A stretch of DNA of 64,000 bases from Barnesiella sp. An55 (GTDB taxonomy: Bacteria; Bacteroidota; Bacteroidia; Bacteroidales; Barnesiellaceae), in assembly GCF_002161555.1 (NCBI RefSeq), contig NZ_NFHZ01000002.1, forward strand, positions 124,001 through 188,000. Direction: 5' to 3'. The notes beneath the pieces were generated by a model. That model did no database searches. It was given only the letters and a program-made list of their open reading frames with translations, and was not told the origin of the DNA. Below, piece by piece: positions 1 to 64,000 of the stretch. Each line of letters starts with the position of its first letter. Within the stretch, counting starts at the first letter, position 1. The translations under genes were made by a program, and so were the position numbers.

Positions 1-290
1 TATTCGACCGCCTTTACATCGTGGTTGGTGACCGACTCAATCGACTTTACCCGGGCGGCATCGTCCTCGGTAAAGTTTTGATAGATTGCCCGCAAGGCCG
101 GGAAGAGGTCGTGACTCACCCCCGAGAGTTGGGGCAAGGGCAACTCGCACAAAGCGATAAAGTACTCAATCTCGACCCGTACCCGGTACCGGATAAGAGC
201 CCACTCCGAAAAATAGAGCGCCAAATTTTCCACCTTGTTGCGGTAGCGGCCATCGATAGGCGATATAGCCGTGAGTGATGATAATTCCAT
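1..290 (-). CDS. purB: Adenylosuccinate lyase, N-terminal part (cut by window edge)
   Basis: Reads leftwards from an ATG at 288-290 and gives the first 96 residues of adenylosuccinate lyase, the enzyme that removes fumarate from SAICAR and adenylosuccinate in purine synthesis. The block SSLTAISPIDGRY at residues 4-16 and TNHDVKAVE at 88-96 match the E. coli-type enzyme almost exactly. The catalytic signature loop and the rest of the roughly 450-residue family length lie beyond position 1. A TATTTTTG -7 box at 318-325 on the minus strand could serve it. It diverges from the tRNA-Val operon. Identification is firm from these two blocks. Confidence 0.93.
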   Translation of the reverse strand, partial: MELSSLTAISPIDGRYRNKVENLALYFSEWALIRYRVRVEIEYFIALCELPLPQLSGVSHDLFPALRAIYQNFTEDDAARVKSIESVTNHDVKAVE

Positions 291-366
291 AATCTGTGTT
301 TTGAGTGAAACGGAGCACAAAAATACGATTTCCTGCGTAATTTTATCGAATAATTTTCTTTTTTGT

Positions 367-396
367 TTTGGAAATAAAAAAATTGTGTTACCTTTG
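367..396 (+). promoter_or_regulatory. Promoter of the tRNA-Val operon
   Basis: A TTTG (-33) at 367-370 and TACCTTTG (-7, consensus TAnnTTTG) at 389-396 are 18 bases apart, as in Bacteroides-type sigma-ABfr promoters. Transcription would start about 20 bases before the first tRNA-Val. Confidence 0.75.
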
Positions 397-419
397 CATC
401 GCTTTTCCGGAAGCAATCC

Positions 420-494
420 GGGCGTTTAGCTCAGCTGGTTTAGAGCATCTGCCTTACAAGCAGAGGGTCGGCGGTTCGAATCCGTCAACGCCCA
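420..494 (+). tRNA. tRNA-Val (anticodon TAC), copy 1
   Basis: A 75-nt cloverleaf: acceptor stem GGGCGTT pairs with AACGCCC, the D arm has TAGCTCAGCTGG, the anticodon loop is CTTACAA (anticodon TAC, reading GTA and related Val codons), and the T loop is GGTTCGAATCC. The discriminator A494 is followed by an encoded CCA (495-497). First of three tandem, essentially identical genes. Confidence 0.97.
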
Positions 495-578
495 CCACCA
501 AGGCCGGTATAACCGGTGCACATGGAGAGGGAGAAGAGAAAACCCTGGAGTGGTGGCAAAGCCGCTACAAAAAAACAG

Positions 579-653
579 GGGCGTTTAGCTCAGCTGGTTT
601 AGAGCATCTGCCTTACAAGCAGAGGGTCGGCGGTTCGAATCCGTCAACGCCCA
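579..653 (+). tRNA. tRNA-Val (anticodon TAC), copy 2
   Basis: Same 75-nt sequence as copy 1, with CCA encoded at 654-656. The preceding spacer (about 540-578) is an imperfect copy of the spacer before copy 3, so the unit of duplication is spacer plus tRNA with a period of about 158 bp. Confidence 0.97.
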
Positions 654-736
654 CCAAGACCGAAGGAAAGGCAATCAAACACCGATTGACGGTCGAATAA
701 AACCCTGGAGCGGCGACAAAGCTGCCACAAAAACAG

Positions 737-811
737 GGGCGTTTAGCTCAGCTGGTTTAGAGCATCTGCCTTACAAGCAGAGGGTCGGCGGTTCGAATCC
801 GTCAACGCCCA
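737..811 (+). tRNA. tRNA-Val (anticodon TAC), copy 3
   Basis: Third identical 75-nt tRNA-Val with CCA at 812-814. It is the last gene of the tRNA operon and is followed by an intrinsic terminator at 841-876. Confidence 0.97.
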
Positions 812-840
812 CCACTCACCAAAAACAACATATATGTCCG

Positions 841-876
841 CACTTGTAAGCAATCGCTTGCAGGTGTTTTTTATTT
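841..876 (+). terminator. Intrinsic terminator of the tRNA-Val operon
   Basis: CACTTGTAAGC (841-851) pairs with GCTTGCAGGTG (856-866), with two G-T wobbles in an 11-bp stem and a 4-nt loop, followed by a T run from 867. Confidence 0.8.
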
Positions 877-881
877 TCACC

Positions 882-2408
882 CTATTTATCCCGATACTCC
901 ACACTCGACCCGATGCGCCGCCGACCCTTGTGACGTATCGCACTGCCACAGCAGGTGCAACGATAGTAGAGATAGAAGTGCTCGGTAGCGGTCGTCTCCC
1001 GCTCGACATACTCGTCCACCGTATCGGTTACCACCAGGGTGTTGCTTTGCCGCTCGACCTTGCGCGAGAGCAACCGGTTCGCGTCGTGCTCATCGACCGT
1101 GACTACCACGTGCGAATCGCCCCGCCCCAGAAACTCGAGCGAGTTGACCCGGTGACAATGCGGACAGCGCAAATCGACATTCACCCCCACCAGCATCCAC
1201 GCAATGGCAATGCCTACATAGACAAAGAATATATTGACCGAGGGGGTCGATAGATAGAACAGATACAGATGGAAGACGATGAGCACAAACAGCACCGACA
1301 GAAACTTGACCATCCCGTTGGAGAGTGGCCGTATATAGAACAACGTGCGACGCAACAGCCACGGCAACAGGAAGGCCAGGAAGAGCAACAGCAGCGTATC
1401 GACTACCCCGGCCACTCCACGGGCCATCCAGCGGGGCATAGTGCGGCTACCCAAATTTCCGTAGGGATAGGCCTCGTAATAACCGGCCTGTACATAGTTG
1501 GGGTTGACACGAATAATCGAGTTAACAAGATGCGAGAAGAACGGCAGCGAACGGGTAGGCTCTCCCGACAGGCTATAGCCGGCCAGGGTATCGTTTTCGA
1601 ACGTCAGCATCACGGTCTTGTACAACGCCGAGTCGTTTTGCAGCACATCGATACTGGGGAGATAGGCATACTTGCGCTTCCCCTCGACCACCACGCTCTG
1701 CGCCGGTTCATACCGGGCCTCGACAGCAGCCAGGCTGTCGCCCTTGAACTGTTCCAGCTCCCGATCAAAGGCTACCAACCGATCGGTAATGAGCTGTTTC
1801 TCATCGGCACTGCGGCGGGTATAAACAAACTCCTGCCCGCGAATAGGCCAATAAATGGGCTCGAAAGCCAGCTCCTCGCCATTGTCGAGTATGTAGAGAT
1901 AGGGATAGGCGCTCTGTTTCGTCTCAGACTTCATGGGATTCTCGGCCAGCCGCTCCACCCGCTCGACCTTGAAAGGTTTCAACTCGCCATCGACCTTGAG
2001 TTTCACCTCCAGTCCGGTAGCAGCCTCGGGCACCACAGCCAATCCCCGCGTGCCATCCGGCAACTCGACCTGATACTCGGCCCACGGTTTGTAACTGAGC
2101 AAGACAGGTTCATCGGGCAAATCGTAGCAGATAGCCAGGATACGCACCGTAGTCCCGGCCGGCAACCGACGCACCTGCTCCTCGCCGTCAACGCCCACGA
2201 CCCGCAGGTCGGTACTCCAGCGCAAGGTCACCTCGCGCGAATGGGTACGCACCTCATCGACACGCATCGACGAGTAGTCGAGCAGATTCCACCACCCGAA
2301 GTTGGTCCACGGCAAAATACAAAGCAAAACCAAATAGATGATTACACCATAAACGATGCGACGCACCTCGCTATTCTTATCTTCCACCTTGTAATGACTT
2401 CTGTCCAT
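882..2408 (-). CDS. Multi-spanning membrane protein with C-terminal zinc ribbon (unknown function)
   Basis: A 508-residue protein I do not recognise as a named family. Visible parts: one N-terminal membrane segment (about residues 18-36), a long soluble middle region that includes a possible SH3-like stretch around 70-140 (WSTDLRV...LPAGTTVRIL), then three hydrophobic segments at about 338-410, and a cytoplasmic-looking tail with CPHC at 415-418 and CTCC at 484-487, a likely split zinc ribbon. The layout suggests an inner-membrane protein with a large domain outside and a metal-binding tail inside. A -7 box TATCTTTG sits at 2502-2509 on the minus strand, giving a leader of about 90 nt. The tRNA-Val operon converges on its 3' end. 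Confidence 0.8.
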   Translation of the reverse strand: MDRSHYKVEDKNSEVRRIVYGVIIYLVLLCILPWTNFGWWNLLDYSSMRVDEVRTHSREVTLRWSTDLRVVGVDGEEQVRRLPAGTTVRILAICYDLPDEPVLLSYKPWAEYQVELPDGTRGLAVVPEAATGLEVKLKVDGELKPFKVERVERLAENPMKSETKQSAYPYLYILDNGEELAFEPIYWPIRGQEFVYTRRSADEKQLITDRLVAFDRELEQFKGDSLAAVEARYEPAQSVVVEGKRKYAYLPSIDVLQNDSALYKTVMLTFENDTLAGYSLSGEPTRSLPFFSHLVNSIIRVNPNYVQAGYYEAYPYGNLGSRTMPRWMARGVAGVVDTLLLLFLAFLLPWLLRRTLFYIRPLSNGMVKFLSVLFVLIVFHLYLFYLSTPSVNIFFVYVGIAIAWMLVGVNVDLRCPHCHRVNSLEFLGRGDSHVVVTVDEHDANRLLSRKVERQSNTLVVTDTVDEYVERETTATEHFYLYYRCTCCGSAIRHKGRRRIGSSVEYRDK

Positions 2409-2660
2409 ATATCCCCTTTTTACCGATTAATAATAGATAGCTCTCGATTCCCGAACAGGAACAATTTCGAAACAAGACGCCGAACCACATCCTGTCTTAT
2501 CCAAAGATAGAAAAAACTTTTTAAACTATTTCACAGAAGGAATATCTTTTTTACACACGAGCCACATTTCGGGAACGTGCCTCCATTCCAACAGCGCCAC
2601 CACGCTCCCCCAAAGAGAAGAGCAACACGCTCCGTCACCCCCATCCATTTATACAAGGGC

Positions 2661-2754
2661 ACAAAAAAAAGCGCCTACATTTCGATGTAAGCGCTGTCGT
2701 CTGTGACCCCGGAGGGGCTCGAACCCTCGACCCAATGATTAAGAGTCATTTGCT
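2661..2754 (-). repeat. Partial copy of tRNA-Lys (3' part) plus its terminator: att-like end of an island
   Basis: This 94-bp stretch repeats 6110-6202 in direct orientation with one substitution and one A indel. Read on the minus strand it holds the tRNA-Lys 3' part (2704-2754: anticodon arm, variable loop, T arm, acceptor 3' strand) followed by the same terminator hairpin. Identity stops inside the D arm, so no functional tRNA can form. Repeats of a tRNA 3' part are the usual product of tyrosine-recombinase integration; here it marks the left end of an AT-rich remnant. Confidence 0.85.
2663..2694 (-). terminator. Terminator hairpin downstream of the tRNA-Lys fragment
   Basis: Minus-strand hairpin GCGCTTACAT / ATGTAGGCGC (2671-2694) followed by eight T. 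It is the duplicate of the tRNA-Lys terminator at 6112-6142. Confidence 0.8.
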
Positions 2755-2931
2755 TCCAAGATTAGCCAATAAACTTTTAAACGGGACCAACAAAATGATT
2801 GCATTTTGCGATTCATCAGAGTTATCCCCTGTCATTTATCTTTATCTCCTTTCTATTTCAGAAGATGATCACAATCGATTTATAATCTCGATATAAAGCT
2901 ACCATTTCAGGTCCCAATGAAGTTCATGGTT

Positions 2932-2976
2932 AAACAAAAAGATACCGACCTCGAAAATAACTATCAGGTCGGTATC
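2932..2976 (-). terminator. Intrinsic terminator of the truncated LRR gene
   Basis: GATACCGACCT and AGGTCGGTATC (2941-2951 and 2966-2976) form a perfect 11-bp stem; on the minus strand it runs into a T-rich stretch (A-rich 2932-2940 on plus). It lies about 20 bases past the stop of the gene at 2998. Confidence 0.88.
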
Positions 2977-2997
2977 TGAGAATTTTTGGCATTTATT

Positions 2998-3975
2998 TCA
3001 GAACGCCACTTTACGATTACCGCGGGAAGTTTGTAAGATATAGAATCCGTCAGGGAATCGCAATTCATTGTCGTTACCACTGTATACCTCACGACCATTC
3101 AAATCGTAGATGCGAATCTCTTTACCCGCAGGATTATGCAACATGCCTCCACTCACTATAATATCGCCAACTTCAACAGCATTAATGCCAGATTCAACAT
3201 CTTTAATCGCACCAAAGTCTCTCCAAACCTCTGCAGTCCTATATTTATCAACACTTAAAGAAGGGACAAACAATTGGACATCGCTAAGACCAACATTTTC
3301 GAAAACATTTGACAAAATTTGTTGGGGCTCTTTGGCATAGTTTATGACCTTTTGCAGCCCAAAGCAACCCGAAAAGGCTTGCTCGCCGATTGATGTAACA
3401 GATTCAGGAATGGTGACTGAGGTTAGCCTATAGCTGCTTAAAAACGCATCATCTTCGATAGATATAACAGATTCTGGGATTATGTAAGTAGTTCTACTAT
3501 TTCCCATAGGGTATTGAATAAGAGTTGTTGCTTCGAAATCAAATAAGACTCCATCAATGGATTTATAGTGATTATTTCCATTCTCTACATTTATCGTTGT
3601 CAGTCTAAAGCTGTTGGAGAAAGCCTTATCGCCGATTGATATGACAGATTCAGGAATGGTGACTGAGGTTAGCCCATTACAGCCCCAAAAAGCATAATTA
3701 CCAATAGATATAACTGAATTCGGAATTATATAAGCAACTCTACTATTTCCCATAGGGTATTGAATAAGAGTTGTTGCTTCGAAATCAAATAAGACTCCAT
3801 CAATGGATTTATAGTGATTATTTCCATTCTCTACATTTATCATTGTTAGTCCAGAGCTGTTGGAGAAAGCCTTATCGCCGATTGATATAACAGATTCAGG
3901 AATGGTGACTGAGGTTAGCCCATTGCAGTAATAAAAAGCATAATCGCCAATGGATGCAACGGAACTTCCAAGCAT
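2998..3975 (-). pseudogene. BspA-like leucine-rich repeat surface protein, C-terminal part (5'-truncated)
   Basis: The 325 residues form BspA/LRR_5 repeats of the type SVISIGDKAF...LTSVTIPES, a fold used by secreted Bacteroidales adhesins, and end in a probable T9SS-like sorting tail (IRIYDLNGREVYSG ... GFYILQTSRGNRKVAF). In the same frame LRR coding continues upstream of the Met to about 4085 (a CSGLTSVVIPN block and a further SIGESAFYGCSGL block) and then meets a TAA with no start codon or signal peptide. The true N-terminus is therefore missing, replaced by a transposase fragment. An 82-residue segment is duplicated internally. It might still be translated from the internal ATG, but without a signal peptide it could not reach the surface. 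Confidence 0.75.
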
Positions 3976-3985
3976 TATGGAAGTT
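3494..3985 (-). repeat. Two tandem 246-bp units inside the LRR gene
   Basis: The block starting CTACTATTTCCCATAGGG at 3494 recurs at 3740, a period of 246 bp or 82 codons, and the copies are nearly identical at DNA level (differences such as SFRLTTINV versus SSGLTMINV). This points to recent unequal crossing-over or slippage within the repeat array. Confidence 0.75.
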
Positions 3986-4052
3986 AGTCCGGAACAACCA
4001 TAGAAAGCTGATTCACCAATAGAGGTAACTAAATTTGGAATAACGACCGAAG

Positions 4053-4316
4053 TTAGTCCAGAACAATAACATATTCCTGTAGCTTTGCAAACAACAATGG
4101 CTTACTGTCAATACCAACAGTTTCTGATGTCATATTCAATGCCATTATTTCAAGGTCTGAGAATCCAGGGACTACTCCTTTTCTAGGCACATTCCCTGAT
4201 TCATTGACAAAATTTCCAGCTACTTGCTTGCATATGTTCAGAAATTTTGCGAATATTGCATATAGTTTGTGTGTATGATATTTGCCCATTAAAAGTATAC
4301 ATAACTTTTTATACAT
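4053..4316 (-). pseudogene. IS982-family-like transposase, N-terminal fragment
   Basis: The 87 codons include NVPRKGVVPGFSDLEIMALN, then MTSETVGIDSKPLLFAKLQEY, which resembles the N-terminal region of Bacteroides IS982-type transposases (FSDLEVIALSLTAE...FGIDSENFLFAKL). Likeness ends near residue 79, after which the reading frame runs out of frame across LRR DNA and stops. The DDE catalytic domain is absent. The junction with LRR sequence lies at about 4060-4090, so an IS insertion followed by deletion probably removed the head of the LRR gene. The family assignment is from remembered motifs, not a search. Confidence 0.6.
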
Positions 4317-4348
4317 AAATCTTTTATCAATTTAATTCCACTAACGGT

Positions 4349-4765
4349 ATGAAAACAGGAAATTTATTCAAAATTCTTTTATTAATAATCTTTGCAACGA
4401 CATTTGTCGCATGTGAAAGCGAGGAAAAAGATGGAGATTGGGAAGCGATGAAATGGGAAACCAATGTATCAAATATCAATAAAAACAAGATAGAAGTACC
4501 CAATGAGGGTGGCGTTTATGTCATTAAATGTACGAATTATAAAAGTTTTTGGATTAATGCGTTGTCTGAAAACGGTGAGTCTCTTCCAATAGATAATGAA
4601 GATGAAAAAATAGAAAGAGAGTGGTACTCTATAAAAATAAATGATGGAAACACCATGACTGTTTCGATTCTATCGAATAGTAGTGATGACAATAGAACTT
4701 TGAAAATAGGAATTCAAGCAGAAAATGCTTTTGATTCATTTTTGTTTGAGCAAAATAAGAACTAA
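4349..4765 (+). CDS. Small secreted lipoprotein, BACON-like (unknown function)
   Basis: A 138-residue protein with a type II signal peptide: MKTGNLFK, a hydrophobic stretch, and the lipobox TFVAC with Cys near residue 22. The mature part is mostly beta (NEGGVYVIKCTNYKSFWI ... RTLKIGIQAENAFDSFLFEQ), which resembles the strand pattern of BACON-type domains common in Bacteroidales lipoproteins; that is a weak inference. It is AT-rich and lies in the tRNA-Lys island, on the opposite strand to the broken LRR genes. No promoter with a clear TAnnTTTG was found upstream. A terminator hairpin follows at 4811-4856. Confidence 0.72.
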   Translation: MKTGNLFKILLLIIFATTFVACESEEKDGDWEAMKWETNVSNINKNKIEVPNEGGVYVIKCTNYKSFWINALSENGESLPIDNEDEKIEREWYSIKINDGNTMTVSILSNSSDDNRTLKIGIQAENAFDSFLFEQNKN

Positions 4766-4810
4766 GATAACTTTTGTATTCCTAGGAATAGCTATAATAT
4801 TTTAACATGA

Positions 4811-4856
4811 TAAAATTTAAGAGGGAGGACCACACGATTCTCCCTCTTAAATTTTA
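4811..4856. terminator. Strong bidirectional hairpin terminator
   Basis: TAAAATTTAAGAGGGAG (4811-4827) and CTCCCTCTTAAATTTTA (4840-4856) are perfect inverted repeats with a 12-nt loop and A/T-rich outer stems, so it can act for either strand. It ends the lipoprotein gene at 4349-4765. Confidence 0.85.
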
Positions 4857-5133
4857 CTACTCAAAGAATAGCAGATATTCCATCTTTCTTCTCAACTTAA
4901 TGCGCGTTATGGTGCTGTAAAGAAATATTGAATAAATTAAGCAAAATACATTACCTTTGTTATCGTCTTAAACAATAAGCTAAAACTGAAGTGGAATATT
5001 GGAAACGAATTGCATAGAAAAATAGAAGATACAGCCTATATTGTTATCCTAATTGAGTTAATAATCAATAAAAGCGTTAAATCTTCACCCTTTAGAATGT
5101 ACAATTAAAGACAATGACCATATTTCTGACTTA
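4857..5133. other. AT-rich intergenic stretch without a supported gene
   Basis: No convincing ORF. A TACCTTTG-like -7 box lies near 4952-4959 on the plus strand but nothing recognisable follows it. Probably decayed DNA within the island. Confidence 0.5.
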
Positions 5134-5730
5134 TTACCTATAAAATATTGAGTAATAATCGGTTGTAAATACTAGGATTGTATATATGGTATGCCCATCA
5201 CTTACCAAAAATTCAGAATTTTCCGGCGTGATAATTTCAGTCAACATATCGTTGAAACGAAGGGCATCATATTCTATATTTTTGAGGGTAGCCGGTAGAA
5301 TCAACCTCCGCAAAGTAGAACTACCTTCATACCATTTACTAAGAGAATTATCTCTCACTTCCGCAAAAGCATGAATTGGAAGTGTATTAGCTTCATAGGT
5401 ATGATACCAAACTCTATCATCTACCATCCAATCAGAGGTAATAGGAGCATAGCATCCTTCGTCCCCCTCATACGAAACAATTTCGGCCTCTGATAAATCT
5501 AATATTCGAGTGCTATTTATTGTTACTGCTTTTAATGTTTTAAAATCACGAGCATCTATTTCTCCTGTTATTTTAAGATACATGGCTGTTAAAGCCTCTT
5601 TTGACAATTTCAAATTTCCTGCACTAGAAGAATTCAATACTACAACTTCAGCAGACCATAACGAAGTTGGGAATCCTAACAATGCCATTGCAAGAAACAG
5701 ACCAATTGTAATAATACGATTGATTTTCAT
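5134..5730 (-). pseudogene. BspA-like LRR protein, N-terminal part (3'-truncated)
   Basis: The 198 codons begin with a good signal peptide (MKINRIITIGLFLAMALLG ... SLWSA) followed by the cap region typical of BspA proteins (LSKEALTAMYLKITGEIDAR, then DFKTLKAVTINSTRILDLSEAEI) and the first LRR (RRLILPATLKNIEYDALRF). It ends abruptly after SEFLVSDGHTIY, where family members normally continue with many repeats and a sorting tail; downstream DNA shows no LRR in any frame. It may be exported but is too short to be a normal adhesin. A TAAATTTG -7 box is at 5809-5816 on the minus strand. Together with the headless LRR gene at 2998 it looks like debris of one or two larger genes. Confidence 0.7.
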
Positions 5731-6109
5731 AATATTTGAGAAATTTAAAGAATTCTAATTATTAGTATCTTGGTGAAGATCTTACTAACTCCCCTATATA
5801 AGACAGTGCAAATTTAAATAAAATTGTTATATAAAAGTTTTTTTTGAAAATAATTTACATATGGTTCTTCCAAAAGTTCCAAGCCTTAGACTCGATGAAA
5901 ACGCCAAATTCTTGCCATCGTTTCTTATCGCTGTTATAGATATAAATTATTAAAAGAGGTCGCCATTAACAAAAGCTTTGACTTAGTCAACTAGCAACGT
6001 ACGATATTGATGGTTGCGCTCATAGAACACTTTCAAACCTAATCGACCAAATTCCCGATGCGCTCCACTGCCTCCCTCTTTTTCCGCAGAGAGCCCGAGC
6101 GCAAGTGAC
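5731..6109. other. AT-rich intergenic stretch at the right end of the island
   Basis: Apart from the promoter-like box at 5809-5816 nothing is supported. Minus-strand peptides such as YNSDKKRWQEFGVFIESKAW (about 5862-5945) and REFGRLGLKVFYERNHQYR (about 5987-6060) read like gene remnants, but I cannot assign them. Confidence 0.4.
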
Positions 6110-6202
6110 ACAAAAAAAGCGCCTACATTTCGATGTAAGCGCTGTCGTGTGTGACCCCGGAGGGGCTCGAACCCTCGACCCAATGATTAAGAGTCATTTG
6201 CT
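6110..6202 (-). repeat. Right copy of the 93-94 bp tRNA-Lys/terminator direct repeat (att-like)
   Basis: Covers the terminator, spacer and 3' two-thirds of the intact tRNA-Lys gene, and matches 2661-2754. In the usual model this copy was brought in by the element and restored the tRNA, while the left copy is the displaced original 3' end. Confidence 0.85.
6112..6142 (-). terminator. tRNA-Lys terminator
   Basis: Minus-strand hairpin GCGCTTACAT / ATGTAGGCGC with a GAAA-type loop (6119-6142) followed by seven T. Confidence 0.85.
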
Positions 6203-6224
6203 CTACCAACTGAGCTACGGAGTC
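6152..6224 (-). tRNA. tRNA-Lys (anticodon CTT)
   Basis: A 73-nt cloverleaf on the minus strand: acceptor GACTCCG with CGGGGTC, D arm TAGCTCAGTTGG, anticodon loop ACTCTTAATC (anticodon CTT), T loop GGTTCGAGCCC. The discriminator is A and no CCA is encoded. It is the intact integration target at the right edge of the AT-rich island. Confidence 0.96.
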
Positions 6225-6243
6225 ATTCCTGTAGGAACGGGTG

Positions 6244-6274
6244 CAAAGGTAATGCTTTTCGAGAAATACACCAA
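6244..6274 (-). promoter_or_regulatory. Promoter of tRNA-Lys
   Basis: On the minus strand, TTG at 6272-6274 and TACCTTTG at 6244-6251 are 20 bases apart, the spacing of Bacteroides-type promoters, and lie 20 bases before the tRNA. Confidence 0.75.
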
Positions 6275-6360
6275 CGATTCTTCAAAAAAAATTTACCTCA
6301 ACCCTCAAATTTCGTAAAAAACATCGGTTTCTCCCTCTCGCACCGACCCTCTGGCAAAGG

Positions 6361-7176
6361 TTATTCCTCGGGCTCTTCAAAGGTATAGAGTGCCGAAGGG
6401 TGGTTGCGGGTAAGCGCTACCAGTTCCACATCCTTGCCCACGCGGATACCCTCTTCGTAGAGCCGGTTTTCGATAGTCTTGTAGGCCAGTTCGGGGTGGT
6501 TGTTGTCGCCGCTCAGGTGACACAGGAAGATGTTACGCAAGGCCGGCGTATAGATGTGAGCCAGATAGTCGGCCGTGCGGGCGTTGTCCATGTGGCCGTT
6601 GTCGGCGAGAATACGCCGCTTGAGGTGAGGCGGATAGGTGCCATGCTGCAACATGGCCTCGTCGTAGTTCGACTCGATAACCAGGTAGTTGGCCTGCCGC
6701 AGATACTTGTCGGCCGTAGGGGTAATGGTTCCCAGGTCGGTGGCAAAGGCAAAATGAAGATTGCCGTAGGTAATAAAAAAGCCCACGTTGTCGCTCCCGT
6801 CGTGGGGCACCTCGAAGGCGGTAATGGTGAAATCCTTTATCTTGAACGGCACCTCCTTAATGATGGCCCGGTGGGCACTATACACTTTATCGACCATGCA
6901 GTAGTTGCGGTTCATGCCGTTCTTGATAGTCTCGGTAGTATAGATGGGGATTCCGTATTTTTCGCCCAGCGTTCCGGCGGCCTTGATGTGGTCGGCATGG
7001 TCGTGGGTGATGCACAAGGCGACGATTTTCTCAAACGGGATGCCATATTCTCTCAACACTTTTTTGATTGTGCGCACCCCTTTGCCGGCATCGATCAGTA
7101 TGCCATACTCTTCCGTTCCCAAATAATAACAGTTGCCGCTGCTTCCGCTGGCCAAGCTCAGAAATTGCAAGCTCAT
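6361..7176 (-). CDS. WalJ/YycJ-like metallo-beta-lactamase fold hydrolase
   Basis: A 271-residue single-domain MBL-fold enzyme. It begins with FLSLASGSSGNCYYLG (residues 5-20), typical of the WalJ/YycJ group, has DAG at 29-31 and the metal-binding THDHADH at 57-63; further His ligands are in CHLSGDNNHPE near residue 225. In Firmicutes the family is linked to nucleic acid repair and wall homeostasis; the role here is inferred only. A longer frame reaches 7221, but the start at 7176 has the purine-rich GAGGAGAAAAAAGG just upstream and matches the family N-terminus. A TATCTTTG box at 7199-7206 supports this start. Confidence 0.88.
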   Translation of the reverse strand: MSLQFLSLASGSSGNCYYLGTEEYGILIDAGKGVRTIKKVLREYGIPFEKIVALCITHDHADHIKAAGTLGEKYGIPIYTTETIKNGMNRNYCMVDKVYSAHRAIIKEVPFKIKDFTITAFEVPHDGSDNVGFFITYGNLHFAFATDLGTITPTADKYLRQANYLVIESNYDEAMLQHGTYPPHLKRRILADNGHMDNARTADYLAHIYTPALRNIFLCHLSGDNNHPELAYKTIENRLYEEGIRVGKDVELVALTRNHPSALYTFEEPEE

Positions 7177-7313
7177 ATCCTTTTTTCTCCTCGGGGTACA
7201 AAGATAGGTTTTTAGCCGCACAATAGAAAATTATCGGCCACAAGATATATGAGTTTCCCTTGCAATTTTTAGCCTCTCCCCACCTGAAGTTACCGGGATA
7301 CTCCCCCTACCCG

Positions 7314-8021
7314 CTATTTGTAGAGCAGGAAAATGGCCGGGGTCTTTTGATAGTTGTACGAGGCCTTGGCCCATTCGCTCAGCGACAGGGTGCGTATGTT
7401 CTCGTCGGGGCAGGTAATGTTGGCGGCCACACACAGACGGGTATGCGGGCGACAGGCGCGCACGAGGTCCTCGATCATCTTGTGGTTGCGATAGGGAGTC
7501 TCGATGAAGATTTGGGTCTGGTCCTCGGTATAGGCCCGTTGCTCAAGTTGCTTGATACGCTTGGTCCGCTCGGCAGCCTCGATGGGCAAATAGCCCTGGA
7601 AGGCGAAACTCTGCCCGTTAAACCCCGAGGCCATGAGCGACATCAGTATCGACGAAGGACCTACCAACGGCACGACCGAAAGATGCTCGCGCTGGGCTAT
7701 CGCCGCCACATCGGCCCCCGGATCGGCCACGGCGGGACAACCCGCTTCGGAGATTACCCCCACGGCACTCCCCTGCCGCAAAGGATTGAGGAAACTGCTC
7801 ACCTCGGTAGCCGGTGTGTGACGATTCAACTCATAAAAGGTGAGGTCGTCGATGCAGATATCGGGGTTCGACTTCTTGAGGAAACGGCGTGCCGAGCGTA
7901 CATTCTCGACTATGAAATGACGTATTCCGGCTATTACTTCGCGATTGTAGGCGGGCAACACCTGGTCGATGGGGGTATCGCCCAGCGGCACGGGTATGAG
8001 GTATAAGGCGGCTTTGAGCAT
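7314..8021 (-). CDS. Tetrapyrrole-methylase family SAM methyltransferase, RsmI-like
   Basis: A 235-residue protein of the RsmI/CbiF fold: LYLIPVPLGDTP at residues 6-17, SEAGCPAVADPG at 91-102 (compare SDAGTPGISDPG in RsmI), and VGPSSI at 120-125. RsmI 2'-O-methylates C1402 of 16S rRNA in the decoding centre; Bacteroidota carry this shorter homologue besides a longer one, so the exact substrate is uncertain. The frame extends to 8057, but the Met at 8021 directly precedes the conserved first strand. It diverges from the RsmF-like gene at 8171. Confidence 0.85.
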   Translation of the reverse strand: MLKAALYLIPVPLGDTPIDQVLPAYNREVIAGIRHFIVENVRSARRFLKKSNPDICIDDLTFYELNRHTPATEVSSFLNPLRQGSAVGVISEAGCPAVADPGADVAAIAQREHLSVVPLVGPSSILMSLMASGFNGQSFAFQGYLPIEAAERTKRIKQLEQRAYTEDQTQIFIETPYRNHKMIEDLVRACRPHTRLCVAANITCPDENIRTLSLSEWAKASYNYQKTPAIFLLYK

Positions 8022-8064
8022 AACGACTTTTTTGGTACATACTGAATCTATCGGCAAAAATACC

Positions 8065-8072
8065 TATCTTTG
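8065..8072 (+). promoter_or_regulatory. -7 box upstream of the RsmF-like gene
   Basis: TATCTTTG, a perfect TAnnTTTG, about 100 bases before the start codon. No clear -33 box is visible. Confidence 0.5.
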
Positions 8073-8170
8073 TAGGATATAGGAAGCATCGCGGCAAAAA
8101 TCTCGAGTAAAATCGTTCTTTGTCTTTGCCTCCCTGCACCAAAATGTTCCTAACGACCTACCCGATTATG

Positions 8171-9592
8171 ATGGAATTACCCGCTGCGTTTATCGACCGC
8201 ACCCGCCGACTGCTTGGCTCCGACTATGACCGATTCGAGCATGCACTCGGCACCGAATCGCCCGTGAGCATACGACTCAACCCGGCCAAGAGCCGCCTGG
8301 TGGAAGCGCCCGGCGAAGTTGTGCCCTGGTCGCAATGGGGATACTATCTGCCCGAGCGACCCGCCTTCACCTTCGACCCCTGTTTCCACGCCGGGGCCTA
8401 CTATGTGCAGGAAGCGGCTTCGATGTTCCTGCACCGAGTCATCGACCAGTACATCGACACCCCGGTGCGCTACCTCGACCTCTGTGCCGCTCCCGGCGGA
8501 AAATCGACCGATGCCATGGCTTCGCTCCCGGCCGGCAGTCTGGTGGTGAGCAACGAGGTGGTACCCAACCGGGCCTATATCCTGGCCGAGAATATGGTCA
8601 AATGGGGCTCGCCCTACTCGATAGTCACCCGCAACGAGGCGGCCGACTTTGCCCCACTCGACGGGTACTTCGACGTGGTGGCTACCGATGTACCCTGCTC
8701 GGGCGAGGGGATGTTCCGCAAAGATCCCAATGCCATAGCCGAATGGTCGCCCGCCGGTGTGGGCCGCTGCGCCGAACGCCAGCGGCAGATTCTCACCGAC
8801 ATCTGGCCGGCTCTGCGACCGGGCGGACTGCTCATTTACAGCACCTGCACCTATAATACCGAGGAGAACGAAGAGATGGTACTCTTCCTGATGAACCAAC
8901 TGGGAGCTATCCCACTTGCCGTCGATACCGACCCGGCCTGGGGCATAGCGCCGGCTCTCATGCCGGGGGTGATCGCCTACCGCTTCATGCCTCATCGCAC
9001 ACGGGGCGAAGGTCTCTTCATGGCCGTGCTGCAAAAGCCCGGCAAGCCCGACGACTCGCTGCGTGCCCGGCTGCTCGACACTCCATCGGGCAAACGCAAC
9101 AAGAAGGGAAAGGCCCCGGCTCCGGCTACCTCGGTACCCGATGAGTGGCGCCACCGGCTTGCCCACCCCGACAACTTCGATTTCGTGTCGCGCAACGACA
9201 CTTTCCTGGCCATTCCCCGTGAATATCGGGCCGACTATCAACTGCTCGACCGGCACCTCACCCTGTTGCACGCCGGCATTGCCCTGGCCACAGCCAAAGG
9301 GCGCGACTACATACCCCACCCGTCACTCGCCCTCTCGACGGCTCTTGACCCCGAAAAGAGTCCCCGTTTCGAAGCCGACCTCGCCACCGCGCTGGCCTAC
9401 CTGCGACGCAAAAGCATTGTGTTGCCCCCCAACCTGCCACGCGGCTATCTGCTCGTGGCCTACCACGGCTTCCCCCTCGGGTGGGTCAAGAATTTGGGCA
9501 ACCGGGCCAACAACCTCTACCCGCAGGAGTGGCGCATACGCAGCGGCTACACCCCCGACTCCCTGCCAACCCTGCCCATCGAGCATCTGTAA
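8171..9592 (+). CDS. RsmF-like 16S rRNA cytosine-C5 methyltransferase
   Basis: A 474-residue NOL1/NOP2/Sun-family RNA m5C methyltransferase. SAM-binding DLCAAPGGKS is at residues 103-112; the two catalytic cysteines are in PCSGEGMFRK (Cys176) and STCTYNTEENE (Cys226). A C-terminal region of about 170 residues corresponds to the RsmF/YebU extension with a PUA-like RNA-binding part (PRGYLLVAYHGFPLGWVK). E. coli RsmF modifies C1407 of 16S rRNA, next to the RsmI site, so the two divergent methylases may act on the same part of the ribosome. ATG codons at 8168 and 8171 are adjacent; the frame is open back to 8120 but that extension is not family-like. A Lys-rich linker near 314-325 separates the domains. 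Confidence 0.9.
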   Translation: MELPAAFIDRTRRLLGSDYDRFEHALGTESPVSIRLNPAKSRLVEAPGEVVPWSQWGYYLPERPAFTFDPCFHAGAYYVQEAASMFLHRVIDQYIDTPVRYLDLCAAPGGKSTDAMASLPAGSLVVSNEVVPNRAYILAENMVKWGSPYSIVTRNEAADFAPLDGYFDVVATDVPCSGEGMFRKDPNAIAEWSPAGVGRCAERQRQILTDIWPALRPGGLLIYSTCTYNTEENEEMVLFLMNQLGAIPLAVDTDPAWGIAPALMPGVIAYRFMPHRTRGEGLFMAVLQKPGKPDDSLRARLLDTPSGKRNKKGKAPAPATSVPDEWRHRLAHPDNFDFVSRNDTFLAIPREYRADYQLLDRHLTLLHAGIALATAKGRDYIPHPSLALSTALDPEKSPRFEADLATALAYLRRKSIVLPPNLPRGYLLVAYHGFPLGWVKNLGNRANNLYPQEWRIRSGYTPDSLPTLPIEHL

Positions 9593-9633
9593 AAAAAAGA
9601 CGGCAGCTATTACGACTCTCCATCCTCCCCCCC

Positions 9634-9673
9634 AAAAAACGACAATGAGGGCATGGCCACAGCCACACCCTCA
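9634..9673 (-). terminator. Probable terminator of the lipoprotein gene at 9706
   Basis: TGAGGG (9646-9651) pairs with CCCTCA (9668-9673) with an inner partly paired region; on the minus strand it runs into six T (A run 9634-9639). Confidence 0.55.
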
Positions 9674-9705
9674 CTACCTATTTACGCTCTTATTGAATTA
9701 TCCGA

Positions 9706-10272
9706 TTACCGTTTCGGAGCCGGCACCCGGTCCATCGCCACGGGCAAATCCACCTTACGGCACCCGGCAAAGCCCTGCTCGATAAGCTGGTTCAAAGCCT
9801 CCACCTCATTGGCATTGCTGCCGCGCTTGCCACACACATACATCTCGGTCAGCGGGTAGCGCTCCAGGATTTTAGACTCGAGCTCCTCCAGACTCGGCAC
9901 CTTGTCCAGCCGGCTGTACTCTTCGTAGGTATAGTTCAGGAAAGCCACGTGCTCGTTGATTCCACGATTGTCGAGCCAATAGCCGTCGGCCAAAGCCGTA
10001 GGTTTGGCCAATTGTCCCTGATAATAGAGATCGACAGGCGCAGGATAAGAGACAATGTGCTCGTGCCTGGCATCCATCGTAACCGGCACATAGTCGCTGA
10101 AGTCGCGAATTGTTTTATACACGATAGCCGACGGGAGAGCCTGGTCGGGCTTTGCCCCCGTGAGCACTTGCCCCGGCTCTGCCTTATCGGGAGCCTGAGC
10201 GGCCGGTTTGGAACTTTTGCAACCTACACTGAGCATCAACATGGCCGAGCAAAGAAAAATAATCGGTTTCAT
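9706..10272 (-). CDS. Conserved Bacteroidales lipoprotein (unknown function)
   Basis: A 188-residue lipoprotein with lipobox LSVGC (Cys18). After a Pro/Ala/Lys-rich linker the mature part has a compact domain with KTIRDFSDYVPVTMDARHEH, a DGYWLDNRGI block and CGKRG near the C-terminus. I recall similar hypothetical lipoproteins in other Bacteroidales but no function. It starts 8 bases after the C10 protease gene on the same strand, so the two are probably one transcript; a role in protease secretion, anchoring or protection is possible but unproven. Confidence 0.8.
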   Translation of the reverse strand: MKPIIFLCSAMLMLSVGCKSSKPAAQAPDKAEPGQVLTGAKPDQALPSAIVYKTIRDFSDYVPVTMDARHEHIVSYPAPVDLYYQGQLAKPTALADGYWLDNRGINEHVAFLNYTYEEYSRLDKVPSLEELESKILERYPLTEMYVCGKRGSNANEVEALNQLIEQGFAGCRKVDLPVAMDRVPAPKR

Positions 10273-10280
10273 ACGGGTTT

Positions 10281-12812
10281 CTATTTCTTGATAAATTGAG
10301 TTGTCTTCACCTCTTGATTCGTGCGCACTCGCAACAGGTAAGTACCTGCCTGCAAATCGGCCACGGGTACCTGTATCACCCCATCGGTCTCGGGGGTGAG
10401 GCGCAAGAGTTCGCGTCCCGAGAGGTCATATATCGCCAGATCGACTACCTCGCCGGCCGGACGTACATAGAGCGTCTCCTGCACCGGGTTGGGATAGACC
10501 GCCAGGTTGTCACTCTCTGCCTCGTTCAAGCCGGTAGGAGTGCCCAGCGTAAAGTAGATATAGCTGTTTTCATAGGGTGTAAACTGCACCCATTCAAAAC
10601 CGTTGAGATAATAGAGCACAGCTAGGTAAGTACCCTCTCCGAGGGTAAGCGCATCGCTCATTTTCACCTCGACCTCCTCATTGGTATCGACAACCACCTT
10701 TTGGTAGCCCAGGTATCCTAACGAGCCTTGCTCCTCTTCCGAATCGGAGAAGATGAACGCAGCTATACTGTTGTCGAAGTAAGCTCCTTTGTTGGTAATG
10801 CGAGCAGTCATGCGAATATCGGCCCGGTTCACATGATCATTATCTCCCTCTATTGTCAATGGCGAGAGCAGTTGCAGGTCGGGTGTTCCCTCGGCTGGAG
10901 TTTCATGTACGGTAACTCGCTGGATATCGCCTATAGACTGTATCCGAAAAATATTATCGATTGAATTATAATAGTCACACATGAGCATCAGATCATATTC
11001 ACCAGGTTCGACCGGAACCGTTTCGGATATTTCAAAGGTTTGGGTTTCGCCCGAAGCAATGACCACCGGGTTGATTGCCCCCATGGCAATCTGGTTTTCA
11101 TCGGCAGCCGACCGCCACAGCAAAATCAGTCCCGATACATATTCATCCCCGTGGTTGGTCACCGTATAGCGGAACTTCCCTTCACGATTTGAATACAGAT
11201 TTCCCAAGATCTCGAAGGAGTCTTGTTGCAAATTGACAGGTTCGTTATATACCCCAGAGAGATAAATCTTGTCGCCACTTACCGTCATATTCATATAATT
11301 GTACTCATTGACAGGAGTCCGCACAAAATGATAGTCGGTCTCGCCTTCCACCCGATAAACGACATAAAGGCGGTAACGTCCATCGGGCACACTCTCGGGA
11401 ATATTGATAATGAAACTTCCCGAACCAAAACCATACATAGGGTCAAGAGTAAGAAGCGACTCATTCAAAGCGAACACATCCATAATCTCACCCGACTGAT
11501 TGCATAACGCTACACCTATATATCCCGAGAAGGAGCGGGCATCTCTATTCCACAAACCTTTAAATATGGTCAGGAAAGACTCGTCACGTCCCACCTCCTC
11601 GACATTGGCAACCAGCGCCGTGTCTAATTGTATCTCATATTCCTCACGCACGGGCATATCCTGAGGCTGTATGCCCACGACAGCAGCCTGTCCCCTATTA
11701 TAGCCACTGCTGCTGCCACCGGTACCCTGGGCCAGAGGGGTAAGATTGGAGAGTATGAAATATCCGTTTGACAGGCCGCTCCATCCCCAGTTGATGTGGA
11801 ACAGGCCGTTGGTATCGTAGCCATCGCACACAAAAGCGTGTCCTCCCTCCTCGTTGGAGCCACTGTAATAGACCGGACGATTCTCGTCCAACTCGTGACG
11901 GATAATCGAATCCCACTCGGCCTTGGTATAATACTCCCGAGTCAAATAGGCCATATTCTCGTTATAATCGAAGTATTGTCTCAGAGCTATGGGAACATCG
12001 ATACTATATGCCCCACTCTCATACCCGTAATCCATCCTCACCGAGAGTCCGCAATGATACATCAGGGGAGCGATGGCAGCCTTCTCTTCGGCCGTACTCT
12101 TATTGTTATAGATCGGGGTGATATGCTCCCAATCGTAGTAGGTATTCTCAATATTCGTCTCAGGCATCTCGAAACCGTTGCTTGTCGTAGTATAAGCAGG
12201 TATCGTGCCCGTTCCCTTCTTAGGCCACTGGTGATACCCCATAATCTGGGCCATGGCCGTAGCCACACAACCTACCGCGGTCCTCATATCATTGTCCATC
12301 ACGGGGCACAAGTCGTTGTAGGGGGAACTCTGGTCCCACAAAATGCTGCCCAGCAACGGAGCGACCGATTTACCCGTGGCTTGGGCAGAACGCTCGACCG
12401 ACTTTACGGGGAGATCAATTACCTCGGGCGAGGCTGCGAGGGCCTCGAGTTCGGTCGCATAGGACCCCAACAGGAACCTGAAGTTATCGGGCAGGCTGTC
12501 GATATCGAACGAGCCGGAATCGGAGTATCCCAAAATTTCGGGAGCCCGGTCGTCGGCCGATACGATGACAAAACCCGCATCTTTGTTAAATACATAATAC
12601 AACGGTTGTGAAGCTTCGCTGCGCGTATAGGCAAGTCGGGCCGGCACTCTTGTCCCCTTTTTCAAATAGCCGGTATTCCCGGTAAAACCGTTGGCTATCT
12701 GCTGGGCCTGTTGCAGGGTGCGAGGCTTGGCATACAACGATAGAGCCAACGAAATACAAAGTGTGAACGTAAAGATTCTACTCACACGATTACTCTTGAT
12801 ACTGTCAAACAT
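10281..12812 (-). CDS. Secreted C10-family cysteine protease (streptopain-like) with T9SS-type tail
   Basis: An 843-residue protein: signal peptide (about 1-28), an N-terminal Spi-type inhibitory prodomain (PRTLQQAQQIANGF ... YYVFNKDAGFVIVSADDR, about 30-130), and a C10 peptidase domain with catalytic Cys182 in TAVGCVATAMAQ, His325 in EEGGHAFVCDGY and the NWGWSG motif at 341-346. Beta-rich domains follow, and the last 80 residues are a T9SS type A-like sorting tail (AVYPNPVQETLYV ... GTYLLRVRTNQEVKTTQFIKK split here for length). It should be exported by Sec and then T9SS and activated by removal of the prodomain. The closest described relatives are interpain A and streptopain. The promoter at 12888-12918 gives a leader of about 70 nt. 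Confidence 0.92.
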   Translation of the reverse strand: MFDSIKSNRVSRIFTFTLCISLALSLYAKPRTLQQAQQIANGFTGNTGYLKKGTRVPARLAYTRSEASQPLYYVFNKDAGFVIVSADDRAPEILGYSDSGSFDIDSLPDNFRFLLGSYATELEALAASPEVIDLPVKSVERSAQATGKSVAPLLGSILWDQSSPYNDLCPVMDNDMRTAVGCVATAMAQIMGYHQWPKKGTGTIPAYTTTSNGFEMPETNIENTYYDWEHITPIYNNKSTAEEKAAIAPLMYHCGLSVRMDYGYESGAYSIDVPIALRQYFDYNENMAYLTREYYTKAEWDSIIRHELDENRPVYYSGSNEEGGHAFVCDGYDTNGLFHINWGWSGLSNGYFILSNLTPLAQGTGGSSSGYNRGQAAVVGIQPQDMPVREEYEIQLDTALVANVEEVGRDESFLTIFKGLWNRDARSFSGYIGVALCNQSGEIMDVFALNESLLTLDPMYGFGSGSFIINIPESVPDGRYRLYVVYRVEGETDYHFVRTPVNEYNYMNMTVSGDKIYLSGVYNEPVNLQQDSFEILGNLYSNREGKFRYTVTNHGDEYVSGLILLWRSAADENQIAMGAINPVVIASGETQTFEISETVPVEPGEYDLMLMCDYYNSIDNIFRIQSIGDIQRVTVHETPAEGTPDLQLLSPLTIEGDNDHVNRADIRMTARITNKGAYFDNSIAAFIFSDSEEEQGSLGYLGYQKVVVDTNEEVEVKMSDALTLGEGTYLAVLYYLNGFEWVQFTPYENSYIYFTLGTPTGLNEAESDNLAVYPNPVQETLYVRPAGEVVDLAIYDLSGRELLRLTPETDGVIQVPVADLQAGTYLLRVRTNQEVKTTQFIKK

Positions 12813-12886
12813 ACTGTCTTTCTATTTCACCGATTAATTATACTCGGGTTATCCCCTCTTGTTTTTATATTATTTCAATCAATGGT

Positions 12887-12960
12887 GCAAATATACAAAA
12901 AGGTGAGAGCCGAAACAAAGGGAGACACAGTTTTCAGATTTTTCCCGGCCAAGCGACATC
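12887..12960 (-). repeat. Degenerate copy of the promoter-carrying intergenic repeat, at the C10 protease promoter
   Basis: The plus-strand series GCAAATATA, AAAGGTGAGAGC, GAAACAAAGGG and ACAGTTTTCA follows the order of the better copies at 33325-33470 (GCAAAGATA, GAAAGGTGAGCGC, AAAGGAAAAGGGG, CAAAGTTTTCA). It is the most diverged of the four copies seen. Confidence 0.55.
12888..12918 (-). promoter_or_regulatory. Promoter of the C10 protease-lipoprotein unit
   Basis: On the minus strand TTTG at 12915-12918 and TATATTTG at 12888-12895 are 19 bases apart, matching the Bacteroides consensus exactly. Confidence 0.8.
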
Positions 12961-13036
12961 TTTCCTTTCATAAAAACTTTTTCACAGCCGCGCACAATGT
13001 TTCGCTCCTTAAAGTTTCATATATCGGTTTTTTTAT

Positions 13037-13044
13037 TACTTTTG
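13037..13044 (+). promoter_or_regulatory. -7 box of the branching enzyme gene
   Basis: TACTTTTG, matching TAnnTTTG, followed by a leader of about 140 nt before the ATG at 13190. I see no gene in this leader; it is GC-rich and may fold. Confidence 0.6.
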
Positions 13045-13189
13045 CATACAGGAACATGACGGGGAACCGGCCTTTGGTTCAGAGACGAAGACACACTCTC
13101 GCCGATGTCGTTCTCGCCGTGTTTCGACCAGCAGGAGGCGGCTGCGGCTCACCCCTGCGGGCATGTAGTTTTCCTTTAAAAACAGCCCT

Positions 13190-15319
13190 ATGAAAACTCT
13201 GAAACTGATAAAAAACGATCCTTGGCTGGCTCCTTACAAACAAGCCATCGAGGGCCGGCACAACCGTGCCCTGGACAAAATGGCCGAATTGACCAACGGT
13301 AGTGGCAACCTCTCTGAATTTGCCGACGGATACCTCTACTTCGGGCTTCACAAGGAGAAAAGCCACTGGGTATTCCGGGAATGGGCACCCAACGCCAATG
13401 CCATTTACCTGATTGGTACCTTCTCGGACTGGAAAGAGCAACCCCAATACAAACTGCTGGCTATCGGTGGCGGCGTGTGGGAGATAAAACTTCCCCTCAA
13501 AACCTTGCACCACCTCGACCTCTATAAACTATCGGTTCACTGGAACGGCGGACAGGGCGAACGTATCCCCGCCTGGGCTACCCGCGTGGTACAAGACCCC
13601 GAGACCTACATCTTCTCGGCACAGGTATGGGCTCCCAAACAACCGTTCACATTCACCAAGACCAACTTCAAACCCAAGACTTCGCCCCTGCTCATCTATG
13701 AATGTCATGTCGGGATGGCCCAACAGGAGGAGAAGGTGGGTACCTATAACGAATTCCGCGAGAAGATCTTGCCCCGCATCGCTGCCGACGGATACAACGC
13801 CATACAGATTATGGCCATCCAGGAGCACCCCTACTACGGCTCCTTCGGCTACCATGTATCGAGCTTCTTCGCCCCGTCGTCACGATTCGGCACCCCCGAC
13901 GACCTGAAGGCTCTCATCGACGACGCCCACAAACGGGGTATCGCCGTGATTATGGATATTGTCCATTCACACGCCGTCAAAAACGAGGTCGAGGGACTGG
14001 GACGATTCGACGGCTCATACGACCAATACTTCTACGGCGACAACCGGCGGGAACACCCGGCATGGGATTCGCTCTGCTTCGATTATGGCAAGAACTCCGT
14101 GCTGCACTTCCTCCTCTCCAACTGCAAATACTGGCTCGACGAGTTCCACTTCGACGGCTTCCGCTTCGACGGTGTCACCTCGATGCTCTACTACAACCAC
14201 GGGCTGGGACAGGCCTTCTGCTCCTACGACGACTACTACAACGGCGGCCAGGACGACAACGCCATCGTTTACCTCACCCTGGCCAACGAACTCATCCACC
14301 AGGTCAACCCCCACGCCATCACCATTGCCGAGGAGATGAGCGGCATGCCGGGGCTGGCCGCTAAATTCAAAGACGGCGGCATCGGGTTTGACTACCGCAT
14401 GGCCATGGGCATACCCGACTTCTGGATCAAGACCATCAAGGAGAAGAAAGACGAAGACTGGAAACCCACCGCCATATTCTGGGAACTGACCAACCGCCGG
14501 GCCGACGAAAAGACCATCAACTATGCCGAGAGTCACGACCAGGCCCTCGTAGGCGACAAGACCATCATCTTCCGCCTCATCGACGACGTGATGTACTGGC
14601 ACATGAGCAAAAACGACACCAACTTTGTCGTCGATCGCGGTATGGCGCTGCACAAGATGATACGGCTCGTAACCCTCTCGACCATCAATGGCGGCTACCT
14701 CAACTTCATGGGCAACGAGTTCGGTCACCCCGAGTGGATCGACTTCCCCCGCCAGGGCAACGGCTGGTCCTACAAATATGCCCGCCGCCAGTGGGATCTT
14801 GTGGACCGCGAAGACCTCAAGTACCAATACCTCGGAGCCTTCGACCAGGCCATGATTCACCTGGTAAGCCAAAAGAAGAAGTTCGAGCAAACCCCCATCG
14901 TCAAGCTGTGCGAAAACGATGGTGACCAGGTACTCGCCTTCATGCGCGACGACCTGCTGTTCGTCTTCAACTTCCACCCCTGCAAGTCGTTCAACGGCTA
15001 CGGCATCCTGGCTCCGGCCGGCGAATACACCACCCTGCTCAGCAGCGACGATCCCGAGTTTGGCGGCTACGGTCTCGTGGACAAGAGCGTGCCCCATTTC
15101 ACACGGCGCGACCCTCTCTTCGAAAAAGACAAGAAAGAGTGGCTGCTGCTCTACCTGCCTGCCCGGTCGGCTCAGATACTCCGCCGAAAGAAACCCGAGG
15201 AGATAGGCATTGCCGAAACCGAAGTCCCCGAAAAGAGAGGTCGGGAAAAGGCCGAAAAGGTTTCTGCCCCCAAAGCCACCCGAAAATCGTCAAAGGCCCC
15301 CAAGAAACCGAGCAAATAG
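13190..15319 (+). CDS. glgB: 1,4-alpha-glucan branching enzyme
   Basis: A 709-residue GH13 enzyme that makes alpha-1,6 branches in glycogen. An N-terminal CBM48-type domain (FREWAPNANAIYLIGTFSDW, 62-81) precedes the catalytic barrel: HPYYGSFGYHV (213-223), nucleophile Asp327 in DGFRFDGVTSM, acid/base Glu381 in ITIAEEMSGMP, and Asp450 in YAESHDQ. The SGMP motif and length fit the eukaryote-like GH13_8 type common in Bacteroidota, which are close to starch branching enzymes. The last 35 residues are a Lys/Ala/Pro-rich tail that is not part of the fold. No other glg genes are adjacent. It ends at a terminator at 15345-15381. Confidence 0.95.
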   Translation: MKTLKLIKNDPWLAPYKQAIEGRHNRALDKMAELTNGSGNLSEFADGYLYFGLHKEKSHWVFREWAPNANAIYLIGTFSDWKEQPQYKLLAIGGGVWEIKLPLKTLHHLDLYKLSVHWNGGQGERIPAWATRVVQDPETYIFSAQVWAPKQPFTFTKTNFKPKTSPLLIYECHVGMAQQEEKVGTYNEFREKILPRIAADGYNAIQIMAIQEHPYYGSFGYHVSSFFAPSSRFGTPDDLKALIDDAHKRGIAVIMDIVHSHAVKNEVEGLGRFDGSYDQYFYGDNRREHPAWDSLCFDYGKNSVLHFLLSNCKYWLDEFHFDGFRFDGVTSMLYYNHGLGQAFCSYDDYYNGGQDDNAIVYLTLANELIHQVNPHAITIAEEMSGMPGLAAKFKDGGIGFDYRMAMGIPDFWIKTIKEKKDEDWKPTAIFWELTNRRADEKTINYAESHDQALVGDKTIIFRLIDDVMYWHMSKNDTNFVVDRGMALHKMIRLVTLSTINGGYLNFMGNEFGHPEWIDFPRQGNGWSYKYARRQWDLVDREDLKYQYLGAFDQAMIHLVSQKKKFEQTPIVKLCENDGDQVLAFMRDDLLFVFNFHPCKSFNGYGILAPAGEYTTLLSSDDPEFGGYGLVDKSVPHFTRRDPLFEKDKKEWLLLYLPARSAQILRRKKPEEIGIAETEVPEKRGREKAEKVSAPKATRKSSKAPKKPSK

Positions 15320-15344
15320 TCCCCGGCTATTCACCATACACCAC

Positions 15345-15381
15345 AAAGAGGAGCTGTCGTGAAAGATTGCTCCTCTTGTTG
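15345..15381 (+). terminator. Terminator after glgB
   Basis: AAGAGGAGC (15346-15354) and GCTCCTCTT (15369-15377) form a perfect 9-bp stem with a 14-nt loop, followed by GTTGT. Confidence 0.7.
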
Positions 15382-15589
15382 TATGCCCCAACTTGCCAAC
15401 CAAGCCCGGGAAGTCTTGCACATTCCAGTCCATCTATAGCACTAATAATCAGCAGAGAGACAAGGGGAATAGCCCCCGCCTACCTCTTTCCCAAGGGTGA
15501 AAAGAAATAAGATAGATATATGTTTGTAACGTTTCTGTAACATGAAAATCGTTCCTTTGCGCTGTGAAAAAACATGCAAATTGGAGATT

Positions 15590-17839
15590 ATGGAAACATT
15601 CTATCTGATTATCGTTATCTTTATTTTCTTCATCGCCGTCTTTGACCTGTCGGTAGGTGTAAGCAACGATGCCGTCAACTTCCTCAACTCGGCCATCGGA
15701 TCCAAAGCCGCCTCGTTCAAAGTGATCATGGCCATCGCGGCAATAGGTATTTTCGTGGGAGCCTCCATGTCGAACGGCATGATGGATATTGCCCGGCACG
15801 GTATATACCAGCCTCAGTACTTCTACTTGAACGAAATCATGTGTATCCTGCTGGCGGTCATGCTCACCGACGTAGTGCTACTCGATGTCTTCAACACAAT
15901 GGGTCTGCCCACCTCGACAACGGTATCGATGGTATTTGAGCTGTTGGGTGGTACCTTCGCCCTGGCTATCGTCAAGACCGTAAACAGCAACGGGCTCTTG
16001 CAGATGGGCGACCTTATCAATACCGACAAAGCCCTGCAAGTAATTATGGCCATCTTCGTCTCGGTTGCCATAGCCTTCTTCTTCGGTGTAGTAGTACAAT
16101 ACATTGCCCGGTTGATCTTCAAATTCAACTACCGGCGCCAACTGAAATATTTCGGAGCCCTCTTCGGTGGGTTTGCCGCCACGACCATCATCTATTTCAT
16201 TCTCTTCAAAGGGTTGAAGGACTCGACCTTAATGACTCCCGAAACCCGGCAATGGATTCACGACAATACCCCGCTGCTGCTGGGCTGCTGCTTTGTCATC
16301 ACCACAGTGCTGATGCAGATACTCTCGTGGCTCCGCGTGAACGTGTTGAAGGTGGTTGTGCTGCTGGGCACTTTTGCCCTGGCTCTGGCATTTGCCGGCA
16401 ACGACCTAGTGAACTTCATCGGTGCGCCTTTGGCCGGCTACTCGGCCTACACCGACTATGCAGCCAATGCCAACGGAATAGCTTCCGACCAGTATCTGAT
16501 GACCTCGCTGCTCGACTCGGCCAAGACCCCGTCGGTATTCCTCATCGGCTCGGGTATCATCATGGTAATCGCCCTGCTCACCTCCAAGAAGGCGCAAAAC
16601 GTAATCAAAACCTCGGTTGACCTCTCGCGACAAGAGACGGGCGAAGAGAACTTCGGTACCTCGCCGATTGCCCGTAAACTGGTGCGCATGACCACCAACA
16701 CCTCGTCGCTCATCATCAACAACATACCGCCCAAAGCCCGGGCATGGCTCAACAGCCGTTTCGACAAAGACGATGTGATACTCGAGCATGGCGCCGCCTT
16801 CGACCTGGTGCGGGCCTCGGTCAATCTGGTATTGGCCAGTCTGCTCATCGCCCTGGGTACCTCGCTGAAACTGCCCCTCTCGACAACCTACGTTACCTTC
16901 ATGGTGGCTATGGGTACCTCGCTGGCCGACCGGGCCTGGGGCCGCGACAGCGCCGTGTACCGCATCACGGGTGTTATCTCGGTCATTGGCGGATGGTTCA
17001 TCACGGCCGGTGCAGCCTTCCTCTTCTGCTTCATCGTCACGATGATTGTCTATTTCGGTGGCACCATCGCCATCATCCTGCTGAGCATACTGGCAGCCTA
17101 TATGCTCATCCACAGCCAAATCGCCTATAACAAGAAACTGAAACAAGAGAAGAAAAGCTCGCTGGCTCAGCAACTGGTGGCCAACAAGGACAAAGACGAA
17201 GCTCTCGTTCTGTTGCGTCAGTTCAGCCGCGAAGAGTTTGCCAAAGTGATGGGTTGGAGTGCCGACCTTTATAACCGGGTGACTACGGGTTTCCTCCACG
17301 AAAGCTACCGCACCCTGCGCAAAGCGATGGGCGACATCGAAACCGAACGACGCTACTTCAAGCAGGTAAAGCGACTGGGTACAATAGGCGTTTCGCACCT
17401 GAACGACCAGGTGGGTCTGGAAAAGGGTCTCTACTACTTCCAGGGTAACGACTTCTCCAACGACATTATACACGCCATCAAGCGCACCTGCGAGCCGTGT
17501 CTGGAACATACCGACAACAACTTCCAACCGCTGGCACAAAGCCAAAAGAACAGTTTCGGCACCATTGCCCAGGAGATTGTCCAATTCCTGGAGCAAAGCC
17601 AGCAGATCATCGAGAAGAACAGTTTCGACGAACTGCCCGCGATTTACAATCGGGGCAACGCCCTCATCAACCAACTGGGTGTTCTCAAACGGGAGGAGAT
17701 ACGCAGCATGCGTGAACAGGTTTCATACATCAAAGTGGGCATTGTCTATCTCACCGTCATTCAGGAATCGCAGAATGTGGTAGCCTACTCGATCAACCTG
17801 TTGAAGATGAACCAGAAATTCCAGGAAGAGAATCAATAA
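15590..17839 (+). CDS. Pit-family inorganic phosphate transporter with C-terminal PhoU-like domain
   Basis: A 749-residue membrane protein. The two Pit signature repeats are visible: SVGVSNDAVNFLNSAIGS near the N-terminus and AFAGNDLVNFIGAPLAG in the middle, each in a set of membrane spans, as expected for low-affinity phosphate uptake coupled to cations. After the last span (about residue 525) there is a helical cytoplasmic region of over 200 residues (LRKAMGDIETERRYFKQVKR ... VSHLNDQVGLEKGLYYFQGN) resembling PhoU-type bundles, which in other bacteria are separate regulatory proteins. The start at 15590 has GGAG at 15583-15586; the longer frame to 15542 would add 16 polar residues and is less likely. 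Confidence 0.9.
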   Translation: METFYLIIVIFIFFIAVFDLSVGVSNDAVNFLNSAIGSKAASFKVIMAIAAIGIFVGASMSNGMMDIARHGIYQPQYFYLNEIMCILLAVMLTDVVLLDVFNTMGLPTSTTVSMVFELLGGTFALAIVKTVNSNGLLQMGDLINTDKALQVIMAIFVSVAIAFFFGVVVQYIARLIFKFNYRRQLKYFGALFGGFAATTIIYFILFKGLKDSTLMTPETRQWIHDNTPLLLGCCFVITTVLMQILSWLRVNVLKVVVLLGTFALALAFAGNDLVNFIGAPLAGYSAYTDYAANANGIASDQYLMTSLLDSAKTPSVFLIGSGIIMVIALLTSKKAQNVIKTSVDLSRQETGEENFGTSPIARKLVRMTTNTSSLIINNIPPKARAWLNSRFDKDDVILEHGAAFDLVRASVNLVLASLLIALGTSLKLPLSTTYVTFMVAMGTSLADRAWGRDSAVYRITGVISVIGGWFITAGAAFLFCFIVTMIVYFGGTIAIILLSILAAYMLIHSQIAYNKKLKQEKKSSLAQQLVANKDKDEALVLLRQFSREEFAKVMGWSADLYNRVTTGFLHESYRTLRKAMGDIETERRYFKQVKRLGTIGVSHLNDQVGLEKGLYYFQGNDFSNDIIHAIKRTCEPCLEHTDNNFQPLAQSQKNSFGTIAQEIVQFLEQSQQIIEKNSFDELPAIYNRGNALINQLGVLKREEIRSMREQVSYIKVGIVYLTVIQESQNVVAYSINLLKMNQKFQEENQ

Positions 17840-17884
17840 ATCAATATTAAGTCTCAATTTGCATCTTTTAATTTTTGAGAACAG

Positions 17885-17925
17885 GGGCCGTCTGTTGCGC
17901 GAGCAAAAGGCGGCCCATCCTTTTT
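17885..17925 (+). terminator. Terminator of the Pit transporter gene
   Basis: GGGCCGTC (17885-17892) pairs with GGCGGCCC (17909-17916) and is followed by a T-rich run at 17920-17925. Confidence 0.75.
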
Positions 17926-17971
17926 CTTATACTCACAGAGATTCTCTCCCAAGCACCAGGATACCCAAGCA

Positions 17972-18010
17972 TAAAAAAGAGGTGCGTCCCTGTCCAAGAG
18001 ACACACCTCT
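17972..18010 (-). terminator. Terminator of the ricT-gldH unit
   Basis: AGAGGTG (17978-17984) and CACCTCT (18004-18010) with further pairing of GTC/GAC inside; on the minus strand six T follow (A run 17973-17978). Confidence 0.75.
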
Positions 18011-18046
18011 ATGAATCTTATCGCATGCGACCCGGTATCGAGCCTT

Positions 18047-18532
18047 CTATTGCTTTTCGGTATGAGGAGCAATGCGTATTCCCACATCGGAGATTCCGCA
18101 AATGCGATCGTCGCGCATGGCCTGTTGAATGGTGACTACCTGCTCGCTCCCGAAACGGAAACTGTCGTCGAGCAAAAGCTCCTGCTGGTAGTACGAACCC
18201 CAGCCTCCTCCCGACCAACGGCCAAACTCGTCGGCCAACTCGCAGTTGACCGTGTCGGTCTTTTGGGAACCATCGGCATCGGTATAGGAGACAAACAGCC
18301 ACAAGTTGCGGTAGGCATAGTCGCCGTTGTGACGCAAGGTGAGAAATAGGTCGTAGCGACCCGTCGAGTCGGGCCACTCGGGAGTAAACCGCTGCACGTC
18401 GCGCTTGAACCATCCATTCTTGGGCAACGTGTTGAACTCGTTATAGACATCGTTCTGCCCACACGAGAGCATCCCGCCCAGCAGCAATCCTGCCAATCCT
18501 ATACGAAACCAACCTTTTTTCATGATAACCAT
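18047..18532 (-). CDS. gldH: GldH-family gliding motility / T9SS-associated lipoprotein
   Basis: A lipoprotein of about 160 residues with lipobox GGMLSC. The start of the mature protein, VYNEFNTLPKNGWFKRD, and RYDLFLTLRHNGDYAYRNLW are typical of GldH, first described in Flavobacterium gliding and kept in non-gliding Bacteroidota. It fits with the several T9SS-tailed substrates in this window, although GldH is not a core T9SS component. Two ATGs (18532 and 18523) are possible; the second begins directly with MKKGWF. It starts 4 bases after the ricT stop codon, so the two are translationally coupled. Confidence 0.85.
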   Translation of the reverse strand: MVIMKKGWFRIGLAGLLLGGMLSCGQNDVYNEFNTLPKNGWFKRDVQRFTPEWPDSTGRYDLFLTLRHNGDYAYRNLWLFVSYTDADGSQKTDTVNCELADEFGRWSGGGWGSYYQQELLLDDSFRFGSEQVVTIQQAMRDDRICGISDVGIRIAPHTEKQ

Positions 18533-18535
18533 GCA

Positions 18536-19930
18536 TTACTCTTTCTTCTCGGGAGCCGTAGGCTTGGGTGCGGGTTTCGGCGCCGGTTTTTGAGCAGCCG
18601 ATTTGGGAGCCTGCTTAGGCGCCGACTTGGGCGTTGCGTTTTCGCCTCCCTCCTTGCGGGGCTGCTGGCCATTATTGGCCTCCTTGTCGCCGCCTCCCTT
18701 CTTGCCGTTGCGAGCGGCTTTGTTCTGCCCCCGGTTACCGTTGTTGTTGGCATTGCCCGACTTGTTGCGTGACTCGTTGGCCTGTTGGCGGCGACCGTTA
18801 TTGTTACCACCACCATTACCGCCGTTGCCTTTTTTCTTGCTCTTCTTGGCCTTGTCGAAACGGGTGAGGCTGTCCTGTCCCACCACATCTTCAAACTCTC
18901 GGCGTTCGGGAGCACGGGCACCGGCTTCAGACTCGAGCGTATCGGGTTTCACCCCCTTCTTGTTGAGTGCAATCACCTCGAACACCCGCTCGGCACTTAT
19001 CGTCACCACGTTGGCCGCCATCGACTTGTCGGTCGAATAAGACATCTCGCGTTTGAAAATATCGGTCTTGAAATGGTAGTAGGTATTGAGTTTCGTCTCG
19101 AGCGGAATCTCGCGCGAGGGGAGTCGCTTTTGAGCCTCGACGTAGGCGTCGGCCTCATAATTGAGGCAACACTTCAACTTGGCACACTGCCCGGCCAGCT
19201 TCTGCGGGTTGAGGGCTATATCCTGGTAGCGGGCAGCACTGGTGGCTACCGATACGAAATTGGTCATCCAGCCCGAGCAGCACAGTTGCCGGCCACAGGA
19301 ACCCAGTCCGCCAATGCGGCCAGCCTCTTGCCGGGCACCGATCTGCTTCATCTCGATACGCACCCTGAAGACCTCGGCCAACACCTTGATGAGTTGACGG
19401 AAATCGACCCGCTCGTCGGCTATGTAGTAGAAGATGGCCTTGTTGCCGTCGCCCTGATACTCGACGTCGCCTATCTTCATGTCGAGGTGCAGATCCTCGG
19501 CAATCTTGCGAGCCCGAATCATGGTGTCGTGTTCCTTGGCCTTGGCCTCTTCGAACTTCTCGAGGTCATTGGGCTTGGCCTTGCGATAGATGCGCTTCAA
19601 CTCGGGGTTGTCGATCTTGACGTTGTTCTTCTTCATCTGCAACAAGACCAGGCGACCGGTGAGGGTTACCTCGCCGATGTCGTGTCCCGGCGAAGCTTCG
19701 ACAGCTACCAGGTCTCCGGGCACCAGTCTGATGTGTGTGGTGTTGCGGTAGTACCCCTTGCGGGTATTCTTGAACCGCACCTCGACAAGGTCGGTATCGT
19801 CGTGCGACTCGGGTATGTCGGCCAGCCAGTCATAGACCTCGAGCTTTGCCCCCTTGCGGCGGCAATTGGCCGATGTGAGTTGCGGTTTTTCCGACGGGTT
19901 TGTCGTATGATTGTCGTTTGTATTGTCCAT
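18536..19930 (-). CDS. RicT/YaaT-like PSP1-domain protein
   Basis: A 464-residue protein with a PSP1 C-terminal domain. It has the conserved cysteine sets SCGRQLCCSGW (Cys212, 217, 218) and CAKLKCCLNYE (Cys249, 254, 255), which in Bacillus RicT bind iron-sulfur clusters within the RicA-RicF-RicT complex that helps RNase Y process RNA. The gene for RNase Y lies just upstream on the same strand, so a shared role in RNA maturation is a reasonable inference. From about residue 350 to the end the protein is low-complexity, rich in Asn/Gly/Lys and then Lys-Pro-Ala repeats, probably a disordered RNA-binding tail. It is the first gene of a pair with gldH. Confidence 0.9.
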   Translation of the reverse strand: MDNTNDNHTTNPSEKPQLTSANCRRKGAKLEVYDWLADIPESHDDTDLVEVRFKNTRKGYYRNTTHIRLVPGDLVAVEASPGHDIGEVTLTGRLVLLQMKKNNVKIDNPELKRIYRKAKPNDLEKFEEAKAKEHDTMIRARKIAEDLHLDMKIGDVEYQGDGNKAIFYYIADERVDFRQLIKVLAEVFRVRIEMKQIGARQEAGRIGGLGSCGRQLCCSGWMTNFVSVATSAARYQDIALNPQKLAGQCAKLKCCLNYEADAYVEAQKRLPSREIPLETKLNTYYHFKTDIFKREMSYSTDKSMAANVVTISAERVFEVIALNKKGVKPDTLESEAGARAPERREFEDVVGQDSLTRFDKAKKSKKKGNGGNGGGNNNGRRQQANESRNKSGNANNNGNRGQNKAARNGKKGGGDKEANNGQQPRKEGGENATPKSAPKQAPKSAAQKPAPKPAPKPTAPEKKE

Positions 19931-20048
19931 TTGCAGTAGTCGTTAACAGCGACAAAGGCCCCAGACCGTACACGAAATGTATATTCGGGTAACGCCCTAC
20001 GGCCTCGTCGTCGGTTGAGTAAAAGTGGAGCGGTATGGCGTCTCCCTG

Positions 20049-21590
20049 TTATTTGGCGAAACTTACGGCACGCGTCTCGCGAATGACGGTAATCTTCACC
20101 TGTCCGGGATAGGTCATCTCGTCCTGAATACGTTTTGCGATTTCGGTTGACAGATTTTCGGTTTCGGCATCGTCGATCTTGTCGGCACCTACAATCACAC
20201 GCAACTCACGACCGGCCTGGATGGCATAGGTCTTGAGCACACCGGGATAAGAGAGGGCCAGTTGCTCGAGGTCGTTCAAACGCTTGATGTAGGCCTCGAC
20301 GATTTCACGACGGGCTCCGGGACGGGCTCCCGAGATGGCATCGCACACTTGTACGATGGGGGCCAGCAGGCTGGTCATTTCGGTCTCGTCGTGGTGAGCA
20401 CCGATGGCGTTGCAAATATCGGGTTTCTCTTTGTACTTCTCGGCCAGTTTCATACCCAGCAGTGCGTGCGGCAATTCAGGCTCCTCGTCGGGCACTTTGC
20501 CTATATCGTGCAGCAGACCGGCACGACGAGCCTTCTTGGGATTCAAGCCCAACTCCGATGCCATGACAGCACAGAGGTTGGCCGTCTCGCGCGAGTGTTG
20601 CAACAGGTTCTGCCCGTAGGACGAACGGTATTTCATCTTGCCCACCAAGCGGATAAGCTCGGGGTGCAGGCCGTGGATACCCAGGTCGATGGCGGTGCGT
20701 TTACCGGTTTCGATAATCTCCTCCTCGATCTGCTTGCGCACTTTGGCGACCACCTCTTCGATGCGGGCAGGGTGGATGCGGCCGTCGGTTACCAGCTGGT
20801 GCAGAGCCAGACGGGCAATCTCGCGACGCACGGGATCGAAGGCCGAGAGCACGATGGCCTCGGGGGTGTCATCGACAATAATCTCTACTCCGGTAGCGGC
20901 TTCGAGGGCGCGAATGTTACGACCTTCACGACCGATGATGCGGCCTTTGATTTCATCCGATTCGATGTGGAATACCGTTACCGAGTTTTCGATGGCGGTT
21001 TCGGTGGCAACCCGTTGGATGCTTTGTATCACAATGCGCTTGGCCTCTTTGTTGGCCGTCATCTTGGCATCGTCCATGATATCGTTGATATACGAAGCAG
21101 CCTGTGTTTTGGCCTCCTCTTTCAACGATTCGACGAGGCGCTCCTTGGCCTCTTCGGCCGATATGCCCGAGAGATGCTCGAGACGCTCGACTTCCGATTT
21201 ATGCAGTTTTTCGAGCTCTTGTTTCTTCTTCTCTACCAGTTCGAGCTGGGTGTCGAGGTTGGCACGCACGGCCTCGGTCTCGCTCTTTTTGCGCTGCAAC
21301 TCCTGTTGTTGTTGCGAGAGCTGCATCTCACGTTGCTTGAGTTTCGACTCGGCCGACTGAATCTTGGCATTGCGAGAATTAGCCTGCTTTTCCATCTCGG
21401 CCTTCATGTGGATAAACTTCTCTTTCACCTCGAGCAGTTTGTTTTTCTTGATGACCTCGGCCTCTTTCTCGGCCTCCTCGAGAATAGTCTTGGAGCGAGC
21501 CGCCAACAGGTAGCGATTCACCAGAAATACAACGAGACCGCCTACCACAAGACCGCCTACAATTGCAGAGATTAATAGTATGTAATTCAT
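20049..21590 (-). CDS. rny: Ribonuclease Y
   Basis: A 513-residue endoribonuclease that starts mRNA decay at the membrane. Order of parts: membrane anchor (3-24), long coiled coil rich in Lys/Glu (30-190), KH domain with [10 protein letters not shown] (216-225), and an HD domain with the catalytic His-Asp at 361-362 in [14 protein letters not shown]. The length and domain order are those of the Bacillus enzyme. It follows zapA after a hairpin with a T run, and it lies 118 bases before the RicT-like gene; both are on the minus strand. The 19931-20048 gap holds no recognisable gene. Confidence 0.96.
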
Positions 21591-21610
21591 CGTTTCTAAA
21601 TTATAATTAT

Positions 21611-21656
21611 AAAAAAAGCACTACCAGCCGCCCAATCAATGGGGCTGCCGCAGTGC
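21611..21656 (-). terminator. Hairpin with T run between zapA and rny (terminator or attenuator)
   Basis: On the minus strand GCACT, GGCAGCCC, a short loop, GGGCGGCT and AGTGC form a long stem (21618-21656) followed by seven T (21611-21617). The rny start is only 20 bases further on, so it either ends the zapA transcript with rny read through, or regulates rny. Confidence 0.75.
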
Positions 21657-21687
21657 AGGAACTATCTCTATTTTCGATACCGCTATT

Positions 21688-22002
21688 CTATTTCGATAGG
21701 GTATGTTCGTTCAATATTTTTTCCGCCTCGACGTCGAGTCGTTTCAAATCGGCCAACAGGGCTTTGCGGTCTTGTACCATCTCGCAATACAGCCGCGCAA
21801 TCTCTACCGCGACCATTGCCATTACCGATTCCGAGTCCATCACTCCGTCTTTGTACTTGTTCTTGTAAAAAGCCCAACGCTTGTTGAACAAGTCGGCGGC
21901 GTCTCTCCAATATTTTTCATCCGCTCCGTAATCGACCCGCAAGGCTAACGGGTTTTTCAGGTCGGCAATTCTCAGAGTTATCCTTAATTTATCATCGTTC
22001 AT
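21688..22002 (-). CDS. zapA: Cell division protein ZapA
   Basis: A 104-residue protein with the ZapA pattern: LRITLRIADLKNPLALRVDY, then an amphipathic helix region (EKYWRDAADLFNKRW) and a C-terminal coiled coil (VAVEIARLYCEMVQDRKALL). ZapA binds and cross-links FtsZ filaments at midcell. It starts 6 bases after the small coiled-coil gene, forming a short operon, and rny follows. Confidence 0.88.
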   Translation of the reverse strand: MNDDKLRITLRIADLKNPLALRVDYGADEKYWRDAADLFNKRWAFYKNKYKDGVMDSESVMAMVAVEIARLYCEMVQDRKALLADLKRLDVEAEKILNEHTLSK

Positions 22003-22008
22003 AGCATC

Positions 22009-22305
22009 CTATTCGTTCAAGAGTGAGATGCACTTATCGATTTCCCGCACCAACCTGGCAAATCTGGCTTTCGTTTCGGCGGCACTCGACCCCTCTTGTG
22101 CGGTGATAGAGCGAGAGAGTTTCAAGTTCTTGTATTTTCGTTCCAACTCGTCGCATCTTTTCTGCAATGCCAGCATCTCTTGCTCGCATTGTGCCAAGCG
22201 GTCTTTGAGAGTGCCGTTCTCGTGTTCGACAGATTTATATAAATCGCTAATAGCATGAAACTTAGCGATGAGCGATTCTATGATATCTCTCGAATTTCCG
22301 GCCAT
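22009..22305 (-). CDS. Small coiled-coil protein upstream of zapA (ZapB-like by position)
   Basis: A 98-residue, almost wholly helical protein (IIESLIAKFHAISDLYKSVE, then KDRLAQCEQEMLALQKRCDE and LERKYKNLKL), starting MAGNSRD. Bacteroidota often encode such a protein just before zapA; its size and coiled coil recall ZapB, but there is no sequence proof. The frame extends to 22356, yet the extra residues are hydrophobic translation of AT-rich leader, and the promoter lies within that stretch. Confidence 0.75.
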   Translation of the reverse strand: MAGNSRDIIESLIAKFHAISDLYKSVEHENGTLKDRLAQCEQEMLALQKRCDELERKYKNLKLSRSITAQEGSSAAETKARFARLVREIDKCISLLNE

Positions 22306-22324
22306 TATCTCACCAAATTCTATA

Positions 22325-22357
22325 CAAATATAGATATTTCCCGACAAAAGCGCCAAA
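22325..22357 (-). promoter_or_regulatory. Promoter of the zapB-like/zapA operon
   Basis: Minus-strand TTTG at 22354-22357 and TATATTTG at 22325-22332, 21 bases apart, 20 bases before the ATG at 22305. Confidence 0.7.
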
Positions 22358-22491
22358 AACCGGTGGAATATTTCTCATTTTCTCGAATTTATTACAATTT
22401 TTAAGTTTATTTAGCTCAATATTTCCCGTAGCTTCTCCGGTATAGAATTCCCTCAAATTCATTATCTTTACCTGAGAAATGAGTCGAGACG

Positions 22492-23559
22492 ATGGCACAG
22501 CGAAAAATCATACATATCGATATGGATGCCTTCTATGCCTCGGTCGAGCAGCGTGACAACCCAGCCTATCGGGGCAAACCCATTGCCGTGGGACACAGCG
22601 GTCCGCGGGGTGTGGTGGCCACGGCCAGCTACGAGGCGCGGCCCTATGGGGTACACTCGGCGCTCTCGTCGGCCCAGGCCCGGCGGCTTTGCCCCGGGCT
22701 CATCTTTGTGGAGCCGCGGCACGAGGTATATAAGGCGGTATCGATGCAGATACGCCAGATCTTTGCCGACTATACCGACCTGATCGAGCCCCTGTCGCTC
22801 GACGAGGCTTTTCTCGACGTGTCGCACGAGCGGTCGGCTACACTGGTGGCGCGAGAAATCAAACGCCGCATTCTGGCCGAGACGCAACTCACGGCATCGG
22901 CCGGAGTGTCGGTCAACAAGATGCTGGCCAAGATTGCCTCGGACTACCGCAAACCCAACGGGCTCTTTACCATCGCTCCGGCTCAAATCGAGGCGTTCGT
23001 GGCCTCCCTGCCCGTCGAGAGGTTCTTCGGCATCGGCGAAGTGACGGCCCAGAAGATGCACGCGCTGGGCATCCTCACCGGGGCCGATCTGCGGCAGTGG
23101 GACCGCGCCTCGCTCATGCGCCAGTTTGGCAAGGTGGGCCTTCTCTACTACGGCTACGCCCGCGGCATCGACGACCGCGAGGTGGTGCCCAACCGCATAC
23201 GCAAATCGATCAGCGCCGAGACCACTTTCTTTGAGGATACCGACGACCGCACCCGGCTGGCTACCGACCTGGCCGAAGTGTGCGACGAGGTGTGGGGCCG
23301 GCTCCAACGCCACCGATTCAAGGGGAAAACGGTGGTGCTGAAACTCAAATTCGATAACTTCAAACAGATTACCCGCTCAAAAACTCAACCCTCCCCTATC
23401 GACTCTCTCACAACACTCTACCGCGTGGCGCAGGAGCTACTCGCGGCCTGCGACTTCGGAGGTCACAAAATCAGACTTATCGGCGTGGGGGTAGGCAACT
23501 CTCCCGAGGCCGCCCTCGACGGAATCCAACTGCGGCTCCCCTTCGACGACCTACTTTGA
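22492..23559 (+). CDS. dinB: DNA polymerase IV (Y-family translesion polymerase)
   Basis: A 355-residue Y-family polymerase. HIDMDAFYASVEQ (8-20) carries metal ligand Asp10 and steric gate Phe14; PLSLDEAFLDVS (100-111) carries Asp104 and Glu105. SAGVSVNKMLAKIASDYRKP (138-157) is the family's palm signature, the GIGEVTAQKMHALGI stretch is the thumb helix-hairpin-helix, and a little-finger domain follows. The C-terminal QLRLPF (346-351) is a good beta-clamp binding motif. A near-consensus TATCTTTA sits at 22463-22470. No SOS box is evident. It converges with the secreted protein gene ending at 23577. Confidence 0.95.
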   Translation: MAQRKIIHIDMDAFYASVEQRDNPAYRGKPIAVGHSGPRGVVATASYEARPYGVHSALSSAQARRLCPGLIFVEPRHEVYKAVSMQIRQIFADYTDLIEPLSLDEAFLDVSHERSATLVAREIKRRILAETQLTASAGVSVNKMLAKIASDYRKPNGLFTIAPAQIEAFVASLPVERFFGIGEVTAQKMHALGILTGADLRQWDRASLMRQFGKVGLLYYGYARGIDDREVVPNRIRKSISAETTFFEDTDDRTRLATDLAEVCDEVWGRLQRHRFKGKTVVLKLKFDNFKQITRSKTQPSPIDSLTTLYRVAQELLAACDFGGHKIRLIGVGVGNSPEAALDGIQLRLPFDDLL

Positions 23560-23576
23560 GCGCTATCCCGCCACAA

Positions 23577-24482
23577 TTACCAACCCAACTTCTGCACCGT
23601 GCGCTTGCCGCGGTTGTCGGTGAGGGCCACCACATAGACTCCCGAGGCGAGGGCTGTGGTGGGGACAGTCACCTCGCCCGGTTCACCGTCGAGGTATTCG
23701 CACCACACCAGTCGGCCGGTGGTGTCGATGAGTTCGGCCAGGCGGTAGCCGCTGCCCGGCAAGGTCACTACCAGGGCATCGGGCGTGCGGGCAATGTGCA
23801 GGGGTTCGGCTTTGTTATCAGAAATACTACCCATCTTACATTCCTCGTCTGTGCCATATACTTCCTCCCCATTTTCTGTTACAAAGGTTAGATTCCTGCG
23901 GTCACAGTCGAGGCAAGTTGATATCAGGCAAAACGGACAGAACAAGAAATTATTTTCCAGTACACCCAGCCCTTCTGTCCAAAGCGGATAAGTCGGATTC
24001 CCTATATAAAATTGTTTTCGATAAGTATTTCCTACTTTCACGGTATCGATGTGAGTCACTTTTTGATACTCATAGTAAGACGGGACCCAAATAGAATCTC
24101 CTACATCGAGGGAAAAATCATAGAGTACAACCTCTGTTTCAGCATCTTCTATATATATATCATCGCTGTGTTTGCGATCTTTTTTAGAATAGACAATCTT
24201 ATTTTCTTCCCGCATAAAATCTATCAATGTACCTTTGTCGGGAGTAAGGTCACACCCTTTGTACATATATAGCTTTTTATACGTTTTTCCATCGAGCAAC
24301 GTATCTCCTTCGAATTGCAGGCGAATAATCCCATTGTCTTCGGGGTGAACGGGATTATATTGGTAATATCCCCATTCCACACCTTCCCGTACCAAAGGCA
24401 CATATTCATACTCCTGCGCCCGACTGGCGATGCAGCCGAGACATATCAGCGCAAAACTCCAAAGTAGTGATTGTGTTTTCAT
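23577..24482 (-). CDS. Secreted YEYVP-module protein A (one module) with T9SS-type tail
   Basis: A 301-residue exported protein. Signal peptide MKTQSLLWSFALICLGCIAS, then one module that begins EYEYVPLVREGVEWGYYQY and has the recurring elements LDGKTYKKLYMY, MREENKIVYS, LYDFSLDVGDS, THIDTVKVGN and WTEGLGVLEN. The C-terminal 85 residues are a compact T9SS-like tail (IARTPDALVVTLPGSGYRLA, RLVWCEYLDGEPGEV). Function unknown; module layout suggests a surface or secreted binding protein. It is the last of three paralogues (B at 24536, C at 26044) on one strand with short, nearly identical intergenic spacers. Confidence 0.85.
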   Translation of the reverse strand: MKTQSLLWSFALICLGCIASRAQEYEYVPLVREGVEWGYYQYNPVHPEDNGIIRLQFEGDTLLDGKTYKKLYMYKGCDLTPDKGTLIDFMREENKIVYSKKDRKHSDDIYIEDAETEVVLYDFSLDVGDSIWVPSYYEYQKVTHIDTVKVGNTYRKQFYIGNPTYPLWTEGLGVLENNFLFCPFCLISTCLDCDRRNLTFVTENGEEVYGTDEECKMGSISDNKAEPLHIARTPDALVVTLPGSGYRLAELIDTTGRLVWCEYLDGEPGEVTVPTTALASGVYVVALTDNRGKRTVQKLGW

Positions 24483-24535
24483 ATTCGATACTGTTTTAGG
24501 TTATTCTCTGGTTTGGTTTTGTGCGTATTGTTTTG
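24483..24535 (-). repeat. 53-bp intergenic spacer, copy 1
   Basis: Differs by only about one base from 25991-26043. The copied spacer lies between paralogues A/B and B/C, showing that the genes arose by tandem duplication including the flank. Confidence 0.8.
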
Positions 24536-25990
24536 CTACAACCCTACCTTCTGCACCGTGCGCTTGCCGCGGTTGTCGGTGAGGGCCACCACATAGACTC
24601 CCGAGGCGATGCCGGTGGTGGGGATAGAGACCTCGCCCGGTTCACCGTCGAGGTATTCGCACCACACCAGTCGGCCGGTGGTGTCGATGAGTTCGGCCAG
24701 GCAATAGCCGTCGCCCGGCAAGGTCACAACCAGGGCATCGGGCGTGCGGGCGATGCGCAGGGCATCGGCTTCTGTCGTACCAACCGACGATATACAAGGC
24801 TCAATAATGTCGAACCGGTTGTAGATATTGTCCAAATAATCAAACTCGTCATCGATACGTTGGTAATAAAGTTTGTCGCCACACTGTGTGCCTCAATCGG
24901 GGTCAAAGGGGTGTAAAGGCAGACGGTCGGTAGTGCCTAAACCCTCTATCCAAGGGCTATACCCTTCCAGAAATATCACCTTGCGCACCTGCCCAACCCA
25001 ATAGGTAACATAGTCATGGGTAACCGGGATTTTCAACTCTTTCCCCGTAGGGTTCAACGGCGAATCGGCCTCGACGGTAAAGATATCACCTTTCTCCAGG
25101 GAGAAATCATACAACAACCACTCTCTCGTCCCATCCAGCAGATAGACCTTCTGGTTCTCTTCCCGCACAAGTGCCACCTCTGTTCCCGAGGAGAAATTGC
25201 AGTTACGCGACTCGACAAGCTGCTTATACGTCTTTCCATCGACCACCTTCTCGCCTGTAATGAAATAGTGATAAAACTGATCCAAGTCATAACCCCGTAC
25301 ATCACCCGGGTCGTAATGGTAGTAACCGAAACAGCACTCTTTTACATAGGGAGTATATTCATACTCCATCTCGCAAGGATCTTTTCGGTCGTTGACATAC
25401 TCATACTCGCCGGTCTCTATATTTTTGACATACTCGAGGGTCTTATAGGTATAACCTATTTCTGTGGGAATAGTAAACAGCAGATGGAATAGACCCTGTC
25501 TGGGTCCGATGCTGCCTATACCTTCGATATATATTCCTTGATATGAATCCTGTAGTTCTATTCGGCGGCGTTTCCCGCCATTGACCAGAATGGTATCTAT
25601 TTGAGCTATGATACATTCATTCTCATCGTACGTGTTTTCCCACGACAGATAAACCCGATCGCCCGCCTTCTCGGCCCGGAAATCGTAGATTATCTCTTCC
25701 ACCATCTCCTCCTTTTCGTCGCCGGGGCGCAGACAATAGACCACCCGGTCTTCTTCGCGAGCCAGTCCATAGAGCCGCATATTGTCTTCGAACGGGCAAG
25801 AGTCGCTTTGGTAACACTTCTTATAGGTTTTTCCTTCGACAATCGTGTCGCCTATAAACCGATATTTGTCGCCGTCGAACCACTCTACATTTTCCCGTAC
25901 GAAGGGGACGTATTCATACTCCTGTGCCTGACTGGCGATGCAGCCGAGACAAATTGCCGTGAACGTACATAGTAGTAAATGTGTTTTCAT
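24536..25990 (-). pseudogene. Secreted YEYVP-module protein B (two modules), interrupted by an in-frame TGA
   Basis: An open frame of 485 codons with a single stop, TGA at 24893-24895. The signal peptide (MKTHLLLCTFTAICLGCIAS) is followed by module 1 (EYEYVPFVRENVEW, LYGLAREEDRVVYC) and module 2 (MEYEYTPYVKECCFGYYHYD, VALVREENQKVYLL, WIEGLGTTDRLPLHP). After the stop the same frame goes on with GTQCGDKLYYQRIDD and the normal T9SS-like tail. As written, a 365-residue protein without its sorting tail is made, which would probably not be secreted by T9SS. One base change would restore the gene, so recent mutation or a sequence error are both possible. Confidence 0.82.
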
Positions 25991-26043
25991 ATTCGATACT
26001 GTTTTAGGTTATTCTCTGGTTTGGTTTTATGCGTATTGTTTTG
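25991..26043 (-). repeat. 53-bp intergenic spacer, copy 2
   Basis: Near-identical to 24483-24535; lies between paralogues B and C. Confidence 0.8.
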
Positions 26044-28053
26044 CTACAACCCTACTTTCTGCACCGTGCGCTTGCCGCGATTGTCGGTGAGGGCTACCAC
26101 ATAGACGCCCGGGGCGAGGGCGGTAGTGGGGACAGAGACCTCGCCCGGTTCACCGTCGAGGTATTCGCACCATACCAGTCGGCCGGTGGTGTCGATGAGT
26201 TCGGCCAGGCGGTAGCCGTCGCCCGGCAAGGTTACGACCAGAGCATCGGGTGTGCGGGCGATGCGCAGGGTAGCTGTGCGAGTTTCGCCCACGGCCAGTA
26301 TACAGTTGCCGTCGTCCAGGGGACTCCCGTTGTGGTTATCCTGTAAATAGATATATTCTCCGTTTTCCCGCAGGTAATAGAGGTGTTGGGTATTGTAATA
26401 GCACGGTGTATATGGATGAGGGCAGCCTCCATTATCATCGAAAGTCCATAGGGTTCCCTGATTCATATCGCCGATGCCCTCCATCCAATAGCCGAAATAA
26501 TAGCCTTGACCATTTTTGAAATAGATGCACTTCCGCTCTTTCCCGGCAAACTCGACGGTTTTTACATCGTATACCGATATCTCCGTAAATAAGGAATTGT
26601 GCATCTTGCTCAGGATAATACCGTCGCCTTTGGTCAGGTTGAAATCATAGCCCATCACATCTTCCTTATCCCGGAAATATACTTTTCGATTCTCTTCCCT
26701 GATTTGTCCGACCGGAGGGATTCTCTCCCAGTCGGGACATTCACCCGTGAGAGAAATGTTCTTGTATGCTTTGCCGTTGATGGTTGTATCGCCTGCTATG
26801 CAATAGTGGATATAATTACCACTTAATTCACCGGATTCATAAACTTCATAATATCCATATTGCGCTTCTCGGACAAACGGCTCGTACGACCGGCCAAACT
26901 CGCACTCGTCGCGTAGTGTGTTGACTATTCCTTTGTATTCATAGTCGCCGGTCTCCATATTCTTTATGTATCCGAGCCGGTTGTGTGGGTCGTCGATTTC
27001 TTCCGACGAAGCCTCGAAGGGAAAGAAGAATCCCCGGCAGGGTTCGAGGCTTCCGAATCCTTCGATATAACTGCCCGACGGCAGTTTGATGCGTCGCCGC
27101 AGTTGGTTGTTATTCACGGCTATGGTGTCGATGTGTATCACCGGCTCGCCTTTGGGATTGAGCCGGGTAGGCACCCGGTCGCCGGGCTTCTCGACGCTGA
27201 AATCATAGAGCACCGTCTCCTGTTCATCGCCGGGGCGCAGGCAATAGACCACGCGATCTGCCTCGCGGGCCAGGCCATAGAGCGTCTGACCCTCTTCGAA
27301 GGGACAGCTCTTGCTCACATAGCATTTCTTGTACGACTCTCCGCCCACTACCGTATCGCCCTCGAAACGATAGCATTCGTCATAACCCCATTTTATCCCT
27401 TCGCGCACGAAAGGCACATACTCATAGGTCCCCAGTCTGGACCACTCGGGTTGGTAGATAAGCCGGTCCTCTATATTTTCGACGGTCTCCACCCGATCGA
27501 GATATTTTGTTCCCGCTTCGGTGTCGGAATTGCAAAAGGGATAATAGAGATTATTCCGTTTGCCGGTATAGCCTATACCCTCGATGCAGACACCGTCAAC
27601 ATCCTTCAGTTTGATTCGTCTCCTGTATGTATTGTCGATGAGTATCGTGTCGATCCACTCGACCTCCATGCCGAAATAAGGCGGGTCGTTGTGCCAGGCC
27701 CACATGGTATCGCCGGCCTGCTCTACATTGAAGTCGTAGATGGGAATTTCGGATTTCTGGGGAACCGTATCGAAGGGCCTTGCGCTGATATCAAGTTGAT
27801 AGACGACTTTATTCTCTTCGCGCAGATATATCCTGGCCCCTACCAGACTCCAAAAATCAGGCATATAAGCATAGGCATAGAGTTTTCCATCAATATATCG
27901 GTTATCCGGTAAAAGGGTCGCTGTGTATTCATCATTAAATGTCCATCTAACATCCTCCCGCACAATAGGCACATATTCATACTCCTGTGCTTGCCCGGCG
28001 ATGCAGCCGAGACATATCAGCGCGAAACTCCAAAGTAGTGATTGTGTTTTCAT
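26044..28053 (-). CDS. Secreted YEYVP-module protein C (three modules) with T9SS-type tail
   Basis: A 669-residue protein with the same signal peptide as protein A (MKTQSLLWSFALICLGCIAG). Three modules begin at EYEYVPIVREDVRW (about residue 24), TYEYVPFVREGIKWGYDECY (about 213) and RSYEPFVREAQYGYYEVYE (about 395); each carries variants of GDT..GK.YK, REE.KVVY, YDF..E..GD and EG.G. The tail is nearly the same as in A and B (ALRIARTPDALVVTLPGDGY split: LRIARTPDALVVTLPGDGY). The middle module is closest to module 1 of B. No enzyme motif is visible. It follows the headless C25 gene by 11 bases and is probably co-transcribed with it. Confidence 0.85.
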   Translation of the reverse strand: MKTQSLLWSFALICLGCIAGQAQEYEYVPIVREDVRWTFNDEYTATLLPDNRYIDGKLYAYAYMPDFWSLVGARIYLREENKVVYQLDISARPFDTVPQKSEIPIYDFNVEQAGDTMWAWHNDPPYFGMEVEWIDTILIDNTYRRRIKLKDVDGVCIEGIGYTGKRNNLYYPFCNSDTEAGTKYLDRVETVENIEDRLIYQPEWSRLGTYEYVPFVREGIKWGYDECYRFEGDTVVGGESYKKCYVSKSCPFEEGQTLYGLAREADRVVYCLRPGDEQETVLYDFSVEKPGDRVPTRLNPKGEPVIHIDTIAVNNNQLRRRIKLPSGSYIEGFGSLEPCRGFFFPFEASSEEIDDPHNRLGYIKNMETGDYEYKGIVNTLRDECEFGRSYEPFVREAQYGYYEVYESGELSGNYIHYCIAGDTTINGKAYKNISLTGECPDWERIPPVGQIREENRKVYFRDKEDVMGYDFNLTKGDGIILSKMHNSLFTEISVYDVKTVEFAGKERKCIYFKNGQGYYFGYWMEGIGDMNQGTLWTFDDNGGCPHPYTPCYYNTQHLYYLRENGEYIYLQDNHNGSPLDDGNCILAVGETRTATLRIARTPDALVVTLPGDGYRLAELIDTTGRLVWCEYLDGEPGEVSVPTTALAPGVYVVALTDNRGKRTVQKVGL

Positions 28054-28064
28054 ATCTGTAAGTC

Positions 28065-28874
28065 TTATTTAAATTCGACATTTGCTCCTGCTTTTGCTTC
28101 AAAGCCAGGCTGTATCTCTATTTCTTCTCCGGCTTCAATTTGCAGGGTACCGCCCCCTTCGACAAGTCCGCCGGATAGAATGGCTTTACCGGTGTTTTTG
28201 ATAATCAATGCGGCTCCTTCCTTTATGATGAGTCCGTCGCCAATCCATACATCGCCGTTCGATTCGAAAGTAAGAGTGCCCGATTCTATAACAACATTTC
28301 CTTCGGTGCGGTTCGTATCTACCGCTTTACCGATATGAATGTCGTTCACCTGGAAATATTGCGAAGTGTCTAACGTGTCGTTTTGCAGATACAACGGTGC
28401 CACATAAGGTATGGCATTGTTTTTATATACCGTTACGACGCTGTTGGGTGAGGCATTGGCAAATGTGATATTTGTACTTGTATCCTCTTTTACCTCGGGC
28501 TGTTGATTGACCCCCGACGTAATAGCGACCTTGCTGCCTGCTATCCCTGCACCGGATACTGTAATCGAGTGGTCGGTTCGAATTACCGATATATCGCTGT
28601 AAACCGATGGAATATCGGTCCACATGGAGAACTCGGGACAGCCAATCAGATGGTGAGTTAATTTACACCGACGGTTACTGAATGTCGCTTTTGACAAAGC
28701 TTCTGCCACTCCTATTTGACAAGAAGTTGATTTTATCTGTTCTACAAATTGTTCTTCCAATGAAGCAGAGGTGCCTACCAAGCCATTCCGCGTATTTCCC
28801 AAAAAGGCAGGACCGCCATACAATCCGGCTACGGTAAAAGAGTTCCCTATTGTATGGAATGTTGTAATTTCCAT
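28065..28874 (-). pseudogene. C25 (gingipain-like) protein lacking its catalytic N-terminus, with own promoter
   Basis: About 269 codons. The first part (NSFTVAGLYGGPAFLGNTRN, GLVGTSASLEEQFVEQI, LIGCPEFSMWTDIP) matches the C-terminal end of peptidase C25 domains, where a GNTR block and a GDPEMPVWT-like block precede an Ig-like domain. The part with the catalytic His and Cys is absent. It continues into an Ig-like stretch and a beta-helical C-terminal domain (GNVVIESGTLTFESNGDVWI, IQPGFEAKAGANVEFK) seen in some T9SS cargo. A TATCTTTG box at 28895-28902 lies just before the ATG at 28874; the frame continues to 28949 but only over AT-rich non-coding-like DNA. No signal peptide, so no normal export is expected. 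Confidence 0.65.
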
Positions 28875-28894
28875 AAATATCAAATGGATTTTCT

Positions 28895-28902
28895 CAAAGA
28901 TA
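28895..28902 (-). promoter_or_regulatory. -7 box upstream of the C25 fragment and YEYVP operon
   Basis: Minus-strand TATCTTTG, 20 bases before the ATG at 28874. It is the only clear promoter element for the four-gene run 28874-23577. No good -33 box. Confidence 0.55.
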
Positions 28903-29031
28903 GTAAAAATTTTTGTAAATTTTATAATTATACAAGAAAAAAAATACATATGTCTTGCCGAGATACCTAAATATCTCCGTTAGAAGTCAAAGAATATCTC
29001 AACTCTATTCTTAATAACGGAGTTGCACAAT

Positions 29032-30564
29032 TTAGAACTGGGAGTAGATGAAGGGCACCAGTTCGCTCGAACGTACCTGCAACACGAAGAAGAGCACCAG
29101 GGCCAGGATAGCGGCCTTGACCACCAGCGGCGACCACGAGAGTTCACGTTGCAGCCACTGCGACCAGCGGTGCGGGGCGAAGTGCAGCAGGTATCCGGCC
29201 ACGAGGGCAACGAAGATAACGGCATATCCCGATACGAAAGCGGGAATGGCTTCGGGTCGGAAGTTGGTGAATATCTGGGTCAATATCTGCCCGGCAATAT
29301 CGAGCGAGGGGGCGCGGAAGAAAATCCACCCGGCGGCTACGACATGGAAGGTGAGCAGTACGTTGAGGAGGTGGCGGAAGATGCCGGCCCGATAATCCTT
29401 GGCCACGGGGAAGATGCGGCGGTAGAGTTTGTGCACGATGAGCATGAGTCCGTGCCAGGCCCCCCAGATGACAAAGAGCCACGAGGCACCGTGCCACAGA
29501 CCGCCCAGCACCATGGTGATGAAGAGGTTGAGATAGGTGCGCACGGTTCCCCGCCGGTTGCCGCCCAGCGAAATGTAGAGGTAGTCGCGCAGCCAGCTCG
29601 ACAGGGAGATGTGCCACCGCCGCCAGAACTCGGTGATGGAGCCCGACTTGTAGGGCGAGTCGAAGTTGATTTTGAACCGGTAGCCCATGAGCAGGGCAAT
29701 ACCGATGGCCATATCGGAGTAGCCGGAGAAGTCGCAATAGATTTGCAGCGTATAGCCATAGACACCCATCAGGTTCTCGAAGCCGGTATAGAGCATGGGG
29801 TTGTCGAAGATGCGATCGACGAAATTGACGCTGATGTAGTCGGAGATGACCACCTTCTTGATCAACCCGCACATAATCAGGAAGAGCCCTTCGCCCAACA
29901 GAGCGGGAGTGATGTCGAGCGGCCGGTGTATCTGCGGCACGAAGTCCTTGGCCCGCACCACGGGGCCGGCAGCCAACGGCGGGAAGAACGAGAGGTAAAA
30001 CAGATAGTCGCGGAAACTGGTGACCGGGGCCATCTGCCGGCGATAGAGGTCGATGATGTAGCTCAGCGAACGGAACGTAAAGAACGAGATACCGATGGGC
30101 AGCACGATGTCGAGCGGTTCGAACGGCTGGTGTGTCAGGTCGGCAAAGGTTCCCAGCAGCAGATTGGTGTATTTGAAGTAGCAGAGCATCCCCAGGTTCA
30201 CCAGCATACTGGCCAGCACACAGAGCTGCCGTAGCCCCTTTCGCGAGAGGCGGCCCAAAAGCCGTCCCAACGAATAGTCCGAGAGGGCCACCGCTACCAG
30301 CAACAGGAAACAGAGCCCGCTCGACTTGTAGTAGAAGTAGAGCGAAAAGAGGATGACAAACCCGATGCGCAGGGCTTCGCGATGCGCCAGCAGGCGGTAT
30401 ATCCACATAAACCCAATGAAGAGAAAGAGGAACAGACCGGTATTGAACATGAGGGGATTCTGCCCGTCATAGACAAACAGCGACGCCACTTTAGACCAGT
30501 CGATACTCTCCACGAAGGCAGCCACGTCGGCCGCCCGATTACTGAGCCACTCCATTATCCACAT
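29032..30564 (-). CDS. MBOAT-family membrane O-acyltransferase (AlgI/DltB-like)
   Basis: A 510-residue protein with about 10-12 membrane spans. MBOAT hallmarks: PIGISFFTFRSLSYIIDLYR (156-175), DFSGYSDMAIGIALLMGY (278-295), EFWRRWHISLSSW (312-324) and the active-site His358 in GGLWHGASW. AlgI and relatives take acyl groups across the membrane for O-acetylation of exported polysaccharides, handing them to SGNH partners. It is the third gene of a coupled operon after two SGNH hydrolases; its ATG overlaps the end of the preceding gene by 26 bases. The start could also be the internal Met4. The substrate glycan is unknown because no polysaccharide cluster is adjacent. Confidence 0.92.
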   Translation of the reverse strand: MWIMEWLSNRAADVAAFVESIDWSKVASLFVYDGQNPLMFNTGLFLFLFIGFMWIYRLLAHREALRIGFVILFSLYFYYKSSGLCFLLLVAVALSDYSLGRLLGRLSRKGLRQLCVLASMLVNLGMLCYFKYTNLLLGTFADLTHQPFEPLDIVLPIGISFFTFRSLSYIIDLYRRQMAPVTSFRDYLFYLSFFPPLAAGPVVRAKDFVPQIHRPLDITPALLGEGLFLIMCGLIKKVVISDYISVNFVDRIFDNPMLYTGFENLMGVYGYTLQIYCDFSGYSDMAIGIALLMGYRFKINFDSPYKSGSITEFWRRWHISLSSWLRDYLYISLGGNRRGTVRTYLNLFITMVLGGLWHGASWLFVIWGAWHGLMLIVHKLYRRIFPVAKDYRAGIFRHLLNVLLTFHVVAAGWIFFRAPSLDIAGQILTQIFTNFRPEAIPAFVSGYAVIFVALVAGYLLHFAPHRWSQWLQRELSWSPLVVKAAILALVLFFVLQVRSSELVPFIYSQF

Positions 30565-31807
30565 AATCTTGATAAGCTTTCATAAGTGTGCGATACAACA
30601 TTTCGCCCTGTATGCGATAGCCGGTCTCGGTGCAGTGCGTGCGGTCGCGAGCCATGAGTCCGGCCTTTTGCCACTGGGCCGACGAACCCTTGCCTCCCGC
30701 CACCTCGTACCAGTCCCAGCAGGCCAGATGATGGTCGGCGGCATAGGCTGCGATAGTCTCGCGCACGAGGGTTACCCGCGAATTGGGCGAATAGTAAACC
30801 CGACGGCGACGTTTCACCCGGCGGACACGCCGGCGGGCACACTCGGCCGGCGTGGTGAGCAGGATAGCAGCCTGCGGGCAGTTCTTTTGCAACGAAGCAA
30901 CCACGGCGTCGATCTGCCGATAGAGTTCGTCGCGGGTCAACGAAGTCGAGAACGACTCGTTCGTGCCGAGCGAAACCACAATGAGCCGCGGCGAAAGGGC
31001 AGCCACTTGCTCGGCAAAATGGGGTATGGCAGCATAGCTGCTGTAAAAAGCGCCGTTGTTGCCGATGGTATGGTAGAGGATTCCGCTCTCGCCCGTCTCG
31101 AGACTCGCCCCATAAATGGCCAACCGCTCTTCGCCGGGAGCAATCTGTCCGGTAAAGTGGATGCTGCACACCGGGTCGTCCCACGAATAGCAGGTGAGGA
31201 AGGGGCTGCGCGTCTCACCCGAGACCCGATAGGGCTCGGAGATGATGGCCGGGAACGAATCGGTGGGCTCGTGAAAGAGGCGTACCTTGCGGAACCCGGC
31301 ACAATCGTCGGTCTTGCTCAGGGTCGAGAAGGTCAGGTCGATATGGTTGCTGCGAGGCACAATGGCTATTCCCCCGATGCCCGGGGTATAGGCACTGTAC
31401 TTGCTCCCCACACAGCGGGAAAAGTTCCACACCCCGTCGGTCACCACCGAGTAGTCGTGCGGTTCGTTGGTCTTGGCCAGTTTCAGCGGCACCACCAATC
31501 CGCGGCCCGCATCGCCAAAGCGTCGTTGCAGAGGCAGCCGCACCGCCTCGGTGAGGTATCCGGCCTGCACGTGCGAGTCGCCTATATGCACGATAGAGAC
31601 AATGCGGGGTATCGAGTCGGTGACACTTTGCAACGAATCCATCGCGGCAAAGATCGGAGACCAGTCGGCGCCATTCAAGGCAATGATATTCTTCTCCTTG
31701 TTCAAAAAGGCCGGTACCGACACCGTGTCGCCCAGCCACTGCGCCCGCAGCGGAGCTACCGCACAAACGGCCAGCAAAAGGGATCCTATGATACGACGTA
31801 TTCTCAT
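30539..31807 (-). CDS. Periplasmic SGNH/GDSL hydrolase-fold protein, AlgJ/AlgX-like partner of MBOAT
   Basis: A 422-residue protein with a signal peptide (to about residue 22). SGNH blocks: VHIGDSHVQAGY (Ser78), SLGTNES (Gly281, Asn283), and the C-terminal Asp388/His391 in RDRTHCTETGY. A carbohydrate-binding-like beta insert separates blocks I and III. Such proteins act as acetyl-transferases or esterases on glycans. An Arg-rich patch (RRRVRRVKRRRRVYYS, 325-340) is notable. It overlaps the upstream SGNH gene by 4 bases (ATGA) and the MBOAT gene by 26 bases, so the three are made together. Confidence 0.9.
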   Translation of the reverse strand: MRIRRIIGSLLLAVCAVAPLRAQWLGDTVSVPAFLNKEKNIIALNGADWSPIFAAMDSLQSVTDSIPRIVSIVHIGDSHVQAGYLTEAVRLPLQRRFGDAGRGLVVPLKLAKTNEPHDYSVVTDGVWNFSRCVGSKYSAYTPGIGGIAIVPRSNHIDLTFSTLSKTDDCAGFRKVRLFHEPTDSFPAIISEPYRVSGETRSPFLTCYSWDDPVCSIHFTGQIAPGEERLAIYGASLETGESGILYHTIGNNGAFYSSYAAIPHFAEQVAALSPRLIVVSLGTNESFSTSLTRDELYRQIDAVVASLQKNCPQAAILLTTPAECARRRVRRVKRRRRVYYSPNSRVTLVRETIAAYAADHHLACWDWYEVAGGKGSSAQWQKAGLMARDRTHCTETGYRIQGEMLYRTLMKAYQDYVDNGVAQ

Positions 31808-33303
31808 CGGCCGTGCTTGTTTATGCTATACTCCAGCGATTTGACAAACTCGCCCGCCAACCGCCGGCCCCCCTTGTGGTTGATGTGGGTATAATCCTTG
31901 TTGGCCTGTTTCTTCGACACATAGTCGATCATGCCATTCTGCCCGCCCATGGCGGCAAAGGTATCCCAAAAGACGATACCCGCATTCTTGGCCGCCAACC
32001 GCTGGGCCCGCGAGAGAGCCAGCACCGCCGGCATGGTGACAAACGAACCGTTCATCTTGCGACTGCGGTCGCCCACCCCCATCAAGATAATATCGGCCTG
32101 CGGATAACAACTCTTCAAATGGTTAATCACGGCTACCATCTTGCGGGCATACGACTCGTAGTGCAGAATCTCGGGCGACATCACATTCAATCCATATTGC
32201 AACACGATGGCATCGTAGGGAACGGCCTTATTCATCTGTGCACTGCGCTCGCTCGAAATCGATACCAGCGAAAGGCCCGAATAGCCTCGGGTCGAGATAT
32301 TGTCGATGGCTATACCCTGTGTATCGTCGAGCCATACGCCTATGGCGGTGAAACCGGCAATGGCTCCTGTCCTTACCTGGAAACGGCTGGTCTTGCCGGG
32401 CACCTCGATCGACTGGATTTCGGGCGAACCCGTCACGGCAAAAGACTGCCACTCGCCATCGCCTATCTTCAGCGAGATAGAACAATCGTTACGGGCTATG
32501 AAAACAAAGCGGGAGACATTCCAGCTGTCGGCACGCTCGATGCGCGTGGTACCCCGATACTGGGCACTGGCCCCCTCGAGCGGCACAAAATATTGCTGAT
32601 GCAAGGTCATGAGGCTCCAATCGACCGCCCGGGGCTTGAGCACACTGTGAACCTCCCAGCCGTTGCCCGACTGCACGACCGACCGACGGAATCCCGGGAA
32701 ATCGGAGTGCATCGACACATACCCCACGCCACAACCGCCATACTGCTTCTGCAACTGGCTACGCACATCCTGCGTGAAGATATCGGCCTCGATAAACGAA
32801 TCGCCCAGAAAAGCTATGCGGGCCGGACGGCCCTGTGACGAGCGTTGTGACAAGGCGTTCAAAAGATGAGACAATCCGGTGCCATTGGGCGAGAAGTCCT
32901 CAAACAGTACCACCTCGCCATCCTTGCGGGGTGGAGCACCAGCCATCGTCGTATCGAGGGTAGCCGGTACGACAGCTCTCGCCACCGGTGCCATCGGCGC
33001 CGCACTGTCGCTCCCCAGCGAGTCGGCCCGAGCCACCAACGAATCGGTGCTCAACGAATCGACCATCGCGAAAAGCGAGTCGCTTTCGGCATCGTGCCAC
33101 ACGGCATCGCCCGGCAACTCGAGCGCCGATTCATCTACTCGGATATCGGAAAAAAGGTCGATGGGTTTGGTCGTGAATCCACCCCACTCCACCACGGGCA
33201 ATTTCGTCAGGAGAAATAAAAATACAACGGCTATCACCAACAGGGCAACTACATGCCCACCTTTATGTTTTGGGGAATCGTTTCCCACTTTCTTTTTCTT
33301 CAC
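31804..33303 (-). CDS. Membrane-anchored SGNH/GDSL hydrolase-fold protein
   Basis: A 499-residue type II membrane protein: short Lys-rich cytoplasmic start, one span (18-33), a Ser/Asp/Ala-rich linker with repeated DSL triplets (about 75-130), then an SGNH domain with AFLGDSFIEAD (Ser169), QYGLNVMSP for block III and DYTHINHKGG (Asp470, His473). It is paralogous to the next gene and the first of the operon. Two SGNH proteins with one MBOAT parallels alginate and cellulose acetylation systems (AlgI/J/X, WssF-I), which is the basis for the functional guess. Promoter sequences come from the repeat at 33325-33470. Confidence 0.88.
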   Translation of the reverse strand: MKKKKVGNDSPKHKGGHVVALLVIAVVFLFLLTKLPVVEWGGFTTKPIDLFSDIRVDESALELPGDAVWHDAESDSLFAMVDSLSTDSLVARADSLGSDSAAPMAPVARAVVPATLDTTMAGAPPRKDGEVVLFEDFSPNGTGLSHLLNALSQRSSQGRPARIAFLGDSFIEADIFTQDVRSQLQKQYGGCGVGYVSMHSDFPGFRRSVVQSGNGWEVHSVLKPRAVDWSLMTLHQQYFVPLEGASAQYRGTTRIERADSWNVSRFVFIARNDCSISLKIGDGEWQSFAVTGSPEIQSIEVPGKTSRFQVRTGAIAGFTAIGVWLDDTQGIAIDNISTRGYSGLSLVSISSERSAQMNKAVPYDAIVLQYGLNVMSPEILHYESYARKMVAVINHLKSCYPQADIILMGVGDRSRKMNGSFVTMPAVLALSRAQRLAAKNAGIVFWDTFAAMGGQNGMIDYVSKKQANKDYTHINHKGGRRLAGEFVKSLEYSINKHGR

Positions 33304-33324
33304 TTCGGTCCTTCAAATGAGATT

Positions 33325-33470
33325 GCAAAGATAGTGAAAGGCGAGCGCCGGGGCAAACGGAAAACAAAGTTTTCAAGTTTGACAGAGCCGAGCCGCATCC
33401 TATTTTTGCAGCATGCAAAGATAAGGAAAGGTGAGCGCAAAGGAAAAGGGGAACAAAGTTTTCAACTATT
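33325..33470 (-). repeat. Promoter-carrying intergenic repeat, two-unit copy at the SGNH-MBOAT operon
   Basis: On the minus strand two units of about 55 bp (ending CACCTTTCCTTATCTTTGC and CGCCTTTCACTATCTTTGC) are joined by a linker containing ATAGGATGCGGCTCGGC. The -7 boxes TATCTTTG fall at 33416-33423 and 33326-33333, the latter about 20 bases before the ATG at 33303. The same layout, in the other orientation, is found before rsmD. Confidence 0.8.
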
Positions 33471-33524
33471 TTTTATCTCAAACTACTGCTATCTCCAACT
33501 AAAAAGTATCTCATCACCGACCAT

Positions 33525-33548
33525 CCCCCCGCATCGTGGTGCGGGGGG
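33525..33548. terminator. GC hairpin in the 33.5-kb intergenic region
   Basis: CCCCCCGC (33525-33532) and GCGGGGGG (33541-33548) form a perfect 8-bp stem with an 8-nt loop. It has no T run and may be a transcription block or repeat-associated structure. The rest of 33471-33748 holds no gene. Confidence 0.5.
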
Positions 33549-33748
33549 GAAACCCCTTCACATCATACTCCCGTGCAATATCCAAAGGAGATACAAAGAG
33601 GAGTATGTAAAAAACGGACCTTCTTGGGCCTTTTTGCTTTCGCCATACCTGTATCGATCCAAAAGGGCACGAAACTTCCACAGAAACGGGGTATTCGCCC
33701 CGGCAGATTTGTTTTTTCCGGAATATTTTTCTACTTTAGCTTTTTGTA

Positions 33749-35191
33749 ATGCCTACATTAGCACTGATACCCTTCTCCAACTGGGTTTATATCGTGGTCT
33801 ATACGATATATGCCATCACCATACTGGGAACGATTGTGATTGTCATCACCGAGAATCGCAACCCGGTAAAGAGTTTGGCGTGGGTAATCGTGCTTACCTT
33901 CCTTCCCGTAGCAGGTCTGGTTTTTTATATCTTTTTCGGGCAGAACTTCAAGGCCAAACGCATGGTATCGCGACGCATCAAACGCAAGCTGCGCAAGCGC
34001 GACTACCACTCGATTGTCAATATCGACGAGTTGCCGCTGGGCGAAGAGAGCAAACAAGAGATCAAGTTGTGCCACAGCCTCTGCAGCATGCCCTACTACT
34101 CGGGCAACCGGGTGAAGATTTTCACTACGGGCCAGGCCAAGTTTGACCAATACCTGCAAGACCTCGAGAATGCCCGCGAATACATTCACATCCAGTACTA
34201 CATCTTCGAAGATGACAAACTGGGGACCCGTGTAAAGAACGTGCTGCTGAAGTGCGCCCAACGCGGGGTACAGATACGGGTACTCTATGACGACGTAGGT
34301 TGCTGGTCGGTCAAGAAGCGGTTCTTCAAAGAGATGCAGGATGCCGGCATCGCCGTACGGCCCTTCCTCGAAATCACCTTCCCACAACTGGCCAGCCGCA
34401 TCAACTACCGCAACCACCGCAAGATAACCATCATCGACGGCAATATTGGCTACATAGGCGGCATGAACATCGCCGACCGTTACATCGAGGGGCTCAAATG
34501 GGGCACATGGCGCGACACGCACCTGCGCATCGAGGGTCCGGCCGTGCAGGGATTGCAGCTACTCTTTGCCGTCGATTGGAGTTTCGAGTGCAAAGAGGTA
34601 CTCTCGGCGCCCTACTTCTTCCCGATAATCGAGGATCAAGGCAACAGTGGCATACAGATTGCCCCGGGCGGTCCCATAGGCGAGTGGTCGAATATCGCCA
34701 TGCTCTTGCTCAAAGCCATTACCAACGCCAAAAAGGTGGTATATATACAAACTCCCTACTTCCTGCCTACCGACAGCCTGTCGAAAGCGCTGCAAACGGC
34801 AGCCCTTGCCAAGGTCGATGTGCGAGTGATGATACCCGAACGATCCGACTCACAGATACTGCGATATGCTTCATTCTCCTACATTTCCGAGATGCTGCGC
34901 GCCGGCGTGAAGGTCTATTTCTACCAGCCGGGGCTGCTCCACGCCAAGACCATCATCATCGACGACGAACTCTCGTCGGTAGGCTCGACCAACTTCGACT
35001 TCCGCAGCTTCGAACACAACTTCGAGGCAAATGCCTTTATCTATGACCGCGAGGTAAACAGCGAGATGAAGCGCATCTTTATCGAGGACCAGCAGCATTG
35101 CCGGCGCATCATCCAACACTATTGGCGGCACCGCCCCCTGTGGCAAAAGGGGCTCGAATCGATCATGCGGCTGTTGAGCCCGATATTATAG
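33749..35191 (+). CDS. cls: Cardiolipin synthase (phospholipase D family)
   Basis: A 480-residue membrane enzyme that joins two phosphatidylglycerols into cardiolipin. Two N-terminal spans (about 10-35 and 42-62, a PLDc_N region with ENRNPVKSLAWVIVLTFLPV) precede two HKD motifs: His223/Lys225/Asp230 in NHRKITIIDGN and His398/Lys400/Asp405 in LLHAKTIIIDD. Length and layout match ClsA-type enzymes. Its last 6 bases overlap the tail of the convergent helicase gene. The promoter is unclear; a TTTAGCTTTTTG stretch just before the ATG is the best candidate. Confidence 0.93.
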   Translation: MPTLALIPFSNWVYIVVYTIYAITILGTIVIVITENRNPVKSLAWVIVLTFLPVAGLVFYIFFGQNFKAKRMVSRRIKRKLRKRDYHSIVNIDELPLGEESKQEIKLCHSLCSMPYYSGNRVKIFTTGQAKFDQYLQDLENAREYIHIQYYIFEDDKLGTRVKNVLLKCAQRGVQIRVLYDDVGCWSVKKRFFKEMQDAGIAVRPFLEITFPQLASRINYRNHRKITIIDGNIGYIGGMNIADRYIEGLKWGTWRDTHLRIEGPAVQGLQLLFAVDWSFECKEVLSAPYFFPIIEDQGNSGIQIAPGGPIGEWSNIAMLLLKAITNAKKVVYIQTPYFLPTDSLSKALQTAALAKVDVRVMIPERSDSQILRYASFSYISEMLRAGVKVYFYQPGLLHAKTIIIDDELSSVGSTNFDFRSFEHNFEANAFIYDREVNSEMKRIFIEDQQHCRRIIQHYWRHRPLWQKGLESIMRLLSPIL

Positions 35192-36610
35192 CGCCGGCTC
35201 AAGAAACTGGTCGCTCACATTCACCAGCCATACTTTCTCGGTAGCTCGGGTAAAAGCGGTATATAACCAACGATAAAAGTCGAGCGAGAGAGCCGCCCCC
35301 TGCTGAATATACCCCATATCGATATAGACGTGTTTCCACTGGCCGCCCTGCGCCTTGTGACAGGTGACCCCATAGGCATATTTCACCTGCAGGGCATTGA
35401 ACCACGGGTCGGCCTTGAGGCGCTTGAACTTCTCGCGCCGCGTCGTGATGTCGTAGTAGTCGGCCAGTACCTGTGTCAAAAGCTCCTCTTGCTGGTCGTG
35501 GGTGAGCGAAGGAGAGTCGCTCGAGAGAGTGTCGAGCAGAATCTTGGCATCCATCTCTACCTCGAGATCGGGGAAATAGAGCAGCACATCGGCAAAATGG
35601 AAGCCGTACATCTCGGTGCGGCGCGACACCCGCACCACCCGGGCCACATCGCCATTGGCAATGAAATCGACCTCCTTGTACTCCTTGCCCCAAAAGTAGT
35701 TGTTCTTGGCCACCAGCAGCAGGTCGCCGGCGGTGAGTTCCTCCTCACGGTAGAGAATCTGGTTGCGAATGCCCTGGTTGAAGATATTGGCCCGCTTGTT
35801 GGAACGGGTGATAACGATAGTCTCGTCGAGACCCACGCGGTCGTAGGAGTCGGATATGCGTTCGACCAGATACTCGCCGCTGAGCGCCTCGACATCGGGG
35901 TATCCCTTCACCGAGAGACGGGGCATGGGCAAGGGCGTCTGCTCCATCTCCTCCCTCAACCGAGTGGCATTGCTGAGGATTCCCGACTCGGCCGCCTGCC
36001 GGGCCACCTCGCGCAACTCATACTCCCACACGGCGAGACCGTAGCCCTTCAACACCGTGGCGTCGAGCGCCGGGCTGCGCTCCTGCCCCACCGGCGGCAG
36101 CTGGGCCATATCGCCCAACAGGATAAGCCGGCAATGTTCGCCCGAATAGACATACTCCACCAGGTCGTCGAGCAGCCGGCCGGTACCATACACGGCACCG
36201 TCGCCCGAAGCATTGGCAATCATCGAAGCCTCATCGACAATGAAAAGCGTATGCTTGGCCAGGTTCTCACCCACGAGAAAACCCTCCATATCGGGCGAAT
36301 AGCTCTTCTGCCGATAGATGCGGCGATGTATCGTATAAGCGGGATGGCCAGCATAACGGGCAAAGACCTTGGCCGCCCGACCCGTAGGAGCCAGCAGCAC
36401 TACCTTGCTCTGCAACTGCGTGAGGGCCTTGACCAGCGCCCCCACCAGCGAAGTCTTTCCGGTACCGGCATATCCCCGCAAGAGGAAGAGCGTGTCGTCG
36501 CGCTCGTCGAGTACGAAGGAGGCCAGCAGTTGCAACAACTCCCGCTGCTGACGGTTGGGATCGTAGGGCAGACAACGCTCTATCTGCCGCACAAGCAGGT
36601 CGGTAATCAT
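35186..36610 (-). CDS. RecD-like ATP-dependent DNA helicase (superfamily 1B)
   Basis: A 474-residue helicase with Walker A GYAGTGKTS (46-54), Q-like PYDPNRQQREL at 15-25, Walker B VDEAS (125-129), GDMAQLPPVGQERSP as motif III and TCHKAQGGQWKHVYIDM as motif V/VI near residue 430. It is shorter than RecD2 and lacks an N-terminal extension; Bacteroidota commonly carry it as a single gene apart from recBC. Role in DNA repair or replication is inferred from the family. A TATTTTTG box lies at 36636-36643 on the minus strand, close to the divergent promoter of the DUF3822 gene. Confidence 0.9.
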   Translation of the reverse strand: MITDLLVRQIERCLPYDPNRQQRELLQLLASFVLDERDDTLFLLRGYAGTGKTSLVGALVKALTQLQSKVVLLAPTGRAAKVFARYAGHPAYTIHRRIYRQKSYSPDMEGFLVGENLAKHTLFIVDEASMIANASGDGAVYGTGRLLDDLVEYVYSGEHCRLILLGDMAQLPPVGQERSPALDATVLKGYGLAVWEYELREVARQAAESGILSNATRLREEMEQTPLPMPRLSVKGYPDVEALSGEYLVERISDSYDRVGLDETIVITRSNKRANIFNQGIRNQILYREEELTAGDLLLVAKNNYFWGKEYKEVDFIANGDVARVVRVSRRTEMYGFHFADVLLYFPDLEVEMDAKILLDTLSSDSPSLTHDQQEELLTQVLADYYDITTRREKFKRLKADPWFNALQVKYAYGVTCHKAQGGQWKHVYIDMGYIQQGAALSLDFYRWLYTAFTRATEKVWLVNVSDQFLEPAL

Positions 36611-36664
36611 GAATCAGAAACAATAAAGTGTATCACAAAAATAGTGTTTCCCGTTTTCTTTTCT

Positions 36665-36672
36665 TACATTTG
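36665..36672 (+). promoter_or_regulatory. -7 box of the DUF3822 gene
   Basis: TACATTTG matches TAnnTTTG, with the divergent helicase -7 box only 22 bases to its left, so the two promoters overlap. Confidence 0.55.
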
Positions 36673-36737
36673 TACAATTTAAATTGCGAAAAGCCTCACG
36701 CTCAAGCGTAGCCCATAGTCAGAAAAACGAAACGAAG

Positions 36738-37553
36738 ATGATGGAACCGATACCGGCATTGAACCAATTGATGAAAGAGAGTCACAAGTACATCCTGTCG
36801 ATGTATGCCACCGGTTCGCACCTGTATATCGTGCTGCAACACACCGAGAAACGCGACACGACCATCACGGCGTGGCTGCCTATCGAGCCCACCCAGGCAT
36901 CGCTCGAGGAGGCGGTCTTTTCACAACCCATCTTGACACGAAACTTTGAAAAGGTATTTTTCATTGCCGACTCTCCCCGCTATACGTTCATTCCCAAAGA
37001 CTTTGCCTCACCCGACGACAACCCGCTCTACTTTGGCTTCTGTTTCCCCGACAGCAACGGTTCGGTGGTATCGGCCGAGCTACCCCACACCGGGGTACAG
37101 CTGCTCTTCGACCTCGATACCGAGCGGCTCTCGTTCATACGACGCACCTTCGACCGCCCCGTGGTGCTGCATCGGTTGGCCCCGATGTGCGAATACTTCT
37201 ACCGCAAAAGCAGGCTGGGCTACAATGCCAAACTCTATGCACACTGGGGCGAGACGTCGATCGATCTCTTCGGCTTCAACCAACAGGGATTCCTGCTGGC
37301 CAACAGCTTTGCCATGCACCATGTGAACGACGGGATATACTATATTTTGAACGCGTGGAAACAGTTGGGATTCAACACGACCGACGACGAGCTGTCGCTC
37401 TCGGGCGACCACCGGGAGTTGAGACAAAACATCATCCCGCTCATACGCCGGCATCTGGCCTTCATCACCCTCACCAAATTCCCCTCCTATGCCCCTGCGG
37501 GCGACGAGAGTCTGCCGCTGCCGCTGCGCCTCATCACCTCCTACACTCGATAA
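36738..37553 (+). CDS. DUF3822-family protein (actin-like fold suspected)
   Basis: A 271-residue soluble protein. The pattern (HLYIVLQHTEKRDTTITAWL, PRYTFIPKDF near residue 85, FDRPVVLHRLAPM, then YAHWGETSIDLFGFNQQGFL) is that of DUF3822, a Bacteroidota family of unknown function usually found directly before rsmD. Here an AraC-type regulator gene on the other strand separates them. ATGs at 36738 and 36741 are adjacent; the frame is open to 36684 but the -7 box at 36665 favours the later start. Confidence 0.8.
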   Translation: MMEPIPALNQLMKESHKYILSMYATGSHLYIVLQHTEKRDTTITAWLPIEPTQASLEEAVFSQPILTRNFEKVFFIADSPRYTFIPKDFASPDDNPLYFGFCFPDSNGSVVSAELPHTGVQLLFDLDTERLSFIRRTFDRPVVLHRLAPMCEYFYRKSRLGYNAKLYAHWGETSIDLFGFNQQGFLLANSFAMHHVNDGIYYILNAWKQLGFNTTDDELSLSGDHRELRQNIIPLIRRHLAFITLTKFPSYAPAGDESLPLPLRLITSYTR

Positions 37554-37571
37554 AACACCCCGAAAGGCAAC

Positions 37572-38654
37572 CTATTCACCTACCGCCCGTTTGCGATACT
37601 GCGAGGGGGTGCAACCATACTTTTTGTGAAAAGAGCGACGAAAGGTCGAAACGGAATTGAACCCACTCATGAGAGCCATCTCTTCGATACTGCCCTCGAA
37701 ATCTGGATTTTCGAGAATCGACTTGGCCCGCTCGAGCCTGAAGGAGTTGATATAATCATAAAACGTCACCCCCAACTCGTTGTTGAGGCAGTTGGAGAGG
37801 TAACTGCGGTTGGTACCCATCCCGACAGCCAAATCGGGCAAAGAGAGTTTGGGATTGAGATAGAGTTCCTTTTCTCGGATATAGGCCTCGAGCTTCTGAC
37901 TCATGAGAGTCAAACCATTGCGCGATGGCTCCAATGACTCGACCACGGCTTCGGGTACAGGCTCGGGGTCGTCATCGCTGTCCATATCGTTTATCCACTC
38001 CTGCCGCAAACTGTAATAGAGCACTATCCCCCACAACAGGGTCGAGGTGACATAATAGACCAGGTCGCCCATGTGGCTGACATTGGTACAGGTATAGAGC
38101 CAAAGGAGCAGACAGACAGCCAGAATAATCATGCTGTTGATGAGCCACCGTACGTTTACCCGCTCGGTATAGGAGTAGTTCTCACGCATATATCGGTTGT
38201 AACGTCCCACCTTCGAGACGATAAACAGCACCACAATCAGGCAGAAGATAGCGGTGTAAACAACGCTCGCCGTATAGAAAATCGACCGACCCGTGAGGGC
38301 ATAGACCAGCGTAAAGAGACATAGCGGCGCCTCGAACTGCACCACCCGCTTGAGACTGAAAAATCCGGGATAGAGAATCTCGAGCAGAAAGAGGGCACAA
38401 AACGGTACCGCCCACATATCAAACGACAACAGCAAGGTAGAGCAATAGACCGACTCGCTCACCGAATCGAGGTAGAGCAACAGGTCTTTAATATCCTGCA
38501 CGGCCCACAGGCAAAACAGATAGCCCAACACAAGCAACGGGCGATTGGAACCCCGAAAGAATACCAAGTTGATGCCAAAATAGATAAAAAAGGCCGATGA
38601 AAGGCCATGTGCAAAATTAGACAGGCTCTCAATAAACAAGGTATTTAGAATCAT
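37572..38654 (-). CDS. Membrane-anchored AraC-family transcription regulator
   Basis: A 360-residue protein with six or seven N-terminal membrane spans (about 15-230) followed by an acidic linker (DMDSDDDPEPVPEAVVESLE) and a C-terminal AraC/XylS DNA-binding domain (about 255-355: LSLPDLAVGMGTNRSYLSNC, GSIEEMALMSGFNSVSTFRR, then SFHKKYGCTPSQYRK). Such fusions in Bacteroidota are thought to sense a signal at the membrane. No target is indicated by the neighbours, which are housekeeping genes. A TATATTTG -7 box is at 38707-38714 on the minus strand. Confidence 0.9.
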   Translation of the reverse strand: MILNTLFIESLSNFAHGLSSAFFIYFGINLVFFRGSNRPLLVLGYLFCLWAVQDIKDLLLYLDSVSESVYCSTLLLSFDMWAVPFCALFLLEILYPGFFSLKRVVQFEAPLCLFTLVYALTGRSIFYTASVVYTAIFCLIVVLFIVSKVGRYNRYMRENYSYTERVNVRWLINSMIILAVCLLLWLYTCTNVSHMGDLVYYVTSTLLWGIVLYYSLRQEWINDMDSDDDPEPVPEAVVESLEPSRNGLTLMSQKLEAYIREKELYLNPKLSLPDLAVGMGTNRSYLSNCLNNELGVTFYDYINSFRLERAKSILENPDFEGSIEEMALMSGFNSVSTFRRSFHKKYGCTPSQYRKRAVGE

Positions 38655-38810
38655 TCCCCTTTCTTATTTTGATTAAAACTACTTGATGTGATAATTCTAT
38701 ATCTTACAAATATATAGAAAATAAATTGCAAAAGAGTTGGAGATTCATACAAATTTTAATTTTGGACTCTATCTTCGTTGCTTTCCCCCAAAAAAGAGGT
38801 AGTTTTACCC

Positions 38811-38962
38811 AACTTGAAAAACAAGTTTTCCCGTTTGTCTATGCACCCACCTTTCACTATCTTTGCATACTGCGAAAATAGGATGCGGTTCGGCATAGTA
38901 AAAGTTGGGAACTTCGTTCCCCCTTTTCCTCTGCGCTCACCTTTCACTATCTTTGCTCCAGG
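38811..38962 (+). repeat. Promoter-carrying intergenic repeat, two-unit copy at rsmD
   Basis: Two units that end in CACCTTTCACTATCTTTGC, 80 bp apart, with -7 boxes TATCTTTG at 38868-38875 and 38948-38955, joined by a linker with ATAGGATGCGGTTCGGC. Each unit starts with an AACTTGAAAAACAAGTT- or GGGAACTTCGTTCCC-type inverted repeat. The second box is 31 bases before the rsmD ATG. Confidence 0.82.
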
Positions 38963-38985
38963 AAACCCTAAAGAGAGTAAACAGT

Positions 38986-39555
38986 ATGCGCATCATCAGC
39001 GGTAAATATGGGCGTCGGCGGTTCGATGTCCCCACCAATATCAAGGCCCGGCCTACAACCGACTTTGCCCGGGAGAATATCTTCAACGTGCTGGAAAACC
39101 TCATCGACTTCGAGGGCATTGAGGCGCTCGACCTCTTTGCCGGGACGGGGGCCATCAGCTTCGAACTGCTCTCCCGCGAGTGTGCCCGGGTGGTGTGTGT
39201 CGAGATTTACCCTACGCAATACAACTTTATCCGCAAGGTGCAGCAGCAACTGGGCGATCACAACCTCACCCCCATCAAGGGCGATGTGTTCAAGTTTTTG
39301 CAAAGCTGCCGCCAACAGTTCGACCTGGTATTTGCCGACCCTCCCTACGACCTGCCCAGGCTGGAGACTCTCCCACATGAGGTGCTGTCGCGCGAGATTG
39401 TGAAACCGGGCGGCCTCTTTGTGCTTGAGCACTCAAAGAACAACGACTTCTCGTCGCACCCACTCTTCGACCAGCACCGCAGCTACGGCAGCGTGAACTT
39501 TTCGATTTTCCGCCGGCCCGAAACCGAGATACCCGACAATACCCCGTCGCTCTAA
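38986..39555 (+). CDS. rsmD: 16S rRNA (guanine-N2)-methyltransferase RsmD
   Basis: A 189-residue Rossmann methyltransferase for G966 of 16S rRNA. It begins MRIISGKYGRRRFDVP and has NIKARPTTDFARENIFNVL (18-36), SAM motif DLFAGTGA (49-56) and catalytic FADPPYDLP (DPPY 118-121). The frame is open back to 38905, but that extension would translate the promoter repeat; the start at 38986 matches the family. It ends at a hairpin shared with the convergent phosphatase gene. Confidence 0.93.
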   Translation: MRIISGKYGRRRFDVPTNIKARPTTDFARENIFNVLENLIDFEGIEALDLFAGTGAISFELLSRECARVVCVEIYPTQYNFIRKVQQQLGDHNLTPIKGDVFKFLQSCRQQFDLVFADPPYDLPRLETLPHEVLSREIVKPGGLFVLEHSKNNDFSSHPLFDQHRSYGSVNFSIFRRPETEIPDNTPSL

Positions 39556-39596
39556 CCACGACGGTCACCGATAATTCCACGACTCCTACACTCGGG

Positions 39597-39642
39597 AAAA
39601 AGCAGGGGCTCTACCCGATTCATACCCTCAGGTAAAGCCCCT
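39597..39642 (-). terminator. Terminator of the TonB receptor-phosphatase operon
   Basis: AGGGGCTCTACC (39604-39615) pairs with GGTAAAGCCCCT (39631-39642); on the minus strand it is followed by five T. Without the T run it may also slow transcripts from rsmD. Confidence 0.75.
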
Positions 39643-39662
39643 CGAAAGAAAGAAAATAAGAA

Positions 39663-40625
39663 TTATCTGGTGCGTGTAACAGTGTGCAACACATGTCCGT
39701 TCTTGTCGAGCATGTAGAGGGTCAAATCCTTATCCGAAGCCGACACGACCGAGAAACCCGTTTCGGGGCTGCAATACTGCGTGCCCTCGATGGGGCTCAC
39801 CTTGCGGCTGAGCGAGGCCGACGAGTTGACCACATAGTCAACAGGGCTGCCGGGCATCTCGATATGCTGGAAGTTGTGAATGTGACCGGCGATATACATA
39901 TCGACGTTGTATTTGCGCAACAGCGGGTCGAGCCGCTCCTGCAGGTTTTCGCGTTCGATTTCGTCTTTAGAAGTCTGGGCATAGACGGGATGATGACCAA
40001 TCACCACCTTCCAGGTCTCGTGCGAGTTGTTCAGTACCGAGTCAATCCAGTGGAGTTGGGCTTGCATGTCTTGAGCGGCCACATCGCGGTATGACTCCTC
40101 CGACTCTTTATGATACTTGTCGATGAGCGGTGCCGTGTCGATGAACACAACCTTGAGCGACGAACTGTCGCCCACCTCGAAGGTCTTGTCGTAATAGCGG
40201 GCAGGCATGCACCAGCGGCGGCTCACCCCCGAATAATCGAGTACGGCTTGAGTATTGCCCCGATACTCATGGTTCCCCAGAACGGGATACCAGTCGAGCA
40301 TCAGCTCGGGATGCGAATAAATCAGCTCGTAGTTGGTCATCCACAAGGGGTCGTTCACACTGGCCACCCCCTCGAAGTGGTGCACATCGCCGGCAGCAGC
40401 GACAAACTCGATGCCTATCTTGCCGGCCGTCTCGCCCATCTGCTCGGCAATAATCTTCTGGTCGTAATAGCCGTTGCGGCCCAAATCATTGGCCACGATA
40501 AAGTTGAAGTTGTCTTCGACTGCAGCAGGCAGTTCACTGGACGAGTCGGTTGTTGGTTTGCAGGAGGTAACGCTCGCGATTGCTCCCCACAACAACAGGA
40601 GAGAAAATAATTTCACAGTTTTCAT
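39663..40625 (-). CDS. Lipoprotein metallophosphatase (purple acid phosphatase-like)
   Basis: A 320-residue lipoprotein (lipobox VTSC, Cys22). Metallophosphoesterase motifs in order: ANDLGRNGYY (45-54), AGDVHH (78-83), GNHEY (117-121), IGHHPVY (209-215) and AGHIHN (246-251). The Tyr within the first motif and the HHPVY block fit the purple acid phosphatase group, which needs Fe/Zn or Fe/Mn centres. It would sit in the outer or inner membrane facing the periplasm or outside and free phosphate from phosphoesters. It starts 32 bases after the TonB receptor gene, so the pair likely releases and imports one nutrient. Confidence 0.9.
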   Translation of the reverse strand: MKTVKLFSLLLLWGAIASVTSCKPTTDSSSELPAAVEDNFNFIVANDLGRNGYYDQKIIAEQMGETAGKIGIEFVAAAGDVHHFEGVASVNDPLWMTNYELIYSHPELMLDWYPVLGNHEYRGNTQAVLDYSGVSRRWCMPARYYDKTFEVGDSSSLKVVFIDTAPLIDKYHKESEESYRDVAAQDMQAQLHWIDSVLNNSHETWKVVIGHHPVYAQTSKDEIERENLQERLDPLLRKYNVDMYIAGHIHNFQHIEMPGSPVDYVVNSSASLSRKVSPIEGTQYCSPETGFSVVSASDKDLTLYMLDKNGHVLHTVTRTR

Positions 40626-40657
40626 CTTCTTGTCTATTTATTTATCATTCATTTGTC

Positions 40658-43471
40658 TTAAAATTCCCATTTGATACCCAAATCGAAAGTCGATTTGTAA
40701 TACTCGAGCTGAGCCATATATTGCTTGGAACCCTGGTAATAACGCAGCGGTTGGTTGGTGAGGTTATTGGCCTCGGCAAAGATACGCAATCCATCGACTA
40801 TGCGATACGAAGCATTGGCATCGAGGAAGAGCTGACTGTCGTAGTAGCGATCTTCAAAGGCACTGCTGGCCACCTCGTCGAGATAACCACCCGTGTAGTT
40901 CAAAGAAACACGTGCCGAGAAGCGATTGTTCTCCCAAGCCAGCGAAGCGTTGAACATGTGAGGTGCCGTACCGGGGAAGCTCACATCGGTGCGCTCCTCG
41001 CCATCTTCGTTGTAGATACCCTTGGTTATCGAGTGGGTATAGGTGTAGTTGAGCATGACACTGAAGTTGCGCATGAAACTCGACGGGAAGAAATCGAGTT
41101 TGCGCTGGAAAGCGAGTTCGACCCCGAACAGATGCACCTCGTCGCCGTTCAAGGGACGCAGGAACTGCCATTGCTCACCGGCCGGTATGGGATTGGGCAG
41201 GCCGGGGAAATCGGCGGCAAACTTGTCGGTCGTATAATTGGCATCGAGGTAATTATAGATAAAGTTGTCGAGATTCTTGTAGAAAAGCCCGGCCGAGACG
41301 ATACCTACCGACTGGAAGTAATACTCACCAATGAGGTCGGCGTTGTAGGAGTAGGTCGCCTTCAAATCGGAATTACCGGCCGAGATTTCGCGATCCTCCG
41401 ATTTCACATCGGCAAAAGGAATCAACGCGTAGTAGTTGGGACGGGCCAAAGCCGTCGAGAAAACCCCTCTGAGCACTAAGTTTTTAAGTGGAGTATAACA
41501 GATTGTCACATTGGGCAATACATTGGTATAGCTGTTTGTCACCTCGCGCAAATCGGCATTGGCATAATCTTCGTCGAGCACATAGTTGCCCTCGTAATCG
41601 ACCCGGGTATGCTCGACACGTGCTCCCACGATAAAGGTGAGATCGGGGGTGATGTCCTGGTCCCAACGCAGATAACCGGCATAAATCTGCTCCTTGGCCT
41701 TGTAGTTGTTGACCAGATACTCCGAGGGATCGGCCTCTTTCTCAAAGAGTGAGGCGTTGTTGAGATCGACGTTACCCAACCAGGTTTTGGAGACAAAAGA
41801 GCCCGGTATATAGCGGTCGCCCTGAGTCAACTGCGTGTTGAAGGTGGCCTTGTCCATATCGAGCAGCGAAGGAAGTCCGTCGATGGGAGTATATTCAAAA
41901 AACTCGTTGTCGCGCTCCTTGCTTTTGATGCGGGCCTTCAACCCGAAGTGAAGACGCCCCTTTTGCGAAGGGATGACCGAGAGAGGTACACGGGCATTGA
42001 CCTTGGCCGAATATTCATCCTCGTCGGTATAGTCGTGCTGTTCGGTGAGTTTGTCAAAGGCAAAGAGACTCAAGTCTTGCCCGGGAGCCGAGATAAAGGG
42101 CAGGCGCGGGTTGGCCAGATCTTGGGTGAGCGATACCCCCTCCTGGGCATATTCGATGTAGCGCTCGTGCGGACGATCTTCCTGCGCCTTGGCATAACTG
42201 AGGTTCCAGTCGAGGTCGAACCGGGGCGAGAGCAGGTGAGTACCCGTGAGCGAATAAGACTGTACCCGCTGGTCTTCCAGGCGGGCGTTCTTGTTACGAC
42301 AGTTGTCGATACCGCCTTTGGTCTCACGCGAGATCGAACCCGTGTAACCGGTAATTGCCTGTGTGGCCTCATCATATACGGGCTCTACATCCTTGAACTG
42401 GGTGCGGAAGCGGTTCTCCCGGTCGTCGCGCCAGTTGTACATGAGGTCGGCAGCCAAGGTGTTGTTGGCATCGATTTTCCAGTCGGTGTTGAGCGATATG
42501 CTGCGGCGTATGCGCTGCACGTCGTATTTACGTATATCCATCTCTTCGAGGAAAACATTATGGGCATCGTCTTTGCCCCACACCCCCTCGATATTGTCCG
42601 ATCCGTAGGTCTTGTTCATATACGAGGCACTGAGCACAACGCCTACGCGGTCGCCGGCAAAGCGGTTGGAGTAAACAAACGAACCCGAACCGGTGGCTCC
42701 ATTGCGGATGGGGTTGAACCCTCCCAAAGCCGTGAGCGAAATACGTTGCCGCCCCGAAGCGGCACGCGTCACCAAATCGACCGAACCGCCTATGGCGTCG
42801 CCATCCATATCGGGGGTAAGTGTTTTATTGACCCGAATGGTCTGCACCATATCCGAGGGTATCAGGTCCATCTGTACCTTGCGGTTGTCGCCCTCGGCCG
42901 AAGGGATGCGGTTGCCGTTAAGAGTCACCGAGTTCAACTCAGAGGCCAAACCCCGCACGATGATGTTGCGAGCCTCGCCCTGGTCGTTCTGCATGGTGAT
43001 ACCCGGCACCCGTTTGAGGGCGTCGCCGATGTTCGAGTCGGGGAAACGCCCCACCTGGTCTGCCGAAATCACGTTGGTCACATTACGGTTGGTCTTCTGC
43101 TGGTTGAAGGCTTTGGCCTGTCCGCGAGCCTGATCGCCCATGACCACCACTTCGTTCAATACCTGCGAGTCTTCCAGCAACAGGAAGTCGATTACCGAGT
43201 TGGCCCCCTCTTTGACCGTCACATCTTGATAGGCCGTCACATATCCCAAATAGGTAACCTCTACCCGATAATCGCCATCGGGCACATTCAGAAACTCAAA
43301 ATATCCATTCTTGTCTGAAACCGTATAACGGTTAAACTTGTCCAGTCGCAATACGGCACCCGGCAACGTGCGATGTTCAGTCCCCTCTTTTACTGTCCCC
43401 GAAATAAGTCCAGCCGCCTGAGCAACAGTAATCTGCACGAGAATAAAAATCAATGTGAATGTCCTTTTCAT
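40658..43471 (-). CDS. TonB-dependent receptor with N-terminal CarboxypepD_reg domain
   Basis: A 937-residue outer-membrane receptor: signal peptide (1-19), a CarboxypepD_reg-like domain (LISGTVKEGTEHRTLPGAVL ... GDYRVEVTYLGYVTAYQDV split, 22-105), a plug (NRNVTNVISADQVGRFPDSN, IGDALKRVPGITMQND, RGLASELNSVTLNGNR) and a 22-strand barrel ending in the typical aromatic KSTFDLGIKWEF. The plug pattern resembles the TonB-Xanthomonas/Caulobacter type rather than SusC, and no SusD gene is adjacent. Paired with an acid phosphatase, it may import a phosphorylated compound or a product of its cleavage. A TAATTTTG -7 box is at 43501-43508 on the minus strand. Confidence 0.93.
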   Translation of the reverse strand: MKRTFTLIFILVQITVAQAAGLISGTVKEGTEHRTLPGAVLRLDKFNRYTVSDKNGYFEFLNVPDGDYRVEVTYLGYVTAYQDVTVKEGANSVIDFLLLEDSQVLNEVVVMGDQARGQAKAFNQQKTNRNVTNVISADQVGRFPDSNIGDALKRVPGITMQNDQGEARNIIVRGLASELNSVTLNGNRIPSAEGDNRKVQMDLIPSDMVQTIRVNKTLTPDMDGDAIGGSVDLVTRAASGRQRISLTALGGFNPIRNGATGSGSFVYSNRFAGDRVGVVLSASYMNKTYGSDNIEGVWGKDDAHNVFLEEMDIRKYDVQRIRRSISLNTDWKIDANNTLAADLMYNWRDDRENRFRTQFKDVEPVYDEATQAITGYTGSISRETKGGIDNCRNKNARLEDQRVQSYSLTGTHLLSPRFDLDWNLSYAKAQEDRPHERYIEYAQEGVSLTQDLANPRLPFISAPGQDLSLFAFDKLTEQHDYTDEDEYSAKVNARVPLSVIPSQKGRLHFGLKARIKSKERDNEFFEYTPIDGLPSLLDMDKATFNTQLTQGDRYIPGSFVSKTWLGNVDLNNASLFEKEADPSEYLVNNYKAKEQIYAGYLRWDQDITPDLTFIVGARVEHTRVDYEGNYVLDEDYANADLREVTNSYTNVLPNVTICYTPLKNLVLRGVFSTALARPNYYALIPFADVKSEDREISAGNSDLKATYSYNADLIGEYYFQSVGIVSAGLFYKNLDNFIYNYLDANYTTDKFAADFPGLPNPIPAGEQWQFLRPLNGDEVHLFGVELAFQRKLDFFPSSFMRNFSVMLNYTYTHSITKGIYNEDGEERTDVSFPGTAPHMFNASLAWENNRFSARVSLNYTGGYLDEVASSAFEDRYYDSQLFLDANASYRIVDGLRIFAEANNLTNQPLRYYQGSKQYMAQLEYYKSTFDLGIKWEF

Positions 43472-43630
43472 ACTGTTTTTTCATTTATTAAATGCTGTGT
43501 CAAAATTATCGGAGTCATGCAACATTTGTGTTACAACCATTTTAAACCTGAGCAACATTCTTTAGAAATTACAGGCCGAATTCACTTATTATCAATCTTA
43601 TAACTCTACCCACACATCTCCTGTGAGCTG

Positions 43631-43676
43631 GAAAACAAAATCCCCCGCATCGAGTTTTCTTGCTCGATGCGGGGGA
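43631..43676 (-). terminator. Terminator of the ferredoxin-marR operon
   Basis: TCCCCCGCATCGAG (43641-43654) and CTCGATGCGGGGGA (43663-43676) form a perfect 14-bp stem with an 8-nt loop, followed on the minus strand by TTTTGTTTTC. Confidence 0.92.
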
Positions 43677-43725
43677 TTCAGCTATTTCTCAAGTGGGCAA
43701 ACTCTTCTGCCCACCCGCATATCGG

Positions 43726-44091
43726 CTACAACAGTTTTTGCAGGAGCTCGGGTACCTGGATATCGCAACAGCGCAACTGCTCGAGACAACGCATGCCCTC
43801 GGGCGAAAGCGAAAAATACATCTGCCGCTTGTCGTCGTCGCCCAACGTGCGCTGAATGAGCCCCTTCTTCTCGGCAGCCCGAATCACCTTCGAGGCATTG
43901 GACTGGGTGAGGTTCAGCTGCTTGGCTATATCGCCCGACGAGAGGCGCTCCGTCTCGCGCAAGGCGCACAACAAAGAGCCCTCGTTGAGTCCCAAGCCGT
44001 AACGTTTTTCAAACCGGGCTTCAAACTCGGTGATGGCCCGATACACATCACGTATTCTACAAAACGATTCCATACTCCTACTCTGCTTCAT
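43726..44091 (-). CDS. MarR-family winged-helix transcription regulator
   Basis: A protein of about 121 residues with the MarR fold: SFCRIRDVYRAITEFEARFE dimer helix, RLSSGDIAKQLNLTQSNASK and VIRAAEKKGLIQR as the winged helix-turn-helix, DDKRQMYFSLSPEG as the wing, and a C-terminal dimer helix. Its start is one of two ATGs: 44091 (MKQSRS, overlapping the ferredoxin end by 14 bases) or 44073 (MESFCRI, just past it). No ligand site can be named; Cys residues (CRIRD and RCCDIQ) could make it redox-sensitive, a guess. Co-transcribed with the ferredoxin gene. Confidence 0.88.
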   Translation of the reverse strand: MKQSRSMESFCRIRDVYRAITEFEARFEKRYGLGLNEGSLLCALRETERLSSGDIAKQLNLTQSNASKVIRAAEKKGLIQRTLGDDDKRQMYFSLSPEGMRCLEQLRCCDIQVPELLQKLL

Positions 44092-44263
44092 ATACCGCTT
44101 GTTTGAAACACGAACGCACACACTTGCCGCAACCTATACACTTGTCGGCATCGATTTGAGGCAACCCGAATCCTACCTGACTGATTGCCTGCCGGGGGCA
44201 AAGGGCAATGAGCGGACAGCGGTGATTCTGCGGACAACGGTCTTTATCTACTACTAAAGGCAT
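44078..44263 (-). CDS. Small ferredoxin-like 4Fe-4S protein
   Basis: A 61-residue protein. The second half has a canonical cluster motif CIGCGKCVRSC (Cys42, 45, 48, 52), but the first half has Cys10, Cys16 and Cys22 in an unusual spacing (CPQNHRCPLIALCP), which I recall from a small Bacteroidota ferredoxin-like family. The residue after Cys52 is Phe, not the usual Pro. It probably holds one normal 4Fe-4S cluster plus an atypical one. It precedes and overlaps the MarR gene. A TAACTTTG -7 box is at 44354-44361. Confidence 0.82.
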   Translation of the reverse strand: MPLVVDKDRCPQNHRCPLIALCPRQAISQVGFGLPQIDADKCIGCGKCVRSCFKQAVYEAE

Positions 44264-44422
44264 ACTCTTTTTCTCCTCCTTTCTTTATTCAAGGACCTCA
44301 CAATCCTGTACCGGATATCCCGGCCCAAGTGGAAGGTACTTGATATGGTTTTACAAAGTTACATTTTCTTCTTCAAAAGCAGAACAAGACCGGGCTCCGC
44401 ATTTGCAGGACGGCAAAGCGAA

Positions 44423-44453
44423 GGGGGAATCTCCCCGTGCGGGAGACTCCCCC
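44423..44453 (-). terminator. Terminator of the 805-residue T9SS protein gene
   Basis: GGGGGAATCTCCC and GGGAGACTCCCCC (44423-44435, 44441-44453) form a 13-bp stem with one mismatch and a 5-nt loop. The following T run on the minus strand is weak. Confidence 0.6.
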
Positions 44454-44471
44454 TCTCGGAAAAATTCTGCG

Positions 44472-46889
44472 TCACTTGACAAACTTGGTTTGCAGCACTT
44501 GTCCGTCGGCCAAGGCACGAACCAGATAAACGCCGCTCGACAAGTCGTTGACATCGAGTGTCGATTGATTTTCACAAGCGGCTACCTGACGCCCGCTGGC
44601 ATCGAAGACTACGATGCGATCTACCTGCTCGGCCGAGCATACTACCCGACCTTCGCTCATCCACAAGCGACCATCGGCAACGGCCGACTCTACGCCCGAG
44701 CCACCTTTAACCAAATCGCCATAGAAACCGATGTTGTCGATCGAGAGCATATAGCCGTCGGTCGTCGTCAGGCGAATGGCCACATAGATATTCTGGCCCT
44801 TGTAGGCGCCCAAGTCGATACCACGAGTACTGGGGTTGGTGGCAAAGTTCTCATCGGTAATGGTCTTGACCGAGGTAAAGCTCTCGGGCTCGGCATCGGT
44901 TGTCGAGACCATAATCTCATAATCTTCGGCATACTCTTCACCGGCATCGCCCGACATGGCCGACCATACCATATCGGCATTGTCGGAGGTTACACCGATT
45001 TGGGGGAAGATACACCAGCGATCGGCCGGAGTCACCGTAGTGAACCACGAAGCGGCGGTAAGCATCCATGACCCGAAGACAGGGTGCTCGTTGATTTCAG
45101 ACAGATTCCAAGCTTCGTTGTTGGGGAATATGTCGTTCAACGACGAATTGACCGTGGCACCATCTTCGGCTCTTAAGATAAGCTCTTCGGGGATGGTTCC
45201 CGTTTCGAAGTCGTAGTACATGACGGGATTCTTCACCACCTTGAAGTCGGACTCAAGGATATTGTTCTCGGGAGACTCGTCACCCTCGTTCACGATGGTA
45301 ATCTTCAGACTGTGCTTACCCACCTCGAGATTGGCCAAAGCCTGCTCGCATACATAGCTCTTGGTCTCTTGAGCTCCGAAAGTCTCGATGTTGAAGGTCT
45401 CGACCACCGCTCCGTCAATGGCAACCTCGACCGAAGCGCCCGAGATCTCATTGACCGAATTGTTGATTACCGAGAAGGAGATATCTTGCGACTGTTGCGG
45501 AGTCACATACTCATTTACCGGCGAAGTGAGTTCCTTAATCGCCAAGTCGTTTCCGGCCATATCGATCTCCTCGAGCGAAATATCGTCGATACAAATCACA
45601 TTCTTGTTGGCATCACTGAAGGCGTGGAAGCCGAAGTAGTAGATACCATCTGTCTCGATGTGGATCACATTGGCCGACTCCATATATTCGTTGGTATTGA
45701 AGGGGGCATACTCTACGACCTTTGTCGTCATGGCCTCGGGCGTAGCCTCGGTTCCATAGTACACGGCAAATTTCTCGTCGTAAGAGAATGATGAGTACCA
45801 GAACTTGAAGCTGTAATAGCCGGCCTTCAGCTGGATAGGCTCCAGGATAAACCAGTCGTCGCCCACGTTGTTACTGCTGTACCAATATACCATGGAGTAG
45901 TCGCCGGTACGAGAGAACGAAGAGAACCACGAGTTGACGTTGATAGCCCAGCAGCCGTTACCCCCGTCGGCTTCGTCGAAGTTCAGGTCGAAGTATTTAA
46001 TGGATTCACGGCTATACTCATCTTCAAAACCGTTGAAGTAGGGTACTTTGGCCGGACCGAAGTGGCGCACGCTCACCGTGCTGGTATCGTTGCCGGCAAT
46101 GTCATCGTTCTCCAGGTTGCTCCAGGCCTTGATGGTGTATGAACCCGATTCCGAAAGGTCGGCCTTGGCCTCGAAGGTATAGAGATATGACTCACCTGCA
46201 CCGATGGTCCCGGCAATGGTCTCGGTTACGGCCGGTTGCTGGTCGATCTGATACGAAACCTGCAGATTGGAAACCGGATGGAAACCGGTGTTTCTCAAAT
46301 AGAGGTTCACGGGTTCCTGTCCCAGATTCTCGCCCGAGGGGGTTGTGCGTACCGAATCGACACAGATATCATAGCCCTGGGCCGTCTCCAGCTTCACGTT
46401 GCGTACAAACAGCTTGTACTTGTTGGCATCGCTCTTGGCATGGAAGCCCAGGTAGATGTTGCCGGAGGCCGTTACGTTAATCAGGCCGGAAGCCGGGGCA
46501 AAACTGCCGTCGATATAGATGTCGCCCAGATCGATAACGGGTTGGGTCATCGAAGCGGCATCGCGCGAAGTGCCGAAAAAGACATCCATCTTCTCGCCGT
46601 AGGTACTACCTTGATATTCGAATGAGAGGATGTAACTACCAGCCTCCAGTTCTATGGCCGGCGAGATGAGCCAGTCGTCGGCTGCCAGTTCCATGTTGTA
46701 TCCATACTTGGCGGCCTCGTTGTAGGAATCGAATCCCCACGTTGTCGCATCCTCGTTGGCATCGACCACCAACCATTGGCCAAACTCTTCTTCGGTGCTT
46801 AATGAGGCCTCATAGACCACATCGCCCGCATACGAGCTTAAAGCACCGCACACAAAAATCACATAAGTAAACAGTTTTCTCATAACCAC
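44472..46889 (-). CDS. Secreted multi-domain adhesin-like protein (cleaved-adhesin / choice-of-anchor J repeats) with T9SS tail
   Basis: An 805-residue exported protein with signal peptide (MRKLFTYVIFVCGALSSYAG). Three jelly-roll domains of the cleaved-adhesin/choice-of-anchor type are visible at about 25-170 (DDWLISPAIELEAGSYILSF), 285-440 (DDWFILEPIQLKAGYYSFKF) and 565-735 (WMLTAASWFTTVTPADRWCI), separated by CARDB-like Ig domains (NLYLRNTGFHPVSNLQVSYQ; AIKELTSPVNEYVTPQQSQD). The last 75 residues are a T9SS type A-like tail (IVVFDASGRQVAACENQ, GVYLVRALADGQVLQTKFVK). It likely binds host or dietary glycans or proteins; no catalytic motif is seen. Confidence 0.88.
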   Translation of the reverse strand: MVMRKLFTYVIFVCGALSSYAGDVVYEASLSTEEEFGQWLVVDANEDATTWGFDSYNEAAKYGYNMELAADDWLISPAIELEAGSYILSFEYQGSTYGEKMDVFFGTSRDAASMTQPVIDLGDIYIDGSFAPASGLINVTASGNIYLGFHAKSDANKYKLFVRNVKLETAQGYDICVDSVRTTPSGENLGQEPVNLYLRNTGFHPVSNLQVSYQIDQQPAVTETIAGTIGAGESYLYTFEAKADLSESGSYTIKAWSNLENDDIAGNDTSTVSVRHFGPAKVPYFNGFEDEYSRESIKYFDLNFDEADGGNGCWAINVNSWFSSFSRTGDYSMVYWYSSNNVGDDWFILEPIQLKAGYYSFKFWYSSFSYDEKFAVYYGTEATPEAMTTKVVEYAPFNTNEYMESANVIHIETDGIYYFGFHAFSDANKNVICIDDISLEEIDMAGNDLAIKELTSPVNEYVTPQQSQDISFSVINNSVNEISGASVEVAIDGAVVETFNIETFGAQETKSYVCEQALANLEVGKHSLKITIVNEGDESPENNILESDFKVVKNPVMYYDFETGTIPEELILRAEDGATVNSSLNDIFPNNEAWNLSEINEHPVFGSWMLTAASWFTTVTPADRWCIFPQIGVTSDNADMVWSAMSGDAGEEYAEDYEIMVSTTDAEPESFTSVKTITDENFATNPSTRGIDLGAYKGQNIYVAIRLTTTDGYMLSIDNIGFYGDLVKGGSGVESAVADGRLWMSEGRVVCSAEQVDRIVVFDASGRQVAACENQSTLDVNDLSSGVYLVRALADGQVLQTKFVK

Positions 46890-47077
46890 TTTATTTTTTT
46901 AAGACATTACAAATGTGATTAAAAAAAGATTAAATTCCAATAGTCGGCATTCAGATTTTGGCATATTATTACCTTTTGGCAAGCAAATACCGCAATTAAT
47001 TATCATATGGTAAATTCAGGCACCCGCAAGACAACGACTTTTTTATTCTCTACGATTGAGGTGCCCAAAAGGATTTC

Positions 47078-47110
47078 ATCTCCACGGCTTCCTCTTGTCG
47101 CCGTGGAGAT
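47078..47110 (-). terminator. Hairpin downstream of the thioredoxin gene
   Basis: ATCTCCACGGC (47078-47088) and GCCGTGGAGAT (47100-47110) form a perfect 11-bp stem with an 11-nt loop, placed 59 bases after the thioredoxin stop. The T run is weak. Confidence 0.65.
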
Positions 47111-47168
47111 GAACAGGCGTCACCTCTCTCGCAGTCCCCGCTCGAGGGAACGTGGCTAAAACTACAAT

Positions 47169-47630
47169 TTACTTTTTCAGCAATACACTGTCGATAGCCT
47201 CTTTGAACGAGCTCTTGGGCATGGCACCCATCGCCATCTGGGGCTGTCCCTCCATCGGGATAAAAAGTATCGAGGGTATGCTGCGTATCCCAAACATGGC
47301 GGCCAGTTCCTGTTCTTCCTCGGTGTTTACCTTGTAGATGTAAATCTGTCCGTCATACTCTTCGGCCAACTCCTCAAGGATAGGAGCCACCATTTTGCAG
47401 GGACCGCACCACGAGGCATAGAAGTCGATGATGGCGGGTTTGTCGCCCAGGTATTTCCACTCCTTGGGATTATTTTCATAGTCCATTACTTTGGTCAAAA
47501 AATCGGCTTTGGTCAATTCAATCGTTTTCATCTTATTCTCTTTTTTATCGTTATTTACTGCTTTGGTTTCACAGGCTGTAAGCAGGAGCACAACCAGACT
47601 TACGGCCAAAATCATCAATCGGTTATTCAT
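47169..47630 (-). CDS. Thioredoxin-fold lipoprotein
   Basis: A 153-residue lipoprotein (lipobox LLTAC, Cys20) with a full thioredoxin domain: IIDFYASWCGPCKMVAPILE (WCGPC at 74-78), the cis-Pro segment GIRSIPSILFIP and a C-terminal helix. A Lys/Asn linker joins anchor and domain. It should reduce or isomerise disulfides in the periplasm. An internal Met34 (MKTIELTKADF) could give a cytoplasmic form, as it starts exactly where cytosolic thioredoxins begin. It overlaps the DUF6132 gene by 8 bases. Confidence 0.92.
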   Translation of the reverse strand: MNNRLMILAVSLVVLLLTACETKAVNNDKKENKMKTIELTKADFLTKVMDYENNPKEWKYLGDKPAIIDFYASWCGPCKMVAPILEELAEEYDGQIYIYKVNTEEEQELAAMFGIRSIPSILFIPMEGQPQMAMGAMPKSSFKEAIDSVLLKK

Positions 47631-47865
47631 AGCTATTTTCTTTTTTGAATGAACTTGTCAACAGACCGCCCATAGCGGCACCCCATATCATGCTGGTCCA
47701 GGGCGATGCGGTAATGGGGCAGGTCCCGCTTTCGCAACCCACATAGCGCCAATAGAGATATCCACCCACGGCGCCCAGCACGAGGCCCAACGATAGCAAT
47801 CCATATCGTTTCAATACCCGCTTTACAGGGGTTGTCTCTCGCTTATTTTTGTTATTTGTTTTCAT
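47623..47865 (-). CDS. DUF6132-like small membrane protein
   Basis: An 80-residue protein with a basic start, one or two membrane segments (YGLLSLGLVLGAVGGYLYWR and SMIWGAAMGGLLTSSF) and the conserved middle CESGTCPITASPW, which looks like a short metal- or thiol-reactive loop. I recall such proteins beside thioredoxins in Bacteroidota; function unknown. The CxxxxC loop and coupling to a thioredoxin suggest redox partners. Its start codon follows a half-site of an inverted repeat that spans the promoter. Confidence 0.78.
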   Translation of the reverse strand: MKTNNKNKRETTPVKRVLKRYGLLSLGLVLGAVGGYLYWRYVGCESGTCPITASPWTSMIWGAAMGGLLTSSFKKENSYE

Positions 47866-47867
47866 TA

Positions 47868-47947
47868 GAAATATTTTCCATTAGAAATTACATTGCAAAG
47901 ATGTAGGTTTATTTTCAATAAAACAATATTCCAGTGGAAAATATTTC
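47868..47947 (-). promoter_or_regulatory. Promoter with flanking inverted repeats, DUF6132-thioredoxin operon
   Basis: GAAATATTTTCCA (47868-47880) and its perfect inverse TGGAAAATATTTC (47935-47947) flank a likely promoter: minus-strand TTG at 47924-47926 and CATCTTTG (one off consensus) at 47896-47903, 20 bases apart. The right arm is also part of a local near-palindrome, AATATTCCA-GTGGAAAATATT (47925-47945), overlapping the -33 box. This looks like an operator with a second half-site at the ribosome-binding region. Confidence 0.6.
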
Positions 47948-48020
47948 TACATATAACTTCTTTTAACAACCTACCCCTCACACAATTCTCTCAAGAAAAT
48001 GCTATTGCACTAATAATCAG

Positions 48021-48068
48021 ATAAAAAAGAAATATACCCCCGCTCCAGACTTGAAACGGGGGTATATT
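48021..48068 (-). terminator. Terminator of the heavy-metal efflux operon
   Basis: AATATACCCCCG (48031-48042) and CGGGGGTATATT (48057-48068) are perfect inverted repeats with a 14-nt loop; on the minus strand the stem is followed by a T-rich run (48021-48029). Confidence 0.88.
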
Positions 48069-48089
48069 CTATAAGAAAAGGTTGAGCTG

Positions 48090-49271
48090 CTACAACTCAA
48101 ATTTATACATCCGGGCCAGCCGCACCTGATATTCATACTCGAGCGAGAGTCGATTGTCAAAAGCCTCGTAGAGTTGCGTGGCATCCACGAGATATTCGAC
48201 CATCGATATCTGCCCGGCCGACAGGGCCTTCTGCAACAGTTCGAGGTTGTTTTGCCGGGCGAGGAGGTCGTAGCGGGCATGATCTTTCTGCAAGGTCACC
48301 GCCTCGTCGTAGGCGGTCTGCAACTCGGCCAAGGCCTGCTGCTCGCGGTTGTTCACGGCAAAACTGCCTGCCAAGGCCTGTGCCTTGGCCATCTTCACCT
48401 TCTTGCGGTTGGCAAACAGCGGGATGGAGACTCCCACCGAAAGGCCGTTAAAACGCTCGCCCAACTCATAGGCATGGCGATAACCCAACTCGAACTTGGG
48501 CAACCACCCGGCCCGGTTGAGGGCGACCGACTGGTTGGCAATGAGATTCTCCTGACGCAGCATCTGGAGTTCGGGATCGGCCTGCAGGGCCTGCGACTTC
48601 AGGTCGTCGAACGAGGCAGGCAACACGGCCTCGGGATAATCGGCCAGTGCCGAGGGCTCTACCCCGAAGGCTTCGCCACCGTTCAGCGCACGCAACTGGG
48701 TCAGACAGGCCGACCGCTCGTTGCGCAGCCGGGTATTGGCCGTGGTCACGTTGAGCAATTCGATTTCAATCTTGTTCACGTCGAGAATGGCGGCATCGCC
48801 CGACTCGAGTTTCTCGCGATAGAGCCGGGCCAACTGGTCGGCAGCCTTAAGCCGCTTGTCGCTCAAGTCGATGCAACGGTTCAGATAGACGATGCGGAGG
48901 CACAGCTCCTTGGCCTGCAACAGCACCTGCTGCCGCAACAGTGCCTGCTGCCCGTCGTAAAGCGTGCGTTTGAGGTTGCCCACCCGGTTGCGCTGCACAT
49001 AGAGCGAGGGAAAATCAAAGGCCTGCGACACGGTGATGTCGTATTTGCGGTCGCCCGCGCTTTGGGCTCCCCACAAGTGTTCCAACTCGAAAGTGGGATC
49101 TTCGAGCGAGTTTTGCGACGACACCTCGGCCTTCTGGCTCAGCACCATCTGTGCCCCGGCCTTCAATTGAGGATTGTTTACCTCGATGCTCGTCAAGATG
49201 TCGGCTATGTTATTTTGAGCTCCCGCACCCGCAACGGCGAGCGCACAGAGCAGGAAAAGCGTTTTTCTCAT
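48090..49271 (-). CDS. TolC-family outer-membrane efflux protein (CusC/CzcC-like)
   Basis: A 393-residue outer-membrane protein with signal peptide (MRKTLFLLCALAVAGAGAQ) and two long helical hairpin repeats of the OEP fold (NNPQLKAGAQMVLSQKAEVS ... AQALAGSFAVNNREQQALAE). Small beta segments (LEHLWGAQSAGDRKYDITVS, FNGLSVGVSIPLFANRKKV) form the barrel part. It completes a tripartite pump with the RND and adaptor genes upstream, and its ATG overlaps the RND stop by 4 bases. It lacks the lipobox found in some CusC proteins. Confidence 0.9.
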   Translation of the reverse strand: MRKTLFLLCALAVAGAGAQNNIADILTSIEVNNPQLKAGAQMVLSQKAEVSSQNSLEDPTFELEHLWGAQSAGDRKYDITVSQAFDFPSLYVQRNRVGNLKRTLYDGQQALLRQQVLLQAKELCLRIVYLNRCIDLSDKRLKAADQLARLYREKLESGDAAILDVNKIEIELLNVTTANTRLRNERSACLTQLRALNGGEAFGVEPSALADYPEAVLPASFDDLKSQALQADPELQMLRQENLIANQSVALNRAGWLPKFELGYRHAYELGERFNGLSVGVSIPLFANRKKVKMAKAQALAGSFAVNNREQQALAELQTAYDEAVTLQKDHARYDLLARQNNLELLQKALSAGQISMVEYLVDATQLYEAFDNRLSLEYEYQVRLARMYKFEL

Positions 49272-52200
49272 CGGTTTTCTTTTTTACGGTTCATAATCCA
49301 GTAAACGACCGGAACCACAAAGGCATTGAGGAAGGTCGAGGTTATCAATCCGCCCAAAATCACCTTGGCCATCGGGCTCTGTATCTCGTTGCCCGGCAGG
49401 TCGCCCCCCAAGGCCAGCGGGATAAGGGCCAGAGCCGAGGTGAGGGCCGTCATCAGAATAGGATTCAACCGGTCGAGCGACCCATGCAGCACGGTATCGT
49501 GCAACGAGTGACCCTCGGCCAGCATGGTGTTGTAGTGCGAAACAAGCAACATGCCGTTGCGGGTGGCAATACCAAAGAGCGAGATGAAGCCGATGATGGC
49601 AGGGATACTTATCTCGCCCGTGGTAAAGCGGAGGATGAAGACTCCACCGATAAGGGCCAAGGGGAGGTTCAGCAGAATAACGGCCGACTGCGAGGCGCTG
49701 CGGAACTGGTTGTACAGCAGCAGGAACACAACCAGCAACGAGAAGAGCGACACCACCGACAGGGTGCGCGACGCAGCCGCCTCGCTTTCGAACTGCCCGC
49801 CATACTCGATAAAGTAACCCTCGGGCAGGGTAACGGTCTCGTCGATGCGCTCCCGGATGTCGTCAACCACACTGCGCAGGTCGCGGTCGCTCACGTTGGC
49901 CGAGATGACAATCTTGCGCTTCACATTCTCGCGGTTGATGGTGTTGGGACCGGTAGCCGATTTGATTTCGGCCAGCGTGCTCAACGGCACCTTTCCCTCC
50001 TGCGTGTCGATCATGAGGTCGCCAATGCGGGCAGCCGACGCGCGCTCGTCGTCCTTCACCTTCACGGTGAGGTCGAAGGTGCGGCTACCTTCATAGACCT
50101 GCGACACTACCTCGCCGGCCAAAGCCACATCGATAAACTGCGAGAATTCGGCCAGAGTCACCCCGTAGCGGGCCAGCATCTCGCGCCGCGGCGTAATCTT
50201 GAGCTGGGGGCGCTCGATCTGTTGCTCGACGTTCAGGTCAACCACACCGTCGATGGTCGAGATATTTTTCTTAATCTGGTTGCCCAGCATGAACATGTGG
50301 TTGAGGTCGTCGCCAAAGAGCTTGATGGCGATGCGGGCCTGAGTGCCCGAGAGCATAGCGTCGATGCGGTGCGAGATGGGTTGGCCTATCTCGATGTTGA
50401 CTCCGGGGAGAATCGAGAGTTTCTTACGCACATCGGCCACCACCTCGGCATGCGAGCGGTCTTTCAACTCAAACGGGGCCTCAATCTCCGAGGTGTTCAC
50501 CCCAAGGGCATGTTCGTCGAGCTCGGCCCGGCCCGTCTTGCGGGCTACGGTCTTGATTTCGGGCACCTCGAGCAACAGCTGCTCGGCCCGACGGCCTATG
50601 TTGTCCGACTCTTCGAGCGAGATGCCCGGGAGGGTACTCACATTAATGGTAAACGACCCTTCGTTGAACGAGGGCAAGAAACTGCGTCCCAAGGTAAAGA
50701 AGGTAATCAATGCAGCGACAAACAGCACAATCGTGCCGCCCAGCACCTCGCGGCGATGATGCAACGACCACTCCAGCGCCCGCTCGTAATACTTCTTGAG
50801 CGTGCGGGCCACAATAGGCTCACGAGTCATCTGACGATCGTCGCCCCCTTTGCCCAACAGGTAGCTGCACAGCACCGGCGTGAGGGTGAGTGCCACCACG
50901 GTCGAGGCAAACAGCGCCACGATGAAGGCGATACCCAGAGGCACCAGCATGCGACCTTCCATTCCCGTGAGGAAGAAGAGGGGGATAAAGGTAACGATAA
51001 TGATAAGCGTCGAGTTGAGGATAGGCATACGCACCTCGCGCGAGGCATTGAATACCACCTCGATAACGGACTTTCGCTCGCCCGGGGGCAATTGCCGATT
51101 CTCCCGCAGGTGCTTATAGACGTTCTCGACATCGACAATGGCATCATCGACCAACGACCCGATGGCGATGGCCATGCCACCGAGGCTCATCGTGTTGATG
51201 GTAAAGCCCATGAAGTGCAGGGCCAGTATCGAAAAGAGCAGCGACAGCGGTAGGGCTACCAGTGAAATAACCGTGGTGCGCACATTCATCAGGAAGAAGA
51301 AGAGAACGATGACCACAAAGATGGCCCCTTCGTAGAGCGACTTCTTCACGTTGTCGATCGAGCTCTCGATAAAGTGCGACTGGCGAAAAATATCGGTCGA
51401 GACGGTCACATCGGAGGGCATGTTCTTTTTCAGTTCATCGACCGACTCCAACAGCTTGTCGGTGAGGTCGAGCGTACTGGTGTTGGGCTGCTTGGTTACG
51501 GTGAGGAGCACGGCCGGATGCGCCTCGACCGAAGCACATCCCAGCTTGGGCGCCTTGTCGCCAATCTTCACCTCGGCAATATCGCCCATCAAGAGGGGCA
51601 CCCCATCGACCCGTTTCACCACCGCCTTGGCGATGGCATCGATATCGGTCGTGGCCACGGCACCCCGTATGATATATTCGTTGCCATACTCATAGAGAAT
51701 ACCCCCGTTGGCATTGCGGTTCATCTCGCGGGCAGCGGCGAGCACCTCGTCGAGGGAGACTCCATACTGCTTCATGCGCGGCAGGTCGAGCAGAATCTGG
51801 TACTCCTTCATCTCCCCGCCGATGACGGTAACCTGTGCTACCCCGCCGATGGAGAGGAGACGGGGACGAATGGTCCAGTCGGCCAGCGTGCGCAGGTCGC
51901 GCATCGAGGTAGAGTCGGAGGTGAGACCGATAATCATCATCTCGCCCAGGATAGAGGACTGCGGACCCAGCGTGGGAGTGCCCACTCCTTGGGGCAGACT
52001 CTCACCCACGACGGCCAGTTTTTCGGAGGTAATCTGACGGGCCCGATAGATATCGGTACCCCAATCAAACTCGACCCACACGACCGAGAAGCCGGTGGTC
52101 GATGACGAGCGCACCCGACGCACGTCGGTGGCGCCGTTGAGCGCCGTCTCTACCGGGAAGGTCACCAGGCGTTCCACCTCCTCGGGAGCCATACCCGGAG

Positions 52201-52357
52201 CCTCGGTCATCACTACCACCGTGGGAGCATTGAGGTCGGGAAAGACATCGACGTCCATTTTGAGCGAGGTATATATCCCCGCACACATCAACAAGATCGA
52301 AGCTACCAGCACCAGCAGCCGATTGTTCAGTGAATATCGGATAATCTTATTCAACAT
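49268..52357 (-). CDS. Heavy-metal RND efflux pump (CusA/CzcA family)
   Basis: A 1029-residue inner-membrane antiporter of the HME-RND group. First span LNNRLLVLVASILLMCAGIY; periplasmic PEEVERLVTFPVETALNGA; the span-4 signature GSLVDDAIVDVENVYKHLRE carries the acidic proton-relay residues typical of metal pumps (CzcA DFGIIVDGAVVMVEN-like). SVVWVEFDWGTDIYRARQ and the second half repeat (LLYNQFRSASQSAVILLNLP) match the family. Exports copper/silver or zinc/cobalt/cadmium; the exact ion cannot be read from the sequence. It starts 12 bases after the adaptor gene. A 700-codon shadow frame runs antisense to it. Confidence 0.95.
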   Translation of the reverse strand: MLNKIIRYSLNNRLLVLVASILLMCAGIYTSLKMDVDVFPDLNAPTVVVMTEAPGMAPEEVERLVTFPVETALNGATDVRRVRSSSTTGFSVVWVEFDWGTDIYRARQITSEKLAVVGESLPQGVGTPTLGPQSSILGEMMIIGLTSDSTSMRDLRTLADWTIRPRLLSIGGVAQVTVIGGEMKEYQILLDLPRMKQYGVSLDEVLAAAREMNRNANGGILYEYGNEYIIRGAVATTDIDAIAKAVVKRVDGVPLLMGDIAEVKIGDKAPKLGCASVEAHPAVLLTVTKQPNTSTLDLTDKLLESVDELKKNMPSDVTVSTDIFRQSHFIESSIDNVKKSLYEGAIFVVIVLFFFLMNVRTTVISLVALPLSLLFSILALHFMGFTINTMSLGGMAIAIGSLVDDAIVDVENVYKHLRENRQLPPGERKSVIEVVFNASREVRMPILNSTLIIIVTFIPLFFLTGMEGRMLVPLGIAFIVALFASTVVALTLTPVLCSYLLGKGGDDRQMTREPIVARTLKKYYERALEWSLHHRREVLGGTIVLFVAALITFFTLGRSFLPSFNEGSFTINVSTLPGISLEESDNIGRRAEQLLLEVPEIKTVARKTGRAELDEHALGVNTSEIEAPFELKDRSHAEVVADVRKKLSILPGVNIEIGQPISHRIDAMLSGTQARIAIKLFGDDLNHMFMLGNQIKKNISTIDGVVDLNVEQQIERPQLKITPRREMLARYGVTLAEFSQFIDVALAGEVVSQVYEGSRTFDLTVKVKDDERASAARIGDLMIDTQEGKVPLSTLAEIKSATGPNTINRENVKRKIVISANVSDRDLRSVVDDIRERIDETVTLPEGYFIEYGGQFESEAAASRTLSVVSLFSLLVVFLLLYNQFRSASQSAVILLNLPLALIGGVFILRFTTGEISIPAIIGFISLFGIATRNGMLLVSHYNTMLAEGHSLHDTVLHGSLDRLNPILMTALTSALALIPLALGGDLPGNEIQSPMAKVILGGLITSTFLNAFVVPVVYWIMNRKKENR

Positions 52358-52369
52358 GGCGGCTGCAGA

Positions 52370-53563
52370 TTAGTGGTTGTGAGAATGACCTTCGGGAATG
52401 ACACCGCTATTGGCGGCCAGTTTCACTTGATAGACCCCGCGGGTAACCACCCGGTCGCCCTCGTGCAGACCCGAGAGGATGCGCACCTGGGCTCCGTCGG
52501 TATCGCCTACCGTGACTTCCTGTTTCTTATAGCCCTCCTCGTCGAGCCGCAGATAAACAAAGTAGAGTCCTTGCTCCTCGGTGAGTGCCGAGACGGGCAC
52601 TACCAGCGCATTGTCGATGGCCGAGGAGAGCAGATAGACCTCGACACAGGCACCGGGTACCACCTCGCCCCGATTGTCGAACTCGAAGACGACAGGCACA
52701 TAGGCTCCACCGGCCAAGGTTCCACGCCCGTAACTGAGCAGCTTGCCGTTGAGTTGAGAGAGGTCATATACCTGGTCGTCGTAGGTGGTTTTGAAATGGG
52801 CCGACATCACCGTAGGCAACGACTTGTAATAGCGTTGAGGAACCTCGGCCCGCAATTGCAGCCGACGGTTCTGCGAGAGGGTCATGAGCGGCTGTCCCAT
52901 CTCCACAAAGTCGCCATCGCTCACCAGAATGTTTTTCAGATAGCCGGTCATCGGGGCCGTAACGGCACTCCCCGACTGGCTGCCCCCCATTGCCTCGTAG
53001 GCAAGCCGGGCCGTCTCGTAATCCTTGGCGATCTTCTCATACTCCTGGCGCGAGATAATTTGGTCTTTCACCAACTCGCTGGCCCGTTCGTAGGCCTTAC
53101 GGGCCGTCTCATAATCAATATATGCCCTGCGGGCGGGGTCACCGGCCGCCATCTTCTCGGCCGAGAGGCGCAACAACACACTGCCTTTGGCCACCTGACT
53201 ACCGTCGGCAATATGCCGCCCGGCCAGCGATACGACTCCAGCCACGGGAGCCACCACCGTCATCTCGTCGCCCTGTGCAGCCGAGAGCGTCCCCGAGCAG
53301 GGAATGACACTGTGAAACTTTTCGGGGCGGATGGTTTTGGTAGTCAGCCCAATAGCTTCGGCTTCAGCTTTTTTCAAAATGATTTCGTTGCCATGACCTT
53401 CGGCGGCATGGTCGTGCCCCTCGTGCTCATTATGCTCATGGTCATGCTCCTCGAGGTGTTCGCTGTGCTCGTGAGCCTCGCCGGTCGTATGCGACGACGA
53501 GCCCGAGCAACTCCACATAATATAGGATAATAGTGTTATCGTTAATAAAACCGTTCGTTTCAT
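52370..53563 (-). CDS. Membrane-fusion adaptor lipoprotein with His-rich N-terminus (CusB/CzcB-like)
   Basis: A 397-residue periplasmic adaptor. Lipobox MWSC (Cys19) is followed by a stretch dense in His and Glu (about residues 27-60, over a dozen His), a probable metal-capture segment. The rest shows lipoyl-type halves (VVAPVAGVVSLAGRHIADGS ... VTAPMTGYLKNILVSDGDFV), a helical hairpin between them (YERASELVKDQIISRQEYEK) and a C-terminal beta-barrel/proximal domain. The frame is open to 53632, but Met at 53563 begins a normal lipoprotein signal. First pump gene of the operon. Confidence 0.92.
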   Translation of the reverse strand: MKRTVLLTITLLSYIMWSCSGSSSHTTGEAHEHSEHLEEHDHEHNEHEGHDHAAEGHGNEIILKKAEAEAIGLTTKTIRPEKFHSVIPCSGTLSAAQGDEMTVVAPVAGVVSLAGRHIADGSQVAKGSVLLRLSAEKMAAGDPARRAYIDYETARKAYERASELVKDQIISRQEYEKIAKDYETARLAYEAMGGSQSGSAVTAPMTGYLKNILVSDGDFVEMGQPLMTLSQNRRLQLRAEVPQRYYKSLPTVMSAHFKTTYDDQVYDLSQLNGKLLSYGRGTLAGGAYVPVVFEFDNRGEVVPGACVEVYLLSSAIDNALVVPVSALTEEQGLYFVYLRLDEEGYKKQEVTVGDTDGAQVRILSGLHEGDRVVTRGVYQVKLAANSGVIPEGHSHNH

Positions 53564-53677
53564 AGGTATATATGTTATATGTATGGATAAATAATTCTCG
53601 CCTGTGCAGACACGCACACGCGTGTATTCCACCGTTCATTCACAAACGAGGGAACAACTGCTATTCAGTTTATATAC

Positions 53678-54082
53678 CTATGCAACGGGAGGGGCCCTCA
53701 GGCCGAGGGTCTTGAGAACGACCGCCGTATGCAGCCGTTCGATATAGACGCCCGGTGCGGGCGACTCGTCGGGAGTGTCATCGGTCAGATCGGGCAACAC
53801 GGCCCATGTGCCCAGCAGAATCTTTACCGGCGCAAACTTGAGCATATGGTGCTGATGCAACGAGGCCAAATCGACCGGATTTTTATATGAAAACCAATTG
53901 CAAGTAGTGCAATCGCTGGGGTCATCATCGGCAGGCTGGGAATGGGAATCGTCACACCCGGGGATAGTGAGCTCGAGGCATATCATACCGTCGGCATGGT
54001 GGTGATGGGGAAGCACCGTCGAGAGCACTCCCAAACAACCTGCCAGCAGCAAAAATACTATTTTCAGCTTCTTAGCCCACAT
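53678..54082 (-). CDS. DUF6769-like small His/Cys-rich exported protein of the metal efflux operon
   Basis: A 134-residue protein with an N-terminal signal or anchor (WAKKLKIVFLLLAGCLGVLS) and metal-ligand clusters: PHHHHADGMICLE, GCDDSHSQPADDD, DCTTCNWF and LHQHHMLKF. Such proteins lie beside Cus-type pumps in Bacteroides as I recall, with no known mechanism; a periplasmic metal chaperone or sensor is a natural guess. It is 114 bases upstream of the adaptor gene on the same strand and probably the first gene of the operon. TACCTTTG, a perfect -7 box, is at 54103-54110 on the minus strand. Confidence 0.78.
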   Translation of the reverse strand: MWAKKLKIVFLLLAGCLGVLSTVLPHHHHADGMICLELTIPGCDDSHSQPADDDPSDCTTCNWFSYKNPVDLASLHQHHMLKFAPVKILLGTWAVLPDLTDDTPDESPAPGVYIERLHTAVVLKTLGLRAPPVA

Positions 54083-54179
54083 AAGGAATTGATCTACCTT
54101 GGCAAAGGTAAACCCGATTTGGCATAAGGGGGTAATAATTCCTATGCTTTTGAATATTATTTAAACATATTTAATAGAG

Positions 54180-54620
54180 CTACTCGTCGTCGATATCATC
54201 ATCGAAATCGAAGTCGAAGTCGAATCCGTCGTCGGCATACTGCGACTCGAGGAACTGTGCCATTTGCCGCCCGTCGCGCTTGGTGGGACGCCCCAACCCC
54301 TTCTGCCGGTTGACAAAACCGCTGATGCGCACCATATCGAGCAGTTCGTACTGTTCGGGCGGCGTGGTATTTTCGAGATAACCAGGCACCAGTTTGGCCC
54401 CCATGCGATTCTCGGCCAGGGCCAAAATCTTGAACGAGTAGGTCACGGGCGGCTTGCGCACCTGTATCGTGTCGCCCACCTTGACGGTGCGCGAGGGTTT
54501 CACCCCTACACCATCGACCATCACCCGTCCTTTCTTGCAGGCCTCGGTAGCAATGGTACGGGTCTTGAAGATGCGGGTGGCCCACATGAATTTATCGATT
54601 CTTACCTCCTCTTTTGCCAT
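54180..54620 (-). CDS. hslR: S4-domain RNA-binding protein, HslR/Hsp15-like
   Basis: A 146-residue protein. The N-terminal S4 domain (VRIDKFMWATRIFKTRTIAT, EACKKGRVMVDG, VKPSRTVKVGDTIQVRK) is that of Hsp15, which binds stalled 50S subunits carrying peptidyl-tRNA. It ends in a Bacteroidota-type extension (RISGFVNRQKGLGRPTKRDG) and an acidic tail of alternating Asp/Phe (DFDFDFDDDIDDE) encoded by a GAC/TTC-type repeat. It starts 5 bases after pth, whose product rescues peptidyl-tRNA, so both act on stalled translation. Confidence 0.88.
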   Translation of the reverse strand: MAKEEVRIDKFMWATRIFKTRTIATEACKKGRVMVDGVGVKPSRTVKVGDTIQVRKPPVTYSFKILALAENRMGAKLVPGYLENTTPPEQYELLDMVRISGFVNRQKGLGRPTKRDGRQMAQFLESQYADDGFDFDFDFDDDIDDE

Positions 54621-54625
54621 AGCTG

Positions 54626-55189
54626 CTATTTGTTGTTATACTGGTTCATCGTTTGCTGCACACCGGCCAGACAAAAGCTCTTGATAATCTCGCCGGCCCG
54701 TTCGAGTTTCTCGGGCAGTTGTGCCTCCTGGTCAGGAGGGAAAGCCCCCAGCACGAAATCGACCTGACCGCCCCGCGGGAAATCGTTACCGATACCGAAA
54801 CGCAGACGCGAATAGACCTGTGTGCCCAAGGTTTCGCAAATGTGCTTCAACCCGTTGTGCCCGGCATCGCTGCCTTTGGGTTTCAGCCGAAGGGTACCGA
54901 AGGGGAGAGCCAGGTCATCGACTACGACGAGCAGGTTTTCGATGGGAATATTCTCCTTTTGCAACCAGTAACGCACGGCATTGCCGCTCAAGTTCATATA
55001 GGTCGAGGGTTTGAGCAACACAAGGGTACGCCCCTTGAGGCGCAGCTCGCAGGTTGCCCCGTAACGGCCGTCGGTAAAAACGAGATTGGACGCCTTAGCC
55101 AAGGCGTCCAATACTCTGAATCCTATGTTATGCCGGGTGTTCTCGTATTCGTAACCGATATTACCCAGCCCTACAATCAGATATTTCAT
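54626..55189 (-). CDS. pth: Peptidyl-tRNA hydrolase
   Basis: A 187-residue enzyme that frees tRNA from dropped-off peptidyl-tRNA. Conserved parts: [20 protein letters not shown] with catalytic His20 and Asn10, [12 protein letters not shown] with Asn near 69, [11 protein letters not shown] with Asp near 94, and [17 protein letters not shown] with His/Asn near 112-115. Length is normal. Operon rplY-pth-hslR. Confidence 0.96.
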
Positions 55190-55210
55190 CTACAAAAAGA
55201 TGGGGGTTGA

Positions 55211-55861
55211 TTAGTCTTGTTTAGCCTGAGCACCACGAGCTGCACGAGTCAAGTTAACGGCGCAAACCACAGCGTTCTTGGCATTCATCAGTTCGAGACC
55301 TTCGAAGTGGAGGTCGCCAACCTGCAGCGTTTTACCCAATCCCAGGTTGTCGATGTTGATAACCAGACGCTCGGGGATGTTGGTGTAGAGGGCTTTTACT
55401 TTGAGTTTTCTCATCGAGAGGCTCAATTTACCACCGGCACGCACACCTTCGGAGTGACCTTCGAGTTGAACGGGAACATCCATAACAACCGGTTTCTTGT
55501 CGGTTACTTCGAGGAAATCCATGTGCAGGATAGCGTCGGTAACGGGGTGGAATTGCAGGTCTTTCAAAACGGCCATCTTCTTCTCACCGTCGATGTTCAG
55601 CTCTACGGCAAAGATATCGGGAGTATAAACCAATTTGCGAACAGAGTCTTTAGTTACTGTAAAATCGGTAACGATGATACCTTTTTTACCACCGGTGAGT
55701 TCTACCAGTTTCTCGCAGGGTTTCAACGTGCCGTTGTAAGGCAGGTCAACCAATTCGCCACCATTGAGCACGGCGGGGATGAGGTTTTGTTTACGCAGGC
55801 CTTTTACAGCTTTCTTGCCCAGATCGGTACGGGCCGTACCATTCAGTTGAAATGTTTTCAT
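55211..55861 (-). CDS. rplY: 50S ribosomal protein L25 / general stress protein Ctc
   Basis: A 216-residue L25 of the long (TL5/Ctc) type: N-terminal 5S-rRNA-binding domain (LNGTARTDLGKKAVKGLRKQ, NLIPAVLNGG) and a C-terminal beta domain (DVPVQLEGHSEGVRAGGKLS; NIDNLGLGKTLQVGDLHFEG). It precedes pth by 21 bases, the common rplY-pth order. Expressed from the promoter at 55948-55978. Confidence 0.94.
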   Translation of the reverse strand: MKTFQLNGTARTDLGKKAVKGLRKQNLIPAVLNGGELVDLPYNGTLKPCEKLVELTGGKKGIIVTDFTVTKDSVRKLVYTPDIFAVELNIDGEKKMAVLKDLQFHPVTDAILHMDFLEVTDKKPVVMDVPVQLEGHSEGVRAGGKLSLSMRKLKVKALYTNIPERLVINIDNLGLGKTLQVGDLHFEGLELMNAKNAVVCAVNLTRAARGAQAKQD

Positions 55862-55947
55862 TGTTTTGTTGTTTTGTGTTACTCAAAATTAAGTTGTTTT
55901 CTCTTGCTCCTTAATTTCCCATCACACGGAATTTTCAAAAAGCGGGG

Positions 55948-55978
55948 CAAAGTTACTATTTTATTTTCTAACGCACAA
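55948..55978 (-). promoter_or_regulatory. Promoter of the rplY-pth-hslR operon
   Basis: Minus-strand TTG at 55976-55978 and TAACTTTG at 55948-55955, 20 bases apart. The leader to the rplY ATG is about 80 nt. The region 55980-56190 is GC-rich and shows no gene. Confidence 0.7.
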
Positions 55979-56190
55979 TAGCTTAGTCGAGAATTTGGTC
56001 CGACAGGCCTCGATAATATTCACCAACCGGCAGGAGGCCCCGACAGGATTGCGCTTGAAAACTTTATTTTCTCTCGACCTCTGCCCCCGCCCCTGCACAC
56101 AGCAGCATGCCGTATCCCCGATGCGGCACGACCGGCTGCCACCCCACACCACCACGAGAGAGACCGCCAGAGATAAAAGTGTGTCCTCCC

Positions 56191-56283
56191 CGTATCTTCG
56201 CAAGCAACACGAGGCGGTTTGGCAGAACTAAAGTTGAAAAATTCGTTTTTCTTTGTCTCTGCACTTGACTTTCATTATCTTTG
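56191..56283 (+). repeat. Promoter-carrying intergenic repeat, degenerate copy at galE
   Basis: Follows the rsmD copy in order: GTATCTTCGCAAG, GAGGCGGTTTGGCAGAACTA, AAGTTGAAAAATTCG, TTTGTCTCTGCACTTGACTT and TCATTATCTTTG. The intact -7 box TATCTTTG at 56276-56283 is 36 bases before the galE ATG; the upstream unit has the decayed box TATCTTCG. Confidence 0.7.
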
Positions 56284-56319
56284 TAACTCAATAAAAAACT
56301 TAAAAATAGACCTATCGTC

Positions 56320-57354
56320 ATGAAAGGAAAAATTTTGGTTACCGGTGGAACCGGTTACATCGGCTCCCACTCGACCGTAGAACTGCAAAATGCAGGCTAC
56401 GAAGTTGTTATCATCGACAATCTCTCCAACTCGAACATCGAGGTACTCGACGGTATCGAACGCATCACGGGCATCCGCCCCACTTTCGTACAGGCCGACT
56501 GCACCGACATCGAGGCTCTGCGCAAACTCTTCACCGAGAATCAGGGCATCAAGGGTATCATCCACTTCGCTGCCAGCAAAGCGGTGGGCGAATCGGTACA
56601 GAAACCGCTGCTCTACTATCGCAACAACCTGCTGTCGCTCATCAATCTGCTCACGCTCATGCCCGAGTTTGGTGTCGAGGGTATCGTATTCTCGTCGTCG
56701 TGCACGGTTTACGGTCAGCCCGACGTGCTGCCGGTCGATGAGACGGCTCCCATCAAACCGGCTCTCTCGCCCTATGGCAATACCAAACAGATAAGCGAGG
56801 AGATTATCAAAGATACGATTCATGCCAACGCTCCTTTCAAATCGATTATCCTCCGCTACTTCAATCCCATTGGTGCTCACCCCAGTGCCGAAATCGGCGA
56901 GTTGCCCAACGGCGTACCCCAGAACCTCATCCCCTACCTCACGCAGACGGCTATCGGCATCCGCAAGGAGTTGAGCGTATTCGGCGACGACTACAACACC
57001 CCCGACGGCTCGTGCATACGCGACTACATCAACGTAGTTGACCTGGCCAAGGCTCACGTGATCGCCATGAACCGCATGCTCGAGAAGAAATCGCCCGAGG
57101 CTATCGAAATCTTCAACCTGGGTACGGGCCGCGGCGTCTCGGTACTCGAGCTCATCGCTGCCTTCGAAAAGGCTACGGGCGTGAAAGTTCCCCACAAGAT
57201 CGTAGGCCGCCGCGAAGGCGATATAGAACAAGTGTGGGCCAACCCCGAAAAAGCCAACAAGGTGCTGGGCTGGACGGCTCAGGAGAGCATCGAGGATACA
57301 CTGGCTTCGGCCTGGAAATGGCAACTGAAACTGCGCGAAAGAGGCATCATGTAA
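56320..57354 (+). CDS. galE: UDP-glucose 4-epimerase
   Basis: A 344-residue short-chain dehydrogenase-type epimerase that interconverts UDP-glucose and UDP-galactose. NAD-binding TGGTGYIGSH (8-17), FSSSCTVYG (124-132) with the catalytic Ser/Thr, YGNTK (Tyr152, Lys156), and the conserved YFNPIGAHPSAEIGE, GSCIRDYINVVDLAKAHV and NLGTGRGVSVLEL blocks are all present. It supplies galactose units for surface glycans or the Leloir pathway; no gal genes are adjacent. Ends at the terminator 57386-57424. Confidence 0.96.
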   Translation: MKGKILVTGGTGYIGSHSTVELQNAGYEVVIIDNLSNSNIEVLDGIERITGIRPTFVQADCTDIEALRKLFTENQGIKGIIHFAASKAVGESVQKPLLYYRNNLLSLINLLTLMPEFGVEGIVFSSSCTVYGQPDVLPVDETAPIKPALSPYGNTKQISEEIIKDTIHANAPFKSIILRYFNPIGAHPSAEIGELPNGVPQNLIPYLTQTAIGIRKELSVFGDDYNTPDGSCIRDYINVVDLAKAHVIAMNRMLEKKSPEAIEIFNLGTGRGVSVLELIAAFEKATGVKVPHKIVGRREGDIEQVWANPEKANKVLGWTAQESIEDTLASAWKWQLKLRERGIM

Positions 57355-57385
57355 TTGCCGCTCCCGACCAGACAAACCATACACA

Positions 57386-57424
57386 AAGCGAGGCTCTCCC
57401 TGCTGGGGGGAGTCTCGCTTTTCG
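57386..57424 (+). terminator. Terminator of galE
   Basis: AAGCGAGGCTCTCCC (57386-57400) pairs, with two mismatches, with GGGGGAGTCTCGCTT (57406-57420) and is followed by a TTCG-TT stretch. Confidence 0.8.
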
Positions 57425-57442
57425 CTTCTACCTCTCACCCTC

Positions 57443-57473
57443 TTGACAGGCAGCCCGAAAAGTTTTATTTTTG
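57443..57473 (+). promoter_or_regulatory. Promoter of the MBL-fold lipoprotein gene
   Basis: TTG at 57443-57445 and TATTTTTG at 57466-57473, 20 bases apart, 22 bases before the ATG at 57496. Confidence 0.72.
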
Positions 57474-57495
57474 TTCCATCGAAAATCTATAACAC

Positions 57496-58360
57496 ATGAT
57501 TAATCGTATGATGAGAAAAGGCGTATTTCTACTATCGAGTGTCTTGCTGGCTTCGTTGTGCGGAGCCGGTTGTCACTCGTCGCAAAAGCAGGCCACGGCT
57601 ACCGACGAAGAGCAGACCGTATTTGCCTGCACCGACAGCGTCACCACCGTGTGTGACAGTGTAAAACTGACCCAAATCAGAGACAATGCCCAGGAGCGGC
57701 TCATGCAGTTGAGTCTCTTCGGCGAACTGCCGCAAGAGCTCATCGACAGTCTGGGGATAAGCCAGGGAGTCCCGGCCTCGATAAGTGCATTCCTGCTGGA
57801 GATTGACGGGAAACGCATCTTGTTCGACACCGGCATGGGTGCTCCCGACAGCCGATCGCTGGCCAACCTGTCGGCCGCCGGAGCCACTCCCGATGATATC
57901 GACTACATCTATCTGTCTCACTTCCACGGCGACCACATCGGCGGTATGATGAAGGGCGACAGCATCGTTTTTCCGAGGGCCGAAGTCTATGCCGCCCAGC
58001 AGGAGTATGACAGTTGGATGCAGATGCCCGACGACAAGAAGGTCCAAGTCGCAACCACAATGGAGGCCTATAAAGACCGTGCATCTCGTAGCCTATGGTG
58101 ACACGTTGCCTTGCGGCGTAATAGCGCTCGACTGTGCCGGACACACCCCGGGCCATACCGCCTACCAGGCCGGCCGTTTCCTCATCGTGGGTGACCTGGT
58201 ACACGGCGCTGCCCTGCAACTGGCTCACCCCGAGATTTGTGCCGCCTACGACATGGATCCGCAAGCCGCCGTCAAACAGCGTCGCTACTACCTCGACTAT
58301 GCCCGCCAGAACCACCTGTTCCTGGCCGGCATGCACCAGCCGGCCGGTCATGCCCGATGA
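57496..58360 (+). pseudogene. MBL-fold lipoprotein hydrolase, interrupted by a frameshift
   Basis: The first frame (57496-58101) gives a lipoprotein signal (lipobox GAGC, Cys26) and the first metal motif LSHFHGDHIGG (His142-His147) but then runs into RASRSLW and stops. The +1 frame continues the family sequence: VHLVAYGDTLPCGVIALDC, AGHTPGHTAYQAGRFLIVGD and LVHGAALQLAHPE, ending at 58360. The shift lies between about 58060 and 58095. Joined, the two would make a normal MBL-fold enzyme of about 290 residues, related to quorum-quenching-lactonase-like hydrolases. As read, the product lacks the second half of the metal site. Confidence 0.82.
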
Positions 58361-58380
58361 AATAATGCTCCTATATAAAT

Positions 58381-58431
58381 GATTGATATTATCCATGTCA
58401 ATTGTGAACATGGATAATATCAATCTATTTT
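58381..58431. terminator. Perfect 18-bp hairpin terminator
   Basis: GATTGATATTATCCATGT (58381-58398) and ACATGGATAATATCAATC (58408-58425) are exact inverted repeats with a 9-nt loop and a following T-rich run. It marks the step from moderate-GC to AT-rich DNA. Confidence 0.85.
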
Positions 58432-58497
58432 GTTCCCAATTGATCTTCCTTTATAAACTGAACAAAGGTATAATACTAACTTATTACTTAAAATATC

Positions 58498-59535
58498 ATG
58501 AATAACTATTTATTGCTATTATCTAAATATCGTGACAATATTATGGGTATCGCAATAATTTGGATAATGATGTTTCATCTCCCTTTTCGGCCCAATATGC
58601 CAATAGTCAATGATATTATGGACATCGGTTATGGAGGTGTAGATCTATTTTTATTCTTATCGGGTTTCGGATTATATTTTTCTTTGTCAAAAAAGAATAC
58701 AGATTTAGCACAATATTACAAAAAGAGATTCTGTAGAATTCTACCTGAATTCTGGCTATTTTTAATTGTTACATATGTCGTATCTATGAATTTCGATATT
58801 CATAGTTTTTGGAATCTTATCTGTCAAGCAACGACAATTGGCTACTGGGTACCGAATGTTCCATATACTTTATGGTATATATCGTGTATCCTATTTTTTT
58901 ATGCCATATTCCCCGTCTATTTTAAGCTCTTCAAAAAATATGGTTTTAAGATTCCTATACTTATTGAAATTGCTGGATTTATTCTCATCATTATTTATGC
59001 ATGGGTAATGATCTTTTATTTCAATAATACCAATAAAGGGAGGGATTTAATTCTAACAATAGCTCGTATTCCTATCTTTTTTATAGGAACTATTGCAGGC
59101 TATTGGGTAAAAAATGCTATTGATATTAAAATTACGCGCAAGAAAATAGCTTTTGCCTTACTGATATTTACTGGATCAATAATATTGCTTGAATATTTCT
59201 TACATTTTTGTAGAGACTACCTTTGGACTTGTGCTCTTTATTTTTTGCCATTTATCATCATAGCCCCCATATTAAGTATAATCATAGCCATTGTCATGGA
59301 TAAAATACCTAAATCCATTTCTTCACTATTTGCCAAGATAGGAAGTATTTCTTTAGAGTTATATATTGTTCATGAATATTTATATCAGAAGCTAATTCAT
59401 AATTTAACGAATGAATTTGGAACCTATATATCGATATTTACAGTAATAGCATTGTCGTTTATTTTGGCCATTATTCTTTACAAGATTAACAAAATATTAT
59501 TACAGAGAATATTCAAAAAAGTATTGAATCTGTAG
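58498..59535 (+). CDS. Acyltransferase-3 family membrane protein (OafA-like)
   Basis: A 345-residue protein with about ten membrane spans. The start (NIMGIAIIWIMMFHLPFRPN, DIGYGGVDLFLFLSGFGLYF, YYKKRFCRILPEFWLFLIV) is the acyltransferase-3 pattern with the conserved His in the first span and the R/E pair after the third. These enzymes O-acetylate surface sugars such as O-antigen or exopolysaccharide. It is much more AT-rich than its left neighbours and has no associated sugar genes, suggesting later gain. No TAnnTTTG promoter is clear upstream. Confidence 0.9.
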   Translation: MNNYLLLLSKYRDNIMGIAIIWIMMFHLPFRPNMPIVNDIMDIGYGGVDLFLFLSGFGLYFSLSKKNTDLAQYYKKRFCRILPEFWLFLIVTYVVSMNFDIHSFWNLICQATTIGYWVPNVPYTLWYISCILFFYAIFPVYFKLFKKYGFKIPILIEIAGFILIIIYAWVMIFYFNNTNKGRDLILTIARIPIFFIGTIAGYWVKNAIDIKITRKKIAFALLIFTGSIILLEYFLHFCRDYLWTCALYFLPFIIIAPILSIIIAIVMDKIPKSISSLFAKIGSISLELYIVHEYLYQKLIHNLTNEFGTYISIFTVIALSFILAIILYKINKILLQRIFKKVLNL

Positions 59536-59563
59536 CATTGATATTGTCAACAATAAAATCAGT

Positions 59564-61183
59564 TCATTCTTTATACAGACCTTGTGCCTTCCACGCAGAA
59601 TAAAGGACTCTCATAGAATATATTTTGGGAAGGAGTATCGACCAAGTAAAAATGGTAACATATAACATTGCAGAACCATTCAATAACAAGGTCAAAATAG
59701 TAAGAGATACCAAAGAAAAGCCTACCGACGGCCCCACTTTTTTAGTTAATAACTCTGCGTATGGATCTGGTTTGGATAGGCAACCTTCATGCCCTTCAAA
59801 ATGTGAGGGATTCAATTTAGCCAACGCTTTTTGTATTCCGTTAGGCAAAGTCCCAGCAACAAGGATCCATGCACTTGGTAATTTATATCCAACCACCCCT
59901 ATAAAGAAAATCAAAGAAAGCCACCATGATCTTGGAATATTATTATGCATATTCTGCTGAGTAACAGTAATAGTCATTTCATGATTCCAACCATATAATT
60001 GCATAACTGTAATATCCGCCAAATTACACATTGCATAAAATAGCACTATAGTAATACATGTAATCGCAAAAGACAAAGCTACAGATAGTAAAGAGAGATG
60101 GAATTTTACTTTCACATTATTTTTATCATATCCTCCACCAACAACATTTGCCACCACGACCAAAAGAATAGCACATAATGCACTTAATAAGATTACTGCT
60201 ATAGTAACAGAATGAACAACAGAAATTAAAAAATTGACAAATATGCGAGGTATAGCTATTACCCAAGAAAATACATATTTATAAAAGAAACTATTAGAAG
60301 GTAATATAACTTCTTTCGTCAATGTTTCACTTATCAAATCTCCCAAAGAAACCCAGCTAACATTTCTTCTAACCATCCAGCTAGACTTTTCATATTCTTT
60401 AGAAGCCTTATCTATCAATAACAACAAATCTTGCATAGACTTCACTAAACCCGTATTTCTTGCCTCTAATTGAATATTCAATAATTTATCTGGCATAGCC
60501 ATCTCTATAAACTTCATAGCATTGCCTTCATTCTGCACTTGCATCAGACCTATATCTTTAATGAAAGTAACCAAATATATATCCTCATCTGCGACATTAG
60601 GCAGTTTATGAGCAAGCTCTTGTTTTAAGATTTTTCTAACAGAACTGTTATAATCTAAAATAACTCCTTTATCAATAGTGTCTATAGTCCATAATACTAC
60701 ACTCACGTTTTTTCCATCAAAAATTTGACAAATATCCAAACTATCTGCCAATGAAAGAACTCCAGCATTATCATAGATCAATATTTCAGGAGGCTTGACA
60801 GCAAAAGACTCTTTTGCCTCCTGCTGTACTGATTCAGACGATGCTTGTTCTGTTTCCGATTCTTTTTCTGCATAATAAGCTCGAGAAACAAGAGTCAGAT
60901 ATTTCGCCGACACATATGCCTCTTTGGATTCATACTGTATCTTAGCCCAATTACCCTCTATATCAATTACATAAACCTTATCTTCATTATATAGTGAGCC
61001 TATTTTAAGACTATTAGAAGACGGTTTCGACCGCACATTCAAACTTGATTTTATACGTACCTCATACAAATCATACAATTGTTCCGACTCTTTTTCATGA
61101 CTACGAAAATGAATACATGAAAAAGACAAGAGCAAAGAAAGAAAAAGAAAAATTTTCACAAATAAGGTCGAACGTTTTAGCAT
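59564..61183 (-). CDS. Membrane lipoprotein with SH3 domain and TPM-like domain (unknown function)
   Basis: A 539-residue protein. Lipobox LSFSC (Cys23); bacterial SH3 domain at about 35-100 (IKSSLNVRSKPSSNSLKIGS, VIDIEGNWAKIQYES); Glu/Ser-rich linker; a region at about 130-270 with the outline of a TPM-type domain (ILIYDNAGVLSLADSLDICQ, VSVVLWTIDTID, ELAHKLPNVADEDIYLVTFI, GLMQVQNEGNAMKF). Then six or so membrane spans (310-400, 420-450, 490-530). TPM domains occur in proteins of photosystem repair and in membrane-linked stress proteins. The AT-rich composition equals that of the neighbouring acyltransferase gene, and their 3' ends face each other with 28 bases between. Confidence 0.78.
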   Translation of the reverse strand: MLKRSTLFVKIFLFLSLLLSFSCIHFRSHEKESEQLYDLYEVRIKSSLNVRSKPSSNSLKIGSLYNEDKVYVIDIEGNWAKIQYESKEAYVSAKYLTLVSRAYYAEKESETEQASSESVQQEAKESFAVKPPEILIYDNAGVLSLADSLDICQIFDGKNVSVVLWTIDTIDKGVILDYNSSVRKILKQELAHKLPNVADEDIYLVTFIKDIGLMQVQNEGNAMKFIEMAMPDKLLNIQLEARNTGLVKSMQDLLLLIDKASKEYEKSSWMVRRNVSWVSLGDLISETLTKEVILPSNSFFYKYVFSWVIAIPRIFVNFLISVVHSVTIAVILLSALCAILLVVVANVVGGGYDKNNVKVKFHLSLLSVALSFAITCITIVLFYAMCNLADITVMQLYGWNHEMTITVTQQNMHNNIPRSWWLSLIFFIGVVGYKLPSAWILVAGTLPNGIQKALAKLNPSHFEGHEGCLSKPDPYAELLTKKVGPSVGFSLVSLTILTLLLNGSAMLYVTIFTWSILLPKIYSMRVLYSAWKAQGLYKE

Positions 61184-61468
61184 ATATGATTATTCTTAAG
61201 ATTAATTTTTAGAATCTTAGATTCACTCAATTTACAGAACAATACAGAAAAAGCGCCCCTTCTCTTCAACAAAATAATCTGTAAATATTGACAGAACTCT
61301 ATTATAGGGACAAAATAAGAGATTTTAAATGTATTTAAGAATATATTGTATGTTAAAAATCACGCACAACTGACATTTTCTATATGTCAAACAAAAAGAC
61401 ATATAAATATTATTGATTATTTTTAGGTACTTTTTGTATCCTACCTTACATACAAGCGGAATACCTCG
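61184..61468. other. AT-rich intergenic stretch between the SH3/TPM gene and the Ibr-like cassette
   Basis: No gene seen. It includes an imperfect inverted repeat TTAAGATTAATTTTTAGAATC near 61196-61216 (split: TTAAGATT and GAATCTTAG) and a TGACATTTTCTATATGTCA-like palindrome near 61372-61389; either could be a terminator or operator. Confidence 0.4.
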
Positions 61469-61981
61469 CTACAACTCCTTCGTGAGGCTGAACTCTTTAT
61501 CGGCAAAGAGTTCGGCCAAACCCGAAATCTGTTTGTAGCGCAACAGTTCGTCCTTGTCCATCCCGATATTTTTCATAATCCAACTGTCCGACATTCCGGC
61601 TCGGGTGAGTTCTGAAACAATCTCGCACATCAGTTCGACATTGTGTGTACCACGGGCCCGGTTGTGACGAATGGTCGAAGCCATGCGGTTCGAGATATCC
61701 TTGTCGATGACCACCACCGGCAGCAGCCCCTTTTCCCGTTCATATATACGCCGCGAGGTAAGCATCACCTTGTAGCGGTGATAGCCATCGACCAGTTCAT
61801 ACTGGTCGGTCTCGGGCAGATAGTAACACACGCAAGGCATCGTATAACCATCCTCCCAAATAGAGAGTTCGAGCAGCCGCATCTCGGGCGGAGCCACGAC
61901 ATTGGGGTTATAGGTATTGGCCACCACCTTCTCTACGGGCACGGCCCGCACATGATAGACAGGACTTTTATATGCTTCCAT
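61469..61981 (-). CDS. IbrB-like ParB N-terminal-domain protein
   Basis: A 170-residue ParB/Srx-fold protein: VRAVPVEKVVANTYNPNVVA at the start, LLELSIWEDGYTMPCVCYYL, the phosphate-binding ELVDGYHRYKVML (ParB box II-like GxHR) near 74-86, and RMASTIRHNRARGTHN near 110-125 with a C-terminal helical part. The pairing with a PAPS-reductase-like gene matches IbrB of the IbrA/IbrB pair, first described as regulators of immunoglobulin-binding protein genes in E. coli. ParB-fold domains of this type can be nucleotide hydrolases or DNA-binding regulators. It starts one base after the IbrA-like stop codon. Confidence 0.85.
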   Translation of the reverse strand: MEAYKSPVYHVRAVPVEKVVANTYNPNVVAPPEMRLLELSIWEDGYTMPCVCYYLPETDQYELVDGYHRYKVMLTSRRIYEREKGLLPVVVIDKDISNRMASTIRHNRARGTHNVELMCEIVSELTRAGMSDSWIMKNIGMDKDELLRYKQISGLAELFADKEFSLTKEL

Positions 61982-61982
61982 T

Positions 61983-63275
61983 TTACTTTGTCAACGCTTT
62001 ATATTTTTCCAACACTTGATCTTTCAACTCCTTCTCGGCCTTGGTGAGCGAGAACCCCATATACTTGCAGGTGTGATCGTTCTTGAGAATACAGATACAC
62101 ATGCGTTTGAAGGAGGGCAACTCCTTGAACTCGGGCAGGTCGATATCGTCGAGATACCCCATCTTCACGGGCCGTTTACTGGTCTTGTAGTTGGAGTGGT
62201 CGCCCACGACGATAGGGATTCCCAAGGCCTCCAGTTTCTGGATGGTTTCGTCGGAGAGGCACCCTCCCTTTTCCCGCCAGAAGTTGATGCTCACAGACAG
62301 TTTGCGCTGATAATTGCGACGCGTCTTCTCGGGCAGCGTTTTCAACAGGAAATCAAGATAACCCTCCCACGTCATGCCGGGCGGCAACTTGATCGAATGC
62401 CATCCCATCATCGAAGTGCGCCCATAGAGCCCGGCAAAATTCACCCCATTGACCCTACTCACCATCTTGCCCCACATATCGGGGTCGATCACCCGGTAGA
62501 GCCGCAAACTGGCTACGGCCTGCGAGATGAAGGGACTGGCAACCCGCTGCTTGTCGAGTGGTACGCCTGCCCGATAGTAAAGATCGTAGAGGCGATTGTA
62601 GTCCCAGCCGAAACGGCCGTTGGCCACCCAGATATCGGTTGTGAGCCAGTCGTGTATGGGATAGGCATTGCAGATGACATGTTTCATCTCGCGAATCCAC
62701 TTGAGGCCCTTGTACTTCTTGTAATTGCGGTCGCTGTGCACGGTGCGCCAGCGATTCAGACTCTCCTGGGTGCGTATGCCTATCAGGCAGCAGGTGCGTC
62801 GGGCACCCATGCGCCGATGCAGCCACTCGGCAAACTTGATTTGGAACTCATAATCCCACAAGGCATCGGTAAAGAAATCGAAATCGGCCTGCGTATAGGC
62901 CCCCTCGGGCAGGTCTCTCACCCACAAATCGCGCTTCGACTCTTCCCACGGTCGCCAATAGGACTGGAACATCGAGGTACAGGTAGAGACCTTGCAGGGC
63001 ACGCACACCCGATAAACGTCCAATATGTCGGCATTGGAAGCCAGCACACGATCGACGTAACGGGTAGTCTCCTGGTATTGCACCTCATAGTCTATATGAA
63101 ACACACCCAGCCGACGCCCCGGCTGCCGACGTCGCAGATAGTCGATGCAGAGGTTGAGCAACACCCCGCTGTCTTTCCCGCCCGAAAAGGAGACATACAC
63201 GTTGTCGAAGTCGGTAAATACCCGTTCGAGGCGCTCCATGGCCACATCATACACACTGCTTCTGAACGTGTTCAT
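61983..63275 (-). CDS. IbrA-like PAPS-reductase-family protein (DUF3440)
   Basis: A 430-residue protein. The PP-loop VSFSGGKDSGVLLNLCIDYL (28-47) is that of adenosine-phosphosulfate/PAPS reductase-type ATP pyrophosphatases; RVCVPCKVSTCTSMF supplies three Cys that could bind metal or an Fe-S cluster; GIRTQESLNRWRTVHSDRNY and YPIHDWLTTDIWVANGRFGW are typical of the DUF3440 group. It is much longer than CysH and lacks its C-terminal ECGLH. Likely uses ATP to modify a nucleic acid or other substrate; unknown. The start at 63275 overlaps the acetyltransferase stop by 4 bases (ATGA) behind GTAGGGAG, which decides it over the upstream Met at 63311. Confidence 0.88.
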   Translation of the reverse strand: MNTFRSSVYDVAMERLERVFTDFDNVYVSFSGGKDSGVLLNLCIDYLRRRQPGRRLGVFHIDYEVQYQETTRYVDRVLASNADILDVYRVCVPCKVSTCTSMFQSYWRPWEESKRDLWVRDLPEGAYTQADFDFFTDALWDYEFQIKFAEWLHRRMGARRTCCLIGIRTQESLNRWRTVHSDRNYKKYKGLKWIREMKHVICNAYPIHDWLTTDIWVANGRFGWDYNRLYDLYYRAGVPLDKQRVASPFISQAVASLRLYRVIDPDMWGKMVSRVNGVNFAGLYGRTSMMGWHSIKLPPGMTWEGYLDFLLKTLPEKTRRNYQRKLSVSINFWREKGGCLSDETIQKLEALGIPIVVGDHSNYKTSKRPVKMGYLDDIDLPEFKELPSFKRMCICILKNDHTCKYMGFSLTKAEKELKDQVLEKYKALTK

Positions 63276-63667
63276 CTCCCTACATACTTCATTTTGACAT
63301 ACAACTTCCAACGTTTCACCTCGGTAAATCCACAGGACACAAACGCCTCTTCATGCCGAATGTGAGCCATCGCATAGAGCGGATACTTTGATGCAAACTC
63401 ATCAATAGCCGCGTTGACCAAAGCCGTCAACAACTCGGGCGAATCGCCCGACGCATAATAATTGTCGATAAATGCCCCGGCCATACGACGCTCGACTGGC
63501 ATGAACCCTTCGACCCCATTCCCGTCTGAAGCCACAAACCACACATGTTTGCGCGAAGTCTTGAACGGGTAATTGTTGTTCTGACGAATGATGGGAATAC
63601 TCATCGTCAGTGGAGCAACAAGCGTATAGAGCCGAGGTTCGGTTCCCTGTATTTTTTCGATTATCAT
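63272..63667 (-). CDS. GNAT-like acetyltransferase-fold protein, first gene of the Ibr-like cassette
   Basis: A 131-residue protein whose strand-helix order (KHVWFVASDGNGVEGFMPVE, FIDNYYASGDSPELLTALVN, AAIDEFASKYPLYAMAHIRH, VSCGFTEVKRWKLYVKMKY) fits a small GNAT acetyltransferase fold, with GFTEVKRW as the usual last-strand signature. The acetyl-CoA pyrophosphate loop is not clear. It overlaps the IbrA-like gene by 4 bases, so all three genes form one transcript. A TATTTTTG box lies at 63740-63747 on the minus strand. The acetyl acceptor is unknown. Confidence 0.72.
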   Translation of the reverse strand: MIIEKIQGTEPRLYTLVAPLTMSIPIIRQNNNYPFKTSRKHVWFVASDGNGVEGFMPVERRMAGAFIDNYYASGDSPELLTALVNAAIDEFASKYPLYAMAHIRHEEAFVSCGFTEVKRWKLYVKMKYVGR

Positions 63668-64000
63668 GGTATAGCTCTTTTATTCAAAGAAACACATCTT
63701 CAAAAATATCTCCCCGAATGAGGCTGCATTTATTTCCCACAAAAATATAAAAGAAAAGAGACAAAACAGTATAAGGAGGTTGTAAAATCAATTTGTACTC
63801 TCTCCATAAATTCCAATCTCAAACCACTTTCAAACTCAAATTACATTTTGATACACAACTATTTGTTTCTTTCAAAAAAGAATCTATCTTTACCTATAAT
63901 TATGAAAAATTCTTAAACCCGGTCATTTTATTCAATAATAATTTTAGTTTTAGAATTATTCCAATTATATTTGCATCAGAAATAACAAACACAACAATAA
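63668..64000. other. AT-rich intergenic region at the window end
   Basis: No gene is visible. It holds the minus-strand -7 box at 63740-63747 for the Ibr-like cassette and a plus-strand TATATTTG at about 63967-63974 that may drive a gene beyond the window. Confidence 0.5.

Follow-up and report, generated by a model that had tools for sequence, protein, structure and literature searches.

A GNAT-IbrA-IbrB gene trio in Bacteroidales and the IbrA-IbrB core that it shares with phages

Gene order and promoter element of the trio

From our analysis of a 64,000-nucleotide stretch of Barnesiella sp. An55 (the window), three closely coupled genes were identified on the minus strand in the order gnat, ibrA, ibrB. 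The first (63272..63667, minus strand) encodes a GNAT-fold protein of 131 aa, the second (61983..63275, minus strand) an IbrA-like DUF3440 protein of 430 aa counted from ATG, and the third (61469..61981, minus strand) an IbrB-like, ParB-like protein of 170 aa. A longer TTG frame of the ibrA-like gene, reaching 63311, is a mechanical ORF call. The preliminary description of this DNA had reported an ATGA overlap, a 1-base gap, a likely promoter and AT-rich surroundings, and each of these was recovered: gnat and ibrA overlap through ATGA at 63275-63272, the single base 61982 separates ibrA from ibrB, and the trio has a GC content of 52.7%, whereas the gaps on either side have 26.3% and 26.7% (the left one taken up to the next gene, the right one being the 333 bases to the end of the window). 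The candidate promoter is a TAnnTTTG element (TATTTTTG; 63740..63747, minus strand) lying 74-81 bases upstream of gnat, which is likely the promoter element of the operon and is matched in 8/8 genus members having gnat. We take TAnnTTTG to be the Bacteroides -7 consensus, and no -33 element to pair with it was established. Within the genus, purifying selection acts on each of the three, with median dN/dS values of 0.125 for gnat, 0.06 for ibrA and 0.036 for ibrB, estimated from 8 genomes and 28 pairs per gene (20, 16 and 21 unsaturated pairs, respectively).

Features of the three proteins

The gnat product has a confident predicted GNAT fold (AlphaFold2 pLDDT 95.8), of which the best PDB match is ElaA (5z6n, Z 13.8, rmsd 2.4, 127 aligned), and 853 of the 999 chains compared reached Z >= 8, the listed entries being mostly GNATs. 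The window protein matched no GNAT model of Pfam (5/61 family members gave E <= 0.5 with Acetyltransf_10, the best being 0.0014), and no NCBIfam family was matched at E <= 0.1, hence no EctA diaminobutyrate acetyltransferase either, a model which that library presumably includes. The features conserved in an alignment of 61 members are NNNYPFKT, W43, GF and NYY. The canonical CoA loop of GNATs, R/Q-x-x-G-x-G/A, lies between strand 4 and helix 3; the motif occurs at this place in 0/61 members, with four regex matches elsewhere in the protein, and the family may therefore be no acyltransferase.

The ibrA product is of the DUF3440 family (PF11922, E 2.7e-90; 301.4 bits versus a curated cut-off of 25), confirming its earlier naming as IbrA-like. 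DUF3440 forms its C-terminal domain, and the N-terminal domain is a PP-loop (SGGKDS) domain of PAPS-reductase fold (PAPS_reduct, E 1.1e-12). Its predicted fold (pLDDT 82.5) resembles CysH (6vpu; 6vpu_H, E 1.2e-7) and CysD (1zun), and the PP-loop proteins ranked under CysH in the Foldseek search include TilS (3a2k) and NcsA (6scy). The catalytic cysteine motif of the PAPS reductase CysH is a C-terminal ECG; this motif is absent from the window IbrA sequence, which scores 13 bits on the CysH model NF002537 against a cut-off of 154. Two other cysteines, C91 and C403, are kept in 63/63 Bacteroidales proteins, and in 77/79 and 78/79 phage proteins, respectively.

The ibrB product is equally the ParB-like protein first proposed (phrog_2159, E 1e-73). 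Pfam ParB_N gave 19.7 bits, below its cut-off of 26.3, and the A3 profile matched Noc (7ol9, E 4.7e-5). The CTPase motifs of partition ParB proteins are GERRxR and ENIQR; by reading, they are replaced in IbrB, a ParB/Srx-type protein, by DGxHR and RHNxARGxH, and the C-terminal helices appear to resemble the ParB HTH. D65, G66, H68, R69, R105, H106, N107, A109, R110, G111 and H113 are identical in 73/73 phage IbrB proteins compared, and the motifs of the phage proteins are identical to those in Bacteroidales. Such invariance of eleven residues is unusual for a plain DNA-binding protein.

Linkage in Bacteroidales and partner exchange in phages

It had been argued that the trio would be a chance arrangement if acetyltransferase homologues were rarely next to IbrAB. 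We found the opposite: in loci seeded with the GNAT alone, ibrA adjoins in 43/43, and ibrB is next in 41, the remaining two running into contig edges. DUF3440 is patchy in the order (25 of 295 genomes examined), and the GNAT is present in 22/25 DUF3440-positive genomes and, as a strong match, in 0/270 DUF3440-negative ones (weak matches in G190, 2.9e-4, and G291, 9.3e-4, were not scored as strong). On these two observations, chance neighbourhood was rejected and the acetyltransferase-like protein is a real third member; its family is acyltransferase-like and occurs almost only beside IbrAB. The three IbrA-positive genomes of the order missing the GNAT (G017, G052 and G097) all have a divergent IbrA. 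Within the genus, IbrB was found in 9/9 genomes and the GNAT in 8/9, at a single shared locus, and in the sole member without gnat, the start region of ibrA is missing as well and the gene carries an internal stop. The three proteins have correlated distance matrices (Spearman 0.58-0.65 over 59 loci, reached by 0/999 permutations), a figure that includes shared species history.

The flanks of the trio vary from genus to genus, and among the families listed, no defence or sulfur family recurs in them. We examined 120 neighbour proteins from 26 loci, taken from a pool of 163 candidates at 29 loci and picked by a crude longest-ORF caller, so that some of them are shadow ORFs. Nor does the pair always sit beside sulfur metabolism genes, the arrangement named earlier as a sign of a metabolic role: the 25 commonest of the 175 Pfam families in these neighbours include none for sulfur, and on those 25 a sulfur-metabolism setting was rejected. 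A defence island was likewise rejected: the PADLOC scan of the neighbours matched 76 families at E <= 1e-10, and the 25 listed, many of them redundant PDC-S02 models, are scattered, with mad2 on 2 proteins and the other 24 on 1 each.

IbrA-like proteins are matched in 214/50,697 phage records and in 598/72,556 plasmid records, mostly enterobacterial. The records inspected name them only as co-activators, PAPS reductases, DUF3440 or hypothetical proteins. The GNAT was found in 4/50,697 phage records, all unannotated gut-virome contigs. The partners of IbrA-IbrB in phages, where gene orders derive mostly from metagenomic contigs, are an EctC-like iron cupin, a protein termed C2, an SNF2 helicase, or a GNAT of the window's family. 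In the best 80 of at least 385 IbrA-seeded viral loci, the cupin occurs in 43 (fused to IbrB in 22, separate between IbrA and IbrB in 19, elsewhere in 2), the SNF2 helicase in 29 and the GNAT in 5; EctC and GNAT share one locus in 0/80, weak evidence with five GNAT loci. Reciprocally, loci seeded with EctC (best 80 of 172 relatives) show the IbrA-IbrB association in 79/80. Of the 80 contigs seeded with EctC, 17 were recognised by eye as belonging to the IbrA-seeded set too. The C2-seeded loci are the best 80 of at least 592 relatives and were tallied for 77 (L085, L118 and L154, already in the set, were left out); C2 has no Pfam match in the one member searched and one weak PHROG match among 35 members. 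The GNAT profile gave 35 pattern matches in viral contigs, of which tblastn confirmed none. Distant viral relatives of the GNAT surfaced only via a local profile search of the IbrA-seeded loci, and seeds built from three of them retrieved only themselves or near copies.

The profile of the cupin matches ectoine synthases of known structure (5bxx, E 6.2e-37; 5onm, E 1.8e-36). Using the residue roles given for PlEctC in PMC6344544, we found the iron ligands and S23, R25, T40 and Y52 kept in 20/20 phage cupins. At position 38, where PlEctC has N, 11/20 phage cupins have H; this does not count as the loss of an ectoine-synthase residue, as the solved ectoine synthase 5bxx also has H. With its site near-complete, W21 being the one residue replaced throughout (0/20 retain it), the cupin could act on a free small-molecule substrate.

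Interpretation and comparison with known systems

The trio is probably a single machine for the chemical alteration of DNA or of another molecule. More specifically, and tentatively, we favour the reading that it is one functional unit, the Bacteroidales chromosomal version of an IbrA-IbrB modification core that is widespread, exchanges its finishing enzymes and most likely acts on DNA. IbrA, as an ATP pyrophosphatase of PP-loop/PAPS-reductase fold, would activate the target by adenylation, and IbrB, binding a nucleotide through DGxHR/RHNxARGxH, would recruit IbrA to nucleic acid, DNA being the likeliest. The GNAT would acylate or otherwise finish the group installed by IbrAB; in many phages, the ectoine-synthase-like iron enzyme in a similar slot would instead close an amine-amide ring. 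The bacterial mark would be epigenetic or regulatory, and not part of a restriction system. The SNF2 helicase of the phage loci together with the phage setting would point to DNA, a pointer which may be weakened by the commonness of SNF2 genes in phage replication regions generally. A bolder version, which we hold possible but doubtful, places IbrA-IbrB at the heart of a nucleic-acid hypermodification system not yet described, whose finishers are interchangeable: in gut Bacteroidales a GNAT-fold protein that lacks the usual CoA motif, in phages an ectoine-synthase-like iron cyclase. In Bacteroidales, it would leave a lasting chromosomal mark that affects gene expression. If true, such a mark would also explain the old IbrAB co-activator phenotype in E. 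coli. From these dedicated enzyme partners comes a concrete hint at the chemistry, namely acylation or cyclisation of an amine/amide group, and mass spectrometry could test the function of IbrA-IbrB directly.

The published view that IbrAB activate eib and prophage genes suggests another explanation, in which a sequence-specific DNA binder (IbrB) works with an ATP-sensing IbrA, and the GNAT serves as a third subunit or as a protein acetylase, with no nucleic acid modified. It draws on the ParB type of IbrB, on the name given to the pair in one phage record and in a table of PMC4490671 (co-activators of prophage gene expression), and on the GNAT, for which a structural role is possible because it has no CoA motif. 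Against it, IbrA retains the full PP-loop, the eleven IbrB residues are identical across phage and Bacteroidales proteins, and it is hard to see what a metal-intact ectoine-synthase-like enzyme, as found in many phage operons, would do in a pure regulator; we regard it as a doubtful though serious alternative. Since the phage operons include this enzyme, modification is a better fit than bare regulation, and to that extent the earlier proposal of a modification module beyond a two-gene regulator is favoured, while its anti-phage part is not backed by the context. Somewhat less probable is a small-molecule pathway, with IbrB as an amino-acid kinase like SerK/SbnI, IbrA as an adenylating or sulfur enzyme, and the GNAT or cupin finishing an ectoine-like or amino-acid-derived compound. 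In ectoine synthesis, a GNAT and EctC belong to the same pathway; the phage cupin site is near-complete, and the IbrB A3 profile aligns with SerK over VDGxHR, although not significantly (E 0.22). Yet W21, which touches the substrate in PlEctC (PMC6344544), is replaced in 20/20 phage cupins, no EctA- or EctB-like partner recurs among the annotated phage neighbour clusters of larger size, and among the 25 commonest Pfam families, biosynthetic ones reach at most 4 of the 120 Bacteroidales neighbours, class I/II aminotransferases being the top.

Modification of tRNA or another RNA, as by the PP-loop enzymes TilS and NcsA, would agree with the appearance of both in the Foldseek list, below CysH; it appears unlikely, as the ParB-type partner and the phage SNF2 helicase point to DNA, and occurrence in 25/295 genomes of the order is unlike a core tRNA modification. 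The patchy occurrence could be taken for that of an anti-phage defence module. The only PADLOC matches of IbrA are distant and confined to short stretches, with BrxP at E 2e-5 and DndC at E 1.4e-4 and 1.5e-3, none of them covering the full length of a model; the GNAT and IbrB matched 0 families at E <= 0.1. The steady presence at one locus in the genus, the scattered PADLOC matches of the neighbours and the commonness of the IbrA-IbrB core among phages themselves all speak against defence, which we consider the least probable of these explanations, and the anti-phage function first proposed is unsupported.

As a modification unit, the trio can be set beside several known systems, although no GNAT-IbrA-IbrB cassette was found in print among titles and abstract openings of openly licensed papers. 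Dnd phosphorothioation likewise joins a PP-loop protein to a ParB-superfamily protein, as DndB is described in PMC10853773. The analogy drawn earlier holds for this pairing and is otherwise distant: the window IbrA scores 13.5 bits on the DndC equivalog against a cut-off of 290.4, and DndA, DndD and DndE families are absent from the 25 commonest of the 175 neighbour Pfam families. In the Dpd system, a ParB-like ATPase, DpdB, similarly works with a DNA-modifying enzyme and is reported to serve 7-deazaguanine insertion into DNA (PMC12839542). The trio differs in having a PP-loop enzyme instead of a TGT-like one. Phage Mu Mom is a GNAT-like protein used on DNA; its likeness to the window GNAT is an analogy only, with an hhalign probability of 0.6% for the one Mom sequence compared.

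The closest relatives are the IbrA-IbrB pairs themselves. In E. coli IbrA/IbrB and K-12 YbdN/YbdM, a DUF3440 PP-loop protein is likewise followed by a ParB-like protein, with overlapping genes, and the pair is also found on Klebsiella and Vibrio plasmids, where IbrA is 34-35% identical to that of the window. CitR represses ybdNM, which informs on the regulatory setting only (PMC9068703). Neither K-12 ybdNM nor the plasmid pairs examined from Vibrio and Klebsiella have an annotated GNAT next to them, and together with the three GNAT-less genomes of the order, this indicates that IbrAB can work without the GNAT. The phage modules (phrog_2302, phrog_2159), e.g., those of Streptococcus phages PY1 and CHPC1148 and Mycobacterium phage Gaia, have the same order, IbrA then IbrB, and the PY1 IbrA is 58% identical to the window IbrA. 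They differ in the usual third partner: in place of the GNAT they have an SNF2 helicase, as in CHPC1148, or C2 together with an EctC-like cupin, the cupin being fused to IbrB in Gaia. A few metagenomic phage modules do include a GNAT of the window's family, and on the bacterial side the trio is also carried by the commensal Phocaeicola vulgatus ATCC 8482.

Conservation of the gnat-ibrA-ibrB cassette in Bacteroidales

The three genes form a genuine, closely conserved cassette. It occupies the minus strand of the window, where gnat (63667-63272) is followed by the ibrA-like gene (63275-61983) and the ibrB-like gene (61981-61469); the gnat stop overlaps the ibrA start in an ATGA, and a single base separates ibrA from ibrB. 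The trio has a GC content of 52.7% against about 26% in its flanks, and a TAnnTTTG element 74-81 bases upstream of gnat was present in all eight gnat-bearing members of the genus. Using GNAT alone as the seed, we retrieved 43 loci, all Bacteroidales by record title, with ibrA adjoining GNAT in every one (as two pieces in locus L018) and ibrB in 41, the remaining two being contig ends. DUF3440, the domain that marks IbrA, was found in 25 of 295 genomes of the order, 22 of which also carry GNAT, and the 270 DUF3440-negative genomes yielded no strong GNAT match and two weak ones. Genomes other than the window's own contributed 24 DUF3440 loci, and GNAT is directly upstream in 20; in one more (genome G278) the locus ends at a contig edge and GNAT lies on another contig, and the three loci from which it is absent are all divergent (IbrA 28-41% identical). 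A phylum-wide sample of 345 genomes gave four DUF3440 matches (one under the cut-off), two of them from the order.

Within the genus, IbrB is present in nine of nine genomes and GNAT in eight, several gene families upstream of the trio are common to all nine, and median dN/dS falls from 0.125 in gnat to 0.06 in ibrA and 0.036 in ibrB. Flanking genes vary from genus to genus. Across 59 loci the pairwise distances of each protein correlate with those of the other two, uncorrected for shared species history. Genome G639 (contig C56, locus L202) has lost gnat, and its ibrA lacks the start region and has an internal stop, with ibrB open.

IbrA consists of a PAPS-reductase-fold PP-loop domain followed by PF11922 DUF3440 (E 2.7e-90), and IbrB is ParB-like (phrog_2159, E 1e-73; score under the Pfam ParB_N cut-off). 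SGGKDS, D62, E64, C403 and KND of IbrA, like DGxHR and RHNxARGxH of IbrB, are common to Bacteroidales, phages and two plasmid copies (Vibrio and Klebsiella) with few exceptions; C91 of IbrA is missing from one of these plasmid copies, and R108 is replaced by V in that of Vibrio. The GERRxR and ENIQR motifs of ParB partition CTPases are replaced in IbrB. The GNAT sequence had no match in Pfam, NCBIfam or PADLOC and none convincing in PHROG, and its AlphaFold2 model (pLDDT 95.8) is a full-length GNAT fold (ElaA, Z 13.8, rmsd 2.4, 127 residues). In the alignment of 61 family members NNNYPFKT, W43, F55 and NYY are near-invariant, and the canonical GNAT CoA-loop motif, R/Q-x-x-G-x-G/A, occurs in none; because this motif is lost, a non-catalytic role of GNAT is possible.

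Surroundings and mobile carriers

In a set of 120 neighbour proteins drawn from 26 loci, the commonest Pfam family had at most five matches and PADLOC matches were scattered, which argues against a defence island and lends no support to a sulfur setting. Of the modification or anti-phage module proposed in the preliminary description, the anti-phage part is not supported, and the modification part is plausible. A Bacteroides finegoldii plasmid record bears all three genes, and GNAT occurs in 4 of 50,697 phage records. These four are gut-virome contigs that carry no annotation, and the IbrA of one of them is 83% identical to that of the window.

The next two genes downstream of the trio (58498-61183), which encode an acyltransferase-3 membrane protein and an SH3-domain protein of 539 aa, have no counterpart in 20-kb stretches of the other eight genus members; the pair may be an insertion in the window or a loss elsewhere. 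Beyond it, a lipoprotein gene (57496-58360), called metallo-beta-lactamase-like from its SHFHGDH motif alone, is split into two overlapping frames (57496-58101 and 57989-58360). G639 has one uninterrupted 305-aa frame whose start resembles that of this gene; the frameshift in the window is either genuine or an artefact of sequencing.

Partners of IbrA-IbrB in phages

From the best 80 of at least 385 IbrA-seeded viral relatives, 78 loci carried IbrB, 48 a partner of about 145 aa (C2), 43 an ectoine-synthase-like cupin (EctC), 29 an SNF2 helicase and five a GNAT-profile match (L081, L095, L105, L117 and L119). The top gene orders in these 80 loci were IbrA-EctC-IbrB-C2 (29, fusions counted) and SNF2-IbrA-IbrB (22). 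The cupin is fused to IbrB in 22 of the 43 loci, which are IMG/VR contigs; the other 21 have it as a gene of its own, in 19 cases between IbrA and IbrB. Annotation in four named phages labels the IbrA protein PAPS reductase or IbrA and its companion ParB-like protein, IbrB or co-activator. Seeding with EctC (best 80 of 172) returned IbrA in 79 loci (77 with a reading frame longer than 300 aa) and IbrB in 78, the only locus without IbrA being a 3.5-kb piece. The phage EctC-like cupins are dedicated partners of IbrA-IbrB. C2, too, is found almost only in IbrAB loci: among 77 C2-seeded loci (from the best 80 of at least 592), 76 had an IbrA match (73 with a reading frame longer than 300 aa) and 73 had IbrB.

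C2 bears an N-R-x-A-W-I-G-H/Q motif (alignment of 35; e.g., 6789-7187 of phage locus L088, and 47 other loci); the one member compared with Pfam had no match, and the 35 gave a single weak PHROG match. Of 87 loci from phages and plasmids, 15 hold a stand-alone DUF3440 C-terminal piece of about 83 aa, often beside C2 (e.g., L088 7132-7395), and in a single case (L081 4341-4994) GNAT is fused to a short piece of this kind. In L105, two different GNATs flank IbrA (4088-4477 and 6001-6396), one Bacteroidales-family-like and the other of ordinary GNAT type.

Possible chemistry and target

The cupin of phage locus L112 (3138-3557) matches Pfam Ectoine_synth (E 3.5e-43), and solved ectoine synthase structures align end to end with the phage cupin profile. 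The 20 aligned phage cupins, all of them separate genes, retain iron ligands 57, 85 and 93 (L112 numbering) as well as S23, R25, T40 and Y52, and every one has another residue in place of W21. Position 38 (H in 11 and N in one of 20) is uninformative, since the solved ectoine synthase 5bxx also has H. From the conserved ligands and site residues, amine-amide ring closure is probably kept, and the substrate may differ from that of ectoine synthase. GNAT enzymes turn amines into amides; taken together, the GNAT and EctC-like partners hint that the group on which IbrAB act bears an amine.

We favour a predicted scheme in which IbrA would adenylate the target, IbrB would bind nucleic acid and use a nucleotide, and GNAT would finish the group. 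Because the phage cupins retain an ectoine-synthase site that is nearly complete, a small-molecule pathway is a possible alternative to nucleic-acid modification. In the favoured scheme the likeliest target is DNA, to which the ParB-type partner, the SNF2 helicase and the phage setting all point, as does the analogy with DpdB, a ParB-like ATPase that reportedly serves to insert 7-deazaguanine into DNA (PMC12839542). In essence, the cassette is the known IbrA-IbrB pair in a new variant, one which carries a testable chemical hint.
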